Part shown: positions 1 to 64,000 of the stretch, piece after piece | Layout of the letters: each line of letters starts with the position of its first letter | Numbering within the stretch: position 1 is the stretch's first letter | Notes under the pieces: model-generated | What the model was told of the DNA's origin: nothing | Database searches by the model: none | What the model saw: only the letters and a program-made list of their open reading frames with translations | Position numbers and translations under genes: made by a program | Assembly: GCA_013359125.1 (NCBI GenBank) | Contig: JABWCR010000001.1 | Location: forward strand, 1-64,000 | Length of the DNA stretch: 64,000 bases | Direction of reading: 5' to 3' | From: Armatimonadota bacterium | GTDB taxonomy: Bacteria; Armatimonadota; Fimbriimonadia; Fimbriimonadales; GBS-DC

Positions 1-172
1 CTCCCCAAACTCTGGCGAGTTTAGGGAGGGGAGCGAAAGCCATCGGATCGGACGGGCCAGGCAGAAGCCTGGCGTTCCGAACGACGGGTGTGGGGATCGG
101 ACCGGGAGGGCGAGCGTCCCCGCGAGCCGAAGGGGAATCTGCGCGAATGTAGCACAAAACTGAGTACGAATC
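1..172 (+). repeat. Mosaic intergenic repeat, copy 1 (downstream of recR)
   Basis: This stretch is non-coding and built from modules found elsewhere in the window. Bases 1-43 are an imperfect palindrome (CTCCCCAAACTC / GAGTTTAGGGAG arms) identical over 43 bp to 36653-36695. Bases 54-82 match 39643-39671 with two differences. Bases 104-131 are the 28-bp module seen at 36754-36781 and 39610-39637. Bases 148-172 are the 25-bp module beginning TGTAGCACAA and ending ACGAATC. It ends three bases before the recR stop codon. Its left edge may lie outside the window. Function is unknown. Confidence 0.8.
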
Positions 173-174
173 GG

Positions 175-771
175 CTACATCTCGCGGCGCCATTCGAGGG
201 CGGAGGCGATGGTGGCCGCGTCGGCATAGTCCAGATCGCCGCCCACGGGCATCCCGTAGGCAATTCGAGAGACCTTGACGCCCGTCGGCTTCAGCATTCT
301 CGCCGCGTAGAGCGCGGTCGTGTCGCCCTCGACGGTAGGGCTGGTGGCAATGATCACTTCGCTCACTTCGCCGTCAGACGCCCGCGCTATTAGTTCGTTC
401 AATCGCAGTTTTTCCGGGTTCACGCCGTCTTGGGGCGATATCAGCCCGTGCAGCACGTGATAGAGCCCGTGATACTCGCCCGCCCGCTCCAGTGCCACCA
501 CATCGCGGGCGTCCGCCACCACGCAAATCTGGTCGCGCCTTCGTCCGGGCGATTGGCAGATCTCGCACACGGCGCCCTCGGCCAAAAAACCGCACAGCGT
601 ACAAAACCCGACTGTCGAGCGCATGGTCAGCAGTTCTTCGGCAAACTCTTGAATCTCCTCGACTGGGCGGCGCAACAGAAAGAGCGCCAGGCGCTGGGCC
701 GATTTGGGACCCACGCCCGGCAGGTTCTCCAATCGGCGCGTCAGTCGCTCCAGAGTGCGGGGAAAGAGCAT
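175..771 (-). CDS. recR: Recombination mediator RecR
   Basis: This is the 198-aa RecR of the RecFOR pathway, which helps load RecA at single-stranded gaps. A helix-hairpin-helix lies at residues 15-34 (LPGVGPKSAQR). A four-cysteine zinc site follows (C57, C60, C69, C72), then a Toprim domain from about residue 80 (ICVVADARD). The C-terminus carries the usual YGMPVGGDLDYAD segment. Length is normal for the family. It follows ybaB with a 12-bp gap on the same strand, the conserved ybaB-recR order. Confidence 0.97.
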   Translation of the reverse strand: MLFPRTLERLTRRLENLPGVGPKSAQRLALFLLRRPVEEIQEFAEELLTMRSTVGFCTLCGFLAEGAVCEICQSPGRRRDQICVVADARDVVALERAGEYHGLYHVLHGLISPQDGVNPEKLRLNELIARASDGEVSEVIIATSPTVEGDTTALYAARMLKPTGVKVSRIAYGMPVGGDLDYADAATIASALEWRREM

Positions 772-783
772 TCTGCGCGGGCG

Positions 784-1122
784 CTAGAAAGGCAGGCCGC
801 CGCCTAATCCGCCGGTCAGCGCGCTCGTCCTTTCGGCTCTCACTTTTTCGGCGTTGGATTGCGCTTCGCGCACCGCGCCCACTATCAGGTCTTGCAGCAT
901 CTCCACGTCGTCCGGGTCTACGGCATCCGGCTGGATAGAGAGCGCCACCAGTTCGCCCTTGCCGCTGACGGTCGCTTTGACGACGCCTCCGCCGGCAGTA
1001 GCCTCCACGCGCTCTGCGTCCAATTCTTCTTCCAGGCGCTGCGCGTCTTCCATCATCTTCTGCGCCTGTTTCATCAGGTCTTGCATATTGCCCATTCCGC
1101 CGGGCAGCTTTGGCATTTTCAT
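784..1122 (-). CDS. ybaB: YbaB/EbfC family nucleoid-associated protein
   Basis: This is a 112-aa small DNA-binding protein of the YbaB/EbfC family. It has the family's Gly/Met-rich N-terminus (MPKLPGGMGNMQDLMKQAQK), a long acidic helix and a short beta core (GGGVVKATVSGKGELVALSI). The start at 1122 is chosen because GGGAGG stands 6 nt before that ATG; an in-frame ATG at 1191 has no such site and would add 23 unrelated residues. It is the first gene of the ybaB-recR unit and is divergent from tpiA. Confidence 0.93.
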   Translation of the reverse strand: MKMPKLPGGMGNMQDLMKQAQKMMEDAQRLEEELDAERVEATAGGGVVKATVSGKGELVALSIQPDAVDPDDVEMLQDLIVGAVREAQSNAEKVRAERTSALTGGLGGGLPF

Positions 1123-1224
1123 GGTCGTCCTCCCGAGAGTTCGTTCAGATTTATACCCCGAACGGCCTCTCTCTCGAAGGATTCTTGCCAATGTCGCATA
1201 ATAACGCTAACAGGAGACCCTTCT

Positions 1225-2010
1225 ATGAGGAAGCGCTTGATCGCCGGAAACTGGAAGATGCATCTGACCCCGCCCGAGGCCGCGGCCTATGCCGAGCAGC
1301 TCTTGCGCCACATTCCGGACCTGGATCACCAGGATGTGGCCGTTTGTCCGGCGTTCCCGGCGTTGGGCGCGGTCTCGTCGGTCTTGTCGGGCACGCACAT
1401 CGGACTGGGAGCGCAGAACCTGTTTTGGAAGGAGCAGGGCGCCTACACGGGGCAAGTCTCGCCCTCGATGATCGTCAGTTGCGGTTGTCGGTATGTCATA
1501 TTAGGGCACAGCGAGACGCGGGGGCGGTTCGGCAAAACGGACAGCGAGGACGATTTGGCCTACTTTGCCGAGAGCGACGCGACGATCAACCGCAAGATAA
1601 AGGCGGCTTTGCCGCACGGTTTGACGCCGATTTTGTGCGTCGGTGAAACTTTATCCGAGCGAGAATCTGTCAAAACGGATGAGGTTATCGCGAATCAGTT
1701 GGAAGGCGCGCTGGCAGGGATCGACGGCGAGGAACTCTATGGCCTGGTCGTGGCGTATGAACCTGTGTGGGCTATCGGCACGGGCCAAGCGTGCGAGCCG
1801 GACGAGGCGGAGCGGATTTGCGGGCAGATTCGGGCAAAACTGGCAGATATGCTTGGAACCGAATGCGCCGAGTCTTGCCGGACGCTTTATGGCGGCAGCG
1901 TGAACGGCGCCAATGCGGGTTCGTACTTAAAACTGCCCAGTGTGGACGGGGCTCTGGTAGGCGGCGCGAGTCTGAAGTCCGAGGAGTTTGCTCGCATTGC
2001 AATAAGTTAA
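1225..2010 (+). CDS. tpiA: Triosephosphate isomerase
   Basis: The 261-aa enzyme interconverts dihydroxyacetone phosphate and glyceraldehyde 3-phosphate. The catalytic residues are visible: N9 and K11 (GNWKMH), H95 (ILGHSETR) and E179 (AYEPVWAIGTG). The phosphate-binding YGGSVN and GALVGGASL segments close the barrel. The ATG at 1225 follows AGGAGACCC; longer in-frame extensions run into the ybaB promoter. Compared with common TIMs it has about 12 extra residues after the H95 helix (around 106-117, SEDDLAYFAES), which may be a lineage trait. It heads a unit with ugd, a TPR gene and argD. Confidence 0.97.
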   Translation: MRKRLIAGNWKMHLTPPEAAAYAEQLLRHIPDLDHQDVAVCPAFPALGAVSSVLSGTHIGLGAQNLFWKEQGAYTGQVSPSMIVSCGCRYVILGHSETRGRFGKTDSEDDLAYFAESDATINRKIKAALPHGLTPILCVGETLSERESVKTDEVIANQLEGALAGIDGEELYGLVVAYEPVWAIGTGQACEPDEAERICGQIRAKLADMLGTECAESCRTLYGGSVNGANAGSYLKLPSVDGALVGGASLKSEEFARIAIS

Positions 2011-2053
2011 AAGAACGGGAATGCCGACAATCAATTAGCGTGGAGGAGCGTTT

Positions 2054-3385
2054 ATGAACATCGCTGTCTTGGGCAGCGGTTACGTGGGCTTGGTTACGGG
2101 CGTTGTTTTTGCAGACTTGGGCAACGATGTCTGGTGCGTGGATACCGATCCGGCCAAGGTCGAGGCGATCAATGCGGGCCGGGCGCCTTTCTTCGAACCG
2201 AGCATTGAAGAGTTCCTTCAGCGCAACTTGGCCGAGGGCCGATTGCGAGCGACCACCGATGTGGACGGGGCTGTGGCCAAGTCCTCGGTCGTTTTCATCA
2301 CCGTAGGCACGCCTCCCCGCGATACTGGAGAGCCCGATCTTCGATATGTCGAAGAAGCCGCGGCAACGATCGGACGAAATCTAAACGATTACAAGATCAT
2401 TGTAACAAAGTCCACCGTGCCGGTAGGCACAGGCGACTATGTGCGGCGGATCATCGAGAAGCATCGCACCGACAGCATCGATTTTGATGTGGTTTCGAAC
2501 CCAGAGTTCCTGCGAGAAGGCTCCGCCATTTACGACACGCTTTATCCCGATCGAATCGTGATCGGCGCGGACAATCAGCGCGCGGCGCTGCGGATCGTCG
2601 AACTCTATGCGCCGCTCGAAAGGCCGATGATCATAACCAACCTGCCGACCGCGGAGATCATCAAGTACGCCTCCAACATCTTCTTGGCCATGAAGATCAG
2701 CTTTGTCAACACCATTGCCGACCTGTGCGAGCGCGTAGGCGCGGACATTACGCAAGTGGCCAAGGGCATGGGTGCGGACAGTCGGATCGGCAATCAGTTC
2801 TTGCAGGCCGGGCTCGGTTTTGGCGGCTCCTGCTTCCCCAAAGACTTGAAGGCTCTCATTCACTCGGCCGAGATGTTAGGCGTGGACGTTACCTTGATGC
2901 GCTCCATATTGGAGATCAACGACCGCCGTCCGGCGGAGTTCGTGGACCGCATGGTGGCGGATATGAACGGCTTGGACGGCAAGACCATAGCCGTGCTAGG
3001 GCTGGCCTTTAAGCCCAACACCGACGACGTGCGCGATGCTCGGTCGATCGAGATCATTCGGGAGCTGTTAAAGCGCGGCGCAAAGGTTCGGGCCTATGAT
3101 CCGGCGGCAACGGTAAATATGCAGGAGATTCTTCCGAAGATTACATATTGTAGAAACTCGTACGACGCGGCGGAAGGCGCAGACGCTCTCGTGCTGATCA
3201 CCGAGTGGAACGAGTTTAAACAGTTGAACATGGAGCGGATCAAGAAAGTCATGCGGCAGCCGTATCTATTCGATGGGCGGAACATCTACGATCCGGTGCG
3301 CATGAGCAAGATCGGATTCCATTATCGCGGCATTGGGCGGCTCGCAGACGCACCTATACACGCCCACGCCGTGCAGCACATTTAG
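2054..3385 (+). CDS. ugd: UDP-glucose 6-dehydrogenase
   Basis: The 443-aa enzyme oxidises UDP-glucose to UDP-glucuronate for polysaccharide synthesis. The N-terminal Rossmann motif is AVLGSGYVGLVTG. The central domain carries EIIKYASNIFLAMK, and the catalytic cysteine is C260 in GFGGSCFPKDLKAL. The C-terminal UDP-binding domain has AVLGLAFKPNTDDVRDARS. Length matches the bacterial family. A GGAGG site precedes the ATG by a few bases. A GDP-mannose dehydrogenase is the nearest alternative, but the sequence pattern favours UDP-glucose. Confidence 0.94.
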   Translation: MNIAVLGSGYVGLVTGVVFADLGNDVWCVDTDPAKVEAINAGRAPFFEPSIEEFLQRNLAEGRLRATTDVDGAVAKSSVVFITVGTPPRDTGEPDLRYVEEAAATIGRNLNDYKIIVTKSTVPVGTGDYVRRIIEKHRTDSIDFDVVSNPEFLREGSAIYDTLYPDRIVIGADNQRAALRIVELYAPLERPMIITNLPTAEIIKYASNIFLAMKISFVNTIADLCERVGADITQVAKGMGADSRIGNQFLQAGLGFGGSCFPKDLKALIHSAEMLGVDVTLMRSILEINDRRPAEFVDRMVADMNGLDGKTIAVLGLAFKPNTDDVRDARSIEIIRELLKRGAKVRAYDPAATVNMQEILPKITYCRNSYDAAEGADALVLITEWNEFKQLNMERIKKVMRQPYLFDGRNIYDPVRMSKIGFHYRGIGRLADAPIHAHAVQHI

Positions 3386-3396
3386 GGAGGCATCAG

Positions 3397-4314
3397 ATGT
3401 CTTTTTTTCAGCGCTTCTTTGGGCAAGGTCGCAGTCCGGCCTACGATGAGGGGATCAAGCTTTTTGACGCTCAGCGCTTCTCGGACGCGCTGCCGCTGTT
3501 CCAACAGGCTGCATCGGAAGCCAAGGATCGCATGGTGGCCAAATTAGCCCGATTCTATGTGGCCGAGACGCATACGCACCTGGGGCAGACTTGCTTTAAG
3601 CACGGACAGTACGATCAGGCGGAGAAGCACTTCCTGCAAGCGCTGGAGATTCAGCCTCAATACGCCGACCTGCACTTTCAGCGCGCCGATGCCCTGAGGC
3701 GACTGAAGCGGTTTGAGGACGCTCAAACCCACCTGAACGAAGCGCTGAGCATCAATCCGCAGTTTGCCAAGGCGATGCTTTGCGACGCATTGCTAAAGTA
3801 CGAGTCGGGCGATCGAGAGACTGGCCTTCAGCGTCTGTACGAGGCGATGGCGGTCGAGCCTTCGTTTAAGAACGGCCGATTCTCCGAGGCGCTTTCGTTG
3901 CACGAGGCAGATCGGTACGAAGAAGCCCTCTCCGTTTTCGAGACCATCCCGTGCGCCGCGGCGGACGACGCTCTGGTCCATGCCCAGCGAGGCGATGCTT
4001 TCTACCGTCAGCGCAACTTCGAAGAGGCGGCGGACGAATATCGGCGCGCCTTGGCGCTGAGCCCCGACTATGCCGACATTCGCAATCACTACGGCATGGC
4101 GCTGGCCGCGCTGGGAAAGGAGCTCGAGGCGATTGCTGAGTTTGAGCGGGCGGTCGAGATCAACCCGAAATTTGTGGACGCGCGCCTCAACCTGGCTATC
4201 ACCCTTCGCGATCAGGGTAGACTCGAGGAGGCGAAGAGGCACTTCGAGGTCGTGTTAGAGCTCGAGCCGGACAATCCGCTCGCTCGGCACAATTTAGACT
4301 CCTTCGCCGCCTGA
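3397..4314 (+). CDS. Tetratricopeptide-repeat protein
   Basis: This 305-aa protein is composed almost entirely of TPR helices (for example YDQAEKHFLQALEIQPQYAD, FEDAQTHLNEALSINPQFA, LEEAKRHFEVVLELEPDNP). It has no signal peptide or membrane segment, so it is probably a cytoplasmic scaffold. GGGAGG stands 6-7 nt before the ATG, and only 11 nt separate it from ugd, so the two are co-transcribed. Partner and role are unknown. Confidence 0.85.
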   Translation: MSFFQRFFGQGRSPAYDEGIKLFDAQRFSDALPLFQQAASEAKDRMVAKLARFYVAETHTHLGQTCFKHGQYDQAEKHFLQALEIQPQYADLHFQRADALRRLKRFEDAQTHLNEALSINPQFAKAMLCDALLKYESGDRETGLQRLYEAMAVEPSFKNGRFSEALSLHEADRYEEALSVFETIPCAAADDALVHAQRGDAFYRQRNFEEAADEYRRALALSPDYADIRNHYGMALAALGKELEAIAEFERAVEINPKFVDARLNLAITLRDQGRLEEAKRHFEVVLELEPDNPLARHNLDSFAA

Positions 4315-4323
4315 AGGAGGAAC

Positions 4324-5532
4324 ATGCTCGACGTTAAGACAGCCCAGTCGGTCGGCGAGATCGACCAGCAATGGGTGATGGGGACCTATTTGCGCCAGGC
4401 GCCGCTCTTTGTGAGGGGCGAGGGTGCTCGCCTTTACGACTCCGAAGGCAAGGAATATCTCGATTTCATTGCCGGAGTCGCCGTCTGCAGCATCGGCCAC
4501 TGTCACCCAAGATTGGTCGATGCGATCTCGCGCCAAGCCGCAACCCTGATGCACGTCAGCAATCTCTATCTGACGGAGCCCCAGGCGAAATTGGCGGAAA
4601 AACTCTGCGCCATATCGGGCATGGACAAGGTCTTCTACGTTAACAGCGGCGCAGAGGCCGTGGAGACCTCTATCAAGATCGCGCGCAAACACGCCCAGAC
4701 CCGGAGCATCGAGGAGCCGGAGATCATCGCCTTTCACGGCGCGTTTCATGGTCGATCCATGGGCGCGCTGTCGGCAACCGCGCAGCCCAAGTATCAGGAC
4801 CCTTTCAAGCCGTTGCTTCCAGGCTTTCGATACGTCGATCCGAACGACGCCCGCGCATTGAACGAGGCTTTCAATGCCAATACCTGCGCGGTTTTGGTCG
4901 AGCCGATCCAAGGAGAGAGCGGGGTCAGGCCGATCAACCCGCTAATCCTGCACGAGGCCCGCGCACTGTGCGACAAGCATGGGGCGCTGCTGATTTTGGA
5001 CGAGATTCAATGCGGGATGGGGCGCACCGGTCGATGGTTCGTTTGCCAAAAGTTAGGCATAGCGCCTGACTTAATGACGGTGGCCAAGGGCTTGGGAGGG
5101 GGATTCCCGATCGGCGCCTGCTTGGCGAGAGGAGAAGTTGCCGATCTGCTGAAGCCGGGAGAGCACGGCTCGACCTTTGGCGGCAACGCGCTGGCCTGTA
5201 CAGCGGCTCTGGCGGTCATTGAGACTATCGAGCAAGAGAACCTGCTTGTCAGCGCAGAACGAGTCGGCCATGAGCTTCAATCGGGGCTCAAAAAGCTGAC
5301 AGCGGCTGGCTTGCCCATATCGCAGGTGCGCGGCGCCGGGCTTCTCATTGGCATCGGTCTTACTCGCCCGATTGCTAAAGCCGTCTGCAAGGCTGCGTTA
5401 GAGCGCGGATTATTGGTGAATCCGGTCGGCGAGGATACGATTCGCATGGCGCCGCCGCTGATCATAACCGAGCGCGATGTCGCTCAAGCGATGGACATTC
5501 TGCAGGCGGCGTTCTCCGCGGTTTCTGATTGA
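4324..5532 (+). CDS. argD: Acetylornithine aminotransferase (class III, PLP)
   Basis: The 402-aa enzyme transfers the amino group from glutamate to N-acetylglutamate semialdehyde in arginine synthesis, possibly also acting in lysine synthesis. PLP contacts are visible: the SGAEAVETSIKIAR phosphate site, D226-E227 in ILDEIQCGMGRTG, and the Schiff-base lysine K255 in LMTVAKGLGGGFPIG. GSTFGGNALAC is the second-subunit phosphate motif. AAGGAGG precedes the ATG closely. argJ of the same pathway lies about 21 kb away, so arginine genes are scattered. Its stop is 1 nt from the stop of the opposing gene. Confidence 0.93.
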   Translation: MLDVKTAQSVGEIDQQWVMGTYLRQAPLFVRGEGARLYDSEGKEYLDFIAGVAVCSIGHCHPRLVDAISRQAATLMHVSNLYLTEPQAKLAEKLCAISGMDKVFYVNSGAEAVETSIKIARKHAQTRSIEEPEIIAFHGAFHGRSMGALSATAQPKYQDPFKPLLPGFRYVDPNDARALNEAFNANTCAVLVEPIQGESGVRPINPLILHEARALCDKHGALLILDEIQCGMGRTGRWFVCQKLGIAPDLMTVAKGLGGGFPIGACLARGEVADLLKPGEHGSTFGGNALACTAALAVIETIEQENLLVSAERVGHELQSGLKKLTAAGLPISQVRGAGLLIGIGLTRPIAKAVCKAALERGLLVNPVGEDTIRMAPPLIITERDVAQAMDILQAAFSAVSD

Positions 5533-5533
5533 A

Positions 5534-6724
5534 TCAATCGGGCCATTTTAAAAGCAGCCTGACGCGGACCCTTGTCAACGGGTCGCTCGTCGCGTAAAAA
5601 TCGATCTCGACCAGATTGCCGAGCGGTTCGGTGTCCGATGGATAAACCGCTTTGACATAAATCGTCTGGCTTTCGCCGGGGCTCAGCGATCGAGCAGGGT
5701 TGGGCGAAATGCTGACCAGCCAGCCCGAGTTGGCCGCTTGCGCCGCATAGTGGGCCGGCTCGCGCGCCGTGTTGGCAAGTTGTAGCGCGATTTCGCCTCG
5801 AGATTTTTTTATAATCTGGACTTCGGCCGATGACGGTTGCACAACGAGGCCGGGATTGGATTGTCGAACGACCTCGGCGCTGTTGGGCGCGCTCCAGACG
5901 TTTGCCGCCAAAGTCGCATCGCCCTTTAGATAAAGATTGAAAAACTCGGTCAGAAGCCTGCGCGTTATTTGAAGCTGAACCGCTCTTGAGAGCGGGCCGC
6001 TGTCGCATCCAAACGAAGAAGAATCCTCAAACCCGCAGTGCCATCCGCCTTGAATGACGGGCAGCGTCTTTGGCGCAAAACCCGCGTCGTACATTCTTTG
6101 TCCGTTGGTCGAGACGGGCACAATGGTGTCGCTGCTTCCCGAAATGAGGCTCACGGGCGCGCGAATGCCCGGCATGGCCGCAATCGCAGAGGGGTTCGTC
6201 TCCGCGGCGGCGAGGTTGGCAACCGCGCGAATCCGAGAGTCGCCCGATGCCGCCAATAGGCTGCATCCTCCGCCCATCGAGTGTCCGCTCAATCCGAATC
6301 GGTCGATCGCTAACTGGCCGAAAAGCCACGATGCGGGGTTGCCGTTTTGTTGCTCCAACCAAGTCAAACATAGCCGCATGTCGTTTGCAAAGTTCGCATG
6401 GCTTGGGAAGAGCGAGCCTTCCGACTCGGAGGCGATTACGAAATAGCCGTGCGTCGCCAGATGCTCCAAAGTCGATTGATATCTTGTAACCGGTTGCAAA
6501 AAACCGTGGCCGAACGAAATCGCCGGGTAGGGCGCGCCGTCCGACCGATACGCAGCGCCGGACCCCCTGGCGAGAGCCGGGTAGAACAGGTAGGCGGAAA
6601 ATGTGGTCGAATTGGGGCGGGCGACGGAGACTCTCTGCCATCCGGCCGCGTAAGGGCCTGGCTGCGAGAGATCGGCCCAAGAGACGGCGGGCAACAGAGC
6701 AGCGAGCAGAAGAAGAACTCTCAT
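5534..6724 (-). CDS. Secreted alpha/beta hydrolase (dienelactone/PAF-acetylhydrolase-like)
   Basis: This 396-aa protein starts with a signal peptide (MRVLLLLAALLPAVSWADL). The hydrolase core has the oxyanion strand ISFGHGFLQP and the nucleophile elbow GLSGHSMGGG (S149). D199 (SGSSDTIVP) and H229 (QGGWHCGF) complete a plausible triad. A beta-rich C-terminal extension from about residue 290 resembles a DUF11-like or CARDB-like domain. The substrate is not predictable. A TATAAT box ends 6 nt before the ATG, so the mRNA may be leaderless. It converges on argD with a 1-nt gap. Confidence 0.8.
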   Translation of the reverse strand: MRVLLLLAALLPAVSWADLSQPGPYAAGWQRVSVARPNSTTFSAYLFYPALARGSGAAYRSDGAPYPAISFGHGFLQPVTRYQSTLEHLATHGYFVIASESEGSLFPSHANFANDMRLCLTWLEQQNGNPASWLFGQLAIDRFGLSGHSMGGGCSLLAASGDSRIRAVANLAAAETNPSAIAAMPGIRAPVSLISGSSDTIVPVSTNGQRMYDAGFAPKTLPVIQGGWHCGFEDSSSFGCDSGPLSRAVQLQITRRLLTEFFNLYLKGDATLAANVWSAPNSAEVVRQSNPGLVVQPSSAEVQIIKKSRGEIALQLANTAREPAHYAAQAANSGWLVSISPNPARSLSPGESQTIYVKAVYPSDTEPLGNLVEIDFYATSDPLTRVRVRLLLKWPD

Positions 6725-6730
6725 AGGCAG

Positions 6731-6736
6731 ATTATA
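6731..6736 (-). promoter_or_regulatory. -10 box for the alpha/beta hydrolase gene
   Basis: TATAAT on the minus strand is separated by six bases (CTGCCT) from the ATG at 6724. There is no Shine-Dalgarno in between, so transcription would start at or next to the start codon. Confidence 0.6.
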
Positions 6737-6770
6737 GCCTTAGATTGGAACCAAAAGCGGCCAAGGATGG

Positions 6771-6776
6771 TATAAT
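6771..6776 (+). promoter_or_regulatory. -10 box of the ssrA promoter
   Basis: TATAAT lies 8 nt before the first base of mature tmRNA (6785), consistent with transcription starting at or just before the mature 5' end. No convincing -35 hexamer is seen at 17 bp. Confidence 0.65.
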
Positions 6777-6784
6777 TATGTTGC

Positions 6785-7133
6785 GGGGGCGTCAGGGTTC
6801 GACAGAGACGCTTCAGGCGCAGGTTGCGAGCCGAGGCGCCGCTGGCCTCGTAAAAAAGCGGCAAACAAGAAGTGCGAATAACTATGCACTCGCTGCCTAA
6901 TTAAGGCAGCCGTCTCGCTGTGCCCCGGTCGGCCGGGTACGGCTCAGGCGTGAAAAAGGTCGACTTGCTTCCAAAGGCTCGGCTCTTGGCCCAGGAAGGA
7001 GATCAAGAGGGCTGGCGACGCAAAGCCCCGTTCGTCGGGACAGCGGCGCGAGACAATAAAGGCGATCTACGCTCGTAGAGGCTTGCGAATCTGACGGCTT
7101 TGGAAGGGGGTTCAATTCCCCCCGCCTCCACCA
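6785..7133 (+). ncRNA. ssrA: Transfer-messenger RNA (tmRNA)
   Basis: This 349-nt RNA rescues stalled ribosomes and tags the nascent peptide. The 5' acceptor arm GGGGGCG (6785-6791) pairs with CGCCTCC before the encoded CCA at 7131-7133. GGGTTCGAC follows the 5' arm and GGTTCAATTCC is the T-arm. Pseudoknot 1 is visible: GAGGC/GCCTC (6833-6837 with 6845-6849) and GCCGCT/AGCGGC (6838-6843 with 6857-6862). Eleven bases later, GCG at 6874 is the likely resume codon, giving the tag ANNYALAA and a TAA stop at 6898-6900. The tag is 8 residues, shorter than the 10 of E. coli. Confidence 0.96.
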
Positions 7134-7144
7134 ATCTTCCGCCT

Positions 7145-7387
7145 TTACATCCGGCAGATTACGTCCAGTACCACGTCGCGCACGCCCTGCTTCTGGCGCA
7201 AAATGCGACGGATCAGCTCCATCTCGGCCTTTAGATCGAAACTGTGGCCGCGAATGCCGCGCACCGTGCCCCTCATATAGACCACGCCGTGCATCACCAT
7301 CACGTCCATCAGAGAGGTATCGACGTGTCGTTTCGAAACTTCTCGCAAAACCATCCTTCTGATTTCAGCATCGCCTCCAGCTGCCAT
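7145..7387 (-). CDS. Small BON-like protein, unknown function
   Basis: This 80-aa protein has an N-terminal helix (AEIRRMVLREVSKRHVD) and then two beta hairpins (VMVMHGVVYMRGTVRG; KQGVRDVVLDVI) separated by a helix. The arrangement resembles a BON domain, a fold that often binds phospholipid or partner proteins. There is no signal peptide. AGGTG precedes the ATG by 7 nt. It ends 11 bp from the tmRNA 3' end on the opposite strand. Fold and function are inference. Confidence 0.65.
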   Translation of the reverse strand: MAAGGDAEIRRMVLREVSKRHVDTSLMDVMVMHGVVYMRGTVRGIRGHSFDLKAEMELIRRILRQKQGVRDVVLDVICRM

Positions 7388-7429
7388 GTCTCTTCACCTC
7401 TGTACAGATGATAGCACGGATTGGCCCAA

Positions 7430-8494
7430 TTACCACTCGGCAAATCGCACGGAATAGATCGGCGGGAGGTAGTTGCTCAGACATTTCCAACTTTCGCCTC
7501 CGTCCGTCGTGTAAAACGCGTTCCCTGTCGTGGTGCCAAACGCCAAGTGATCGCCCTTCAAATCAAGCGCATGTCGATAGACAATGTCGTACGCGCCTTG
7601 TTGGGGCAGGCCGTTGCTCAATGTCTGCCAGGACTGTCCGCCGTCGCGCGTACGGGCGATACAGATTCCCCGTTCGTAGGCCACGCGCACCTCGTCGCTC
7701 TTAGCCGGAGCCACATATGCAATATCGGGATCGTTGGCGTCCACACAGATAGGGAAGCCAAAATGCGCCGCATCGCCCGGCGTCGATACGCGGGACCAAG
7801 AGGCGCCCGCATCGTCCGAACGAAAGATGCCGCAATGGTTCTGCTGCCACATGCGCGACGGATCGGAAGGGGCGGCGACCAACAAGTGCGGATCGTGCCC
7901 CAGTTCGGCATGGGGGTCGGGCAAAAACTCTGCCAGCAAACCCTTGTTCTTGGCCGCCCATGTCTCTCCGCCGTCATAAGTCTCGTAAACGCCCGCGCAA
8001 CTGACGCCGATGTAAAGATGATCGGGGTTCGCTTCGTCCACCACGACCGAATGAATGCCGGGGTCGTCGCGTCCGCCTCCAAACCAATGCTTGCCGTCCT
8101 TCTCCTTCTGCGCCCATTGGCCTGGGCAGAGGCTCCAATTGTCCCCGCCGTCGTTCGTAATGAACAGGCCCCCAGGACAAGTGCCCATGTACAGCCGATC
8201 GGGTTTGCTTTTTGGTCCGGGCTGGATGACCCACTGATAGGTCAGTTTTGTGCCCGTTTCTTCGGGATAGGCCGGTGTCGGAACTTCCTCCCAACTCGCG
8301 CCATAATCTCTCGAGCGTACTAACTTTGGCCCCCAATGCTCGTGGCTGGGCGCCGCCCACAGCGTGTGGTTCCGGTCGTCATAGCAGGCGTAAGAAACCG
8401 GATCGCCGACATACGCCTCGCTCTCCATCCGCCATTGACCGTCAAACCCGTATATCTGAACGCCTTTGCGCGTCCCAATAATCATCCTCAGCAT
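7430..8494 (-). CDS. BNR/sialidase-like beta-propeller protein
   Basis: This 354-aa protein carries repeated Asp-box/BNR motifs, for example SRDYGASWEEV, TNDGGDNWSLC, TYDGGETWAA, SDDAGASWSRV, TRDGGQSWQTL and TTDGGESWKCL. That is about six propeller blades, like sialidase or VPS10 folds. No signal peptide is seen, so it is probably cytoplasmic. Its GGGAGG site overlaps the end of the MoaD-like gene upstream (6-bp gap between genes), so translation is probably coupled. Typical sialidase catalytic residues were not identified, and true sialidase activity is doubtful. Confidence 0.8.
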   Translation of the reverse strand: MLRMIIGTRKGVQIYGFDGQWRMESEAYVGDPVSYACYDDRNHTLWAAPSHEHWGPKLVRSRDYGASWEEVPTPAYPEETGTKLTYQWVIQPGPKSKPDRLYMGTCPGGLFITNDGGDNWSLCPGQWAQKEKDGKHWFGGGRDDPGIHSVVVDEANPDHLYIGVSCAGVYETYDGGETWAAKNKGLLAEFLPDPHAELGHDPHLLVAAPSDPSRMWQQNHCGIFRSDDAGASWSRVSTPGDAAHFGFPICVDANDPDIAYVAPAKSDEVRVAYERGICIARTRDGGQSWQTLSNGLPQQGAYDIVYRHALDLKGDHLAFGTTTGNAFYTTDGGESWKCLSNYLPPIYSVRFAEW

Positions 8495-8499
8495 TCCCG

Positions 8500-8778
8500 T
8501 TATCCTCCCGAAAGCGCCTGCATGATGACGACCTCTTCTGCCTTTTCTACGCTGTCGCTCAGTTTTGCCCGGTCCATCGCCATCTCGCCGTCGATAAAGA
8601 CGTTTACATGCTTGCGCAGAGAGCCCTGCTCGTCTACCAAATAGCCCGCGATGCCGGGATAGAGAGCGTCTAGCGAGCGGATCAGCTCGGCTGCTGTGCT
8701 GCCGTCAACCTCGAATCCGGTTGACGGCAGATGGGGAAAGAACTTTTGCAAGTGGCGCGTGATTCGAACGACCGGCAT
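8500..8778 (-). CDS. MoaD/ThiS-family ubiquitin-like protein
   Basis: This 92-aa protein has the beta-grasp pattern of MoaD/ThiS: MPVVRITRHLQ at the start, VNVFIDGEMAMD in the middle and a C-terminal ALSGG. The terminal Gly-Gly is the tail that is adenylated and thiocarboxylated in sulfur carriers. The start at 8778 is preferred over an ATG at 8796 because AAGGA precedes it and it does not overlap the upstream gene. No MoaE, MoeB or ThiF partner is in the window. It lies between the VOC and BNR-repeat genes, so a sulfur-carrier role for an unknown target is possible. Confidence 0.8.
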   Translation of the reverse strand: MPVVRITRHLQKFFPHLPSTGFEVDGSTAAELIRSLDALYPGIAGYLVDEQGSLRKHVNVFIDGEMAMDRAKLSDSVEKAEEVVIMQALSGG

Positions 8779-8779
8779 T

Positions 8780-9145
8780 CTACGTCCTTGCTTCAAAGCT
8801 GATCAGATTGCCTTCCGGGTCGCGCGCGTTGACGATCCAGATGCCCGGCGCCACCTCGTGCGGTTCGTTGGGCGTTATGCCTAAGCCCTGAAGCCAGGCG
8901 TGCGCCGCGTGGATGTCCTGCACTTTGTAGACCAGTTCTGGATTGAAAGAGCCGTTGAGAGGCTGCTCCCATTTGTGCAGGCAAAGCGTGCATTGGCCGG
9001 TATCGAACATTATCCAGTGCTGATCGGCAAAATCCTCGACCCCCTGCGGAAATGTGAGGGTCAATCCCAGCGATCCGCGATAGAAATCGACCATCTTGGC
9101 CATGTCGTTGACGTAAAGCACTGCCTCGCAAAGCCCTTGAAGCAT
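8780..9145 (-). CDS. VOC superfamily (glyoxalase/bleomycin-resistance fold) protein
   Basis: This 121-aa protein has the paired beta-alpha-beta-beta-beta modules of the vicinal oxygen chelate fold: LYVNDMAKMVDFYRGSLGL, then CTLCLHKW and a C-terminal IVNARDPEGNLISFEA. A glutamate in the last strand is a typical metal ligand. Substrate cannot be assigned. AAGGAGG precedes the ATG by 7 nt. One base separates its stop from the MoaD-like start. Confidence 0.85.
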   Translation of the reverse strand: MLQGLCEAVLYVNDMAKMVDFYRGSLGLTLTFPQGVEDFADQHWIMFDTGQCTLCLHKWEQPLNGSFNPELVYKVQDIHAAHAWLQGLGITPNEPHEVAPGIWIVNARDPEGNLISFEART

Positions 9146-9180
9146 GATCGGCCTCCTTTAAGCCCGCCAATGTTCGGCAA

Positions 9181-9203
9181 GGGCGGAGGAGCTCCTGCCG
9201 CCC
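9181..9203. other. GC-rich inverted repeat between DinB and VOC genes
   Basis: GGGCGGAGGAGCTCC and a near-complementary right arm form a strong hairpin with one extra base. It lies in the 72-bp gap between two same-strand genes. No T-run follows on the minus strand, so a classic terminator is not clear. The block loosely resembles 36854-36884. Confidence 0.4.
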
Positions 9204-9217
9204 CGCCGCATTTGCGC

Positions 9218-9694
9218 TTAGTGCATATTCTTGTCGCCGTACAGCGTCTGGACATAGGCCACCTGCCCAGTGTGATAGGTCGTGTTCCAATGCTGAAGCA
9301 TGGCGATCTGCTCGAAACTGAGGGTCATGCCCTCGCCGAAAGGCAACGTGATAGTCTCTTTGAGGCTCTCGACAGGAAAAGCCCGCAGAGCCGAGGCCAA
9401 CTGGGCCATGTTCTCGTTGCACTTCTGCTCGCACGCTTCGAGGGTCGTCCATTGAGAACGTTCTCGGTTGTACTCTTCGAACATCGCCTCGTCGAACTTA
9501 GGCGCCTCGCGCGTGGCCAGCATTCCGGCGCCCCATGTTGGCGAATGGGCGACCTCTTGCGCCATGTCCAACACCGATCGGCCCTCGTCTAGCGGCTTCC
9601 AACCGATCTTGTCTGGCTTGGTCGCTTTGGCCATGCGGAAAAACGTCTTGTTCGCCTCTTCGGTCATCTTCAAAATCACTTCTCGAAAGTCCAT
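9218..9694 (-). CDS. DinB-family protein
   Basis: This 158-aa four-helix-bundle protein belongs to the DinB/YfiT-like group. The three-histidine metal site is plausible: the H in AQEVAHSPTW, and HWNTTYHTGQ near the C-terminus. Members include thiol-dependent transferases as well as proteins of unknown role. A strong AGGAGGAGGG site precedes the ATG, and a TATAAT-like box lies about 35 nt further upstream, so this head gene has a leader. It probably starts the DinB-VOC-MoaD-BNR unit. Confidence 0.82.
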   Translation of the reverse strand: MDFREVILKMTEEANKTFFRMAKATKPDKIGWKPLDEGRSVLDMAQEVAHSPTWGAGMLATREAPKFDEAMFEEYNRERSQWTTLEACEQKCNENMAQLASALRAFPVESLKETITLPFGEGMTLSFEQIAMLQHWNTTYHTGQVAYVQTLYGDKNMH

Positions 9695-9775
9695 CGTCAG
9701 CCCTCCTCCTGGTTACACAAATGTATTCTAAATTATACCCCGCCTCTGCGTCCAAATACAAGAGGTCGCGGCTGG

Positions 9776-9781
9776 TATCAT
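9776..9781 (+). promoter_or_regulatory. -10 box close to the rfbB start
   Basis: TATCAT ends 7 nt before the rfbB ATG at 9789. No Shine-Dalgarno is present between them, so a leaderless transcript is likely. Confidence 0.5.
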
Positions 9782-9788
9782 CTTAGCG

Positions 9789-10787
9789 ATGAGAAGGGTC
9801 GTGGTAACCGGGGGCGCGGGGTTTATTGGTAGTTGGCTCGTGCGCCGGCTCTTAAGCGACTACCCCGATTATCAAGTGGTCGTTTTGGACGCGCTGACCT
9901 ACGCTGGACGACGAGAAAATCTTGCTGCAATCGAATCCCAGATCGAGTTCGTTCACGGCGATGTGAGAGACCGGGATTGCGTCCGCAAGACGCTGGCAGG
10001 CGCTACCGATTTGCTCCATTTGGCCGCCGAAACCCACGTAGACCGGTCCATCGTCAATCCCGATAACTTTGTAACCACCGATGTATACGGGACTTATGTG
10101 CTCCTAGAAGCGTCGAGAGAGATCGAACGCTTTGTCTACGTCAGCACCGACGAAGTGTACGGCTCTATCGAAGAGGGCGAGTTTACGGAAGAATCGCCTT
10201 TGCGACCCAACTCGCCCTATGCCGCCAGCAAGGCCAGCGCCGACCTCATGTGCCGCGCCTTTTTCGTCACTTATGACCTGCCTGCTATCGTAACTCGAGG
10301 CAGCAATACGTTTGGGCCAAGGCAGTACCCAGAGAAAGTCTTGCCCCTGTTCGTTTCGAATGCTATCGAGGGCAAACCCTTGCCCCTTTACGGCGATGGC
10401 AGGCAGCGGCGCGACTGGCTGTACGTGGACGACCATTGCTCGGGCATCCTGACCGCATGGCAAAAAGGGAAGCCGGGGGAGGCCTATAACATCGGCGGAG
10501 GCAACGAGCGCGAAAACATTGAGATTGCGAGGCGCTTGCTGACCGTATTGGGCAAGCCTGAAAGTCTGATCAAGAGCGTCGCCGACCGGCCGGGTCACGA
10601 TCGTCGCTATGCTCTGAACTCGGATAAGCTGAAGGCGCTCGGCTGGGCGCCGAAAGCCGACTTCGAAAGTGCATTCGAAGAGACCGTGCGATGGTACGCC
10701 GAAAACCGCGATTGGTGGAAGGCCATCAAAGAGCGCCAGCCAGAGTTCAAGCAATTTGCCGATGCCTGGTACAAGGATAGAGCCTGA
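9789..10787 (+). CDS. rfbB: dTDP-glucose 4,6-dehydratase
   Basis: This 332-aa short-chain dehydrogenase/reductase makes dTDP-4-keto-6-deoxyglucose for surface sugars. The NAD site is TGGAGFIGSWLVRRL. The catalytic elements are YVSTDEVYG (Thr-Asp-Glu) and the Tyr-Lys pair in NSPYAASKASADLM. RDWLYVDDHC and YNIGGGNERENIEI are family signatures. The gene ends directly against a GTG start of a glycosyltransferase. Other rfb genes (rfbA, C, D) are not in the window. A related NDP-sugar epimerase/dehydratase is possible but less likely. Confidence 0.92.
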   Translation: MRRVVVTGGAGFIGSWLVRRLLSDYPDYQVVVLDALTYAGRRENLAAIESQIEFVHGDVRDRDCVRKTLAGATDLLHLAAETHVDRSIVNPDNFVTTDVYGTYVLLEASREIERFVYVSTDEVYGSIEEGEFTEESPLRPNSPYAASKASADLMCRAFFVTYDLPAIVTRGSNTFGPRQYPEKVLPLFVSNAIEGKPLPLYGDGRQRRDWLYVDDHCSGILTAWQKGKPGEAYNIGGGNERENIEIARRLLTVLGKPESLIKSVADRPGHDRRYALNSDKLKALGWAPKADFESAFEETVRWYAENRDWWKAIKERQPEFKQFADAWYKDRA

Positions 10788-11879
10788 GTGGAAGCCTTCA
10801 ACGATCACTCTTTGCGACCATCGCCCCACATCGCCGTGCTCTTTTACGATGCCCTGGGCGACTTTGTGATCATTACGCCGCTATTGAGGGGGCTTCGAGA
10901 GAAGTATCCCGGCTGCACGATCGACTACTTCGGCGGCGACCATACCAAGGAGTTCGAGGAAGCGTCCGACCTGATCGATTCGCGCGTTTCAGTCTTTGGC
11001 GCAGGCGACCGAATGAGCGAACTGATTGGCTACGTCGAACGCCGGAAGAGGGAGGCGGGCGAATACGATCTGGCCATCAATGCCGATTTTCATCCCGCGC
11101 TTGCTATGGCAGCCCGGCTGATCAACGCTCGTTTCGTGGTCGGCAACTGCTGGACGCAAGACCTGCGCGCCGAGATTCCAAAGCCCCCAGGCAAAGTCCA
11201 CGAGCTTCATACCGCCTACTGGTCGGAGCTGGACTTTATGGAGAGGTTCGGCGATGTCTTGGACAGCAACTTCATCGGCGAGATTTGGTGCCGAATGTGC
11301 TTTGTCCAGACCGACTTTCATAAGTGCGAGCTTCCTCAGGCCGATCCGGAATGCGAGATTCCAGACGTGCTAATCTCGACCGGCGGTCGCCGCTCTGCCA
11401 AACTCTGGTCCGCCGATCATTGGATAGCGTTCCTTCGGCTCTGTTCTACGCATGGCTTAAGCGTCGGACTGTTGGGAAACAAGCCGGCGATGCAGAGCGC
11501 GGTCTACAACACAGGCGACGCGGAGACAAGGCTATTGGCCGAAACGGAGCTGATCGATCTGCGCGGTCGCTTCGCTCTGCCCCAAGTGGTCGGCGCATTG
11601 GCTCGTTGCCGAGCCTGCGTTACGGTTGACAATGGCATCATGCATATGTCCTATGCATCGGGCACAAAAACTTTGGCGCTGTTCGGAGCCAGCAACTACG
11701 AGCTTTGGACGCCTCGAGCGAACAACTTGATTGTTTTGCTGCCGGACGAACCGTGCGACCTGTGCCGACAGAATCGCTTTAAGAACGCGGACTGTCTATT
11801 GCCGGTTCATCAATGCATGAACAGTATCCGTCCCGAGGCTGTGATGGAAAGACTGCTGGCGGAGTTGGGCGCCAGGTAG
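10788..11879 (+). CDS. Glycosyltransferase family 9 (heptosyltransferase-like)
   Basis: This 363-aa protein has the GT9 N-terminal pattern (HIAVLFYDALGDFVIITPLL) and the C-terminal donor site (ARCRACVTVDNGIMHMSYAS, then LALFGASNYELWTP). GT9 enzymes transfer heptoses or related sugars to lipopolysaccharide cores or glycans. A cysteine-rich tail (CDLCRQNRFKNADC) is seen in several members. The GTG start directly abuts the rfbB stop, so the two are translationally linked. The acceptor is unknown. Confidence 0.85.
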   Translation: MEAFNDHSLRPSPHIAVLFYDALGDFVIITPLLRGLREKYPGCTIDYFGGDHTKEFEEASDLIDSRVSVFGAGDRMSELIGYVERRKREAGEYDLAINADFHPALAMAARLINARFVVGNCWTQDLRAEIPKPPGKVHELHTAYWSELDFMERFGDVLDSNFIGEIWCRMCFVQTDFHKCELPQADPECEIPDVLISTGGRRSAKLWSADHWIAFLRLCSTHGLSVGLLGNKPAMQSAVYNTGDAETRLLAETELIDLRGRFALPQVVGALARCRACVTVDNGIMHMSYASGTKTLALFGASNYELWTPRANNLIVLLPDEPCDLCRQNRFKNADCLLPVHQCMNSIRPEAVMERLLAELGAR

Positions 11880-11914
11880 AATCCTTCTCGCATCTTGATG
11901 ATACGGAGGTCGTC

Positions 11915-12622
11915 ATGAGGATTCTTCTCGCCGTTTCGCTCGTCGCGCTCGTCATCTGTTCCTATGCTCAGGACGGCCAGTGGAAAGGCTCGGTCGGTCT
12001 CAGCCTCTCCGTCAGCCGCGCCACCAAGAACAGCGAAGGTCTGGACTTGATCTTTGGCGCCCAGCGCGAGCAAGGCTCCACAAAAACCATCGTCTCGGCC
12101 GCCTATCTGTTTGCCAAGCAGGACGGTGCGACCACCACCGACGCCTGGTTCGCTAACGCCGATCAGAACTTTGCCTTGCGCGACGTTTGGTACGGCTTTG
12201 TGGCGCTGGGCCTTCGCAATGATCGGATCAACTTGCTGGATCTGCGAACTCTGATCGGCGGAGGGCTAGGCTATAGGGCGATCCGACGTTCCGACATGAA
12301 CCTGAGCCTCGAAGCGGGCGCGACATGGGTCAAGGAGGACTTTGTCGGCGCCGCAGGCACCAGCACGCTCAATGGTCGGGCGGGCTATTTGTTCGATATG
12401 GCTTTGTGGAACGGCGCCATCCTCAAGCACGACCTGACCTTCCTGCCCAAACTGAGCGATTTTGACGACTATTACTCCATCGCTCGGGTGGTAATCGAGC
12501 AGGAGTTGGGCGGCGCGTTCACGGTCAATTTGCTGGCGATTTTCGACTACGATTCGACCCCGGCGCCCGGCGCAAAGAAGGCGACCAGCCGTTACATCTT
12601 GGCGTTGGGGAAGAAGTTCTAG
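11915..12622 (+). CDS. DUF481-like outer-membrane beta-barrel protein
   Basis: This 235-aa protein has a signal peptide (MRILLAVSLVALVICSYAQ) and alternating beta strands typical of small barrels of the DUF481/YdiY type (WKGSVGLSLSVSRATKNSEG, then a terminal SRYILALGKKF with a C-terminal aromatic). The ATG at 11915 follows CGGAGGTCGTC. Its last four bases overlap the end of the convergent gene. Role unknown; the barrel assignment is by pattern only. Confidence 0.72.
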   Translation: MRILLAVSLVALVICSYAQDGQWKGSVGLSLSVSRATKNSEGLDLIFGAQREQGSTKTIVSAAYLFAKQDGATTTDAWFANADQNFALRDVWYGFVALGLRNDRINLLDLRTLIGGGLGYRAIRRSDMNLSLEAGATWVKEDFVGAAGTSTLNGRAGYLFDMALWNGAILKHDLTFLPKLSDFDDYYSIARVVIEQELGGAFTVNLLAIFDYDSTPAPGAKKATSRYILALGKKF

Positions 12623-13677
12623 AGGCCCTGTATCCTCTCCCGTACCTGGGCGTAGAACCAGTGGTTGTCGATGCGGCGGCGGTCCAGATCCATCTGAGGC
12701 GCGGGCAGGCCCAACAGATGCAAAAAGTGCGCCTCTAAAGCGCAGGCTGCCAAACGCAAATCCGATCGAACCAAGTACCGCGCCGAGCAGTCGGGCCATT
12801 TCACATCCCCCTCTGGCTTGGCGCAAGCCATAATCAGACGATAAGCTTCCTCCCGCCCCATCTTCAATCCGCCCCACTCGCTCTCAATGCGCAGGGCTGC
12901 CTCGTAATCTCGATCCAAGTACTCCCCAAAGCCCTTTTCAAAGGTGTCGATAAAGTCGGCCAGCGCAACGCCCGCCGCAACGCCAACTCCCCAAAGCATC
13001 CCGGCCGCCACGATCGCCGCATCGTCCGAAGCCCCGCGCCCGCGACGGTAGCGAACGAACATCGGCGCCACTCCGGGCTGCCCGTATTCGCCCAACAAGC
13101 CCTTCTGCCGATACTCGTCGATTCGGGCAAAATGCTCGCCGTGAGCCAGTTCTGCGCCGTCCAGCCCTAAACGATCCAGCGCCTCCAAAAAAACCGGCAG
13201 CATCCGACCCGCGCCGATGTCGCAGTGATAACGGCTCTCGGCCTCCGATCGCACCTCCGCCGCATCCCGCAAACCGCCCAAGTACAAGCCGCGCAGCACA
13301 TCGTCCGGATCAACGTCCAAAAAGTAGAACAAAGGCAACCGAAACAGCGGCTCGCCGTCCGAGTTCAGCAAGCTCCGTCCTGCCTTCCCACTCATCGCCA
13401 ATGTAGCGAACTGCTCTACTTCGTCGATCAAGTTGGCCTGCGCCTGCTGAACCGCCCGAGACGACAACCGTAGCGCCTCGGCAACGTCCCGAAAGGTCGT
13501 GTTCGGGTAGCGACGGTCGCCATATCGCACATGGCCCTCGTGCGAGTGGCTGAGCGCAGCGTACAGATGGATCATCTGGCGCGCCTCCTCGCCTATGCGC
13601 AGGTGCTCGGTCGCGGTCATCGCCTCGTAGTCCGCTCGGATCGCTTCGGCAGGGGCAATCTTAGAAGATCGGCGCAC
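12619..13677 (-). CDS. Conserved-looking protein of unknown function (352 aa)
   Basis: The family is not recognised. The protein is mostly helical, with an HTH-like stretch around residues 55-85 (FRDVAEALRLSSRAVQQAQ), no signal peptide and one hydrophobic Ala/Gly segment (IVAAGMLWGVGVAAGVALAD) near residues 220-240. Codon use resembles its neighbours. The start is a GTG with TAGACT ending 7 nt upstream and no Shine-Dalgarno. It converges on the DUF481 gene with a 4-bp overlap and is divergent from the HicB-like gene. A DNA-binding role is only a guess. Confidence 0.7.
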   Translation of the reverse strand: MRRSSKIAPAEAIRADYEAMTATEHLRIGEEARQMIHLYAALSHSHEGHVRYGDRRYPNTTFRDVAEALRLSSRAVQQAQANLIDEVEQFATLAMSGKAGRSLLNSDGEPLFRLPLFYFLDVDPDDVLRGLYLGGLRDAAEVRSEAESRYHCDIGAGRMLPVFLEALDRLGLDGAELAHGEHFARIDEYRQKGLLGEYGQPGVAPMFVRYRRGRGASDDAAIVAAGMLWGVGVAAGVALADFIDTFEKGFGEYLDRDYEAALRIESEWGGLKMGREEAYRLIMACAKPEGDVKWPDCSARYLVRSDLRLAACALEAHFLHLLGLPAPQMDLDRRRIDNHWFYAQVRERIQGL

Positions 13678-13684
13678 GTGGACG

Positions 13685-13690
13685 AGTCTA
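13685..13690 (-). promoter_or_regulatory. -10 box for the 352-aa protein gene
   Basis: TAGACT on the minus strand is 7 nt from the GTG start at 13677, the same sequence and spacing as in front of pstB (48522-48527). Confidence 0.5.
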
Positions 13691-13716
13691 CCTGTGCCGA
13701 AACGCCAAAACCGCTG

Positions 13717-13722
13717 TATAAT
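13717..13722 (+). promoter_or_regulatory. -10 box for hicB-like/rqcH
   Basis: TATAAT lies 39 nt before the ATG at 13762. Unlike the leaderless heads, this gene has a GAGGGAG ribosome site between promoter and start. Confidence 0.5.
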
Positions 13723-13761
13723 CTATTGGGCAACGCGCCCGCTTGAGGGAGAAAACAAACA

Positions 13762-13998
13762 ATGCGACTATACGTTCATATCCAGCCGGACATGGACGGC
13801 GGTTATATCGCCACAGTGCCGGGTCTTCCCGGATGTATCACAAAAGGCAATAGCAAGCAAGAGGCTATCGCGTTAGCCCAGCGCGCTATCGAAGGCTATA
13901 TCGATCTGTTGCGCCGGAATGGCGAGCCGATCCCATTTGGCTTAGGAGAGAGCCATGTGGAAGAGGTGGACGTGCGCATTCCCCACATGCCTGCGTGA
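13762..13998 (+). CDS. HicB-like (UPF0150) protein, no HicA partner
   Basis: This 78-aa protein has the HicB fold signature: an N-terminal strand, then DGGYIATVPGLPGCITKGNS, then a helix EAIALAQRAIEGYIDLL. HicB normally neutralises the HicA RNase, but no hicA-like gene is adjacent and no DNA-binding C-terminal domain is present. The stop codon overlaps the GTG start of rqcH (GTGA), so translation is probably coupled. It may be a stand-alone HicB-like protein rather than an antitoxin. Confidence 0.88.
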   Translation: MRLYVHIQPDMDGGYIATVPGLPGCITKGNSKQEAIALAQRAIEGYIDLLRRNGEPIPFGLGESHVEEVDVRIPHMPA

Positions 13999-15614
13999 GC
14001 CCGAGACCGATCTTCGACTCCGTATCGCTCTATGCGATCGTCTGCGAGCTTCAGAGCTGGGCAGGCGGCGAGATTCAAGGCGTCGACCAGCCAAAGCCGA
14101 CCGAAGTTTCGCTCGTCGTCAATTGCCAAAACTCTATCCGTCGCTTGCTGGTCTCGCTCGACCCCCGGCTGCCGCTTATGCTTGCTTCTACAATCCGTCC
14201 GCCCAAAGGAACCGGCCATCTTAGTACATTCCTGCACAAACGGCTAAAAGGCGCGCGCATCACGGCGATCCGACAGTTAGGATTCGATCGCATAACCCTC
14301 ATAGACGTTGAAACAGCCGAGGGAGACAGAGAGCGATTAGTAGCGGAACTGACGGGAAATCGCTGCAATCTCTTCTATCTCGACTCGGAGGGCCGCGCGC
14401 TGGCGGCCGCCCGCTGGATCCCGCCCGCCAAGAGCAAACATCGTCCTATGCAGCCCGGATCGCACTACTCCCCGCCGCCCGGATACGACCCAGATCGCAA
14501 GACGCCCCTTGATGCGCAGACCTTAGAAGCGTGCAAAGGCTGGCTGAGCCCGTTCTCGATAGAGCAAGCAGAACAAGACTTCCAAGCCTGGCAAAATCGC
14601 TTGAAAAACCTCGAGTTCTCTCCAGTGGCCATCTATGACGAGGAAAAGAAGCGCATCATCGGCGCATACCCGTTCCCCGTCGGCACAATTCCAGCGCAGC
14701 AGCAAGTCTCCCGCGAATCGCTCAGCAATGCCTGGGAGCAAGCCGCTAAGGCCATCCTGACGGCGCGAGAATCCGAGCAAACCCTTGCAACGCTCGCTGG
14801 CCAGATTGCCAAAGCCCTCGATGCCCGTCAAAGCGCATTGCAAGACGTGCGCATGGCGGCGCAAGACGCCTCCGAAGCCGATAAATGGCAGCGATACGGC
14901 GAACTCATCCTTGCGTACGGCTATACGGCTAAGGCAAAATCCTTTCTCGAAGCGCCCGATTATGGCCTGGAGGGCTCGCCCATCGCCCAGATCGATCTAG
15001 ACCCAGAAAAATCTACGCCCGAGAATGCCGCCTTCTATTTCGACAAGGCCAAACGATCTCGAGAGAACCTTGAAGGCCTCCAACGACGGGCCGAGGCCAT
15101 CGAGCAAGAAATCGAACGCCTGCAAGCCTTCCTGCTCAAGCTCGAAGGCTCGACCGACCTGGACAAGCTGAAAGAAGAGGCCGAGCAACAGGGCTGGCTC
15201 AGAATCCAAAGGCAGCAAGCCAGGCGCGACGAAGAGAAGCCATTCGGAGGGCATCGCGTCAGGCAATTGCTAAGCCCGGACGGTTATCAGGTGCTGATGG
15301 GCGAATCGGCGCAAGCCAACGACTATCTGACCACAAAAGTCGCCTCGCCCAACGACATTTGGCTGCACGTTCGCCAAGCGGTCGGCGCGCATGTCGTCAT
15401 TCGTACGGAGAACCGACCAGAGCGAGTGCCTCGTCGCACCATAGAATTCGCCGCACTGGCCGCCGCTCGAAACAGCGCCGACAAGCACGCGGGAGCGGTG
15501 CTGGTGGACTATACGCTCAAGAAACATGTTCGCAAGCCGAGGAAATCGGCCCCAGGCATCGCGCTCTACACGAGAGAAAGAACCATCACCGTGAATCCTC
15601 GCCAAGGGAACTAA
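13995..15614 (+). CDS. rqcH: RqcH/NFACT-family ribosome quality-control protein
   Basis: This 539-aa protein is a homologue of Rqc2/RqcH, which binds the 50S subunit with a stalled peptidyl-tRNA and recruits tRNA-Ala to add alanine tails. NFACT-N spans about 1-190 (GFDRITLIDVETAEG). A coiled coil occupies about 270-410. NFACT-R is near the C-terminus (SPNDIWLHVRQAVGAHVVI). The length fits the family. The GTG start overlaps the hicB-like stop. Older annotations call it a fibronectin-binding protein. tmRNA is encoded nearby in the same window. Confidence 0.9.
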   Translation: MSPRPIFDSVSLYAIVCELQSWAGGEIQGVDQPKPTEVSLVVNCQNSIRRLLVSLDPRLPLMLASTIRPPKGTGHLSTFLHKRLKGARITAIRQLGFDRITLIDVETAEGDRERLVAELTGNRCNLFYLDSEGRALAAARWIPPAKSKHRPMQPGSHYSPPPGYDPDRKTPLDAQTLEACKGWLSPFSIEQAEQDFQAWQNRLKNLEFSPVAIYDEEKKRIIGAYPFPVGTIPAQQQVSRESLSNAWEQAAKAILTARESEQTLATLAGQIAKALDARQSALQDVRMAAQDASEADKWQRYGELILAYGYTAKAKSFLEAPDYGLEGSPIAQIDLDPEKSTPENAAFYFDKAKRSRENLEGLQRRAEAIEQEIERLQAFLLKLEGSTDLDKLKEEAEQQGWLRIQRQQARRDEEKPFGGHRVRQLLSPDGYQVLMGESAQANDYLTTKVASPNDIWLHVRQAVGAHVVIRTENRPERVPRRTIEFAALAAARNSADKHAGAVLVDYTLKKHVRKPRKSAPGIALYTRERTITVNPRQGN

Positions 15615-15651
15615 TCCGCCTCGTTCTGTGTTACAATTCCCCGTAGCCTGA

Positions 15652-16242
15652 TTGAACCTGATGTCCCTTTTTAATCGAAACCGAGAGCACGAAGAGTTCG
15701 AGCGGCTCAGCGCCCGCGTCGCGCCCGATCTGTACAACATGGCGCTGCGCCTAACGCGCAACGTCGACGGCGCCAAAGATCTCTTGCAGGACGCGCTGCT
15801 CAGAGCCTTCGAAAAGTTCCATCAATTTCAAACCGGCTCGAATTTCAAAGCGTGGTCGTTTAGAATCTTGTTCACGATCTTTTACAATCAATATAAGCGG
15901 CAGAGGAAGGAGCTTCGCTCCGTCTCGCTCGATCAACTGATCGATCAACAAGACTCCACATGGGAGCCCCGAAGCTGGGAGCGGACTCCCGAAGAGTGGC
16001 TGTTAGCCTCGATGATGGACGAGCCTGTCGAAAGGGCCTTGCGCGATCTGCCCAATGAGTATCGCGACGTTGTGCTGCTGGTCGATGTGCAGGGATTGAG
16101 CTACGAGGATGCTGCCATCGCCCTGGACGTGCCTATCGGAACTATTCGGTCTCGCCTCTTTCGAGGCAGGCTTCAGCTTCGATCCGCCTTGCGCGAACAT
16201 GCGGCTCGCTTGGGATACCTGGACGAGGGCGCGCGGCCATGA
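15652..16242 (+). CDS. ECF-family RNA polymerase sigma factor
   Basis: This 196-aa sigma-70 factor has region 2 (APDLYNMALRLTRNVDGAKD, LLQDALLRAFEKFHQF) and region 4 (LPNEYRDVVLLVDVQGLSYE, DVPIGTIRSRLFRGR). The start may be TTG 15652 or ATG 15661; a TACAAT box at 15632-15637 favours a very short leader. Its last four bases overlap the anti-sigma gene, the usual ECF/anti-sigma arrangement. The regulon is unknown. Confidence 0.93.
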   Translation: MNLMSLFNRNREHEEFERLSARVAPDLYNMALRLTRNVDGAKDLLQDALLRAFEKFHQFQTGSNFKAWSFRILFTIFYNQYKRQRKELRSVSLDQLIDQQDSTWEPRSWERTPEEWLLASMMDEPVERALRDLPNEYRDVVLLVDVQGLSYEDAAIALDVPIGTIRSRLFRGRLQLRSALREHAARLGYLDEGARP

Positions 16243-17024
16243 AAATCTGCGGATACAGCAACGAGCATCTTTCGGACTTTGTCGATAATCGGCTGACCGA
16301 CGTTCAGTCGAGCCAAGTACAGTCGCATATCTACGAATGCGGCGAATGCCGAGCCATCGTAACCGACCTGGAAATGGCCAAGAAAGCCATGCTTCGGCTG
16401 ACAGCGGCCACGCCCCTCCCATTAGATTGGGAGTTCTCGATGCCCGCGTTCGATCAGACGGTCTTCGGCCTGAGAAAGCCAAGGCTGATGACGGCGACCT
16501 TGATTCTGGCTCTGCTTACGCTCTTGTCCGCACTGGCCTACTTGAACATCGCAGACAAAGCGCCGCCGCCGGCTCTGCCTCTGGGATTCTTAGAGCAGGA
16601 CTACCTTCGCACTCAGCTGAGCGCCGGGGCCTCGCCCGATCCTTATAGCCTGACGATGATGCTGACCCAGAAACTGAACGACGACCAAATCAACCTAGAG
16701 CCGCCGCCGCGCAAAGTCGGCGATTACGAACTCAACAGAGGCACCTGCGTCAAACTGCCCGAAGGCAGAAAAGCCGCAAAACTGATCTACCGCAAGGGCA
16801 ACAGCGTGCTAACAGCCTACTGGGCGCCGGGAGAATGGGACTTTGGCGTCCTCAAACCGGTGAACGAAAACTATGCCAAAGAGGGCCCTTGGAACCACCC
16901 TTGTGGCGTGGCGGCCAGCATGGTCTGGATGCGCGAAGGCTATGCGATGGTACTGCTTTCGCGAACCGAATCAGCCAAACGACTGTTAGAGTTGGGCACA
17001 GAAATCGGCAAGCACTGCAAATAG
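16239..17024 (+). CDS. Zinc-finger anti-sigma factor, single-pass membrane protein
   Basis: This 261-aa protein begins with a ZAS/zf-HC2 domain with the H-x3-C-x2-C motif in SHIYECGECRAIV. A transmembrane helix lies at about residues 87-106 (MTATLILALLTLLSALAYLN). A roughly 155-residue extracytoplasmic domain follows. It probably holds the upstream sigma factor at the membrane until a signal arrives. The ATG overlaps the sigma stop (ATGA). It ends 1 nt from the opposing prepilin gene. Confidence 0.88.
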   Translation: MKICGYSNEHLSDFVDNRLTDVQSSQVQSHIYECGECRAIVTDLEMAKKAMLRLTAATPLPLDWEFSMPAFDQTVFGLRKPRLMTATLILALLTLLSALAYLNIADKAPPPALPLGFLEQDYLRTQLSAGASPDPYSLTMMLTQKLNDDQINLEPPPRKVGDYELNRGTCVKLPEGRKAAKLIYRKGNSVLTAYWAPGEWDFGVLKPVNENYAKEGPWNHPCGVAASMVWMREGYAMVLLSRTESAKRLLELGTEIGKHCK

Positions 17025-17025
17025 G

Positions 17026-17718
17026 CTAATCGCGCCTCGGGTCAAATGCGTCGATCCTGCCGTCGTCCGTCCAGAGTTGGCTGAACTTTGACCACTTGAC
17101 GTGCCCGTCCACATAAACATAGTTCGCGCCCTCGTCGTGCCATTGACGCGCCATCTCCTGCTCAAGATCGACATACGTGCCGCAGTTGTTGGGAAAAGAC
17201 CATGCGGCGGGATGAAAGTGGTCCGCTCCGCCCGACATGTTCTCCTTAAGCTCGGCAATGTAGACCACGTTCGAAGCCGCCTTTATCAGCGCTAAGTGGT
17301 TGTAGCCCGTGCAGTGCGTGGTCATGTCGTCCACCATCAGTCGGGGCAGCATCCAAAAGTTGGTGCCGTACGAAGTCTTCCGCGTCGTAACATAGCCCTG
17401 CAACGGTTTCTCGAAGTTGATGCTCGGATCCGTCGGACATCGGTATAGCAGGCCTGTCTTGACATAAGGCTCGATCGCCCGAATCCAAACCCACGGCGCA
17501 TTGGTGCCCGTGTGCGAATCGAGCGGAAACGTCTCGTCGTAATCCTGCAGATACATCTGCACACCGATGCCCATCTGCCGCATGTTGCTGGCGCATTGGG
17601 TCTGCCGCGCCTTCTCTCTCGCACGGGCAAAAACCGGAAACAGAATAGCCGCCAAAATGGCAATGATCGCGATCACCACCAACAGCTCGATTAAGGTAAA
17701 ACCAACCTTCCTCTTCAT
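17026..17718 (-). CDS. Type II secretion/prepilin-like protein with H-X9-DG C-terminus
   Basis: This 230-aa protein has a type IV prepilin leader and helix (MKRKVGFTLIELLVVIAII), with cleavage expected after Gly before FTLIE. FARAREKARQTQCASNMRQ follows, and the C-terminal motif HDEGANYVYVDGH has the H-X9-DG spacing common in Armatimonadota and Planctomycetes pseudopilins. GGGAG precedes the ATG. It is likely processed by a prepilin peptidase and assembled by a system such as the GspE/PilB-like ATPase at 29151-30413. Specific role unknown. Confidence 0.88.
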   Translation of the reverse strand: MKRKVGFTLIELLVVIAIIAILAAILFPVFARAREKARQTQCASNMRQMGIGVQMYLQDYDETFPLDSHTGTNAPWVWIRAIEPYVKTGLLYRCPTDPSINFEKPLQGYVTTRKTSYGTNFWMLPRLMVDDMTTHCTGYNHLALIKAASNVVYIAELKENMSGGADHFHPAAWSFPNNCGTYVDLEQEMARQWHDEGANYVYVDGHVKWSKFSQLWTDDGRIDAFDPRRD

Positions 17719-17759
17719 TGGATACTCCCACCAACTATTATGGTTCTTAGGATTGGGAT

Positions 17760-17793
17760 TCGCGGCCCGACGTCAGGAGCCGCCGGGCCGCGA
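17760..17793. other. Perfect 10-bp stem hairpin between PEP-CTERM and prepilin genes
   Basis: TCGCGGCCCG (17760-17769) pairs with CGGGCCGCGA (17784-17793) across a 14-nt loop. TTTT follows on the plus strand. On the minus strand, where the flanking genes are read, it could act as an attenuator or weak terminator before the prepilin gene. Confidence 0.5.
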
Positions 17794-17804
17794 TTTTCCC
17801 TCCT

Positions 17805-18377
17805 TTACTTGCGGTTAAGGCGTCGTCGAGCCAGAGCCAAGCCTCCAAGACCCGTCGCAAGGGCAAACATCGAAGCCGGTTCTGGCGTTATGGCTATCCA
17901 GTAGTCTTTCGAATCGAACAGTCGGGTTCCATCGGCAGCAAGGCCGCCCTCCAATCGAAATCGAAACCATTTCTCGCCCAGTTGGGTTGTCGTAAAGACC
18001 ACGTGAGCGTGGTCGCGGTTCTGGTCGAGCAGCAACGAGCCGGGCAATCCCTCGCCAAATATCGGGTCGATCTCGCCCTCGATCGTGCCGAACAATCCAG
18101 GCGCGATCCAGCGCTGCTGAACCATGGCGCGCTGCAAGGTCGGCAGGCCGTTGCTGTGAAAGATCTCGAAGCCGAGTTCGACGCCCCACAAAAGGCCGGG
18201 GATCAACTCCTCAAACTCCAGCTCCAGAATGTTGTCGTCGGTGATCTCGTCGGGTTCGACGATCTCCAGCCGAATGCCATCATGGCTCAGCTGCAGGTCG
18301 TCGTCGTGCTGGGCAAGCCCTGGCGAAACGGTCAAAGCCAGGGCGGTCAGTGCGGCCATAGCAATACGCATATGCAT
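17805..18377 (-). CDS. PEP-CTERM sorting-domain secreted protein
   Basis: This 190-aa exported protein has a signal peptide (MHMRIAMAALTALALTVSPG) and a C-terminal PEP-CTERM tag: TPEPASMFALATGLGGLALA followed by RRRLNRK. Such tags are recognised by an exosortase at the membrane; none is in the window. The middle is beta-rich and acidic and not recognised. The start at 18377 is preferred over ATG 18392 because GAGG lies 9 nt before it. It is in tandem with a dockerin-type secreted protein. Confidence 0.83.
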   Translation of the reverse strand: MHMRIAMAALTALALTVSPGLAQHDDDLQLSHDGIRLEIVEPDEITDDNILELEFEELIPGLLWGVELGFEIFHSNGLPTLQRAMVQQRWIAPGLFGTIEGEIDPIFGEGLPGSLLLDQNRDHAHVVFTTTQLGEKWFRFRLEGGLAADGTRLFDSKDYWIAITPEPASMFALATGLGGLALARRRLNRK

Positions 18378-18395
18378 AGTGAACGTCCTCATTTT

Positions 18396-19322
18396 TTAAC
18401 GAGCCTCCCCTGCCTGTCCAAAGTTAGATAGAACGATGGCCAGGTCTACGTCGTCCACCAAGCCGTCTCCATCGAGATCGGCGGTCGAGTCGTTCGTGCC
18501 GAAACTGGCCAAGACTGCGGCCAAATCGGCATCGTCGATGATATCGTCGTTGTTAACGTCTCCCAAGAAAGGAAACGCCCAGTTGAGAGAAGTTTCAACG
18601 TTGCCGAGGGTTTGAGCAGGCGCCAGTCTCGACAGGTGCTTGCTCAGCTTGGCAGCCACGTCGAACGTGCCCGATGCGTCGAATCCAACCAGATAGTCCC
18701 GTACAGCGTGCTTGTTGATCGGCTGAGAGTCGGAATGCAGCACGGTCGAGCCGTTCTTTAACTGAACGGTGATCCAAAGGTTGTATGGGTCGCCGCGATA
18801 GTGGCCGCTCGGATCGGCTTGGCCGCCGATTCGGGCCGTCCCAGGCGTCAGAAAGTAGACCCGATAAACCTGAGGGTCGTCCACCAACGGGTTGCCGCCG
18901 ATGTCTCGCGCATTAACGGCGCGAAAGTCCCAAACGTAGACCTTGCGCTGACTGGTCGAAAAGATAAAGTGGTGGTGCGCCGTTCCGTTGAACGGTAGGA
19001 CAAACTGGTTGGGGCAGCCGGACGCGCAGAACACGTTGCCCACGCCCGACTTGTTGCCCGTGATGCCCGGCGCAATGTAAACCGTCCGCACAGTGCACGT
19101 CTGTAGCATGGGTTGATTGGCGCCGTCGGGATAGTAGAAGTCCATCCCCACATCGGACAGAAAGAAGCCCTGCACGCTGCTCATGGTGCGAATCGGATGC
19201 GGCTGCGGCTGGACGACGCGAACGATCGCATTGCCTGCGCCAAAAAGTATGTCCGTATCGTGCTGAGCGATGCCAATGACCGGCGTCGACAGAGCCAATA
19301 CTGCGATGAATGCTCGATGCAT
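18396..19322 (-). CDS. Secreted protein with C-terminal dockerin-like calcium repeats
   Basis: This 308-aa protein has a signal peptide (MHRAFIAVLALSTPVIGIAQ), a beta-rich body with a Cys pair (NVFCASGCPNQF), and a C-terminal dockerin type I-like module of two EF-hand-type loops: GDVNNDDIIDDADLAAVLAS and TADLDGDGLVDDVDLAIVLS. In this group such modules often end secreted proteins without a cellulosome. AAGGAGG precedes the ATG at 19322; an upstream in-frame ATG at 19376 has no ribosome site. The next gene is a PEP-CTERM protein 18 bp downstream. Confidence 0.85.
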   Translation of the reverse strand: MHRAFIAVLALSTPVIGIAQHDTDILFGAGNAIVRVVQPQPHPIRTMSSVQGFFLSDVGMDFYYPDGANQPMLQTCTVRTVYIAPGITGNKSGVGNVFCASGCPNQFVLPFNGTAHHHFIFSTSQRKVYVWDFRAVNARDIGGNPLVDDPQVYRVYFLTPGTARIGGQADPSGHYRGDPYNLWITVQLKNGSTVLHSDSQPINKHAVRDYLVGFDASGTFDVAAKLSKHLSRLAPAQTLGNVETSLNWAFPFLGDVNNDDIIDDADLAAVLASFGTNDSTADLDGDGLVDDVDLAIVLSNFGQAGEAR

Positions 19323-19401
19323 TGTTTGTTGCCTCCTTGTTAGAAAATCGCTGGTCGGTGGCCGCCGAGGCGGCACAGAGCGCTGTTAAGAAAACAAGGA
19401 C

Positions 19402-19689
19402 TTAGGCAACCGGGGGCGCGCGGGGTACAGCCGGGCGAGCGTCTTCGACGCTCGCTTCTCGCTCATAAGCAAAATAGACGGGAGCGGGCTGTTCAATGAG
19501 GATCGTAAGGGCGCAGACATCGACGATAATGGGCGCGTCGACGATCTGGCTGTGAACGATACAGAGTTGGCACGAAGGCTTGGCCTCGTGGCCGTCATGA
19601 TGGATGAGGCCGTGCGCCAGGTCGCCGCCCAACAGGGCGACCGCCCAAACGAACGTCCAAACGACCATAATCCGGCGAAGGCTACTCAT
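19402..19689 (-). CDS. Small exported His/Cys-motif protein (DUF2946-like)
   Basis: This 95-aa protein has an N-terminal hydrophobic segment (MVVWTFVWAVALLGGDLAHG) followed by HHDGHEAKPSCQLC, a His/Cys cluster like those of DUF2946-type small periplasmic proteins. Metal binding is plausible but unproven. TATAAT ends 9 nt before the ATG with no Shine-Dalgarno. It stands alone between the dockerin protein and a 320-bp gap. Confidence 0.6.
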   Translation of the reverse strand: MSSLRRIMVVWTFVWAVALLGGDLAHGLIHHDGHEAKPSCQLCIVHSQIVDAPIIVDVCALTILIEQPAPVYFAYEREASVEDARPAVPRAPPVA

Positions 19690-19698
19690 GCCAAATGC

Positions 19699-19704
19699 AT
19701 TATA
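19699..19704 (-). promoter_or_regulatory. -10 box for the small His/Cys protein
   Basis: TATAAT on the minus strand lies 9 nt from the ATG at 19689, which suggests a leaderless mRNA. Confidence 0.5.
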
Positions 19705-19882
19705 GCACGATTTCGAGGATTTGTGGCGGCTGTCGGAGCGCGTTTTGAATCGCCGTGCCGGCAGTCATCCTTTGCGTATCTTAGTGCCCTTAGCGTGAAA
19801 CAATACCGTTTCGAGCGGGCTTTCAGTCAGACTCAAGGTCTAAGCGCGCCTGCGTTGGCTGGAGTCAGAATCCGCCGCAAGC

Positions 19883-19932
19883 TTCTGAACGGCCTTTCGA
19901 GAAAATGTAGCGCAACCCTGTGCCGAACGCCG
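19883..19932 (+). repeat. Diverged copy of the intergenic repeat (within the 320-bp gap 19690-20009)
   Basis: CTGAACGG, then AAAATGTAGCGCAAC and GCCGAAC line up, in order, with the GAACGGG / AATGTAGCACAA / ACGAATC elements of the intact repeat at 39683-39727, with many substitutions. The rest of the gap 19690-20009 shows no gene; only the promoter boxes at its two ends are recognisable. Confidence 0.45.
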
Positions 19933-19991
19933 GGATCGAGAGTTGGGCCCTGTAAGACGACTTTGTGCAATCGTAGGTACAAGGCAGTCGG

Positions 19992-19997
19992 TATACT
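19992..19997 (+). promoter_or_regulatory. -10 box for the herA-like operon
   Basis: TATACT ends 12 nt before the ATG at 20010, so any leader would be about 5 nt. No ribosome site is visible. Confidence 0.5.
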
Positions 19998-20009
19998 CTG
20001 CTACTCATC

Positions 20010-21938
20010 ATGGACGAGCGACCTATCGGACGGGTCATAGGGACGGAGAGCAAACCCAACACCGCTTACCGCTTTTACTTCTGGGCGCCGCTCGACGCCC
20101 GCATCGGCATCGGTTCGCTGGTCGTCGTGCGCCATGGCGAATTGAGAGTTTGGGGCGTGGTGGAGGAAGGCCACGGTTACAACGACGCTCAGACGCCCTT
20201 TTACGACTATTTGGGTTTTGACGGCGACCCGAATGCGTTGCCGCCCACTCAAAGGCCAGAGATGCGACTGTACGAGGCCGCCGTGCTGCGGCGCGACCCC
20301 GATTCGCCCGTCCAGCCCGTACCCATCGCGCCCGTCTATCTCTCGAGCGGCGAGGACGTCTCGCTTTCGCTGCGCATGGACGACATCCCCGAAGCGCGGC
20401 GCATTCCCGTCGGTGCGCACGACAACGACGGCGTTATCTCGCCGATTTGCGTCGATGCCGATTTTCTGATCGGCCCGGAAGCCGGGCATCTAAACGTTAC
20501 CGGCGCCAGCGGTTTAGCGGCGAAGACGAGCGCGATCCAATTTGTGCTGGCGTCCCTCTTTCAAAAGGCCGCTGGGAGCCTTGCTGTGGTCTGTTTCAAC
20601 GTTAAGGGCGGCGACTTGCTATTTCTGGACCAACCGCCTGCGGAAGCGCTGCCGGAAGAGGACTTGAAGATTTACGAGGCGGTGGGAATTGATCCAAAGC
20701 CGTTCGAGAAGGTTCGCTACTATGCGCCGCTTCGAGAGGATTTGGTGAATCTGGCTTCTTTGCGAACCCATCCCGATCTTGTCGGCGATGTCAGGCCCTT
20801 GCAGTGGGGCTTGCGCGAGGTGATGCGATACGCCGAGATCACGATGAATCGGGACGATGTGGATGCCCGCGCCGATGCTTTTTTGAGCTTCTTGCGCCAG
20901 CGCGTGGTCGATCCGGGCGAGTATGAATTTGACGATGGGTTCAAGTTGCCGGTTACGAACTTCGAGGAGCTTAAAGTCTGGTTCGACCGGGCGCTGCGCG
21001 AGATCGAGCAGAGCCGCGACGAGCGCTGGCATTCTCACGCCGTGCAGACGATACGAAAGGTCTTCAATCGCGTCAACAATCTCACCGTTCGCTATGCGGG
21101 GCTGGTGTCTTCGGGCAACGAGACGCTCGACTTGCCGTGGGGCGAGTTCGAGGATCGTGCGATTTACGCGATCGATATGGCCAATCTTCGAGCCGAAGCC
21201 CAAGATTTGATTTTTACCCGCGTGATCAGCGAGCTTCGCGAGCGGATGGAGAATCAGGACTTGGGCGTGGATCGGGTGGTTGTGGTGGTGGACGAGCTGA
21301 ACCAGTATGCCGAGTCGAGCGGGCAGGAGACTTACATTCTGCGCACTCTGCGCGACATATGCGCCCGGGGACGATATTTAGGCTTGACGCTGTTTGGCGC
21401 TCAGCAGTTTCGCAGCCGTATCGATCGGCAGATTGTGGGCAACTGTTCGACCGCCTTTTATGGCCGATCCGAGATGGAGGAACTGGCGCAGGCGCCCTAT
21501 CAGATATTTACGCCCGCTATCAAGGAGAAGTTGGGCACATTGAGGGTGGGCGAGATGTTGGTGCGGCATCCGTACTTTGCTCAACCGGTTTGGGCGCGCT
21601 TTCCCAGGCCGCCGGTGATGTCGGGCAAGGACGGCATGGCCAAATATCCGCCTGAGAGGCTTCCGTTTGCCGATGCGGTCGTCGCGCGGCTTCGAGCGGA
21701 GTATCCCAACCTAAGGCCGAACGAGGTTTACGACGCATTGTCGGGAAGACAGAACGATCAGGCGGCGGTCAACGCGCTTGTCAAGACCCTGAGCGCCAAG
21801 CCAAAAGCGGACGAGGCGCTGCGGTTTTTTGCCGGTTTGTTAGGGAAGCCCATTGTAGAAACCTCGCCTCGGCCGCCCATTGCCGACTATCCGACGGACG
21901 ACCCGACTTCGCTTTCGGAGGACGATCCGTTCAAATGA
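20010..21938 (+). CDS. HerA-like (FtsK/HerA superfamily) ATPase
   Basis: This 642-aa protein has a HerA-type architecture. An N-terminal HAS-barrel-like beta domain spans about 1-110. The Walker A-like loop is VTGASGLAAKTS (residues 163-174; K172, T173), a departure from GxxGxGK[ST]. Walker B is VVVVVDEL (D428, E429). The FGAQQFRSR and NCSTAFYGR segments correspond to the sensor and arginine-finger region. HerA rings pump or remodel DNA ends with a nuclease partner. The next gene, an Mre11/SbcD-like nuclease, overlaps by ATGA. No NurA or Rad50/SbcC is present. Confidence 0.83.
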   Translation: MDERPIGRVIGTESKPNTAYRFYFWAPLDARIGIGSLVVVRHGELRVWGVVEEGHGYNDAQTPFYDYLGFDGDPNALPPTQRPEMRLYEAAVLRRDPDSPVQPVPIAPVYLSSGEDVSLSLRMDDIPEARRIPVGAHDNDGVISPICVDADFLIGPEAGHLNVTGASGLAAKTSAIQFVLASLFQKAAGSLAVVCFNVKGGDLLFLDQPPAEALPEEDLKIYEAVGIDPKPFEKVRYYAPLREDLVNLASLRTHPDLVGDVRPLQWGLREVMRYAEITMNRDDVDARADAFLSFLRQRVVDPGEYEFDDGFKLPVTNFEELKVWFDRALREIEQSRDERWHSHAVQTIRKVFNRVNNLTVRYAGLVSSGNETLDLPWGEFEDRAIYAIDMANLRAEAQDLIFTRVISELRERMENQDLGVDRVVVVVDELNQYAESSGQETYILRTLRDICARGRYLGLTLFGAQQFRSRIDRQIVGNCSTAFYGRSEMEELAQAPYQIFTPAIKEKLGTLRVGEMLVRHPYFAQPVWARFPRPPVMSGKDGMAKYPPERLPFADAVVARLRAEYPNLRPNEVYDALSGRQNDQAAVNALVKTLSAKPKADEALRFFAGLLGKPIVETSPRPPIADYPTDDPTSLSEDDPFK

Positions 21939-23050
21939 AGATCGCCCATCTGAGCGACGTTCATTTGGGCTATCGGGATTTCAACCGCACCGATCCGACC
22001 GGCATCAACCAGCGGCAAAAGGATGTGGAGCAGGCTTTTGTCAACGCGCTCAAAGTCTGTTTGGAGATCGAGCCCGACCTGATCATTATCGCGGGCGACC
22101 TGTTTCATGCCGTGCGCCCCACCAACTACACTGTGGTAGCGGCGTTCAACCATTTGGCTCGGTTTCAAGACCATCGCAACCATAAGCCGCTTCTCATCGT
22201 TGCGGGCAATCATGAGACGCCCAAGACGGCCGAGGCGGGCAATATTCTCGCCCTGTTTCGCAATATCCGGGGCATTACCGTCGTTACGGATCGAATTGAG
22301 CGGGTACGGCTCGAAGAGTTTGGCGCGTCCGTGCTTTGCGTGCCTTCTCGCGGCGTGCGAGACATTCAACCGACCTCGCTGGCGCCCGACCCCAAGTCTG
22401 CGGTGAATTTGTTGTGCGTGCACGGGCCTCTGCAGGATGTTGGGCGGTATCGATCCGACTCGTCGCTTCCCCAGAGCCATGTGATCAAGGCGGGATGGGA
22501 CTATATCGCCCTGGGCGATTATCACGTGTTTCAGCAACTGTCTCCCAATGCCTGCTATTCGGGTTCGACAGAGTACACGACCACCAACATTTGGGAAGAG
22601 TTGACCGTGTCCAAAGTGGTCGTCGAGTACGACACAGACACTAAGGCGCTGACCAAGCATGAGATTCCCCAGGCTAGGAAGTTTCTCGATCTGCCGATCA
22701 TCGATGCCTCGGGGCTAGAGCCTGCCGAGGTTTTGGAGGCGATGGTCGGCAATGCCAAAGAGATCGACGATGCGGTGGCGCGGCAAAAGATTGTCGAGAT
22801 CGATTTTGAGAAGCGGCGGCGCGTATCGGGCGAGATTGTGCGTCAGCTCAAGTCTCGCGCGCTCCATTACAAGATGATTTTCGAGGCGCCGCACTCGCTC
22901 TCAGTGGCTGCCGGCCGTTCTCTTACGCACGGTCGCACGCTTGAGGAGTCATGGTCGGAGTTTATGGCGACGGCAGAGTTGCCGAAGACGATCGACCGTC
23001 GGGCTGTGGTGGCGCTGGGCACGAAGTATCTTCAGGAGGCTGCCGAATAG
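21935..23050 (+). CDS. Mre11/SbcD-like metallophosphoesterase nuclease
   Basis: This 371-aa protein carries the calcineurin-like metal motifs in order: SDVHLG (D8, H10), AGDLFH (D55), GNHE (N92, H93), VHGPL and GDYHVF. This is the pattern of SbcD/Mre11 DNA exonucleases. A C-terminal region of about 120 residues could be the capping or partner-binding part. Its ATG overlaps the stop of the HerA-like ATPase gene. No sbcC/rad50 gene follows; the next gene is an ion antiporter. A DNA end-processing role with the ATPase is inferred. Confidence 0.88.
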   Translation: MKIAHLSDVHLGYRDFNRTDPTGINQRQKDVEQAFVNALKVCLEIEPDLIIIAGDLFHAVRPTNYTVVAAFNHLARFQDHRNHKPLLIVAGNHETPKTAEAGNILALFRNIRGITVVTDRIERVRLEEFGASVLCVPSRGVRDIQPTSLAPDPKSAVNLLCVHGPLQDVGRYRSDSSLPQSHVIKAGWDYIALGDYHVFQQLSPNACYSGSTEYTTTNIWEELTVSKVVVEYDTDTKALTKHEIPQARKFLDLPIIDASGLEPAEVLEAMVGNAKEIDDAVARQKIVEIDFEKRRRVSGEIVRQLKSRALHYKMIFEAPHSLSVAAGRSLTHGRTLEESWSEFMATAELPKTIDRRAVVALGTKYLQEAAE

Positions 23051-24187
23051 ATGTTGAAACAGCTCGCAAGACCCTCGCTCAACTGGCTGCTCGTCTTCTT
23101 CCCTCTGGCTATCGTGTTGGAGGTCGCGCACGCTCGCTTTCATGCTTCTTGGTCGACGCCGACGCTCATCTTCGTCGCTTCGTGCATCGCCATTATTCCT
23201 ATGGCCGGATGGATGGGGCATGCTACAGAACGGCTTGCGGCGCGGTTGGGAGAAGGCATCGGGGGGCTATTGAACGCGACCTTTGGCAATGCGGCGGAGA
23301 TGATTATCGCTATCGTCGCGCTGATCAAAGCGGCCCAAGATCCCTCTCGCGCGGAGTTTATGCACGGCATCATCAAGGCGTCGCTCACCGGCTCGATCAT
23401 TGGGAACGCGCTGCTCGTTTTGGGGTTAGGGCTGTTAGTGGGGGGCGTCCGGCATCCGTCTCAGCGGTTTAATCCGACAGCGGCTCGGGCGTCGGCCACT
23501 TTGCTGACGTTGGCCGTTGCCGCGCTCTTTATGCCTGCGCTGTTTCATCACTTTGGCAATCGCGAGGCGGCCGTCGTACAGGATTTGAGCCTCGAAATCA
23601 GTATTGTGCTTTTGCTGGTTTACGGGCTGAGCCTTGTGTTTGCGCTCAAGACCCACAAGCATCTTTATGTAGGCGAGACGGCGGAAGTGGAAGAGGGATT
23701 AGCGCATCATCATGGCGAGGCGCAATGGTCGGTCGGCAAGTCGATGACCGCGCTAGTGCTGGCTACTATCGGCGTATCGATCTTGGCGCATATGATGGTC
23801 GGTTCGGTCGAAAGCACGGCAGAGGCGGTCGGGTGGAGCGAACTGTTCGTCGGCGTGATCGTTGTGGCGATCGTCGGCAATGCGGCGGAACACAGCACGG
23901 CGGTGATAGCGGCCTATCGCAATCGTATGGATTTGAGCATGACCATTGCGCTCGGCTCGTCGATCCAGATTGCGCTCTTTGTCGCGCCGGCGTTAGTCCT
24001 GCTCGGGTACGCGCTGGGCCGGCCGCTCGATCTGCTCTTCACCGTGCCCGAGATCGCGGCCATCTTCCTTTGCGCTTTGGTCGTCAGCCAGATTTCCGTC
24101 GACGGGGAGAGCAACTGGCTGGAGGGGGTCATGCTGCTCACCCTCTACCTCATGATGGGCGCCCTCTTCTTCTACCTGCCGTCGTAG
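23051..24187 (+). CDS. cax: Calcium/proton exchanger (CaCA family)
   Basis: This 378-aa integral membrane protein has about 11 hydrophobic helices and the two inverted alpha-repeat signatures: LLNATFGNAAEMIIAIVAL and IVGNAAEHSTAVIAAYRN. The acidic residue in each GNAAE motif binds the cation. A His-rich loop (GLAHHHGEAQW) lies between the halves. It extrudes Ca2+ in exchange for H+. The ATG directly follows the stop of the nuclease gene, so it is in the same operon. Its 3' end is overlapped by the antisense DUF1385 gene. Confidence 0.92.
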   Translation: MLKQLARPSLNWLLVFFPLAIVLEVAHARFHASWSTPTLIFVASCIAIIPMAGWMGHATERLAARLGEGIGGLLNATFGNAAEMIIAIVALIKAAQDPSRAEFMHGIIKASLTGSIIGNALLVLGLGLLVGGVRHPSQRFNPTAARASATLLTLAVAALFMPALFHHFGNREAAVVQDLSLEISIVLLLVYGLSLVFALKTHKHLYVGETAEVEEGLAHHHGEAQWSVGKSMTALVLATIGVSILAHMMVGSVESTAEAVGWSELFVGVIVVAIVGNAAEHSTAVIAAYRNRMDLSMTIALGSSIQIALFVAPALVLLGYALGRPLDLLFTVPEIAAIFLCALVVSQISVDGESNWLEGVMLLTLYLMMGALFFYLPS

Positions 24188-25108
24188 GAAGGGATCGACG
24201 TCGTTCTCCATATCGATCACGGCCTGCAGCGAGGCGACGGAGACCTCGATCTGGTCGTCCGTCGGTTCGCGCGTGGTCAGGTATTGGCTCCAAAGCCCCG
24301 GCGCCAACAGATATTTGGCCAGAAAGCCATCGCGGTACTTGCCTGCAAAGCGGATGATTTCGTATGTGAAGCTGGCGATCCAAGGTAGTACGGCCAGATG
24401 CATCGGCAGACGGATATAGATGGGGGGCCGTCCCATGAGCGAAAAGACGAAGATTGCGACCACCAGGACTAATAGCACGAAGCTGGTGCCGCAGCGCGGG
24501 TGCAGGCGCGTTTGGGCGCGAGCGTTTTCGACCGTGTTTTCTAATCCGGCTTCCAGCGCGTTGATCGCTTTGTGTTCGGCGCCGTGGTATTGAAAGACGC
24601 GGCGAATGTCGGGCATGAGGCCGATGGCGCCGACGTAGCCCAAGAAAATGCCGATACGGATCGCGCCTTCGGCCAGATTGATTTGAAAGTTGTCCCAATG
24701 CGCTCGTTTGAGCACATCGGCCAGATAGGTGGGCAGCGCGAAGAAGAGCAACAGCCCCAGCCCAATGCTGACAAAAATGGTCGCGCCGATGGCCAGGTCG
24801 TTGAGCGACTTGGGCATCGGTTTGGCGTCAGGGTCGTTTTCTAGTTGAACCGTGCTGGAGAAGTTGAGCGCCCGAATGCCCAGCGCGAGGCTGTCGATGA
24901 GCATCAGCGCTCCGCGCAGGAAGGGCTTATTGAGAAATTGCAACCGACCCAGCCAGCCTTTGGCGACGGGCTCGGCGCGCAATATGATCTGGCCGTCGGG
25001 CGCGCGGCAGGCGACGGCAAAGTAGCGCGGGCTGCGCATCATCACCCCTTCGATGACCGCCTGCCCGCCGTATCGCCAATAGGCTTGCTTACCGCTTTCT
25101 GCCGGCAT
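23993..25108 (-). CDS. DUF1385 membrane protein with an antisense-overlapping C-terminal tail
   Basis: This 371-aa protein carries the DUF1385 family pattern: YGGQAVIEGVMMRSPRYFAV at the start, FQYHGAEHKAINALEAG in the centre, and several transmembrane helices. The family's usual C-terminal helix (EVSVASLQAVIDMENDV) is reached near residue 302. About 65 more charged codons then run antisense across the last 195 bp of cax, giving a tail unlike the family. ATG 25108 is used; longer forms run into rpmE. rpmE-DUF1385 is a conserved neighbour pair. Function unknown. Confidence 0.82.
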   Translation of the reverse strand: MPAESGKQAYWRYGGQAVIEGVMMRSPRYFAVACRAPDGQIILRAEPVAKGWLGRLQFLNKPFLRGALMLIDSLALGIRALNFSSTVQLENDPDAKPMPKSLNDLAIGATIFVSIGLGLLLFFALPTYLADVLKRAHWDNFQINLAEGAIRIGIFLGYVGAIGLMPDIRRVFQYHGAEHKAINALEAGLENTVENARAQTRLHPRCGTSFVLLVLVVAIFVFSLMGRPPIYIRLPMHLAVLPWIASFTYEIIRFAGKYRDGFLAKYLLAPGLWSQYLTTREPTDDQIEVSVASLQAVIDMENDVDPFLRRQVEEEGAHHEVEGEQHDPLQPVALPVDGNLADDQSAKEDGRDLGHGEEQIERPAQRVPEQD

Positions 25109-25119
25109 TGACCGTGCGG

Positions 25120-25341
25120 CTACTTCTTGGCCTGGCCAAAGTTCTGATACTTCTTCATGAACTTCTCGACCCGGCCCTCGGTGTCCACAATGCGCATGCC
25201 GCCCTCGCCCCGAAAGACGGGATGGCACGCCGCGCATATTTCAACCCTCACCTCGTCCCGAACGGAAAGGGTCTGAAACGTATTGCCGCAACCGCAAGTA
25301 ACCGTAACGGTTTGAACCGTTGGATGGATTCCTTTCTTCAT
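25120..25341 (-). CDS. rpmE: 50S ribosomal protein L31
   Basis: This 73-aa L31 is of the zinc-binding type: CGC (C16, C18) and CAAC (C36, C39), followed by [20 protein letters not shown]. Length and sequence are typical. AAGGAAT lies just before the ATG. DUF1385 follows by 11 nt on the same strand. mutY is divergent. Confidence 0.97.
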
Positions 25342-25360
25342 TCTTGATCTCCGAGCGTAC

Positions 25361-25366
25361 TATTAT
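25361..25366 (+). promoter_or_regulatory. -10 box for mutY
   Basis: TATTAT (overlapping TTATAC) ends 8 nt before the mutY ATG at 25375, with no ribosome site. It lies in the 33-bp gap divergent from rpmE. Confidence 0.45.
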
Positions 25367-25374
25367 ACACGACC

Positions 25375-26472
25375 ATGGATCGGCTGCGCGCCTTGCTGTT
25401 GGATTGGTACGACCGCAACAAGCGGGCGCTGCCTTGGCGCGATTCGAACGATCCCTATCGCATTTGGCTGGCCGAGGCGATGCTTCAGCAGACGCAGACC
25501 GCGACCGTGCTTCCTTATTACGAGAGGTTCGTTCAGCGGTTCCCAACGATCCAAACTCTGGCCGATGCCGATCAGAGCGAGGTGGAGAAGGCGTGGGAGG
25601 GGCTTGGCTACTATTCGCGGGCGCGAAATCTGCGGAAGGCGGCGCGTATGGTGATGGAGGAGCTTGGCGGCGAGCTTCCCCAGGAGGCGAGCGATTTGCA
25701 GGGTCTGCCGGGCATTGGTCGATATACGGCGGGGGCGGTTTCTAGCATTGCTTTTGGTCGGCGTGAGCCTGTGGTGGACGGGAATGTGGAGAGGGTTATA
25801 TGCCGGGCGTTTGCGTTGGACATGCCGGCCGGGAGCGCGAGGAATCGTCGGTTGTGGGAGATTGCCGCAGAATTGGTGGATCCGGAGCGACCGGGGGATT
25901 TTAACCAAGCGTTGATGGAACTGGGCGCGACGGTCTGTACCAAGCACAATCCTTTGTGCGGCGAATGTCCTTGGCGCGATGCGTGCAAGGCGTTTGCCGA
26001 TGGGGTCGTTGAGGATTTGCCCAGGCCTAAGGAGCGGCCTGCAGGGGTGAGGATGACTGTGGCTTGCGCAATCGTGCGCCGAGGCGAGGAGATTGCGGTC
26101 GCGCGGCGCGTTGAGGGCGGGCTGTGGGGCGGTTTGTGGGAGTTTCCGCAGGCGAGCGTTTTTGAAGGGGAGGACGCTGAGAGCGCGGCGCGGCGGGCTG
26201 CTTTGGCTATCGGGCTGACGGCAGGTCGGTTGTCTGCAGTCGGACGGTTTCGGGCTCAGGCGACGCATCGGAGGATCGAGCTTTGTGCTTTTTTTGGGCT
26301 GATGGAGAGCGGCGAGATGGAGGCGGATTTCGGGCCGGAGTCTCAGAGAAGGCCGGACACTGTGCTGCCCGGGCCTTATTCGGATGCGCGTTGGGCATCT
26401 CTGGATGAACTCTCTTCGTTAGCGATGTCGGCTCCGATGCGAAGGGTTGTCAAGGCGATTTCAGGGGGCTGA
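25375..26472 (+). CDS. mutY: A/G-specific adenine DNA glycosylase
   Basis: This 365-aa enzyme removes adenine mispaired with 8-oxoguanine. It has E34 in WLAEAMLQQTQT, the helix-hairpin-helix LQGLPGIGRYTAGAV, catalytic D135 in VVDGNVERV, and the 4Fe-4S ligands C188, C195, C198 and C204 (C-x6-C-x2-C-x5-C). A C-terminal NUDIX-like 8-oxoG recognition domain starts near residue 225. Length is normal. Its 3' end touches the first repeat module at 26471. Confidence 0.95.
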   Translation: MDRLRALLLDWYDRNKRALPWRDSNDPYRIWLAEAMLQQTQTATVLPYYERFVQRFPTIQTLADADQSEVEKAWEGLGYYSRARNLRKAARMVMEELGGELPQEASDLQGLPGIGRYTAGAVSSIAFGRREPVVDGNVERVICRAFALDMPAGSARNRRLWEIAAELVDPERPGDFNQALMELGATVCTKHNPLCGECPWRDACKAFADGVVEDLPRPKERPAGVRMTVACAIVRRGEEIAVARRVEGGLWGGLWEFPQASVFEGEDAESAARRAALAIGLTAGRLSAVGRFRAQATHRRIELCAFFGLMESGEMEADFGPESQRRPDTVLPGPYSDARWASLDELSSLAMSAPMRRVVKAISGG

Positions 26473-26681
26473 TTCGTACTCAAAATTGTGCTACATTTGC
26501 AAAAAATCCCGTTCGTTTGGCTCGCGGGGACGCTCGCCCTCCCGGACGGTTTGTGGCGTTTCGGCTCGCCCTCTCTTTGTTCTCGGTTGGAGTTGAACGG
26601 GAATCTCTCGATCTGTAGCACAATTCTAAGTACGAATCAGCCCAAGTCTTTTAGCTCGCGGGGACGCTCGCCCTCCCGAGC
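26471..26681. repeat. Mosaic intergenic repeat, copy 2 (two units, inverted)
   Basis: The 25-bp module occurs reversed at 26471-26495 and forward at 26614-26638. The 28-bp module occurs reversed at 26516-26543 and, trimmed, at 26655-26678. The block fills the gap between the convergent mutY and argJ genes and contains no gene. It reads as two partly diverged units joined head to tail. Confidence 0.8.
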
Positions 26682-26684
26682 GCC

Positions 26685-27887
<1,203 letters not shown>

Positions 27888-27915
27888 GCCGTCCGCCGGT
27901 TCCTACGAGATTCGG

Positions 27916-27921
27916 TAGAAT
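27916..27921 (+). promoter_or_regulatory. -10 box for serA
   Basis: TAGAAT ends 5 nt before the ATG at 27927, the tightest spacing of the leaderless-type promoters in the window. Confidence 0.5.
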
Positions 27922-27926
27922 CGGTC

Positions 27927-29135
27927 ATGCCTGTTATACTGGTCGCCGACAAGTTTGAGAAGTCCGGTCTCGATGGTCTAAACGCGCTGGGCTGCGAGGT
28001 TGTCTTTCGCCCGGATGCAAAGGACGATGAACTGGTGGAAGCGGTGCGTTCTTCAAGCCCGTCGATCCTGATCGTTCGGGGCACAAAGGTCTCCGAAGCC
28101 GCCTTGTCCGCCGGTCCGCTAGAGTTAGTCGTGCGCGCGGGCGCCGGATACAACACTATCGATGTGGCCGCCGCGTCGCGTTTGGGCATTTTGGTGGCCA
28201 ACTGCCCCGGTAAGAACGCCATCGCGGTGGCGGAACTGGCTATGGGGCTGATTCTGTCGTTGGACAGGCGGATACCCGACAACGTCGCCGACTTGCGGCA
28301 GGGACGCTGGCGAAAGAAGGCCTACAGTGAGGCGAAAGGTCTCTATGGCAGAACCCTGGGGCTGATCGGCCTGGGGAATATCGGGCTGGAAACGCTCGCT
28401 CGCGCTAAAGCGTTCGGGCTGAAGTGCATCGCCTGGAGCCGTTCGCTGACTCCCGAAAAGGCGGAGCTCTTGGGGGTTGGGTTCGCAGAATCGCCCATTG
28501 ACGTTGCCCGGAACTGCGACATCGCCAGCGTGCACCTTGCTTTGAATAACGAGACGCGCAATCTCTTGGGACGCGACTTTTTTGCCGCAATGAAACCCGG
28601 CGCGTTTTTTATCAACACTTCTCGCGCCGAGGTGATCGATCAGGCTGCGTTGACGGACGCCGTGCGCGAGAAGGGCCTTCGTGCAGGGCTGGACGTGTTC
28701 GACGAGGAGCCGACATCGGGCGAAGGCGAGGTCGATGCGCCGATCTTTCAGATGGAAGGCGTCTACGGCACGCATCATATCGGCGCCAGCACCGAGCAGG
28801 CGCAGGAGGCCATCGCCGCCGAGACCGTGCGCATTGTGCGCGAATATCTGACGACCGGCCATGCGCCTCACGCGGTCAATTTGGCCAAACGCTCGCCCGC
28901 GGTCGCAATGCTGGCGGTTCGCCATTTCGATCGCGTTGGGGTCTTGGCGCACGTGTTCGATTGCTTGCGCGATGCGGGGATCAACGTGCAAGAGACAGAA
29001 AACGTCGTCTTTGAAGGCGCGGAGGCCGCGGTCGCTCGGATTCACTTGGATCGCAAGCCGGACGAGCGGGCGCTGAGCAGCATCAAAGAGTGCCAGGACA
29101 TCATCTCGATCAGCCTGGTCGATCTGAAGCCTTAG
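27927..29135 (+). CDS. serA: D-3-phosphoglycerate dehydrogenase
   Basis: This 402-aa D-isomer 2-hydroxyacid dehydrogenase makes 3-phosphohydroxypyruvate in serine synthesis. The NAD site is GRTLGLIGLGNIG. The catalytic Arg, Glu and His lie in NTSRAEV, DVFDEEP and GTHHIGAST. A C-terminal ACT domain (about residues 325-402) suggests feedback control by serine. It lacks the intervening ASB domain of long SerA proteins. No other serine genes are adjacent. Confidence 0.9.
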   Translation: MPVILVADKFEKSGLDGLNALGCEVVFRPDAKDDELVEAVRSSSPSILIVRGTKVSEAALSAGPLELVVRAGAGYNTIDVAAASRLGILVANCPGKNAIAVAELAMGLILSLDRRIPDNVADLRQGRWRKKAYSEAKGLYGRTLGLIGLGNIGLETLARAKAFGLKCIAWSRSLTPEKAELLGVGFAESPIDVARNCDIASVHLALNNETRNLLGRDFFAAMKPGAFFINTSRAEVIDQAALTDAVREKGLRAGLDVFDEEPTSGEGEVDAPIFQMEGVYGTHHIGASTEQAQEAIAAETVRIVREYLTTGHAPHAVNLAKRSPAVAMLAVRHFDRVGVLAHVFDCLRDAGINVQETENVVFEGAEAAVARIHLDRKPDERALSSIKECQDIISISLVDLKP

Positions 29136-29137
29136 GT

Positions 29138-29143
29138 TATAAT
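29138..29143 (+). promoter_or_regulatory. -10 box for the GspE/PilB-like gene
   Basis: TATAAT ends 7 nt before the ATG at 29151 and only 3 nt after the serA stop. Confidence 0.55.
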
Positions 29144-29150
29144 ATCCAGC

Positions 29151-30413
29151 ATGAATCCTGCCGGCACGCGCGGATCCGGCCGCGTGTTTCGCATCCTGAT
29201 GCGCCAGTCCGGAATGCTGCGCGAGATGGGCGGCGAGCTGTCGCAAGCGGTCCAACGCGTCGATTGGATGTTTATACAGGCCCTCGAACAGGGCGTTTCG
29301 GACATTCACCTGCACCCCGAACGCACCGCGCTCCGCATTCGATTCCGAGTGGACGGGGCGCTTCATGAGTTTGAGGTCATCAACGACTTGGAGCTGACTC
29401 AGGCCATGCTGGCGCGCATCAAGCTGGCGGCCAACATGCACCTGGACGAGAAGCGCGACACGCAAGACGGGCGCATCGACATGGAGTATCTGGATCGCAA
29501 GCTGAGCGCTCGCGTCTCGTGCATTCCGTCGCTCAATGGCGAGCGGATCGTCATGAGAATTTTGGACCCGGCTCAGATGCGGGTCGATCTGGACAAATTG
29601 GGCATGCCGCCCGACGTGCTGCAGGGCTGGAAGCGGTCGCTGATGACGGCGCACGGGATGCTGGTTGTAACCGGCCCAACGGGTTCTGGAAAAACTTCGA
29701 CCCTCTATGCATCGATCAACACGCTGGACAGAAAACGCCGTAACATTGTAACGGTCGAGGATCCGGTCGAGTACGAGTTTAGCGACAATATCATGCAGGT
29801 GCCGGTTTCGGAGAAGATCACCTTCCCCCGCGCCCTAAGGGCGATGCTGCGGCACGACCCGGACGTGATCATGATCGGCGAGATTCGAGACGGCGAATCG
29901 CTGGAGATCGGTATTCAAGCGGCCTTGACGGGGCACTTGGTGCTTTCGACTCTGCACACCAACGACGCCGTGGAGAGCGTCAGCCGAATGATCGACATGG
30001 GCGCCGAGCCTTACTTGATCGCCGCGGTGCTCCGCTGTGCGATGGCGCAACGCTTGGTGAGGATGATCTGCGCGGAGTGCCGCACTCAAGGCACGGCCAC
30101 GCCCGAAGAGCTGGCCGCGCTGAAGATTCCACCAGAAGCGGCCGCCCAGACGAAGGTAGCGGTCGGTCGCGGCTGCCAATCGTGCCGGGGCACCGGTTTT
30201 CGGGGTCGAGTGGCGATTATGGAGCACATGAACGTTTCGGCGGCGCTGCGCGAGGCTATTGTAACCCGCGCATCGGGCGACGACGTGGCGGCGATCGCCA
30301 AGAAAGAAGGCATGACGACGATGCTGGAAGACGGGCGGGACAAGGTGTTGCGCGGCGTAACGACGCCGGGAGAAGTGATCCAGGCCGTCTATGCCGGTTT
30401 GGCGCCTGGTTAG
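29151..30413 (+). CDS. GspE/PilB-family secretion or pilus ATPase
   Basis: This 420-aa motor ATPase powers pilus or type II secretion assembly. The N2 domain has SDIHLHPERTALRIRFRVDG. Walker A is VTGPTGSGKTST (K181, T182). The Asp box is VTVEDPVEYEF, Walker B is DVIMIGEIRD, and a His box LSTLHTND follows. A CAEC ... CQSC zinc element occupies about residues 310-345. The MshEN N-terminal domain of longer PilB proteins is absent. It may serve the pseudopilins of this genome. Pilus platform genes are not nearby. Confidence 0.9.
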   Translation: MNPAGTRGSGRVFRILMRQSGMLREMGGELSQAVQRVDWMFIQALEQGVSDIHLHPERTALRIRFRVDGALHEFEVINDLELTQAMLARIKLAANMHLDEKRDTQDGRIDMEYLDRKLSARVSCIPSLNGERIVMRILDPAQMRVDLDKLGMPPDVLQGWKRSLMTAHGMLVVTGPTGSGKTSTLYASINTLDRKRRNIVTVEDPVEYEFSDNIMQVPVSEKITFPRALRAMLRHDPDVIMIGEIRDGESLEIGIQAALTGHLVLSTLHTNDAVESVSRMIDMGAEPYLIAAVLRCAMAQRLVRMICAECRTQGTATPEELAALKIPPEAAAQTKVAVGRGCQSCRGTGFRGRVAIMEHMNVSAALREAIVTRASGDDVAAIAKKEGMTTMLEDGRDKVLRGVTTPGEVIQAVYAGLAPG

Positions 30414-30416
30414 CCC

Positions 30417-30854
30417 ATGCGAGCGATCGTTCAGCGCGTATCGCGAGCCCGCGTGGTTGTGGACGACGATGTATCGGGCGAGATCGGGCTAGGCATTCTG
30501 GCTTTGGTCGGCGTGAGCAAAGAGGACGACGAATCGAACGCGCTGGCCTTAGCGCGAAAGGTGGTCGGCCTGCGCATTTTCAACGACGACCAAGGCAAGA
30601 TGAACCTTGATCTGGCCGCTGTAGGCGGTGCGATCTTGGCAGTCTCCAACTTCACTCTCTATGGCGATACCAGTCGCGGTCGGCGGCCGGGCTTCGATCA
30701 GGCGGCGGGATACGAGCAGGGCGAGCGGCTGTACGAGCGCTTTTGCCAGGCTTGCATCGAGTTAGGGGCTGCTGTCGAGCGCGGCGTCTACGGCGCGGAC
30801 ATGCAGGTCGAACTGGTCAACTCCGGTCCAGTAACGCTGATTGTGGAGGGTTGA
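30417..30854 (+). CDS. dtd: D-aminoacyl-tRNA deacylase
   Basis: This 145-aa enzyme hydrolyses D-aminoacyl-tRNA and Gly-tRNA-Ala. The conserved start MRAIVQRVSRARVVVD, the cross-subunit motif SNFTLYGD (usually SQFTL) and the terminal NSGPVTLIVEG (Gly-Pro motif) are visible. The Gln-to-Asn change sits in the normally conserved SQxTL motif. The ATG lies 3 nt after the ATPase stop, so the two are co-transcribed. Confidence 0.95.
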   Translation: MRAIVQRVSRARVVVDDDVSGEIGLGILALVGVSKEDDESNALALARKVVGLRIFNDDQGKMNLDLAAVGGAILAVSNFTLYGDTSRGRRPGFDQAAGYEQGERLYERFCQACIELGAAVERGVYGADMQVELVNSGPVTLIVEG

Positions 30855-30946
30855 TTCTTACTGTCAAAATTGCAGGAAACAATTCTCACGCGGGCATCGT
30901 CAGAGATGCTAAGTCTTATCATCTTTCGATAGGAGGGTATCTCGTC

Positions 30947-31731
30947 ATGCGCGCACTTGCATTTGTCTTTTTTCTCTTGCTTGCTTTGCCCGCGCCGATT
31001 TGGGGCGCGTGTTCATCGACCTTTCTGGGCCTTTCGCAGAACCGCCCCCGTTGAGCGAGCAGACGCCTCATTGGGCGGGGATTCCTATCGACACGCTGCA
31101 CGTGCTGCCCGGCTGCTACTTTCGAATCACGGTCGGGATAGAGTTCGACTTTCGCGCGTCCCGAACGCACTGGAACATCATGAACGTGTTCCTTGACTTT
31201 CGAGACGACTCGCCCGACGGCTCGCTCGAAGAGTTGCTGTCCGTTCATCAATACGACCCGACCAACGTAAGAGGCAACGCCCGTTTCCATACAGATATCG
31301 ATCACATGGGAAGCAACCGTGTTGTGGCGGCAGCAGGCCGCCTTCATGCCGATTCTGTCAATCCTGGCAACACCGACGTGCCGATAGCGACTGAAAATGG
31401 AGCTGCCTTCAAGTTCATCTATCCGGGTACTCAGGCCATTTATCAACCGCCAGTTTTTGTCGGCCACTTCTTGGTGCGGGTCAGTCCTGATGCGCCAGAG
31501 TACGAGGAGATAACTATCTCGACCACTCGGCAGAGCCCTGTCGGCAGGCCGGGAGTTACACTGAGATCGTGCATGGTCAGCTATGATTCCACCTACTACT
31601 TCCACGACGATGGCATCGTCGAGTATGGCGGAGGAAACGTCGTGCCCGAGCCGGCCAGTCTGACGGCATTAGCAACGGCACTGATGCTGGCTGTGCTTCG
31701 AAAGAAACGGCTTCCGGGCATTGCAAAATAA
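30947..31731 (+). CDS. PEP-CTERM secreted protein, apparent frameshift near 31000
   Basis: A signal peptide (MRALAFVFFLLLALPAPIWG) starts at ATG 30947 after AGGAGGG. That frame stops at 31054. The mature protein continues in the -1 frame from about 31000 (GRVFIDLSGPFAEPPPLSEQ) to 31731, ending in a PEP-CTERM tag (VPEPASLTALATALMLAVL then RKKR). The frames meet at TTTGGGGCGCG, so a lost base in the G-run (mutation or sequencing error) is likeliest. The body is beta-rich and unrecognised. Without repair the product would be a 35-aa peptide. Confidence 0.7.
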
Positions 31732-31785
31732 GCGATTGCGTGCTATACTTAGTAATAGATCGTCAACTACTGTAAGGAGACCATC

Positions 31786-32520
31786 ATGAATCTTGTCATT
31801 GCGGTGGCCGTCAGTAGCATCTGGGTTTCATCTTTTGCGGCTATCCTCCCTAGTCTATCGCTCACAAATCCTTCAGTTTGCTTTGCTACTAGCGCACATC
31901 AAATCCAGGCTAGTGCCGACTTGATTGCACTATTTGACTTTGAGCCAAAGATGCAAGTCGGCATCGGCGCTGACATGAACTTAAACTATGGATCGTTTCA
32001 GGATTACAGAGTCACGCCCAAACGCGAAACGGCGGAACCGCACGATCACTATGCGGACTTCAGAAGATCAGAGCCGCGGATTGACGATTTCGCTTGGGTT
32101 CATTTGCTATTATCTTCGCTTGACGATCCTATATGCGATGGTTGCGAGCCAGTGCAGTCGCAATTCTATGAATGCGGCCACTATACTCCTAATCCTTATG
32201 AGCCCTGCGACGACGAGAAGTGCATCATTAACACCATCGATTCTGCTACCTGCGAGTATAATCCGGCTGGCGATCCGGGTAACAACAAGTGTGAGGCGAA
32301 CCCCATACCGAACACCATAGGCGTGTCCCAAGAACTTGTCCTCAATTTCTACTGGAAACCAGATTGCCAGGAAGTTGAATACCACCACTGGATAACTACT
32401 TATCAAGGATGCGATACATGTTCGTTTTCCTCATGGTTTGTTCGATGCGATGTATCGGGATGTTACGGCATCTCGCTGGGGAGCAGTATTCGGGCGGTCA
32501 AGAATGAGTGCGGCTGTTGA
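31786..32520 (+). CDS. Cysteine-rich secreted protein, unknown
   Basis: This 244-aa protein has a hydrophobic N-terminus (LVIAVAVSSIWVSSFAAIL) consistent with export. Many cysteines follow in the second half (CDGCEP, CDDEKC, CDTC, CDVSGC, ECGC), so disulfides are likely. AAGGAGACCATC precedes the ATG. The codon use is visibly AT-richer than in neighbours, which hints at a different origin. No family was recognised. Confidence 0.7.
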   Translation: MNLVIAVAVSSIWVSSFAAILPSLSLTNPSVCFATSAHQIQASADLIALFDFEPKMQVGIGADMNLNYGSFQDYRVTPKRETAEPHDHYADFRRSEPRIDDFAWVHLLLSSLDDPICDGCEPVQSQFYECGHYTPNPYEPCDDEKCIINTIDSATCEYNPAGDPGNNKCEANPIPNTIGVSQELVLNFYWKPDCQEVEYHHWITTYQGCDTCSFSSWFVRCDVSGCYGISLGSSIRAVKNECGC

Positions 32521-32583
32521 TGCTATTTGGTTTGAGGCAAATATGACTTAGAAATAGTAAGCACAACCCATTAAGGAGGCTGA

Positions 32584-33507
32584 ATGATGAGAAACCTTAT
32601 GTCGATTAGTATCGCGGTAGCTTTGGCGCTGCCGTCTGGCGCAGACCTGCTCGACCAGCTTAAAGATGTCGATCGATCTAGCGTTACTTTGATCGGTCGC
32701 CTGACCCAGCCAGCGGACTTGCTCGTTGCGGAGTTCGGGCGCGTAACGTTCTCCGTGAGTTGGACCACGGACGGCAGTCGATACGGCTACTGTCTGTCCG
32801 ATGCGACCTATCCAGAGCCGCCGATCTATTTGGCGCCTCAAAATCGGGCCGCCAAAATCACCTACGACAAGAACTCCGCCATGCAGATCTTCCGATCCGT
32901 CGAGGAAGCGGGCGTCTTGGAGATTGACGGCGGATACCACCTTCAGATCGCCCGATTCATGGCTGTCGAACCATCGGGCCAAATCAACGACTCTGGCCAA
33001 GAATCGAGGCTGCAAACTTGGCGCAGGCGCGACGAATTCGGATGGCTGGCCAAGAAGGCGCTCTGGATGGCCGGTCGCGGCTTCTCCGAGATGCTGAGCT
33101 CTATCGACAGCCAGACGATCGAGAATGGTCTGACCAAAGCGGAAGGCCCCGCATCGTGGGCCGGGATTGCCGGCAACCTTACGATCTGGGTCGAGCCGAC
33201 GTCCTTCTTAGTCAGACGCGCCGAGTTTCGCCGCACTGGGCAGACCGAGGTCTCTATCAAGATGACTACCAGCGGCACGTTGAGCGACGGCGCGGCCAAG
33301 GCGGCGCAATCGGGCCGATTAGAGAACCGAATGGGCGCCGGAACTTGGTTCGTGGACGAAGCTTCTTTCACCGGTCTCCAGGCAAGGTTCGACGGCGAAC
33401 TGATGCTGCGCGCGATCGATAAGACGCGAGGGACGCCCGAGCAGAAGACCGTGCGGCACGACTATCGGCACAACTCTTCCAAGCCGATGATCGCTCGCCT
33501 GCCTTAA
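32584..33507 (+). CDS. Secreted protein of unknown function (DUF2092-like?)
   Basis: This 307-aa protein begins with a signal peptide (MRNLMSISIAVALALPSGAD). Alternating beta strands follow (VTFSVSWTTDGSRYGYCLSD; LTIWVEPTSFLVRRAEFRRT), similar to LolA/DUF2092-type lipoprotein-carrier folds, though this is only a pattern guess. AAGGAGGC precedes the ATG. It ends at a clear terminator. It is the third exported protein in a row here. Confidence 0.7.
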   Translation: MMRNLMSISIAVALALPSGADLLDQLKDVDRSSVTLIGRLTQPADLLVAEFGRVTFSVSWTTDGSRYGYCLSDATYPEPPIYLAPQNRAAKITYDKNSAMQIFRSVEEAGVLEIDGGYHLQIARFMAVEPSGQINDSGQESRLQTWRRRDEFGWLAKKALWMAGRGFSEMLSSIDSQTIENGLTKAEGPASWAGIAGNLTIWVEPTSFLVRRAEFRRTGQTEVSIKMTTSGTLSDGAAKAAQSGRLENRMGAGTWFVDEASFTGLQARFDGELMLRAIDKTRGTPEQKTVRHDYRHNSSKPMIARLP

Positions 33508-33512
33508 GACGC

Positions 33513-33551
33513 AAAGCCGCCCGGCAAGCCACTAACTTGCCGGGCGGCTTT
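33513..33551. terminator. Bidirectional terminator between secreted-protein gene and prkA
   Basis: AAAGCCGCCCGGCAAG (33513-33528) and its exact complement CTTGCCGGGCGGCTTT (33536-33551) form a perfect 16-bp stem with a 7-nt loop. AAA and TTT ends give a T-run in both directions, fitting the convergent genes on either side. Confidence 0.9.
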
Positions 33552-33556
33552 CATGC

Positions 33557-35485
33557 TTATCGATTCAGCAGGGTTCCGACGTATCTCAGCGCTTCGTTGG
33601 CGCAGGTCGCGCAGTAGCCGCCTTCCTCTGCCATACGGTTTACCACGTCGTTAATCTTTCTCAGTTGGTCGGGGTCGGGCGTCTTGGCCGAGGTCGTGAT
33701 CTTGACGATGTCCTTTAGGTCGGCAAAGAGCTTTCGCTCGATCGCTTCTCTCAGGCGCTCGTCGCTGCCAATCTCGAATCGCGCGCCGCGTCGAGCCAGC
33801 GATGCCACGCTTCTTAGCACGCCCTCGCGAAACTCGCGCTTGGCGTTATCGCTGACGCCGATCTGCTCTTCGATGCTGCGCATCAGCTTCTCGTCGGGGT
33901 CCAGCTCTTCGTCGGTTATCGGGTCGTTCACCTTCGTCTTGTTGCAGTAGGCGTCCACGTTGTCCAGGTAGTTCTCTACTAGGGTCTTGGCCGCCTCTTC
34001 GTACGAGTAGACGAAGAAGCGCTGAACTTCCTTCTTGATCAGCTCGTCGTATTCTTTTCGAGCGTCGTCCAGCATGGTCAGAAGCTTCTTGCGCTCTTCC
34101 TCGCTGCTGGTGTGCTCTACCAGGCCGTCGCGCAAGGATCGCAGCACATCGATAGGCGTGATGCAGGCCTTGCTGGTTACCATCGATGCCGATAGCCGAT
34201 TGAGAATGAAGCGCGGCGAGACGCCGTTCATGCCTTCGTCGCCGTACTCTTCTCGAAGCTCTTTAACGTGCCGCTGGTCCCAGTCGCCCACTTGTCGCTC
34301 GCCGTCGTACAGTTTCATCTTGGTCAGCAGCGACATGCCGCTCTTCTTGGGCGGCTTCAGTCGGCTCATGATGGCGAACATGGCGGCGGAGCGCAGCGCG
34401 TGCGGCGCGATGTGCACCTTGGCCAGCTCGTTGGTCTCGTCGTTCCATTGAGACTGGTGGATCAGCTTGTCGTAAATGCGCACCTCTTGGCCGACTTGCA
34501 GGTTGTAGGGCACCTTCACCACGAACATTCGGTCGATCATTGCCTCGTTCTCCTTGTTGGAGAAGTAGCTATTGAACTCGTATTCGTTGGTGTGCGCCAC
34601 CACTACAGTGTCGGTGTAGATGAGCGAGAATCGACCGATCTTGATCATTTGCTCGCCCGCTACGGTGTTCAGCTCGTATAAGAATCGCTTGTCGGCCTTC
34701 AGCATCTCGATGAACTCCATGATGCCGCGGTTGGCCTTGTTCAGTTCGCCGTCGAAGTTGTAGACCCGCGGGTCCGATTCGACGCCGATCTGGGTCAGCA
34801 GGTTGAGGTTGACGCTGCCGGTGAGTTCGGAAACGTCCTGAGACTTGGGGTCGCTGGGCTTAAACGTGCCCACGCCGACTCGGTCTCGCTCGGAGAGCAA
34901 GATTCTCACGACGGGCACCGATTCGAAATTATCGCCCCATTCGTGGCTCATGCGCCAGCGGCACACAGGGCAGAGGTCGCCTTCGATGTGCACGCCGTAT
35001 CGCTTCTTAAACTCGGCGCGAAGCTCCTCGGGCACTAGGTGGAGCGGCTCTTCGTGCATGGGGCAGTCCTTAATGGCGTAGACCGCGCCCGATTCTGCCT
35101 TGGAGAACTTCTCCAGTCCCCGCTTAAGCATGGTTACCAAAGTCGACTTTCCCCCGCCCACCGGGCCGACCAGCAGCAGAATTCGCTTCCGCACATCCAG
35201 CCGCTTGGCCGCCGGAGCCAGATACTCCTCGACCAGATGCTGCAGCGTACGATCCATGCCGTACAGCTCGGTGGTAAAGAACTTGTAATCCTTTGGGAGA
35301 TCGTCCCCGCGCTCTATCATGCCGTCTGCCGCCACCATCTCGTAGAGGCGCGCATGGGCGAGGCTGGCGACCTTTGGATCTTTGGCCACAGCCTCCAGGT
35401 AGTCGGCAAAAACGCCTTCCCACTGGACCTGCTTGGCCAGCCGCCTCTGTTCGTCCATCTGCTTCAGAAAATCAGCAGTATTCAT
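33557..35485 (-). CDS. prkA: PrkA-type serine protein kinase (AAA+)
   Basis: This 642-aa protein matches PrkA in length and layout. An AAA+ core has Walker A LLVGPVGGGKSTLVTML, then CPMHEEPLHLVPEELR with a CPVCRWR zinc-like motif. A C-terminal kinase-like domain follows. PrkA homologues act in stress and stationary-phase or sporulation regulation. The ATG at 35485 follows AAGGAAG; an upstream in-frame ATG at 35548 lacks support. The usual partners YeaH/YhbH and SpoVR are not in the window. Confidence 0.93.
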   Translation of the reverse strand: MNTADFLKQMDEQRRLAKQVQWEGVFADYLEAVAKDPKVASLAHARLYEMVAADGMIERGDDLPKDYKFFTTELYGMDRTLQHLVEEYLAPAAKRLDVRKRILLLVGPVGGGKSTLVTMLKRGLEKFSKAESGAVYAIKDCPMHEEPLHLVPEELRAEFKKRYGVHIEGDLCPVCRWRMSHEWGDNFESVPVVRILLSERDRVGVGTFKPSDPKSQDVSELTGSVNLNLLTQIGVESDPRVYNFDGELNKANRGIMEFIEMLKADKRFLYELNTVAGEQMIKIGRFSLIYTDTVVVAHTNEYEFNSYFSNKENEAMIDRMFVVKVPYNLQVGQEVRIYDKLIHQSQWNDETNELAKVHIAPHALRSAAMFAIMSRLKPPKKSGMSLLTKMKLYDGERQVGDWDQRHVKELREEYGDEGMNGVSPRFILNRLSASMVTSKACITPIDVLRSLRDGLVEHTSSEEERKKLLTMLDDARKEYDELIKKEVQRFFVYSYEEAAKTLVENYLDNVDAYCNKTKVNDPITDEELDPDEKLMRSIEEQIGVSDNAKREFREGVLRSVASLARRGARFEIGSDERLREAIERKLFADLKDIVKITTSAKTPDPDQLRKINDVVNRMAEEGGYCATCANEALRYVGTLLNR

Positions 35486-35529
35486 TTTCTTCCTTAAACC
35501 CCCTTGATTGACCTCCCGTGGGTGCGGGT

Positions 35530-35544
35530 TCCCCCATTGGGGGA
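35530..35544. promoter_or_regulatory. Perfect palindrome upstream of prkA
   Basis: TCCCCCA-T-TGGGGGA is a perfect inverted repeat about 45 bp before the prkA start, in the 244-bp divergent gap 35486-35729. It could be an operator. Nothing else in that gap is recognised apart from the -10 box near 35713. Confidence 0.35.
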
Positions 35545-35712
35545 TCATCGGTCTGTCAGCGCCTCATGTTTTGCACAGCGTCGCCACGAACGGTTTGACG
35601 CTCGCCCGAGGTTTATGTTCCACATCCTTTGGGCGGGTTTGAGAAGCGTCCCATAATCTATATGCAACGGGCCAGAAGTTTGTAAAGCCTGCAGGGAGTC
35701 AACCTGGTTTAA

Positions 35713-35718
35713 TAGAAT
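35713..35718 (+). promoter_or_regulatory. -10 box for the sugar permease gene
   Basis: TAGAAT (overlapping TTTAAT) ends 11 nt before the ATG at 35730. TTGGAG lies between them and could be a weak ribosome site. Confidence 0.4.
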
Positions 35719-35729
35719 GTTGGAGCTGG

Positions 35730-36617
35730 ATGCGCTCCTCTATTAAGAACGATCTTTCGGGCTACGCGTTCGTCGCGCCGTGGCTGATCGGATTCTTCGC
35801 ATTTGCGCTCTATCCCGTTTTGTCAACGCTCTATCTCAGCTTCACCGATTTCGACGCGCTGTCGCCGCCGCGATGGGTCGGCCTGGACAACTACATCGAC
35901 CTCGTTGGAGACGCCGACTACTTCTGGCGCTCGTTATATAATACGGCCTTCATGCTCATCGAGGTTCCTTTGAGCGTGATATTGGGGCTGTTTCTGGCGA
36001 TATTGCTGAACGCGAATCTGCGGGGACAGGCGGTGTTTCGAGCGCTGTTCTACGTCCCGGCGGTGGTTCCGACTGTGGCGGCGTCGTTTCTTTGGCTGTG
36101 GACGCTGAACCCGGTGAATGGTTTGGCGGCGCCGGTCAACCAGGCTTTGGGTTCCGTAGGACTGGAGCCTGTCAACTGGTTTACCGATCCGGCTACGGCC
36201 AAATGGGGCTTCATTGTGATGGACCTGTGGATGATCGGCGGAGCGATGGTGATCTATCTGGCCGCGCTGCAGAACGCGCCGATCGCGCTTTACGAGGCGG
36301 CGGCGCTGGACGGCGCGCGGCCCTGGCAGATGCTGCGCTATATCACGGTGCCGTTCATCTCTCCGGTGATCTTCTATATGTCGGTGATGGGCGTGATCGG
36401 CGCGTTTCAATACTTTGCGCAGACCTTTGTGATGACGCAGGGCGGACCGGAGAACTCGACCCTGTTCTATTCGCTCTATCTGTTTCAGAACGCCTTTTCT
36501 TACTTTAGGATGGGGCATGCCTGCGCGATGGCCTGGATGCTGTTTCTGCTGTCGGCGCTCTGCGTCTGGCTGATCTGGCGCTCCTCTCGACGCTGGGTCT
36601 ACTACGCGGGGGAATGA
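35730..36617 (+). CDS. Sugar ABC transporter permease (MalF/UgpA type)
   Basis: This 295-aa inner-membrane permease has six hydrophobic helices and the EAA loop EAAALDGARPWQMLRYITVP that docks the ATPase. The opening GYAFVAPWLIGFFAFALYP is typical of the carbohydrate group. The second permease, binding protein and ATPase normally next to it are absent: repeats and a relic gene follow on this strand. It may use shared components, or the operon may have been split by the island at 36.6-39.7 kb. Confidence 0.92.
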   Translation: MRSSIKNDLSGYAFVAPWLIGFFAFALYPVLSTLYLSFTDFDALSPPRWVGLDNYIDLVGDADYFWRSLYNTAFMLIEVPLSVILGLFLAILLNANLRGQAVFRALFYVPAVVPTVAASFLWLWTLNPVNGLAAPVNQALGSVGLEPVNWFTDPATAKWGFIVMDLWMIGGAMVIYLAALQNAPIALYEAAALDGARPWQMLRYITVPFISPVIFYMSVMGVIGAFQYFAQTFVMTQGGPENSTLFYSLYLFQNAFSYFRMGHACAMAWMLFLLSALCVWLIWRSSRRWVYYAGE

Positions 36618-36652
36618 CAAGAGCGGGCGATTGTGCCCCTCCCCTGTATCCC

Positions 36653-36781
36653 CTCCCCAAACTCTGGCGAGTTTAGGGAGGGGAGCGAAAGCCATTTTGC
36701 TCCCTGAACAGGTCGCCGTTTGCGCGTTCAGGGAACCGTCGGACGCGCTAATCGGGAGGGCGAGCGTCCCCGCGAGCCGAA
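36653..36781 (+). repeat. Mosaic intergenic repeat, copy 3 (left edge of RM island)
   Basis: Bases 36653-36695 are identical to 1-43 (palindrome plus flank). Bases 36754-36781 are the 28-bp module GGGAGGGCGAGCGTCC... in direct orientation with 39610-39637. The 25-bp TGTAGCACAA module is missing here. The rest of 36618-36893 has no gene; 36810-36890 is GC-rich filler that resembles 9181-9203 in places. Confidence 0.8.
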
Positions 36782-36893
36782 AGCGTTCCGAATGGCGGGC
36801 GCGGAGGGATTTGAAGAGGGCCGGCGAGGACGCCGGGGGCGTTTTATCTGGCTCGGGGCAGGAGCCGCCCTCCTTGCCTCCAATAATCCCTGC

Positions 36894-37387
36894 ATGAGAC
36901 CTGCGCGGAAATATCAATACGACGCCGTCGAGGAAGCGCTGCAGAGGCTCGGCGGTTATGCTGCGCTTGCCGACATCTATCGCGAGGCGCTGAAAACGCC
37001 CGGAATCGAATGGGGCACACAGACGCCTTTCGCCAGCATTCGACGCATCGTCCAGAAGATGCCCGATCGGTTCTTCAGAATTCGCTCAGGCGTTTGGGGC
37101 CTAGTTGATCAGAGGCAACGGATCGAAGGGCTTTTTGGCGCGGAAGCCGAGACGCCGACCCCATCGCAGTCCGAGTTCACGCACACTTTCTACCAAGGAT
37201 TAGTCGTGGAACTGGGCAAGCTGAAGCAGTATCAGACCTATGTGCCGGCTCAGGACAAAAATCGAAGCTTCAAGGGCGCGACGCTAGTGCGGTCGCCGAC
37301 ATGACGGAGCTCCCGCCTTTTACCTATCCTTGGATACTCAACGAGGTGAAGAGCATCGATGTCATTCAATGCGCACAGCCACCCTAA
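36894..37387 (+). pseudogene. Relic of an HTH-domain restriction-endonuclease-like gene (frameshifted, truncated)
   Basis: From ATG 36894 a winged-helix N-terminus (LQRLGGYAALADIYREALKT, then IRRIVQKMPDRFF, RIRSGVWGLVD) leads to FYQGLVVELGKLKQYQTYVP and AQDKNRSFKGATL, and stops at 37304. In the -1 frame the protein goes on from about 37280 as VADMTELPPFTYPWILNEVK and SIDVIQ, then stops at 37385. Related proteins, from memory, continue after IDVI into a nuclease-like domain with an EVEHST motif; that part is absent. So one frameshift plus a 3' deletion is inferred. It abuts the DpnII-like gene. Confidence 0.72.
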
Positions 37388-38301
37388 TACCACTCGCATT
37401 TAATTAGAATATCTTCTAAAAGCCCATCTTCGCAGAAATGCAGGTTTAAAATATACGGAAGTTGGTCAAAAGCTTCCCGCAATGGCTTTTGGCTGCTTTT
37501 CCAACCTTCCCCGTCGGTTATCCACACAAAGCCAACCTGCTGATTTGCAAGGTGATCGTGTAACACCTTCAACTCACCCGCTACGGCCTTTAGCTTGCTA
37601 CCGCCTCCACTATAGTAATTGGTTTCTACTAATATCAGTTTTCCCATCGACTTTACTGCAAAATCAAATCTCCTGTTGGCTCTGTCAGGTTCCACCTTTA
37701 TGCAAAACTTCTCCCATATAGCCGAGTAAGTCGCCCCGGAAAGGAAGTGAATATCTCCCTTGCATGCGATCTGATGAAGCTTCGCCTTGACCAATTCTTC
37801 CATTGAAGTGCCTGCCCGATTCTTTCGACCATTGGAGTCAAGTCCGACTTCAACACCTAAAACATAATCAGGAACATTTTTAATGTTAATTAGTAAGTCA
37901 ATAATGCCTGTCTTCCTGGAAAAGTAAATCGCCTCGTCAACAGACAAGTTCGAATCAAATTTATACGCTAATTGTTGCTCACAGCCAGCACTATCAATAT
38001 CAGTCACGAGAACACTTTTGTTCTGGGATCTGAGTGCTACAAGCACAGGTAGCACTTTAGACACACTAGGGTGGTTTTTGATGACATAACGCAGGCGCGA
38101 TTCGGCATCTGGATGTCCTGCCGCATAATTGAGAATGTTTAGATCCAAGTCTAAATCAGATAATGATTTATATACTTTTTTCCAATTTACGAAGTACTCC
38201 CAGGTCATAATTGATTTGCGAAGCGTTGAAATCAGCTTATCAAACACAGCGTTGGGATCGTCTGTTCTCAAGCGTGATACCCATAGATCGGTCCGGTTCA
38301 T
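37384..38301 (-). CDS. dpnII: DpnII/MboI-family type II restriction endonuclease (GATC)
   Basis: This 305-aa protein matches the DpnII family, with the hallmark GLDSNGRKNRAGT (residues 153-165) after E151, and a nuclease core RFDFAVKSMGKLILVETNYY (D213, E226). Known members cut before GATC. The gene is clearly AT-richer than its neighbours, a sign of transfer. It lies 55 bp downstream of the methyltransferase on the same strand. TTAGAGTTTAGAT directly precedes the ATG, so it may also have its own leaderless-type promoter. Its stop overlaps the relic gene by 4 bp. Confidence 0.88.
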   Translation of the reverse strand: MNRTDLWVSRLRTDDPNAVFDKLISTLRKSIMTWEYFVNWKKVYKSLSDLDLDLNILNYAAGHPDAESRLRYVIKNHPSVSKVLPVLVALRSQNKSVLVTDIDSAGCEQQLAYKFDSNLSVDEAIYFSRKTGIIDLLINIKNVPDYVLGVEVGLDSNGRKNRAGTSMEELVKAKLHQIACKGDIHFLSGATYSAIWEKFCIKVEPDRANRRFDFAVKSMGKLILVETNYYSGGGSKLKAVAGELKVLHDHLANQQVGFVWITDGEGWKSSQKPLREAFDQLPYILNLHFCEDGLLEDILIKCEWY

Positions 38302-38356
38302 ATCTAAACTCTAAGCCCCCAGAGTTGACGCCGAATTAAGCTCCAATGCAACTTGG

Positions 38357-39241
38357 CTATCGATAAGCGATATCGTCTCTCAGCCTAGCAACGGCCACGG
38401 CTGTAAAATCTTCTTCTATTTCAAATCCCACAAACCTGCGACCAAGCCTCACCGCTGCGACGCCGGTCGTGCCGCTGCCGCAGAAGGGGTCCAGCACCAG
38501 GTCGCCTGGTTTGCTGGCGGCCTGCACGATGCGCATCAAGAGTTCCTCCGGTTTCTGGGTCGGATGTTTGCCGTATCGCTTTTCCCATGGTTTAGGCGGC
38601 TGGATGCGCCAAAGGCTCAGCATCTGCTTGCCGGGCGCCGGGTCGCCGATCGACTTCATCGTTTCGTAGTCAAAATAGTGCTTCGCTTTTTTGTCCTTCT
38701 TGGCCCATAGCACCGTTTCGGTAGCGTGGGTAAAGTAGCGGCACGAGAGGTTGGGCGGCGGATTGACCTTGAACCAGGCGATGTCGTTTAGGATCGCGTA
38801 GCCCAGCTGCTGCATGGCAAAGCCGACGCTGTAGATGTTGTGGTGGGTACCCGAGACGAAGATCGTGCCGTTAGGCTTCAAAACCCTTCTGCACTCGCGC
38901 AGCCACTGCACGTTAAAATCGTGCACCTCGTGGAAGCTTCGCGCGGCGTCCCATTGGCCTTTGTCCACCGAGACCATCTGGCCCGCATGGCACGTGATGC
39001 CGCCATCGGACAGAAAGTAGGGCGGATCGGCGAAGATGAGGTCGAACGCCTCGCTGCGGCACTGTTGAAGCAGTTGAAGCGCATCGCCCGCATAGAGCCG
39101 GACGCCCTTATCGGCGTGATAGAAGGAGGGCTTCGGCGCGTCGTACTGGGCGTTCCCGTCCGCCAGGATCAGCGCGCCTTTGTCCAAAAGTTCTTCTTTG
39201 GAAAGGAAAAGGTCGTCCGCGGGCGGGGCAGTCCCAAGCAT
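38357..39241 (-). CDS. dpnA: DpnA-like adenine-N6 DNA methyltransferase (GATC)
   Basis: This 294-aa beta-class N6-adenine methyltransferase has the catalytic motif DPPY (residues 72-75) before the SAM motif DPFCGSGTTG (251-260). The segments GQMVSVDKGQWD, NLSCRYFTHATETVLWAKK and GKHPTQKPEELL closely resemble DpnA, the second methylase of the DpnII system. GC content is host-like, unlike the endonuclease. TAGGAT ends 8 nt before the ATG. No DpnM (alpha-class, Dam-like) gene is in the window, so this enzyme must protect DNA alone or with a distant Dam. Confidence 0.92.
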   Translation of the reverse strand: MLGTAPPADDLFLSKEELLDKGALILADGNAQYDAPKPSFYHADKGVRLYAGDALQLLQQCRSEAFDLIFADPPYFLSDGGITCHAGQMVSVDKGQWDAARSFHEVHDFNVQWLRECRRVLKPNGTIFVSGTHHNIYSVGFAMQQLGYAILNDIAWFKVNPPPNLSCRYFTHATETVLWAKKDKKAKHYFDYETMKSIGDPAPGKQMLSLWRIQPPKPWEKRYGKHPTQKPEELLMRIVQAASKPGDLVLDPFCGSGTTGVAAVRLGRRFVGFEIEEDFTAVAVARLRDDIAYR

Positions 39242-39244
39242 CGG

Positions 39245-39283
39245 GATCGATCCTACCAGATCGGATCAAGGGGGGTGAAGATC
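39245..39283 (-). promoter_or_regulatory. Methyltransferase promoter with five GATC sites
   Basis: The minus-strand -10 box TAGGAT (39255-39250) precedes the dpnA-like ATG by 8 nt. GATC occurs at 39245, 39249, 39259, 39264 and 39280, with the palindrome GGATCGATCC covering the -10/start spacer. These are the predicted target sites of the enzymes encoded downstream, so methylation could feed back on transcription. Confidence 0.5.
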
Positions 39284-39346
39284 GTTGCGACGCCCAGTTT
39301 CCCCTAGGCCCTCGGCTCGCGGTCTCTGGACCTCGTCCGTCTTCAG

Positions 39347-39727
39347 TCCCCTCCCCAAACGCGGAGCGTTTGGGGAGGGGATATAGGGGAGGGGCGCCTT
39401 TCATCCCTCAACAACCGTTCGAACCAGACTGGGCGAGCCGAGGCTAGCCCACTTGACTTTTCAAGACGGTATCTCCACACCTCTGGGTGTCGAGGGATGC
39501 CAGGCCGGCGGGGACGCCGGCGGTACTTTTTGTCTCTCCGCGCCCACAGGCGCGGAGGGGTCGGGAACCTTTCGACCACCATTTGTCGGGCGTTGCGAAC
39601 GGTCTAGACGGGAGGGCGAGCGTCCCCGCGAGCCGAAAGCGCGGGCCAGGCGGGAGCCTGGCGTTCCGAACGGCGTTCCGTTTGAACGGGATTTTTTGAG
39701 AATGTAGCACAATTTTGAGCACGAATC
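39347..39727 (+). repeat. Mosaic intergenic repeat, copy 4 (right edge of RM island)
   Basis: A perfect 15-bp-arm palindrome lies at 39348-39380 (arms ending AAACGC / GCGTTT, 3-nt loop GGA). The 28-bp module is at 39610-39637, the GGGCCAGGC...CGAAC module at 39643-39671, GAACGGGATTTTTTG at 39684-39698, and the 25-bp module at 39703-39727. The whole 537-bp gap 39242-39778 has no supported gene; small frames in it are repeat translations. Confidence 0.8.
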
Positions 39728-39760
39728 GAGCCCCAGATTCGGCCATAAGCGCGATTCGGC

Positions 39761-39766
39761 TATAAT
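39761..39766 (+). promoter_or_regulatory. -10 box for the exporter/MoxR/DUF58 operon
   Basis: TATAAT ends 12 nt before the ATG at 39779, leaving at most about 5 nt of leader. No ribosome site is visible. Confidence 0.55.
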
Positions 39767-39778
39767 GGCGCATCGATC

Positions 39779-41611
39779 ATGCGACGCATCGCGATGGCGC
39801 TCGGCTTCTGTCTGTTCGCCTGTTCGGCAACGCTCTCGCAGCAGGTTGAGATCAGCGCTCAGCCGGTCTTCGGTCGCGCTCATATGGCCGTATTCAGAGA
39901 GCCGATGGAGCCGCTCTGGATCGTCCTCCAAAACAAGGGGCCGAGCCTTAAGGGCTATATCGAGGCAAACTCCGGCTCGAACCTCTATCGAATGCCCGTC
40001 GATCTGCCTTCCGGTTCGACCAAGCGCGCGCTCATCTATCCTCCGGGCGGCCTCCCCGACAGCGTCGCCTATGTCGCCGGGCGCCGGCGATTCGTCGTTA
40101 AATCGGCCTACGCTCCGCCTCAATTAGGGATACCGTTAGTGGCGATCGGCGATGAGTTCGGCGGTTTGGAGGCTTTTGCGGCGTCGTCCGTTGGGACGGA
40201 CGCATTTGCAAAGTGGATTCCCGATTATGTGCGGCCAGAGAACGCGCCCGATCGATCCATCGGCTATGCCGGCCGTCCCGTACTGATCGTCGGCGCTGGC
40301 GCCGAAAGGCTGGCCGAGGCTCAATGGGGCGCGATCCTGCTTCATACGGCGAGGGGAGGCAGGCTTTATCTATTGGGCGGTCCGGGCGCGGTCTATTTGT
40401 CGGTGCCCGGGTTGGCCGACGCGCTCCCGGTCGAAAGGCTGCGCGTAAAGAGCGGCCTGAATCTGGCGCCCTTGGCGCGAGCTTTGCAGGGCCGACCGTT
40501 TTCCGACCGGGCGACCGGCACCGTCGGCGCGTTGCGTTCGGGAGCGGCGCTGCTGGCGGGGACGGATGAAGAGTGTTTGATGGCCGTTCGATCGTATGGT
40601 CTTGGAACGGTTTGCTTTGTAGCCGTCAGCCTTTGGGATCGCCCTCTGAGCCAGTGGCCTGACAAGCACAAACTGATCGATGTCGCGAACTGGAGGGAAG
40701 CCGAGCGCGTTTCGATCGAGAGTCTGGCAACCGCTACCTATTGGTCGACTAGCGCCGACACCGTCGCCTCTAAAATCACCTTGCCGTCGGCCAATACGGT
40801 CGTGGGGGCGCTCTTTGCTTACTTTGTGCTCGTCGTGCCCGTGAATTACTTTGTGCTAAAGAGACGAAAAGCCCTTCATAAGAGCTGGCTCACGGCGCTG
40901 ATCTGTTCGCTGGCGTTCGTCGGGGTTGCGTATGCCCTGATGGCCGATCTGCGCTCTCTGCATACAATGGTCAAGACGCAAGGCGTTCTCATCGTTCCGA
41001 CTGGGGCCGAGATCGCGCTGCTTTATGCTACGGGCACGATATTCTCGTCTGCGCAGGGTCGATACGAGCTGAAGGCGCCTGCCGCAGAGATGTATCGAGC
41101 TGATGATTCGGCTTACGCGCCTGTGCTCGCCAGTGTCCGCGTGATCGACGACGGGCGCGACATCTCTGCACAGGTAGACGCTAGAAACCTCTCCTTTATG
41201 CGGATGCATTTGGACGGCCGCATCGATTTGGGGGGCAAGGTTTCGGCCACGGTACGGCACGTCTCTGGAAAGCGGTATCGAGGGAGCATCGTCAACGGCA
41301 CGACTTTTGAACTGCAAAACGCGACCGTTATCTATCCGAACGTTTCTATGGGCTCTCGGCCATTGACTATTCGCCCTGGAGAGACCGTAACGTTCGAGGC
41401 TGATCTAACCTGGGCGAGCGGGGCGCAAGTCGATCGACAGCATCCTTCGAGCCCTCAAGAAGCGTTTGGCGCGGCAGGCGATCGGCTCCCGCGCTTCGTC
41501 GCCCTTCGCGCAAACATCAATCTGAGCGATCCCTTGGTCAAAGCGGAAGGCCACTATTCGGAACAGGAAGTCGTCGCCTACCTTGTTGTGCCCGTGGGGC
41601 GAACCCAGTGA
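39779..41611 (+). CDS. Large exported membrane protein, unknown (operon head)
   Basis: This 610-aa protein has a signal peptide (MALGFCLFACSATLSQ), a beta-rich domain to about 160, and a Rossmann or GATase1-like stretch around 165-215 (RPVLIVGAGAERLAEAQWG, ILLHTARGGRLYLLGG). Two transmembrane helices lie at about 340-400 (VVGALFAYFVLVVPVNYFVL; WLTALICSLAFVGVAYALMA), and a C-terminal beta domain follows. The layout resembles large Bat/DUF58-associated membrane proteins. The stop overlaps the GTG of an ABC permease. Function unknown; probably part of an envelope complex with the genes that follow. Confidence 0.75.
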   Translation: MRRIAMALGFCLFACSATLSQQVEISAQPVFGRAHMAVFREPMEPLWIVLQNKGPSLKGYIEANSGSNLYRMPVDLPSGSTKRALIYPPGGLPDSVAYVAGRRRFVVKSAYAPPQLGIPLVAIGDEFGGLEAFAASSVGTDAFAKWIPDYVRPENAPDRSIGYAGRPVLIVGAGAERLAEAQWGAILLHTARGGRLYLLGGPGAVYLSVPGLADALPVERLRVKSGLNLAPLARALQGRPFSDRATGTVGALRSGAALLAGTDEECLMAVRSYGLGTVCFVAVSLWDRPLSQWPDKHKLIDVANWREAERVSIESLATATYWSTSADTVASKITLPSANTVVGALFAYFVLVVPVNYFVLKRRKALHKSWLTALICSLAFVGVAYALMADLRSLHTMVKTQGVLIVPTGAEIALLYATGTIFSSAQGRYELKAPAAEMYRADDSAYAPVLASVRVIDDGRDISAQVDARNLSFMRMHLDGRIDLGGKVSATVRHVSGKRYRGSIVNGTTFELQNATVIYPNVSMGSRPLTIRPGETVTFEADLTWASGAQVDRQHPSSPQEAFGAAGDRLPRFVALRANINLSDPLVKAEGHYSEQEVVAYLVVPVGRTQ

Positions 41612-42405
41612 TACCTATCGACAATCCCCTGCTTTGGTATCACTTGGTCGGCCAAAGCGCTGGAAAGTTGCGGAAAGAGCCGGCCTTGGCGGTCGCGGCG
41701 CTGGCCATTGTCGTCATCGCGGTCGCTCTGATCGCCATCCCGCTCAAGCAGTCGGGCGGGTTTGAGCCGGGCGCGCTGGTTGTGCTTCAATTAGCGATTG
41801 CCACAATCGCGGCGCCTCCGCTCTGCGGCCCGATATTTGCCGCCGATTACGAAAAAGGCTCCTGGGACGCCATCGTCGTTACGCGGCTGACCGCTAAACA
41901 GATCCTTATCGGCAAGGTCGGATCGCGCTTCTTTCTGATCGGCGCGCTGCTGGCCTGCTTTTTTGTCTTTCAGGCGTTGAACTTAGGGGCGGCAGGCGGG
42001 CAGCCGCCATTCTTGAAAGTTGCTTTGGCAAACCTCGCTGTCTATTCTTGGACGGCGTTGGTTGTTAGCTTCTGCTGCTGGATTTCTTACCGCTCGCGCA
42101 CCGCTATCAGCGCCCTTATCGGCAGCTATTTAACGCTTTTCATTCTCTTGCTGGCTTTGCCGTTCGTCGTTTCGCTGATCGAGGCGATCTTCAGCGGCTT
42201 CGGCGCGAGCGAGTTTGCGGCTAGCCGTATCGTCGAGAGCGCCCATCCATACAACGTCGCAACGGCCGCGATGGACAGATACAGCGATCCTATCAAGCAA
42301 CCGATCGACAGCGGGCTCCTGCAGTCGCCCGCCTATGCCGGTCTATCGATGCTGTTCGCTTATTCGACCCTTCGTTCGATTCGACGGCAGTGGAGAAAGT
42401 CATAA
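41608..42405 (+). CDS. ABC-2-type transporter permease (first)
   Basis: This 265-aa protein has about six hydrophobic helices and the ABC-2 motif FAADYEKGSWDAIVVTRLTA (the 'E+GT'-like loop before KQILIGKVGSRF). The GTG start overlaps the stop of the previous gene. It is followed 25 bp later by the ATPase, so the three ABC genes form one exporter. Substrate unknown. Confidence 0.82.
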   Translation: MIPIDNPLLWYHLVGQSAGKLRKEPALAVAALAIVVIAVALIAIPLKQSGGFEPGALVVLQLAIATIAAPPLCGPIFAADYEKGSWDAIVVTRLTAKQILIGKVGSRFFLIGALLACFFVFQALNLGAAGGQPPFLKVALANLAVYSWTALVVSFCCWISYRSRTAISALIGSYLTLFILLLALPFVVSLIEAIFSGFGASEFAASRIVESAHPYNVATAAMDRYSDPIKQPIDSGLLQSPAYAGLSMLFAYSTLRSIRRQWRKS

Positions 42406-42430
42406 TCATGCCGTTGGGAGGCTTGCCCGC

Positions 42431-43357
42431 ATGTTAGAGGTTCAGAAACTACGCAAACAGTACGGCCTATTGGAAGCCGTCCAAGGCATCGAGTTTCAGC
42501 TTCATCCTGGAGACGTTTTCGGCTTTATCGGACCCAACGGCGCAGGCAAGACCACCACCATCAAGATGCTGGCGACCCTGTTAGAGCCGACCTCGGGCAC
42601 GGCAACGTTGAACGGCATTGACATGATCGCGCATCCCGAAGAGGTGCGCCCGTTGCTGGGCTACATGCCCGATTTCTTTGGACTTTACGAGGGTATCACG
42701 GTCGAAGAGTATTTGGAGTTTTTCGCCGCCGCCTATCGCCTGCCTCGCGCGGACCGGCCACAGATCATCGATAACGTTTTGGAGCTGACCGACCTGACGG
42801 TGAAGAAGACCGCGTATGTAGAGACCCTCTCTCGCGGGATGCAACAGCGGTTGTGCCTGGCCAAATGCCTGGTGCACGATCCGACTCTGCTGCTTCTGGA
42901 CGAGCCGGCATCGGGGCTCGATCCTCGCGCGCGGATCGAGATCAAGGAGCTGATTAAGGAGTTGGGCGCGATGGGCAAGATCGTGCTCGTCTCGTCGCAC
43001 ATCTTGCCCGAGCTGGCCGATTTTTGCAACAAGATCGGCATTATCGAGAAGGGCGAACTGTTGGTGTGGGGGCCGGTGGATCAAATCGTCCGACAGCTTC
43101 AAGCGCATCGCACAATAGAGATCCGGTCTTTGAGCGACAGGGACGCGCTCGTCAAGCGACTGGAATCGGCGCCGCACGTGCTGTCGGCCCATCCGCGAGA
43201 CGGCGCCATCGAGGTGAGCTTTGAAGGCGCCGTGGAGGATCAGGCGGAGCTGCTTTCGACGCTGATCGCCGACGGGCACAAGATTATCTCGTTTAGAGAG
43301 ACCGAACTCGACTTGGAGGACGTCTTTATGCAGGTTACCAAGGGCGTGGTGAGCTGA
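42431..43357 (+). CDS. ABC exporter ATP-binding protein
   Basis: This 308-aa ATPase has Walker A GFIGPNGAGKTTT (residues 32-43), Q-loop region GYMPDFFGLYEGITVEEYLE, signature LSRGMQQRL (Arg where LSGG has Gly), Walker B LLLLDEPASGLDP and a His-switch SSHIL. The C-terminal 80 residues are typical of ABC-2 export ATPases. Start ATG 42431 is chosen because the family begins there; 12 nt upstream is GGGAGG. It works with the permeases on both sides. Confidence 0.93.
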   Translation: MLEVQKLRKQYGLLEAVQGIEFQLHPGDVFGFIGPNGAGKTTTIKMLATLLEPTSGTATLNGIDMIAHPEEVRPLLGYMPDFFGLYEGITVEEYLEFFAAAYRLPRADRPQIIDNVLELTDLTVKKTAYVETLSRGMQQRLCLAKCLVHDPTLLLLDEPASGLDPRARIEIKELIKELGAMGKIVLVSSHILPELADFCNKIGIIEKGELLVWGPVDQIVRQLQAHRTIEIRSLSDRDALVKRLESAPHVLSAHPRDGAIEVSFEGAVEDQAELLSTLIADGHKIISFRETELDLEDVFMQVTKGVVS

Positions 43358-44857
43358 TTGCGCGGAATGGCCGCGCCGATTCGGGCGGTTTTTGCCAATC
43401 CGATCGTCGGCCGGGAGTTTAAGACTCGGCTTCGGTCTAAGCGCACCTATGTCGCTCAGGGCGTTCTGATCGGACTGCTGTTCGGCATCGTCGGTATCGT
43501 CTATATGTTGGCGCTTGGCGTTCAGCGCGATTTTGGGATGACCGACGTGCAGATGGTGTTGCAGACGCTCTATCTGGGCATTTTGTCCGGCCAAACGGCG
43601 CTGGTTTGTCTGGCCGCGCCGACGCTGACGGCGACCGCGATTGTGGGCGAGAGGGAGCGAAAGACCCTCGATCTGTTGACCAGTTCTCCGGTTCGGGCGG
43701 GCGATCTGCTGGTCGGCAAGCTGATGGCGGCAGCCTCTTACATGGCGCTGCTGTTGGCAATGACGCTGCCCGCCGCGAGCATCGGCATTTTGGCCGGTGG
43801 CGCCACGCCGATCGAGGCGGCTTTAGCCTACCTGATTATCCTGACGGACGCGACCCTGCTGGCCGCGATCGCGCTGTTTATCTCCGTCTACGCCAAAAGC
43901 AGCGGCAACGCGATCGCGTTCAGTTTCTTCGCGGCGTTCGTCTTTTTGGCGGCTACTTTTCCGTTGGCGGCGATGTCTTTCGGTAGTGCGTTCTGGGGCA
44001 TGGGGTACGTCATGGCGCCTTTGGCCTCGCTCAATCCATTTGCGGCGGCCATGATCGCCGATACGCAATCGGACATTCTTGGTCTCTCCGTGCCGGTTTG
44101 GGTCGTAACCGTTGTCGTTGCCTTGGCGCTGATCAGGCTTCTGGTAACGTTGGGGAGCATTGGCACGGGGTTGCAGAGCGGCAACGCCGTTGGGAGCGCC
44201 AGACGACAAGGGCTTTTAGTTTTTCTGTTGCTGATATTGGTCGGCGCGGCGCCGATCATGCGGACCCATTATGCAGAAACAGCGACGACGAGCGCGGCGG
44301 TCGGCATTGGACTGCTGACGGCCGTTTCGCCTTGGATTGCATGCCATGCCGAGCGACGGCCCGGGTGGTTTCGAGGGTCGGGCGCTTTTCGAGCGGACCC
44401 GACGGGGTCGCTGCCCTTTTTGCTGATTGCGGCGGCTTGGTTGACGTTTTGGTCGTTTGCCATCCCTAGCATCGGGGCGGGCAAGATTGTGGACTCGCCA
44501 TTAGCGTCGTTCATGTTGGGAATGGCGCTCTTTGCTTGGGGGCTGTGCCGGTTTATTAGCGCGTTCGATTTGGGGTTGGGGGTTAAGCGTTTTGCGGCGC
44601 TGTTCTGCTTAACGGCGATATCGGCTTTGCCGGCGACTATCGCATCGGCTACGGCGGGCTATCAATGGCGAGAGCAGTGGCTGTATCAATGGTCCGTGGT
44701 CGGGACGATCGATAGGGCGCTGGAAGCGGCCTATAGCGGCCCTATCTCTGTCGGGCCGTCGATCGGCGGCGAGATTTGGTCGGTGTCGATAGCCTACGCC
44801 CTGGCAGGGCTGGGGATGGCGCTCTTAGCCCAGCGCGTTAGGATGCATCAGGCCTAA
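43358..44857 (+). CDS. ABC-2-type transporter permease (second)
   Basis: This 499-aa multi-pass protein starts with NPIVGREFKTRLRSKRTYVA, then has the ABC-2 loop TATAIVGERERKTLDLLTSS and SPVRAGDLLVGKL. About 11-12 hydrophobic helices are visible, more than in the first permease, perhaps a fusion. The start is TTG 43358 directly after the ATPase stop, or ATG 43367. It partners the ATPase. Confidence 0.85.
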   Translation: MRGMAAPIRAVFANPIVGREFKTRLRSKRTYVAQGVLIGLLFGIVGIVYMLALGVQRDFGMTDVQMVLQTLYLGILSGQTALVCLAAPTLTATAIVGERERKTLDLLTSSPVRAGDLLVGKLMAAASYMALLLAMTLPAASIGILAGGATPIEAALAYLIILTDATLLAAIALFISVYAKSSGNAIAFSFFAAFVFLAATFPLAAMSFGSAFWGMGYVMAPLASLNPFAAAMIADTQSDILGLSVPVWVVTVVVALALIRLLVTLGSIGTGLQSGNAVGSARRQGLLVFLLLILVGAAPIMRTHYAETATTSAAVGIGLLTAVSPWIACHAERRPGWFRGSGAFRADPTGSLPFLLIAAAWLTFWSFAIPSIGAGKIVDSPLASFMLGMALFAWGLCRFISAFDLGLGVKRFAALFCLTAISALPATIASATAGYQWREQWLYQWSVVGTIDRALEAAYSGPISVGPSIGGEIWSVSIAYALAGLGMALLAQRVRMHQA

Positions 44858-44893
44858 GCCGCGAGTGGCGCAACTCTCGTCCCATTCCTTGCG

Positions 44894-44899
44894 TATAAT
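44894..44899 (+). promoter_or_regulatory. -10 box upstream of the coiled-coil protein gene
   Basis: TATAAT lies 17 nt before the ATG at 44917 in the 59-bp gap after the ABC permease. It may give a second promoter within the long operon. Confidence 0.5.
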
Positions 44900-44916
44900 C
44901 AGGTAACCTCAGGCTC

Positions 44917-46647
44917 ATGGCGATCGATTCGCAGGCAGTCGCGCTACAGGATCAGCTGACCCCTTTCAGAAGGCGGGTGCGGTTGTTGCTGGTTTGGCGT
45001 TATGGCGCGTTTATGGGCGCGGGGGCGGCGATTATAGCGATCATTCTCGAAGCGATCGACCTTAGAGGCGCGTTGTTGCTCCATCCGCTCATCTCGCCGC
45101 TTGTCGTCGCTTTCGGCGCAGGCGTTGGCATCCTTTGCGCGATTTTGAGGCCGATTTCGAGCCAATCCTTGGCCATGTTGCTGGATCGCCGCGCCGGCCT
45201 CAAGGATCGCCTTGCGACTGCGCTCGATCCCGACCGGCCGCCCAGCCCTATGGACGGCGCTCTGATCATCGACGCCAGTATCGCCGCGCAGGCCGCCGAC
45301 CCCAAGAGAACGCTGCCCCTTCGCTTTGGCCTGCCCCAGACGCTCTTCGTTGCCGCGCTGCTCTTGCTCGCCCTCGTCCGATTTCTGCCGTCTCTTATTG
45401 CCATCGTGCAGCCCGAAATCAAGAAGGCCAACGCCGAGGTTCGCCAACTCAGCGAGGATGTGAAGCGCGTCGCCGCTCCTGTGTTAGAGGAGGCCAAGAA
45501 GCCCGACGCCACCGAACTGGAAAAGCGGATCGCCCAGAACATCGAGATGATGTCGCGAAAGGCCCAGGCGGGCAAACTCTCCAAAACCGATGCGCTGGCG
45601 ATGAAGAACGAACTGGCCGAGCAGATGAAGAAATTGGAAAGCCAGCGCGCTGAGACCCTCAAACAGAGCGCGCAAAAACTGCCCACCGGCGCAGACGCCA
45701 TGAAGAAACTGCAGGAGATGCAGCAAGCGTTGGCCCAGCAGCTCCAGAACATGCCGGCCAGCAAAGCCGAACAGAAGGAGACGCTCCAAAAGACGCTTGA
45801 AGCCGCCCAGCCCAATGCCAGCCCGCAACAGACGCAAGAACAGATAAAGCGCATTCAAGAGAACATTGAGGCGCTGAAGCGGCAATTGGAGCAACAGAAG
45901 TCGCTAACGCCCGAACAGCGACAGGCCTTAGAGCAACAGATGGAGTCTCTGCAGCAGCAACAGGAGGCGCTGGAACTCTCTCAGCAAGCCAGGGAGTTCA
46001 TGCAAAAGTTAGCCAACAATCCCGAGCTTCAGGAAGCGATGCGCGAGTATGCCGAGTTTCTTGAGCAGATGATGAAGCAGGCTGAAAGCAACCAACAAGA
46101 GAGAGAGCAGAATCAGCAGAATCAGATGTCGGCCGAGGAGCTCCGCGAGATGGCCGAGCAGCTTCGGCAACAATTGGAAGAGTTGGCCGCTAACAACCAA
46201 TCGGACGAGCAGATTCAACAACTGGCACAGGAAATGGCCGATCAGATCCGCGAGATGATGGCCAACGCGCAAGGGATGCGGGCCGCGCAAGGTTTTAACT
46301 TTCGGTTCGGCGCTGGCTTGGGTCGGGATGGTCAAGGCGGCAGCGATAAGGGCGACTATAGCGGCCAGCGCGACCGGCTCAATCAGGGCGATCCCCAGGA
46401 AGAGCTGAAGATCAAGATGAAGGACGCGCCCGTGGCCGGCCATGTGCCCAAGGACGCTAAATCGACCCAATACATGGAGTTCGACGCGCCGCCCACGCCC
46501 GGCGGCAGCAACGTGCCGCTCAGCAAAGCGCTTCCCAAATACCAGAAGAGCGCCGAGCGAGCGGTCAACAGGCCCAATGTGCCGCCTGCCGAGCGACAGC
46601 GGGTCAAGCGATATTTCGAATCATTGTCAGGAGGCAAACCAGAGTGA
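44917..46647 (+). CDS. Membrane-anchored Gln-rich coiled-coil protein (DUF4175-like)
   Basis: This 576-aa protein has three N-terminal hydrophobic segments (about 28-48, 50-75, 142-160), then about 350 residues of Gln/Glu/Met-rich coiled coil (for example EQRQALEQQMESLQQQQEAL) and a Gly-rich, charged tail. The architecture resembles DUF4175 proteins found next to MoxR and DUF58 genes. The long coil may reach into the periplasm. The stop overlaps the moxR GTG (GTGA), so the two are co-translated. Confidence 0.8.
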   Translation: MAIDSQAVALQDQLTPFRRRVRLLLVWRYGAFMGAGAAIIAIILEAIDLRGALLLHPLISPLVVAFGAGVGILCAILRPISSQSLAMLLDRRAGLKDRLATALDPDRPPSPMDGALIIDASIAAQAADPKRTLPLRFGLPQTLFVAALLLLALVRFLPSLIAIVQPEIKKANAEVRQLSEDVKRVAAPVLEEAKKPDATELEKRIAQNIEMMSRKAQAGKLSKTDALAMKNELAEQMKKLESQRAETLKQSAQKLPTGADAMKKLQEMQQALAQQLQNMPASKAEQKETLQKTLEAAQPNASPQQTQEQIKRIQENIEALKRQLEQQKSLTPEQRQALEQQMESLQQQQEALELSQQAREFMQKLANNPELQEAMREYAEFLEQMMKQAESNQQEREQNQQNQMSAEELREMAEQLRQQLEELAANNQSDEQIQQLAQEMADQIREMMANAQGMRAAQGFNFRFGAGLGRDGQGGSDKGDYSGQRDRLNQGDPQEELKIKMKDAPVAGHVPKDAKSTQYMEFDAPPTPGGSNVPLSKALPKYQKSAERAVNRPNVPPAERQRVKRYFESLSGGKPE

Positions 46648-47651
46648 CGGACGGACGAGAGGACGCGGCTTGGTTCAGGGACAAGTTCAACACCTTGCAA
46701 AACGAGGTCGGCAAGGTCATTGTGGGGCAAGAAGAGGTCGTCGAGGCGACGCTGGTCGCGGTGGCGGCCGGCGGCCATGTTTTGTTAGAAGGCGTGCCGG
46801 GACTGGGCAAGACCATGCTCGTGCGGACGCTCGCTCAGGCGCTGCATCTCGACTTCAACCGAATCCAGTTCACGCCCGATCTGATGCCCGCCGACGTTAC
46901 TGGCTCGAACGTATTGGCCGAAGGAGACGACGGCCAGCGCGCGTTCGTCTTTCGCCCTGGGCCGATCTTTGCCAACATCGTGCTGGCCGACGAGATCAAC
47001 CGCGCAACGCCCAAAACCCAGTCCGCTTTGTTAGAGGCAATGCAGGAACAGGCCGTTACGACCGGCGGCGCGCGCCGACCGCTCGGACCGCCATTTTGGG
47101 TAATGGCGACTCAGAATCCCATCGAGCAAGAGGGCACTTATCCTCTGCCCGAGGCCCAACTCGACCGGTTCTTCTTCAAGATTCTTGTCGGCTATCCGTC
47201 GTTGGAGGAGTTGCGCGACATCATAGCGCGAACGACCGGTACCGAAACGCCAATCGCCGAAGCCGTTGCCGATAGAGAAGATCTGTTGCGGATGCACCGG
47301 ATCGTGCGCGAGGTGCCGATAGCGAGCCAAGTGCAGGACTTCGCGCTACGTTTGGTGGTCGATAGCGATCCGGCCTCGCCAACTGCGCCAGAGGCCGTGA
47401 GGCGGTATGTGCAGTACGGTTCCAGCCCCCGCGGCGCTCAGGCGCTGATCTTGGCGGCTAAAACTTTTGCGCTGATAGAAGGCCGCTACAATGCATCGCA
47501 AGAGGATATTATCAAGGTTGCCAAGCCCGCTCTCAGGCATCGAATTCTGTTGAACTTCGAGGCGGATGCCGACGGCAAAACGCCGGATCAGATTGTCGAA
47601 GCCTTGGTCGATCATGCTCGGCACGGCCAGCCCGAGCCGCTTAAGGTGTAG
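46644..47651 (+). CDS. MoxR-family AAA+ ATPase
   Basis: This 335-aa ATPase has Walker A LLEGVPGLGKTML (G50-T57), the MoxR segments RIQFTPDLMPADVTGSNV and FRPGPIFANIVLADEINRAT, with Walker B in VLADEIN. ALLEAMQEQAVTTGG and MATQNPIEQEGTYPLPEAQL follow. MoxR proteins act as chaperones for von Willebrand-type partners. The GTG start overlaps the coiled-coil gene, and DUF58 follows by 2 nt. Confidence 0.95.
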   Translation: MTDGREDAAWFRDKFNTLQNEVGKVIVGQEEVVEATLVAVAAGGHVLLEGVPGLGKTMLVRTLAQALHLDFNRIQFTPDLMPADVTGSNVLAEGDDGQRAFVFRPGPIFANIVLADEINRATPKTQSALLEAMQEQAVTTGGARRPLGPPFWVMATQNPIEQEGTYPLPEAQLDRFFFKILVGYPSLEELRDIIARTTGTETPIAEAVADREDLLRMHRIVREVPIASQVQDFALRLVVDSDPASPTAPEAVRRYVQYGSSPRGAQALILAAKTFALIEGRYNASQEDIIKVAKPALRHRILLNFEADADGKTPDQIVEALVDHARHGQPEPLKV

Positions 47652-47653
47652 CC

Positions 47654-48490
47654 ATGTCCGACTGGTCGCCGCCTTCTGCCGAACAGTTAGCCGCGCTCAA
47701 CCGCTATCGCCTTAAACCCGGCAAGAGCATGGCCGGTCGCATTCGCGGCGAACGCATCTCGCCTCGGAAAGGCGTTTCGATCGAGTTTGCCGACTATCGG
47801 CATTATGTCCAGGGCGACGACTTGAGGCACCTGGATTGGAACATCCTGGCGCGGCACGATCGCCCGGTGATGAAGACTTACCGAGACGAGCAAGAGCTGC
47901 TCGCGCATCTCTATGTCGATTCGTCGGCATCGATGGGCTTTGGCGCGCCGTCAAAACTGGACCATGCCCGGTCGATCGCGGCGGCATTGGCCTATATCGC
48001 TTTGCTTGGGGGCGATGCGGTCTTTCTGGGTTCGGGCCCGGGCATTCGAGGACGGGCGGGCTATCGCAAGCTTGCGGAGATGCTGTCCTTGCTAAAAGCA
48101 AAGGGCGCGGGCATTGAAGAGAGACCGAACCAGGCGCCGGGGTTGACGTTCGTTCTCACCGATGGACTTGATCCGAACATGGCCGACTTCATCCGACGAT
48201 TGGCGGGACGAGGACATCAGATAGCATTCGTCCAAATCCTTTCGGACATTGACCTTGACCCGGATTTAGAAGGCGATCTGCGCCTTATCGACAGCGAATC
48301 GTCTAGCGCTATGGAGATCACCGCAACCAGCGGCGCGCTCAAGACGTACAAAGAGAATCTATCGCGCCACTGCGACGAGTTGAGCGCAGTGTGCCGACGG
48401 ACAGGAGCGACCTACGTCCGTCTCGACGCGCCGGAAGAGCCGATACGCCAAGCCGTGATCGCGCTCCGTCGAGCGGGTCTGATCGCTTAG
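47654..48490 (+). CDS. DUF58 domain protein (von Willebrand-like)
   Basis: This 278-aa protein has the DUF58 signature [20 protein letters not shown] and [20 protein letters not shown], followed by a VWA-like part [10 protein letters not shown] (metal-site DxSxS). It pairs with MoxR, the usual combination. No N-terminal transmembrane pair is present, so this is the short cytoplasmic form. It is the last gene of the 39.8-48.5 kb operon; pstB follows with its own promoter. Confidence 0.9.
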
Positions 48491-48493
48491 CCT

Positions 48494-48527
48494 TTAACAA
48501 TTCCTTAACAATTGCGAAGGGTAGACT
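48494..48527 (+). promoter_or_regulatory. Pho box plus -10 box in front of pstB
   Basis: TTAACA occurs at 48494-48499 and 48505-48510, two repeats with an 11-bp period and 5-bp spacing, the layout of PhoP-type boxes. TAGACT at 48522-48527 is a -10 box ending 7 nt before the ATG at 48535. The boxes lie where an activator would replace the -35. Together they predict phosphate-starvation control and a leaderless mRNA. Confidence 0.65.
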
Positions 48528-48534
48528 CGATTCG

Positions 48535-49359
<825 letters not shown>

Positions 49360-50739
49360 TTACCAGCCGTACTTCTCCGGTCCCCATTCCTTCTGAACCA
49401 GTTCTTGCTTCACGGTCAGCAGCGTGCGATTGGGCACGTCTTCTGTTACGATCACGCCCGGGCCGACGCACGAATAGGCTCCGATCTTGCGTCCCGGCAG
49501 CGTGATCACGTTGACCCCCGTGCGGCAGTAATCTCCAAAGTAGGTGGCGTTGGAGAAGTTGGGCGGCGTCTCGCGCCGACCCTGCACCCAATGGCTCGTC
49601 TCGCCGTCGTCAAATCGCAGCGTGCCGCAAACGGTCGCCGCGCCGATATCGACCTTCTCGCCCACCACGCCCGAAATCTCGCAATAGTGATAGAGATAGG
49701 CGCCGTCGAACATCGCGCCGTCCATCTCGGCGCCGTGTCCCACGATGCAGTCGGAGCCAATGACAGTGCCCGCATCGATAAGGCAGTAGTCCTTTAGAAC
49801 CGAGTTGCGCCCGACCGCGCAGGCGCCGTTGACGATCGCGCCGTTGATAGCCTGCGCGCCTTCCCCTAGAAACAAAGGGCCCTTGATGACGGCTCGTTTG
49901 CCGATTCGGGCGTTCTTGCCCAGCGAGACGAAACCGTCGATTTCTGCAGAATCGTCGATTTGGGCGCCGTCCGCTATTGGGTTCTGTGCCAGGCTAGCCG
50001 CCTCGTGCTCAAGCCACTTTCGATTGGCTTCCAAAATGTGCCAAGGCTTATCTAAGTCGATCCAGAAGCCTTGAGTCTCGATCGCTTGAACGTGCTCGCC
50101 CTTTTCGATCAAGAGTTGGATCGACTGCGCCAGTTCGGGTTCGCTCGGCGGCATTCCGCCGATCGGAACCGATTCCATACGGCCTGGATTGGCCTCCAGA
50201 TGCGCTATGGCTTGCGGCGTTAGAAAGTAAAGCCCCGCCAACCGATGATCGTTATCGGTCGAGTGGCCTTCGATCTTACCGATCTCCCCGTTAGAGACCA
50301 CTGCGCCGATCCAATCCCTCGGGTCGTCGTTCGGTCCAAGTTTGCACACGACCGCGCCTGCAATCGCGCCCGAACTCGCAAACGCCGCCAATGCTTGGCG
50401 CATGGCCTCGGGCGGACAGCAAACGTCTCCATAAGCGACAGCGATCGTCTCGCTTGCGACCAACGGCCAGCCAGAGAGCACGGCGCCATTGGTTCCGCCC
50501 TCTTGTCCGGGCCGATAGAAGGCGATCTTGGCCTCCGATCCTTCCAATGCGCTTCGCACCGAGCCCTCTTGATGTCCTACGGCGACCGCGATCTGGCTGA
50601 TACCTGCCGAAACGAGCGAATCGACCAAGCGGCGGACGTTGGGCACGTTCATCACGGGCGTGGCGACCTTGTTTCTGGCCTCGTCGTAAGGCCAGATTTT
50701 TTTGCCTCGTCCGCCTGCCAGCACGATTGCTCGGGTCAT
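49360..50739 (-). CDS. Sugar-phosphate nucleotidylyltransferase with LbH acyltransferase-like domain (GlmU-like)
   Basis: This 459-aa protein has an N-terminal nucleotidyltransferase domain (IVLAGGRGKKIWPYDEARNK, then VATPVMNVPN) and a C-terminal left-handed beta-helix of hexapeptide repeats (about 250-430, e.g. IGKRAVIKGPLFLGEGAQ, IGSDCIVGHGAEMDG). GlmU makes UDP-GlcNAc, but the loop here (GGRGKKIW) differs from the GlmU GKGTRM motif, so the sugar could be glucose-1-P or mannose-1-P. It is the last gene of the cdaA operon, where glmM often sits in other bacteria. Confidence 0.82.
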   Translation of the reverse strand: MTRAIVLAGGRGKKIWPYDEARNKVATPVMNVPNVRRLVDSLVSAGISQIAVAVGHQEGSVRSALEGSEAKIAFYRPGQEGGTNGAVLSGWPLVASETIAVAYGDVCCPPEAMRQALAAFASSGAIAGAVVCKLGPNDDPRDWIGAVVSNGEIGKIEGHSTDNDHRLAGLYFLTPQAIAHLEANPGRMESVPIGGMPPSEPELAQSIQLLIEKGEHVQAIETQGFWIDLDKPWHILEANRKWLEHEAASLAQNPIADGAQIDDSAEIDGFVSLGKNARIGKRAVIKGPLFLGEGAQAINGAIVNGACAVGRNSVLKDYCLIDAGTVIGSDCIVGHGAEMDGAMFDGAYLYHYCEISGVVGEKVDIGAATVCGTLRFDDGETSHWVQGRRETPPNFSNATYFGDYCRTGVNVITLPGRKIGAYSCVGPGVIVTEDVPNRTLLTVKQELVQKEWGPEKYGW

Positions 50740-50754
50740 GTTTATGATTGTGGC

Positions 50755-51972
50755 CTAAAAGTAGTCGGCGAGCGTCAAGCAGGTCGGCAGTCGCGGAAAG
50801 AGCCGATCGATCGCTTCGACTGCTTCTGCATCGCCTCTTATCGCTCCCTTCGCCATCGCCTCCACAGGCGTTAGCCCGCCGCCCAGCATCGCCGAAAAGG
50901 CCCCTATCTCCATACGAATCTGCGCCCGTCCGTCGACGCGCTCCACCTGGTCCGACAGCGCCCACGGCCCTGCATTGTGATTAAGCAACGGGTCCTTGAT
51001 CTCGATCGTAACCGTCTGAGAAGGCGCCCCGCGAACCGCAACGGCCTGCTCAAGCGCGGCGCGCGCGTTGAGCGTTCTCAGCATCAAGTTCGGCATTGCC
51101 TGGTAAGCCGACATCGCCTGGTCTGGAGCCGCGTGCCGAGCGTCGACTAATTGGGGGAACGTCTTTGAGACGGCCTCTATTGAACCGACCATTGAAACCT
51201 CTTTCGCTCTTTCTGGGTTTCTTGCGAGCCAGCCGATCAGCGCCCTTCGAGCAAACTCGCTGGTATAGAGAAACTCCCGCGCTCGAAGCCGCTGGCCATG
51301 CTCGACGAGATCGTAAAGCAAATACCCTTCGATGCCTTGGCCTCGCTCGGCCACCATGCGGCGCCGATTGTTCCAGATGATGTAGTTCCAGCGTTCGCCT
51401 CGTCTTTCGACCGCGCCTGCGCGACGAGCGCCGACCGCCGCATGAACGGCTTTCAGCCCAGTCAAATGCTTGTTTTCCCAAATTTGCGCACAGGCAGCCT
51501 CGGGATATTTGGGCAGTGTTTCAGGCTTGATCCTTGCTTCATAGGCGACGGCGCACATTTCGAAGCCATGCTTTCGATAGAACGCATAGTCAAAGGGAAT
51601 CAGTCCCGCTGCAACATAGCCCGCTTCGGCCATGCGGGTGAGCGTTGCGTCCATCAATATCCGGGAAAGGCCTCTGCGACGATGATCTGGATGCGTCGTT
51701 ACTCCCGAAATGCCCGCAAGATCGATGCGGAGACCGCCCAACTCCATTCGACAGGGCAAGACAGTCAGGATCGAGGCCAAATCCCGACCCTTCGAAGTTG
51801 GCTTCCATAGCCCTAAGCGAATGTAGACGTCCCGTTGCGGGTCCTGCTGAAACAGTTGAAACGCCATGTCTGGATTCAGACCGAAACCCTCGCTCAGCAC
51901 GTCCACAAACTCGCGAAAGTCGGCCGTCTCGATCAGTTCGACCTGGTTCGTCGGCGCGCGACGACCGATCAT
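50755..51972 (-). CDS. Eis-like GNAT N-acetyltransferase with SCP2-type C-terminus
   Basis: This 405-aa protein has an N-terminal GNAT fold (LAGISGVTTHPDHRRRGLSR is the acetyl-CoA loop V-x-x-x-x-R-x-x-G), a second GNAT-like half and a C-terminal SCP2-like domain (about 300-400), as in the Eis family. Eis proteins acetylate amines such as aminoglycosides, but the native substrate is unknown. The start at 51972 overlaps the ybbR stop (ATGA). A longer in-frame reading to 52605 crosses ybbR and is not used. Confidence 0.85.
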   Translation of the reverse strand: MIGRRAPTNQVELIETADFREFVDVLSEGFGLNPDMAFQLFQQDPQRDVYIRLGLWKPTSKGRDLASILTVLPCRMELGGLRIDLAGISGVTTHPDHRRRGLSRILMDATLTRMAEAGYVAAGLIPFDYAFYRKHGFEMCAVAYEARIKPETLPKYPEAACAQIWENKHLTGLKAVHAAVGARRAGAVERRGERWNYIIWNNRRRMVAERGQGIEGYLLYDLVEHGQRLRAREFLYTSEFARRALIGWLARNPERAKEVSMVGSIEAVSKTFPQLVDARHAAPDQAMSAYQAMPNLMLRTLNARAALEQAVAVRGAPSQTVTIEIKDPLLNHNAGPWALSDQVERVDGRAQIRMEIGAFSAMLGGGLTPVEAMAKGAIRGDAEAVEAIDRLFPRLPTCLTLADYF

Positions 51973-52919
51973 GGCTCTGGGGGCGGCTCGACCGTTGCGA
52001 TGCGCACCCGAATCGTAACGCTGCGGCGACCCTCGATCTGAACTCCCGGTGGTGCAACGAGGGGGGCGGTCAATGTTGCATCGGTCTTTAAGCTGGCCAG
52101 GGAGACGGGCATCGTTTCGACCACCGAGACCTTTGCAACTGCGTTCGGCTCGCCTCGCACTCGAACTTGGCTGGGTTCGACAAGGGTTGAGACTATCCGA
52201 TACGGGAAGGGCGGCGCGTCTCGCCACTGCACGCTGACCGGCGCGATCTTGGACGAAGGTTGAGGCACCATCCGCACGCGCAGTCGCACGGTCTGTGGGT
52301 TGGTCTGCAGTCGGCTGAGAGGTTCGCCCTTCGCATCGACGCAGGTTGGGGCTAAGTCCATCTCCAAATCGCTCTGGAGGTTGGCCACGTCGAAGGAGAC
52401 CAAGACTTGCGCCGTTTTTCTCACCGCTTCCGACCAACCGCTGATGGTAACGGAAGAGGGCTCGACCCAGGCTTCCGGCATCGCCTGATCGGGAGACGGC
52501 GCCCCGGTCAGCTGTATCGAAACGTCCATTTTGCGATCGGCGCGAGGATAGAGGTTGACCTCTATTTCGCCAGGAACGGCTTTCAGTTCTATCTCCTGCT
52601 TCCAACTGGCCGGAAAGGTCAGCTTGATCGGAAGCCTTTTTGTCCCAGCCACCATTTTGGAGAGGTCCACTACTGCTCGGATGTGGTTGGCGCTGATGGC
52701 TTCGACGGTCTCTCGGCTGCCCTTGGCCACAACCGTGATCGATGGAAACGGCAAGGCGTCCAATTCCAGTCCGCTCGGGCGATTGACCGCTTGGATTGCG
52801 ACGGAAAACTCTCGGTCGATGATGGGATGAAGTTGTGCCTGAACATAGAGGGTCATCACCGTAGCCACCAGTACGGCGACCACTTTCTCGGTCAGGTTAT
52901 TGCGCCAATTTCTAAGCAT
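51969..52919 (-). CDS. cdaR: YbbR/CdaR-domain membrane-anchored regulator
   Basis: This 316-aa protein has one N-terminal transmembrane helix (VVAVLVATVMTLYVQAQL) and about three to four YbbR beta domains of some 75-80 residues (e.g. VPGEIEVNLYPRADRKMDVS, VEPSSVTISGWSEAV, VEPSQVRVRGEPNAVAKVS). CdaR proteins regulate the c-di-AMP cyclase CdaA from outside the membrane. The ATG overlaps the cdaA stop by 8 bp, so the pair is coupled. Confidence 0.9.
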   Translation of the reverse strand: MLRNWRNNLTEKVVAVLVATVMTLYVQAQLHPIIDREFSVAIQAVNRPSGLELDALPFPSITVVAKGSRETVEAISANHIRAVVDLSKMVAGTKRLPIKLTFPASWKQEIELKAVPGEIEVNLYPRADRKMDVSIQLTGAPSPDQAMPEAWVEPSSVTISGWSEAVRKTAQVLVSFDVANLQSDLEMDLAPTCVDAKGEPLSRLQTNPQTVRLRVRMVPQPSSKIAPVSVQWRDAPPFPYRIVSTLVEPSQVRVRGEPNAVAKVSVVETMPVSLASLKTDATLTAPLVAPPGVQIEGRRSVTIRVRIATVEPPPEP

Positions 52920-53805
52920 CGGTCGTCTCGGCAGGTTGTTGAGTTCGCTTTACGGCGGAGTTCTTTCGGTTGAACCGAACTCTGCCTAGCGCGGTGCCCA
53001 TCTTTCGATAGAAGGGCGCGTCTTCGGGCCCTATGAACAGGTCCTCCAGCGACCGGCGCAGCCGGCCTGCGTCCAGTTCGGTCGTCCACGATCCGCCTTG
53101 AGCCATAGTGATGGCGCCGCTCTCTTCCGACACGATAATCGCCACACAGTCGAAATGTTCGGTGACTCCGATGCCGGCTCGGTGTCGAGTATGAAAGTAG
53201 TCGGGGATCTGTTCGTTCTTGCTCAGTTCGGGAAAGTAGACCGCGGCCTGCACGATCTTGTTCTCTCGGATCAGTACCGCGCCGTCGTGCAGCGGCGAAC
53301 CCGGATGAAAGATCGTTCTGAGCAGCGGCGCGGAGACCTCGGCATCGATGGCCGCGCCCTTTCCGATCTCTATGGTCTCCGATCGTTCCCAAACGATCAG
53401 CGCGCCAATGCGATCTTTGGACATTCTAGTAGCCGCCTGAACGCACTCTTGAATCGCCTTGCGCATGGGGTCCAACTCGCCGACGGAGAAGCTGGTGCGC
53501 CAAAACTCCATGCGGCCAAAGCTCTCCAGCACGCGTCGAAGTTCTGGGAAGAAGAGAATGACCAGCGCGACCGGGCCCAAGGTGGTCGCTCGATCCAGCA
53601 CCCAGTGGAGCGTCTCCAGTTGAAAAACGTCGGTCAGATAGAGAGCGAGGGTAAAGACAATGAGGCCGACCATAAGCTGCCATGCCCGAGTGCCCCGAGC
53701 CAGCAACAATACACGATAGACGATAAAGGAGACGATCGAAATGTCAACGATCGTCAAAAACCAGCGGGACGCGACCTGGCGCCCAAGCTGGATAAGCTCT
53801 TCCAA
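52912..53805 (-). CDS. cdaA: Diadenylate cyclase (c-di-AMP synthase)
   Basis: This 297-aa membrane enzyme has three N-terminal helices (about 18-35, 43-60, 76-90) and a DAC domain with the catalytic DGA (174-176, SPLHDGAVLI) and RHR (207-209, HTRHRAGIGVTEH) motifs. It makes c-di-AMP from two ATP to control turgor, potassium and cell wall. The start is a TTG; the product begins EELIQLG. The C-terminal tail is longer than in the Bacillus enzyme. It heads the cdaA-cdaR-GNAT-nucleotidyltransferase unit, divergent from the CPBP gene. Confidence 0.94.
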   Translation of the reverse strand: MEELIQLGRQVASRWFLTIVDISIVSFIVYRVLLLARGTRAWQLMVGLIVFTLALYLTDVFQLETLHWVLDRATTLGPVALVILFFPELRRVLESFGRMEFWRTSFSVGELDPMRKAIQECVQAATRMSKDRIGALIVWERSETIEIGKGAAIDAEVSAPLLRTIFHPGSPLHDGAVLIRENKIVQAAVYFPELSKNEQIPDYFHTRHRAGIGVTEHFDCVAIIVSEESGAITMAQGGSWTTELDAGRLRRSLEDLFIGPEDAPFYRKMGTALGRVRFNRKNSAVKRTQQPAETTDA

Positions 53806-53926
53806 GATTCTCGACCCCTTGCTTGAACTAATACTATTATGGCCGACCGAGAGCGCGAACCCGCGCGACCTAAGTCCCGAACTTTGGCAGGACAGGCCGG
53901 TCGGACGGACGAATCGGTCTGAAAGA

Positions 53927-54607
53927 ATGGATCGAGAGCCGAACGCAAACCGTCCGCAGTCGCCCTATCTAATCGCTGCGCTCGGTTTGCTAACCCTGGT
54001 CTTTCTCTTTCTTTACAACCGTCAGCCGATGTCCTTTGCCAGTTGGATCGCACCTGGCGGAGCGCAAAACTATCGCACGTTGGAGGAATACCTGCTGATC
54101 AACTGCATCGCGCTGCTAGCGCCCATATTCGTGTGCTGGCGGTCGAACGAACAGGCTTTTGGTTTGCAGGCGTTCGATCCTCGAACGGGATGGGGGTTGG
54201 CGGCGGTCATGGTTGCCGTCATGTTGCCCATTGTCTGGTTCGCAGCGGGCCGTCAGGAGTTTCAAAATTACTACCCGATCGACCGCCGCGCGCTGCAAGG
54301 CTGGCAATTCGCGATATACTTTTGGGCAGTCTACGGATTTTACATGTTTTGCTGGGAGTTCTTTTTTAGGGGCTTCCTAGCGCTTGGACTGTACCCATCT
54401 TGGGGCGTTTGGGCAGTGTTGGCGCAGGCCGTTGCATTTGCCGTCATGCACATCGGCAAGCCGTGGCTGGAAGTTTTCGGCTCCTTTGGCGCCGGGCTTG
54501 TGTTGGGGATGGTCGCGGTAAGGACCAAGTCGTTTTTGCCCTGCTTTATCGCCCATTGGGCGGTCTCGATCTGGATGGACGTTTCGGTAATGCTGCAGCG
54601 CGGTTAG
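53927..54607 (+). CDS. CPBP-family intramembrane protease
   Basis: This 226-aa protein has seven to eight hydrophobic segments and CPBP (CAAX/Abi) motifs: WEFFFRGFLALGL (Glu-x3-Arg; the second Glu of the usual EExxxR is Phe), FAVMHIGKP and a final AHWAVS. The ATG at 53927 is used; nothing upstream supports a longer form. It overlaps nothing, and the glycosidase gene follows by 8 nt. Substrate unknown. Confidence 0.82.
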   Translation: MDREPNANRPQSPYLIAALGLLTLVFLFLYNRQPMSFASWIAPGGAQNYRTLEEYLLINCIALLAPIFVCWRSNEQAFGLQAFDPRTGWGLAAVMVAVMLPIVWFAAGRQEFQNYYPIDRRALQGWQFAIYFWAVYGFYMFCWEFFFRGFLALGLYPSWGVWAVLAQAVAFAVMHIGKPWLEVFGSFGAGLVLGMVAVRTKSFLPCFIAHWAVSIWMDVSVMLQRG

Positions 54608-54615
54608 GAGGAAAA

Positions 54616-56364
54616 ATGAAAACGGTTATCGTCTCTTGTATTTTGCTGTTGGTTTCGGCGGTCGGCCATGCACAGCCGCCGGAGATGCGCGCTTTTTGGG
54701 CGGACACCTGGCACGAAGCCTTGAACAATGCGACCCAAGTCGATCAGATGCTGCAGCGGGTGCGGTCGGCTAACTGCAACGCGGTGGTCGTGCAGGCCCG
54801 TCGCCGAGGAGACGCCTTCTACAACTCGCTCTACGAGCCCAAGAACTCCAACGTCGCCTCGGGCTTCGATCCTCTAGCCTACTTAATCTTAAGAGCTCGC
54901 ACAGGCTTTCCTCGAATCGAAGTCCACGCTTGGTTCGTCGTTCATCTCGTTCATAACACAACGACTTGGCCGACCCAAGCGACCCATGTGCTCAATCGAA
55001 TCCCCGAGGCTGTAACGCAGAACAACGCGGGCAGCACAGACACGGGTTCTGGCCTTGCAATCGATTTTGGCCATCCGGCGGGCGCCGATCAGTTCTTTCG
55101 CGTCGTGATGGACGTGCTGCGCCGATACGACGTGGACGGCGTCCATATGGACTATATTCGATACATGGGCACGGCTTGGGGCTATAACCCCGTTAGCGTC
55201 GCTCGGTTCAACGCCAAGCACGGTCGATCCGGCTCGCCCGCGACCAACGATCCGCAATGGCTACAGTGGCGGCGCGACCAAGTAACCGCGCTGATGCGCC
55301 GAATCTACGCCAACAGCCTCGCGATCAAGCCCTATGTCAACGTCAGCGCGGCGCTGATCACATGGGGCAACGGACCGACGAGCGACAATGGCTGGCTTTC
55401 TTCTTCGGCCTACAGTTCGGTGTTTCAAGATTGGCGATCCTGGATGCAAGAGGGCATCCTTGACACCGGAATGCCGATGTGCTACTACAATCAGAGCCAG
55501 TATCCCAACTACTACGCCAACTGGATCGCCTTCATCAAGGACCGGCAATACGGCCGCCAAGCGACCATTGGGCTGGGGAACTACCTGAACACGATCAGCA
55601 ACACCATGACGCAGATCGACCAGGCGAGGCTGCCAACGGCTGGCGGCAATTCGCCCGTTGGCCTGACCTTCTACTCCTATGCCGCGTGCAACACTTTGAA
55701 CGGTAACACGCAATGGTACAACTCGACCTTCTACTCTGCGCTGGCGCAAAAGTTTGGCAGCTTTGTTCCGACGCCCGAGATGCCATGGAAGACCAGCCCG
55801 ACGAAGGTCGCGCTAAGGGGATGCGTCGTGCAAGCCTCCGACATGAGCTGGGTCGATAACGCGACGGTAACGCTCTATCGCAACAGCGTAGCCGTTCGGA
55901 CCCTGACGACCGACGGATGCGGCCAATACGCCGCGGTCGATTTAGAGCCGGGCAGTTACATGATCTCGGTTACCAAGGCCGGGGTCGGATCGGCCATCGC
56001 CACCAAGAACGCTCCCGAGCCGGGGCAACTATGGAACACCGACTTTGTCATAGGTTCGACCGGCAGCGCCATTCGGGCAGCGAGCCTCAAAGAGGCTGAG
56101 CTTTTATCGGACGGGACGCGCGTTATCGTAGCGATGTGCAACGTCATGACGGGCAATAACGGTTCGGGCGCTATCTGGGTCAGCGATCAGTATAGAGGAC
56201 GGAATGTCCGAGTTTTGCCCCAGGCAACCGCTTTGCCTTGGGTGGCGGGAGATGTGGTCGCTATTTCGGGCGTGCTGGCGACGGACGGCCAAGGCGCAAG
56301 ATACCTGACCAGCGCCACGGTAACGTACACAGGAGCCACAGCGCCCTTGGCTTTGCTTAGATAA
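54616..56364 (+). CDS. GHL10/DUF187 glycosidase-like secreted protein
   Basis: This 582-aa protein has a signal peptide (MKTVIVSCILLLVSAVGHAQ), then a glycosyl-hydrolase-like 10 barrel: MRAFWADTWHEALNNATQVD, AVVVQARRRGDAFYNS, and DVDGVHMDYIRYMGTAWGY with the acidic residues at the strand ends. A carboxypeptidase-like beta domain (about 430-490) and a C-terminal domain follow. GGAGG lies 6 nt before ATG 54616; a longer in-frame form crosses the CPBP gene. Probably acts on a polysaccharide outside the cell. Confidence 0.87.
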   Translation: MKTVIVSCILLLVSAVGHAQPPEMRAFWADTWHEALNNATQVDQMLQRVRSANCNAVVVQARRRGDAFYNSLYEPKNSNVASGFDPLAYLILRARTGFPRIEVHAWFVVHLVHNTTTWPTQATHVLNRIPEAVTQNNAGSTDTGSGLAIDFGHPAGADQFFRVVMDVLRRYDVDGVHMDYIRYMGTAWGYNPVSVARFNAKHGRSGSPATNDPQWLQWRRDQVTALMRRIYANSLAIKPYVNVSAALITWGNGPTSDNGWLSSSAYSSVFQDWRSWMQEGILDTGMPMCYYNQSQYPNYYANWIAFIKDRQYGRQATIGLGNYLNTISNTMTQIDQARLPTAGGNSPVGLTFYSYAACNTLNGNTQWYNSTFYSALAQKFGSFVPTPEMPWKTSPTKVALRGCVVQASDMSWVDNATVTLYRNSVAVRTLTTDGCGQYAAVDLEPGSYMISVTKAGVGSAIATKNAPEPGQLWNTDFVIGSTGSAIRAASLKEAELLSDGTRVIVAMCNVMTGNNGSGAIWVSDQYRGRNVRVLPQATALPWVAGDVVAISGVLATDGQGARYLTSATVTYTGATAPLALLR

Positions 56365-56375
56365 GGAGATGAGGA

Positions 56376-58355
56376 ATGCTGCTCGCATGGATGCTGGCAA
56401 TGGCGATTGATCGCGCGACCTTCAAGACGGAGCCCTTTCTTCAAGACATCGCGGCGATCTACACCATTCGCGATGGGCTGCCTTCGAACGTTTGCTCCGG
56501 GATCGGCCTTGCCGAAGAAGGCGTGATTGTTCAGACGGACGCTGGACGAGCGGTTTTGAAGGGCGATCGGTGGCAACCGACTCAATCATCATTGCCGGCG
56601 CCTCTCGTTGCGTCGGGCAAGCTTGTTTGGGAAGGGCGAGAGATCGCGCCGCCGGACAAGCGCGCCTACCGATTTGCCTTTACCGACCATCGTCAACGGC
56701 TCTTCGCTTTTTGCGAAGGCGAACTGATGAAAGAACTGTACCGAAGGGACGGCGAGGATTGGGTCTTAGTCTCCATCAACGACCATCGCAATCGCTTTTA
56801 CGACGACAACTTTCTCTGCGCAGCGGCCGACCCGGCCGGCTTCGTCTGGATCGGCACGCGAGACGGGCTTCTGATGGCGGATGGAGACGGTTGGTGGAAG
56901 ACGTTTCGCGGCGAGGACGGCGTACCTATCAAAGAAGTTAGATGCATTGCCGTCGGCCCGAACGGCGACGTGTGGATCGGATCGTCCGACGGAGCGGCGC
57001 GGCTGCGCAACGGGCGCTGGAGCTTCTTCTGGGGTCGCCGTTGGATGCCGGGGAACGATGTGCGCAGCATCGCGATAGACTCCTCGGGCGTCGCCTACTT
57101 GGCGACCGAGGGCGGCGTCGCTCGCATCGAATCTCGCCCCATGACGCTGCAACAAAAGGCCGATCATTACGAAGCGATCACCGCAGCCCGCCACAATCGC
57201 AACGGCTACGTTACCGTTTGCGAGTTCGAAAACGCCGACGACCCGTCCAAGTTCAAGATCGAAGCCAGCGACAACGACGGCCTATGGACGGCGCTCTATT
57301 GCGCCGCTCAAAGCTATCGATATGCCGTAACGGGCGACCCGACGGCCAAAAGCCTAGCGCAAAAGTCGATGCGGGCGATCCGGGATTTGGAGCGATTGAC
57401 CGGCATCTCCGGCTTTCCCGCCCGCTCCGTCATCCGCAAAGACGAGACTAACTACTTTCAGTCTCATGGCGAGTGGCACGAGTCGCCCGTCGACCCGAAC
57501 TACATTTGGAAGGGCGACACCAGTTCGGACGAGTTGGACGGGCATTTCTACGTATTAGGCGTCTATCATGATCTGGTGGCCGATGATCGTGAGAAGTCGG
57601 AGTTGCAGGCGCTGGTCCGGCGCATCATCGACCATCTGCTATCCAACAACTATCGATTGATCGACAAGGACGGCAAGCCCACGCGCTGGGCAATCTTCGA
57701 CCCCGAATCTATCAACGACGACCCGATCTGGGAAGAGGAGCGCGGGCTCAATTCGCTCTCCATGCTCAGTTATCTGTTGACCGCGCATCATATGACCGGC
57801 GATCCCAAGTATCGCGCCGAGTACGAAAAGCTTATCCACAAGCACCGCTATCTGCTTAACGCTATCCATCAGAAGGCGCTCGCGCCGTTCGAGATCAACC
57901 ACTCGGACGACGAGCTGGCTTGGTTGGGCTACTACCGAGTCGGCCTGTCTGAGAAAGCCCCGGCTTATCGAAAAATCTGGATGATGAGCTTAGAGCGAAG
58001 CTGGCAGATCGAGCGGCCCGAGCGCTCGCCCTTTACCAACTTTATCTTTGGCGCCATTACCGGCCAAGCGTGCGATGTTGAAGCCTCCGTGCGAACCCTG
58101 CAAGAGTGGCCTTGGGACTTGCGCGATTGGGCGGCCAAGAACAGCCACCGCGCCGACGTTACGGTTGCCAACGGTCCGGGCCGATTTGGAGAGAAGCAAT
58201 CAGTCGTTCCCGTTTCCTATGCCGAGCGCGCCGTTATGCAATGGAACGGCAATCCCTATCGACTGGACGGCGGCGGCAGCGGCAAGCGCGAGCACGACGG
58301 CGCGGCCTTCTTGCTGCCCTATTGGATGGGTCGCTATTACAAGATCATCGAATGA
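56376..58355 (+). CDS. Two-component-regulator propeller fused to an alpha/alpha-barrel-like domain
   Basis: This 659-aa protein has an N-terminal propeller with repeats such as DPAGFVWIGTRDGLLMADGD, GPNGDVWIGSSDGAARLRNG and DSSGVAYLATEGGVARIE (about 140-250). From residue 265 on, many helices and aromatic-rich loops (YNS-less but with YIWKGDTSSDELDGHFYVL) suggest an (alpha/alpha)6 barrel as in glycosidases or lyases. The N-terminus is only weakly hydrophobic. AAGGAGATGAGG precedes the ATG. The cyclase gene start overlaps its stop. Confidence 0.75.
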   Translation: MLLAWMLAMAIDRATFKTEPFLQDIAAIYTIRDGLPSNVCSGIGLAEEGVIVQTDAGRAVLKGDRWQPTQSSLPAPLVASGKLVWEGREIAPPDKRAYRFAFTDHRQRLFAFCEGELMKELYRRDGEDWVLVSINDHRNRFYDDNFLCAAADPAGFVWIGTRDGLLMADGDGWWKTFRGEDGVPIKEVRCIAVGPNGDVWIGSSDGAARLRNGRWSFFWGRRWMPGNDVRSIAIDSSGVAYLATEGGVARIESRPMTLQQKADHYEAITAARHNRNGYVTVCEFENADDPSKFKIEASDNDGLWTALYCAAQSYRYAVTGDPTAKSLAQKSMRAIRDLERLTGISGFPARSVIRKDETNYFQSHGEWHESPVDPNYIWKGDTSSDELDGHFYVLGVYHDLVADDREKSELQALVRRIIDHLLSNNYRLIDKDGKPTRWAIFDPESINDDPIWEEERGLNSLSMLSYLLTAHHMTGDPKYRAEYEKLIHKHRYLLNAIHQKALAPFEINHSDDELAWLGYYRVGLSEKAPAYRKIWMMSLERSWQIERPERSPFTNFIFGAITGQACDVEASVRTLQEWPWDLRDWAAKNSHRADVTVANGPGRFGEKQSVVPVSYAERAVMQWNGNPYRLDGGGSGKREHDGAAFLLPYWMGRYYKIIE

Positions 58356-58975
58356 ACTGGATCGACATCACAGCGCTACTGAGCGGAGAAACCCCGCTCT
58401 ATCCCGGCGATCAGCAGTTTGAACTGATTGAATCGATGAGGATTGCCGACGGCGACATCTGCAACCTTTCGGCGCTCAAGATGAGCGCTCATGCGGGCAC
58501 GCACGTCGATGCGCCGTTCCACTTCGATGATTCGGGCATCAAGATGCACGAACTTTCTCTGGACGCTCTGATCGGACCGGCCTATGTCCTGGACGCTCGG
58601 GGCCGAATTGAGATTGACGCGGAGAGGATAGAAAAAGCGCCCGAATGCGAGAGGCTACTGTTGAAGACGGACAACGAGGGCGGGATGTCGCGCTCCGAAT
58701 TCGACAAAGATCACGCCTATCTTTCGCCCGATGGCGCGGCGCTGCTGGTCGAGCGCGGCATTCGTCTGGTGGGCATCGACTATCTGTCCGTCGAGAAGTT
58801 CGGCGCGCGTCCTGAGACTCATTGGACGCTTTGCAAGGCGGGCGCAATTATAGTCGAGGGATTGGACCTGGGCCAACTGAACGAAGGCTGGCACGACCTG
58901 ATCGTCTTGCCCCTTAAATTGAAAGACGCCGACGGGGCGCCCGCGCGCGCTGTGGCCAGGCCGATACAAGGTTGA
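58352..58975 (+). CDS. Cyclase/kynurenine-formamidase-family metal hydrolase
   Basis: This 207-aa protein has the family motif HAGTHVDAPFHF (H47, H51, D53, H57), a metal-binding site, after YPGDQQFEL. It ends LPLKLKDADGAPARAVARPI, as in KynB-like proteins. KynB hydrolyses N-formylkynurenine, but relatives act on other amides or lactones. The ATG overlaps the previous stop (ATGA), so co-expression with the propeller protein is expected. No tryptophan-degradation genes are nearby. Confidence 0.88.
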   Translation: MNWIDITALLSGETPLYPGDQQFELIESMRIADGDICNLSALKMSAHAGTHVDAPFHFDDSGIKMHELSLDALIGPAYVLDARGRIEIDAERIEKAPECERLLLKTDNEGGMSRSEFDKDHAYLSPDGAALLVERGIRLVGIDYLSVEKFGARPETHWTLCKAGAIIVEGLDLGQLNEGWHDLIVLPLKLKDADGAPARAVARPIQG

Positions 58976-59016
58976 CCCTGCGCGGGTAAAATGCCCTGTT
59001 AGATGGGGGAAAAGAG

Positions 59017-59391
59017 TTGAAAACCATTCTAAAGTGGATCGTAATGGCCGTTGCCGTCTACGCCGCATTCTGGATCGGGGAGAAGATCGGCCTCGACATG
59101 CGGCCCAGCGAAAAGTGGCAGGAAAACTTACTGGTCGCTTTGCTTTTGGGATTGGTCAACGCGTTCGTTGCGCCCATTGTCAAACTGCTAACTATACCGA
59201 TCAACTGCATGACTTTCGGCATCGCGGGATTGATCATCAACGTGCTGCTCTTTTGGATGGTGTTCGCCGTGAGCCCGTTCGATTTCAAGATCGGCAACTT
59301 TTGGGCTGCGCTGTTTGCCTCGATCATGGTTACCGTGATCAACGGCATCCTGAAGAGCATTCTCGGATTCGACGACGAAAAGAAACAATAG
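59017..59391 (+). CDS. YvlD/phage-holin-4-like small membrane protein
   Basis: This 124-aa protein has four hydrophobic helices (about 5-22, 38-60, 66-88, 94-115) and the NAFVAPIVKLLTIPINCMTF pattern of the 'phage holin family 4' proteins, which are chromosomal and unrelated to lysis in most bacteria. Its start is a TTG after GGGGGAAAAG. rapZ follows 8 bp later. Role unknown; small envelope-stress proteins of this type exist elsewhere. Confidence 0.85.
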   Translation: MKTILKWIVMAVAVYAAFWIGEKIGLDMRPSEKWQENLLVALLLGLVNAFVAPIVKLLTIPINCMTFGIAGLIINVLLFWMVFAVSPFDFKIGNFWAALFASIMVTVINGILKSILGFDDEKKQ

Positions 59392-59399
59392 GAGCCTAA

Positions 59400-60281
59400 A
59401 TGCCAAAGAAGTCGGCGGCGACAATATCGGGCGGTCTGGTTGTAACGGGCGTCTCTGGAGCGGGCAAAACAGCCGCGCTGCACGTGTTGGAAGACCTGGG
59501 CTATTACTGCATCGATAACCTCCCGCCCGCGCTGCTGGCCTCTTTGACCGTAAGCGCAACCGACAAGACAGGAATCGCCGTCGTGGTGGACACGCGCAGC
59601 GGCAGCGATCTGGATCGGTCGCCCGACATATTGGCGCAGTGCCGCGCCCTAGGCATCGAATGGAAGGTGCTTTTCTTGGACTGTGCGGACGACATCCTTT
59701 TGCGCCGGTTCAAAGAAACGCGCCGCCCCCATCCATTGGCGGCCGAGCAACCCGATATTTTGAAGGCGATCGAGCTAGAGCGCGACCGTCTCGCTCCGTT
59801 GCGCAGCATCTCCAATTTGGTCATCGACACCTCGACTCTATCGCTCCAAAAGTTGCGAGAGATCATGCTCGCTTTTCTCTCGCCGACCAGCGCGCTCCAT
59901 CCGCTTCGAGCGCGCATCGTCTCGTTTGGCTTCAAGCACGGCTTGCCGCTCGATGCCGATCTGATCTTCGATGTTCGTTTTCTCAGCAACCCGTACTACG
60001 AGCCTAAACTCTCGGCGTTAAACGGCACGCACGATTCGGTCGTCAAGTTCGTCATGAAAGACCCGCGCTCGCGGGCGCTCTTGGACAAGTTGATCGATCT
60101 TCTGAACTTCACTCTTCCCGAATACGAGCGCGAGGGCAAGGCCTATCTGACCATTGCGGTGGGATGCACAGGCGGCAGGCATCGCTCGGTCGTCATAGCC
60201 GATAAACTTAAGAAGCACATCGATGAGCGCGGCTATCCTGTTACGGTCGAACACCGAGACGCCGACATGGACGGACGGTAG
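59400..60281 (+). CDS. rapZ: RNase adapter protein RapZ
   Basis: This 293-aa P-loop protein has Walker A VTGVSGAGKTAAL (G17-T24), then VVVDTRSGSDL, the core DCADDILLRRFKETRRPHPL and the C-terminal GCTGGRHRSVVIADKL. RapZ binds small RNAs and amino-sugar metabolites in E. coli; in other bacteria its target is unclear. AGGAGCC precedes the ATG. It is followed by yvcK, the conserved order, but whiA is missing. Confidence 0.95.
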   Translation: MPKKSAATISGGLVVTGVSGAGKTAALHVLEDLGYYCIDNLPPALLASLTVSATDKTGIAVVVDTRSGSDLDRSPDILAQCRALGIEWKVLFLDCADDILLRRFKETRRPHPLAAEQPDILKAIELERDRLAPLRSISNLVIDTSTLSLQKLREIMLAFLSPTSALHPLRARIVSFGFKHGLPLDADLIFDVRFLSNPYYEPKLSALNGTHDSVVKFVMKDPRSRALLDKLIDLLNFTLPEYEREGKAYLTIAVGCTGGRHRSVVIADKLKKHIDERGYPVTVEHRDADMDGR

Positions 60282-60287
60282 GCTCTC

Positions 60288-61589
60288 ATGCGCAACGTCG
60301 AATGGCGCTGGCTACTGCCCGGCACTGGCGTTAAGCGATGGCTAGCGCTGGTGATCTTGGGCCTGGCCATCATGATGGCCGGGCTTTTCTTGAGTCTGGG
60401 CGATGCCGCACAAAACCTGATCCAGCAGACCTCTGCATCGTTGATCAAGAGCGTTGCGGATACGATGCCGGGCGAAAACCCGATGCGCAGCGCTCGGATC
60501 GCGGTCGGTGCCACCTTCATTCTGGCCGGACTGGCGCTCGCCTGGTTCTCGACTTTGCGCCTCTGGCACGCCTTTGTCAGAGTGCTCAATCCTCGATCGC
60601 CCGGCAAGCCGAGCGAGATAATGGCGCGTCATGGCTTGATCGCCCAGGGAAAGCGCATCGTCGCGCTGGGCGGCGGCACCGGCATGAGCACCCTGTTGCG
60701 CGGTCTGAAGCGCCATACGGCCAACATTTCGGCCATTGTAACGGTTACGGACGATGGCGGCTCGTCGGGCAAATTGCGAGAGGAGCTAAACGTCTTGCCG
60801 CCGGGCGACATTCGAAACTGTTTGGTCGCGCTGGCCGATGTGGAGCCGACCATGACCGCGCTCCTGCAGTTTCGATTCGACGCCGGCTCGACGCATCTGG
60901 CCGGGCACAGTTTTGGCAACCTGCTGATTGCGGCGATGACGCAGATCACCGGCGACTTTGATCTGGCCGTGCAGGAGATCGGCAAAGTTCTAGCCATCCG
61001 AGGCCGTGTGTTGCCCACCACGGTGGACCATGTAACGCTAAGGGCCGAAATGGAGGATGGAGCCTTTGTAGAAGGCGAGACCCGAATAGTGGCCGACCCT
61101 CGCAAAATTCGCCGCATGTATCTTAATCCGCCCGACGCCAAAGCCGTCGATCAAGCCGTCAAAGCCATCCGTCAGGCCGATCTGGTCGTCATCGGCCCGG
61201 GCAGTCTCTTTACGAGCGTCATCCCGAACCTCTTGGTGCAGGGCGTGGCCGATGCGCTTGCTTCGTCCGATGCGATTCGCGTCTATGTGTGCAACGTCAT
61301 GACGCAGCCGGGCGAGACCGACAACCTGACCGCCTCGGATCACGCTCGAACCATCGAGGCGCACGCCGGCAAGCGCGTGTTCGACTATGTGTTGATGAAC
61401 AGCGCCCAGCCGAGCCAACAGATCCTCCAAAAGTACGAAGACGTAGGCCAGCGCCTGGTCGTCGCCGACCAAGACCGGGTGCGCTCGATGGGATGGCGAC
61501 CGATCGCGGGCAACTTCATATCCGAAAGCGACCTGGTTCGGCACGACCCTCTGCGCGTCTCCGAAGCGCTCTTGAGGCTTGCGCGTTGA
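60288..61589 (+). CDS. yvcK: YvcK/CofD-like gluconeogenesis factor
   Basis: This 433-aa protein has two N-terminal transmembrane helices (about 20-38 and 67-88) and a CofD-like domain with IVALGGGTGMSTLLRGLKRH, TDDGGSSGKLREEL and LPPGDIRNCLVALA, followed by GHSFGNLLIAAMTQ. YvcK binds nucleotide sugars and is needed for growth on gluconeogenic carbon and normal cell shape. The membrane anchor is an addition not found in Bacillus YvcK. It directly follows rapZ. Confidence 0.92.
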   Translation: MRNVEWRWLLPGTGVKRWLALVILGLAIMMAGLFLSLGDAAQNLIQQTSASLIKSVADTMPGENPMRSARIAVGATFILAGLALAWFSTLRLWHAFVRVLNPRSPGKPSEIMARHGLIAQGKRIVALGGGTGMSTLLRGLKRHTANISAIVTVTDDGGSSGKLREELNVLPPGDIRNCLVALADVEPTMTALLQFRFDAGSTHLAGHSFGNLLIAAMTQITGDFDLAVQEIGKVLAIRGRVLPTTVDHVTLRAEMEDGAFVEGETRIVADPRKIRRMYLNPPDAKAVDQAVKAIRQADLVVIGPGSLFTSVIPNLLVQGVADALASSDAIRVYVCNVMTQPGETDNLTASDHARTIEAHAGKRVFDYVLMNSAQPSQQILQKYEDVGQRLVVADQDRVRSMGWRPIAGNFISESDLVRHDPLRVSEALLRLAR

Positions 61590-61598
61590 CGCAGCGAG

Positions 61599-61604
61599 TA
61601 GAAT
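61599..61604 (+). promoter_or_regulatory. -10 box for the transketolase half gene
   Basis: TAGAAT ends 8 nt before the ATG at 61613, with no ribosome site. Confidence 0.5.
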
Positions 61605-61612
61605 CAAGCCCC

Positions 61613-62428
61613 ATGTCCATCGCCGAACTCCAAGAGACCGCCCGCCGCATGCGCGTCCACTGCATCCGTATGATCGCCAACGCCAACTCCGGTCATCCGG
61701 GGGGCTCGCTTTCTGCCGCAGACATTGTAGCCGCTCTGTTTTTTTATGCCATGCGCTGGGATCCAAAAGACCCGCACTGGTCCGCTAGAGACCGCTTTAT
61801 TCTCAGCAAGGGGCATGGATGTCCGGCGCTTTACGCCGCTTTGGCCGAGGCAGGCGTGCTGGCCGAGCAGGAACTGCTTACCTTTCGAGTCATCGATAGT
61901 CGATTGCAGGGCCATCCTTCTAGAAAAGATTTGCCCTATTGCGAGGCCTCCACCGGCAGTCTAGGTCAGGGGTTGTCGATCGCGATTGGCGAGGCATTGG
62001 CCGCGCGAAACATGCCGGAGCGTTACCGCGTCTACACGCTTATTGGCGACGGCGAATCGCAAGAGGGCCAAATCTGGGAAGCCGCCGCGGCCGCATCGCA
62101 CTTCAAAGCAGACAATTTGACCGCGATCCTTGACTACAACCGATTTCAGCTGGACGGCGCCATCGGCCAGATCATGTCGATCGAGCCTGTGGCCGATAAG
62201 TGGCGCGCCTTTGGATGGAGCGTGAAAGAGATCGACGGGCACGATATGGAGCAGATCGTCGAGGCGCTCGACTGGGCAAAGACCGTCTCTGACAGCCCCC
62301 AAATGATTATCGCCCACACGGTCAAAGGCAAAGGCGTCAGCTTCATGGAAAACGATAACGAGTTTCACGGCAAAGCCCCCACGCCCGAGCAGACCGAACG
62401 AGCGCTGGCCGAGCTGGGCGCGGAGTGA
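61613..62428 (+). CDS. Transketolase N-terminal (PP-binding) subunit
   Basis: This 271-aa protein is the thiamine-diphosphate PP domain of a split transketolase: NSGHPGGSLSAADIVAALFF, LSKGHGCPALYAALAE, ASTGSLGQGLSIAIGEALAA and the ThDP motif GDGESQEGQIWEAAAAAS. Split transketolases normally have a second gene (Pyr domain and C-terminal part) directly downstream. Here the next gene is an unrelated lipoprotein, so the partner must be elsewhere. Confidence 0.9.
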   Translation: MSIAELQETARRMRVHCIRMIANANSGHPGGSLSAADIVAALFFYAMRWDPKDPHWSARDRFILSKGHGCPALYAALAEAGVLAEQELLTFRVIDSRLQGHPSRKDLPYCEASTGSLGQGLSIAIGEALAARNMPERYRVYTLIGDGESQEGQIWEAAAAASHFKADNLTAILDYNRFQLDGAIGQIMSIEPVADKWRAFGWSVKEIDGHDMEQIVEALDWAKTVSDSPQMIIAHTVKGKGVSFMENDNEFHGKAPTPEQTERALAELGAE

Positions 62429-62489
62429 TTCGTATTTGCCGGAACGATAGGCCGCACTGGGGCGTCATAGAGTGGACGGAGGTCGATTG

Positions 62490-63671
62490 ATGCGTTTCTT
62501 TCTTTCCCTGATCGCGATCGTTGCAATATTGGCCGTGACTGGCTGCACCACCGATGGCGGCGGTCGCGCGCCAACCGGCTCGACCTGGACGATCATGGTG
62601 TTTCTGAACGCAGCCAACGATCTGGACGAGTTTAGCGATCTAAACGTTAATCAGATGGAACGGGCCGCCATCAACGACGAAGTCAAGATGGTGGTGCAAT
62701 GGAAGCGCGCCAGCCGATTTGTAAAGCCCGGAACCTGGACTGGAACTCGCCGCTACCTGGTTAAGCACGATCAGACCGACGCGATCGGATCGCAGTTGTT
62801 GCAGGACATGGGCCAGGGCGTGGACATGGGCAATGCCGATGTGCTCAAAGAGTTCGTGCTTTGGGCCAAGACCAATTTTCCGGCCGATCGGTATATGCTG
62901 GTCGTTTGGAACCACGGCTCCGGTTGGCGGTCGCATCGTCCTGCTCCGCTTGGGCGCGGCGTGTCGTTCGACGACGAGTTGGGCACTTCGATCAACACAT
63001 GGGAGCTGCCTGGCGCTCTGGCCGATACAAAACCCTTGGACATTTTGGCCTTTGACGCCTCGCTGATGCAAATGCTGGAGGTCGCTTACGAGTGCAAGGA
63101 CGTTGCCCAACTGATCGTCGGCTCCGAAGAGAGCCCCCCTGCAGCCGGTTACCCGTATGACCTTTTCATGCGTCCCTTGGCGCAAAACCCGGCCATGTCT
63201 ACCATCGAGTTTGCCGAGACGATCGTCAACAAGACCATCCAGCACTACGGGCAGAACAGCAACATCACGCACTCGGTGTTGGACGCCTCTAAGCTTCAGA
63301 GCGTTGCCGACGCGCTGGATCAGTTGGCCAGTCTGCTGATTGCAAAAAGGCCCCAGTACCAATCAGAGCTGGCGCTGGCGCGTCAGCAGGGACAAAGCTA
63401 CTCGTCTTACACCGAATATAAGGACCTTCGGCACGTTACCGACTTGGTCAGACAGCGCACAGGAGATGCCCAGATCGGTGTTGCGGTCGGCATGTTGCAT
63501 CAGCGCATCGATGCCGCAGTGTTGGCCGAAGTTCATGGCAACAACGGCGTTCAGAACTCTCATGGAGTCTCCATCTATTTCCCATCTGCCGGCGAGTTCT
63601 TGCGACGATATAAGAATTTGGCGTTAGCAAGGGCGACCTTATGGGATGAGTGGTTGGAGATTGCGCCATAA
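62490..63671 (+). CDS. Clostripain (C11)-like lipoprotein with Ser in place of Cys
   Basis: This 393-aa lipoprotein has a signal ending in the lipobox AVTGC (C19). The peptidase-C11-like body has MVFLNAANDLDEFSDLNVNQ, the His motif VVWNHGSGWR (H142) and the segment DILAFDASLMQMLEVAYE. In active members this last motif reads D-A-C-L-M; here the codon at 63060-63062 is TCG (S191), so the nucleophile cysteine is missing. VGSEESPPAAGYPYD after it is intact. ATG 62490 follows GGAGGTCGATTG. It may be an inactive or altered protease. Confidence 0.85.
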   Translation: MRFFLSLIAIVAILAVTGCTTDGGGRAPTGSTWTIMVFLNAANDLDEFSDLNVNQMERAAINDEVKMVVQWKRASRFVKPGTWTGTRRYLVKHDQTDAIGSQLLQDMGQGVDMGNADVLKEFVLWAKTNFPADRYMLVVWNHGSGWRSHRPAPLGRGVSFDDELGTSINTWELPGALADTKPLDILAFDASLMQMLEVAYECKDVAQLIVGSEESPPAAGYPYDLFMRPLAQNPAMSTIEFAETIVNKTIQHYGQNSNITHSVLDASKLQSVADALDQLASLLIAKRPQYQSELALARQQGQSYSSYTEYKDLRHVTDLVRQRTGDAQIGVAVGMLHQRIDAAVLAEVHGNNGVQNSHGVSIYFPSAGEFLRRYKNLALARATLWDEWLEIAP

Positions 63672-63677
63672 TCTGGC

Positions 63678-64000
63678 GTGCCTTACTACTACACGATACT
63701 AAGCCCCGAACGGGTTGAGATTCGCTATCGTTTGGCCGGCTTGGGCACTCGCGCCATTGCCGCCGCAATCGACGATACCATTATCGCGCTCGTCGCCGGC
63801 CTTGCTTTGGTTGGGATCGGCCTATTCTTAGGAATCTTTGAGAGTTTGGCCTGGGACGCGCCGACGCAGGCGGTATTGGCCTTCTGGACGATGGGCGCCT
63901 TTGTTGCGTGGTTCGCCTATTACATCGGGTTCGAGATCGCCTGGAACGGTCAGACGCCCGGCAAACGATGGATGGGCCTGCGCGTCATCCGCTTGGACGG
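63678..64000 (+). CDS. RDD-family membrane protein (partial, runs off the window)
   Basis: From GTG 63678 the frame encodes 107 codons so far: an N-terminal strand (YTILSPERVEIRYRLAG), then GTRAIAAAIDDTIIALVAGL with the R..D..D pattern of RDD proteins. Two hydrophobic helices and GQTPGKRWMGLRVIR, the family's conserved loop, follow. Function unknown; RDD proteins are predicted transporters or stress proteins. The gene continues beyond base 64000. Confidence 0.85.
   Translation, partial: MPYYYTILSPERVEIRYRLAGLGTRAIAAAIDDTIIALVAGLALVGIGLFLGIFESLAWDAPTQAVLAFWTMGAFVAWFAYYIGFEIAWNGQTPGKRWMGLRVIRLD

Follow-up and report, generated by a model that had tools for sequence, protein, structure and literature searches.

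In the Armatimonadota genome studied here, a Pribnow-like box, commonly preceded by two guanines, ends a few nucleotides before the start codon of many genes. The signal is genuine, it favors operon heads, and a quarter to two fifths of the heads is a fair estimate of its extent. Judged from the sequence, these boxes are very probably the -10 elements of sigma-70-type promoters, with RNA starting about 7 nt after the box, so that the mRNAs would be leaderless or nearly leaderless and lack a Shine-Dalgarno (SD) sequence. That a large minority of the genes of this organism yield such mRNAs is, in our view, well supported but not proven.

The window is the whole stretch of 64,000 nt, bases 1 to 64000 of contig 1, and belongs to a genome of 2.82 Mb (G000), of which 776 kb were analyzed with our own codon-model gene caller, a simple program whose choice of starts is imperfect. 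The RpoB of this genome places it in the class Fimbriimonadia of the Armatimonadota, the best match being that of isolate TGS_ARM5 (66%) and the others reaching about 53% or less; the anti-SD is intact at the 16S 3' end (GGATCACCTCCTTT). G000 and a second genome, G003, both belong to a family that we call f1; this and the other family labels (f3 and so on) are those of the analysis and not formal names. A divergently transcribed gene was counted as a head, and a gene with a same-strand gap of <40 nt as internal. An unsupervised mixture model with SD, -10, and no-signal classes was fitted without operon position; its null rate at heads was 8 to 16%, varying with the settings. For a noncircular test, starts were picked without any -10 model and compared with dinucleotide-shuffled controls.

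The original prediction listed twelve TANNNT boxes in the window, 5 to 12 nt before starts and free of SD sequences, and all twelve were found, each with an open ORF and none with an SD call (0/12). They are given here in coordinate order, with the distance from box end to start codon. TATAAT at 6731..6736(-) lies 6 nt before the ATG at 6724(-) of an alpha/beta hydrolase (PETase-like), GGTATCAT at 9774..9781 lies 7 nt before the ATG at 9789 of an NAD-dependent epimerase, and GGTAGACT at 13685..13692(-) lies 7 nt before the GTG at 13677(-), with a model posterior of only 0.49. TATAAT at 19699..19704(-) follows, 9 nt before the ATG at 19689(-), and then GGTATACT at 19990..19997, whose distance of 12 nt to the ATG at 20010 would make this gene near-leaderless and not leaderless. 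TATTAT at 25361..25366 stands 8 nt before the ATG at 25375 of a MutY-like protein (HhH-GPD plus NUDIX), the G003 orthologue of which is likewise box-led. The next ones are GGTAGAAT at 27914..27921, 5 nt before the ATG at 27927 of a D-2-hydroxyacid dehydrogenase, TATAAT at 29138..29143, 7 nt before the ATG at 29151 of a T2SSE ATPase, and GGTAGGAT at 39250..39257(-), 8 nt before the ATG at 39241(-) of an N6/N4 DNA methylase. The last three are TATAAT at 39761..39766 (12 nt; ATG at 39779), GGTAGACT again at 48520..48527 (7 nt; ATG at 48535, ABC ATPase), and TAGAAT at 61599..61604 (8 nt; ATG at 61613, N-terminal half of a transketolase). The upstream neighbor is on the opposite strand at 8 of the 12 genes, and 6724(-) adjoins the divergent tmRNA gene. 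The T2SSE ATPase, transketolase, and ABC ATPase genes follow a same-strand gene after gaps of 15, 23, and 44 nt, respectively, and are not clear operon heads. The window has 18 called divergent heads; the box was the best call at 10 of them (one at posterior 0.49), while 5 were SD led and 3 had no signal.

Relatives of gene 20010 (L126, L129, L133, and L135) carry TATAAT about 23 nt before a candidate ATG and, in the interval, a GGTGA-like stretch; compared with the 12 nt of gene 20010, a switch between near-leaderless and short-leader forms is possible. Elsewhere on contig 1, at start 72753, a back-to-back pair of box-led genes shares a gap of about 42 bp.

The boxes could be promoters of genes whose actual start codons are located further downstream, which would give the mRNAs ordinary leaders. 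Start 39241(-) is indeed doubtful, because the alignment with a relative's protein begins only at residue 52, and many genes have several possible start codons. However, the spacer peak persists when the choice of starts involves no -10 model, and the epimerase and the dehydrogenase both match their families from residue 4, so that start 9789 is well supported. Moreover, in the spacer-6 class, a pyrimidine precedes the ATG in 47/51 genes. Purines at this position amount to 3/26 and 1/25, compared with 145/262 and 109/230 among SD-led genes (P = 1.5e-5 and 8e-6), as would be expected if RNA started at the A of AUG. We therefore consider displaced start codons unlikely. For spacers of 9 to 13 nt (62/138 calls), no clear initiation site was seen in G000, and these genes may therefore be short-leader and not leaderless.

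We then turn to the frequency of the boxes. The mixture model recovered from the 776 kb of G000 a Pribnow box, TAtAaT, with spacers mainly of 6 to 13 nt, peaking at 6 to 7 and tailing to 13; the signal was sharper in G003. By this model, 82/218 heads (38%; shuffled null, 34, or 16%) but only 38/288 genes with gaps of <40 nt (13%; null, 19, or 7%) were box led. An earlier fit gave 76/218 (null, 18) and 35/289 (null, 17), respectively, and on held-out contig 1, 32 of 84 heads were called (null, 12.6). With starts picked without a -10 model, TANNNT at spacer 5 to 13 occurred at 27.5% of the heads (shuffled, 11.6%) and at 10.1% of the gap-<40 genes (7.0%), and TANMMT (M being A or C) at 18.8% (2.8%) and 7.0% (1.6%), respectively. 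The stricter form GGTAN(A/C)(A/C)T stood 5 to 13 nt before 28/218 heads (12.8%; shuffled, 0.2, or 0.1%) and 12/287 gap-<40 genes (4.2%; shuffled, 0.0). There are 178 sites of this form in the 776 kb, and the distance to a following gene start is 5 to 13 nt for 58 of them, 14 to 25 nt for 11, and 26 to 60 nt for 27; control patterns in the same distance scan gave 0 to 1 sites at 5 to 13 nt. TANNNT is a loose pattern, and the 11.6% in shuffled sequence is what accidental matches in AT-rich stretches before starts would provide. Against this, the observed 27.5%, the 12.8% versus 0.1% for the GG form, the lack of such a peak at control patterns or distances, and the identical element at tRNA and tmRNA genes make composition a very unlikely source of the signal. 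Chance is refuted for the box set as a whole, while individual boxes without GG could still be due to it.

The preference for heads is thus clear, TANNNT being not equally frequent before heads and internal genes, but leaderless-type promoters are not "the rule for operon heads," as had been proposed: many heads are SD led, and three of the twelve cited sites do not lie at clear heads. Likewise, the clear GGAGG sites announced for genes inside operons hold for about half of them (SD calls at 142/288; null, 62) and not for the remainder; at heads, SD was called at 62/218 (null, 31). Box and SD occurred together at 1/41 box-led heads, a near-exclusion that is partly trivial because the two search windows overlap. 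At SD-led heads, the GG-box lies mostly 26 to 60 nt upstream. A clean division of the two modes by operon position, which was also part of the original prediction, was not found, since the GG form precedes internal genes as well. Concordance of the mode between orthologues was only moderate (odds ratio, 2.9; P = 0.014), and among orthologues switching between head and internal position, a switch of mode was not significant and at best suggestive (9 versus 4; P = 0.27).

The reading of the boxes as -10 elements, proposed from the beginning, is borne out by genes that are not translated. GGTATAAT at 6769..6776 ends 8 nt before the tmRNA gene (6785-7133), where it is a promoter element without a translation start, and a TATA-like box was found 4 to 18 nt upstream of 16/19 tRNA/tmRNA genes (shuffles, 2.05), 12 of them with GG (shuffles, 0.09). 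Because GGTATAAT precedes genes without a start codon there, the box is an element of transcription. Within 60 bp (6725-6784), two boxes drive tmRNA and 6724(-) divergently. Neither this tmRNA promoter nor the GG had been part of the original prediction. In aligned boxes, the frequencies of G at -2 and -1 relative to the box were 0.70 and 0.58 in G000 and 0.87 and 0.94 in G003. The classical extended -10 (TGn) was rare (16/138 and 12/124 boxes), with T at -15 at only 0.17 and 0.11. No enrichment of a -35 (TTGACA 16 to 19 nt upstream of the box) was seen at mRNA promoters; TTGACA-type elements at tRNA/tmRNA promoters (5/19 versus 1.7 in shuffles, maximum 6) were not significant. That the box is instead an AT-rich, non-SD signal for the ribosome, acting at a distance from the start that overlaps the SD distance, is hardly credible given GGTATAAT before tRNA/tmRNA genes, whose 5' ends have no initiation codon, and boxes 26 to 60 nt before SD-led heads.

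We thus propose that the box is a -10 element read by a sigma-70-type RNA polymerase, the core element in family f1 being GG-TA(t/g)A(a/c)T in mRNA promoters without -35 information, and that transcription would begin about 7 nt past it. A start codon 6 to 8 nt past the box would leave no leader or almost none, with translation initiating at the 5' end without an SD. A start codon 9 to 13 nt past it would probably leave a leader of 1 to 7 nt, too short for an SD. SD sequences would serve genes without a promoter of their own and heads with a box further upstream.

The likely primary sigma factor of G000 (G000:C22:37219-38547(-); L178/L180; WWIRRAIARAI...IPVYVAE) carries, in regions 2.4/3.0, the substitutions Q437R, T440A, and H455Y (E. 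coli numbering). The positions concerned are those of the -12 and extended -10 contacts. We rejected these residues as a sufficient cause of the GG, as they are also present in f3, whose boxes lack it, and in G050 and G081, which show little or no box-adjacent signal. The three substitutions are common to the sampled f1, f3, f12, f25, and f27, and the residues are canonical in f13, f22, and f35. In the G000 sigma factor, region 3.0/3.1 is in addition followed by some 30 inserted residues.

To see how far the signal extends, we counted TATAAT-N6-9-ATG against TATAAT-N26-29-ATG in whole genomes. An excess was found in G000 (70/27), G003 (98/30), G019 of f3 (34/11), G021 of f5 (27/6), and G042 of f17 (160/35), but not in G050 (37/37), which we take to be Chthonomonas calidirosea, or G020 of f4 (82/87). 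The signal in G042, from a distant family, is very strong and mostly at spacer 6 among the sites listed. In the small samples from G005 (80 kb), G050, G081, and G099, the mixture model failed to settle on a -10 motif, which is only weak evidence of absence. GG precedes the adjacent TATAAT in 33 to 77% of cases in f1, in 1/160 in f3 (six genomes), in 6/130 in f5, and in 22 to 32% in 7/8 genomes counted outside the order, compared with roughly 8% expected from base composition alone. One f3 genome, G127, has a sharp spacer of 6 without GG. Given these counts, together with G127 and the spacer of 6 without GG in Deinococcus deserti, box adjacency extends beyond f1, the strong GG is largely confined to it, and f1 differs also in its broad spacer. 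Tentatively, and with less than even confidence, f1 may have a promoter grammar of its own, a -35-free GG-TATAAT core 6 to 13 nt before starts, in which ribosomes initiate on exact 5'-AUG mRNAs and also on those with leaders of 1 to 7 nt, the latter a class largely avoided by Deinococcus and the sister family f3.

The patchiness within the phylum (clear in f1, f3, f5, and f17; absent in G050) offers natural comparisons on the gain and loss of leaderless translation, and the promoter rule would improve start-codon annotation in the many uncultured genomes of this phylum. A search of open-license full texts for leaderless expression in Armatimonadetes gave nothing relevant, although an earlier report may exist. 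With this reservation, our data add the phylum, in silico, to those with leaderless-type expression.

Several known systems resemble the one described here. The extended -10 promoter is TGnTATAAT; f1 boxes share with it the conserved G at -14 and function without a -35, but have G or A instead of T at -15, and G at -13. A 2021 paper quotes a figure of 21.6% for the bacterial species that are predicted to use leaderless transcription. The available text of Zheng et al. 2011 (PMC3160421) places the first T of TANNNT about 12 bp before the start of leaderless genes, holds leaderless expression possible only for transcript-proximal genes, and gives TAtaaT for medium-GC genomes; its phyla list lacks Armatimonadetes, and the GG flank is not mentioned there. 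The box-led genes of G000 are similar to these TA-led genes in their Pribnow-like box near 6 nt, their lack of an SD, and their enrichment at proximal positions. According to Zhong et al. 2025 (PMC12340547), Deinococcus-Thermus has leaderless mRNAs, with a -10 only a few bp away from the ORF and weak dependence on other promoter sequence, which is the closest mechanism to the G000 boxes. In agreement with the Deinococcus-like pattern first suggested, D. deserti, analyzed by the same method as a positive control, gave the same kind of signal. Its box, however, is TAYNCT-like, with a sharply preferred spacer of 6 and no GG (4/31), whereas the G000 family is spread over 6 to 13 nt. What is new here is the GG, and not TGn, before the box, mRNA promoters devoid of a -35 signal, and a spacer wider than that of Deinococcus.
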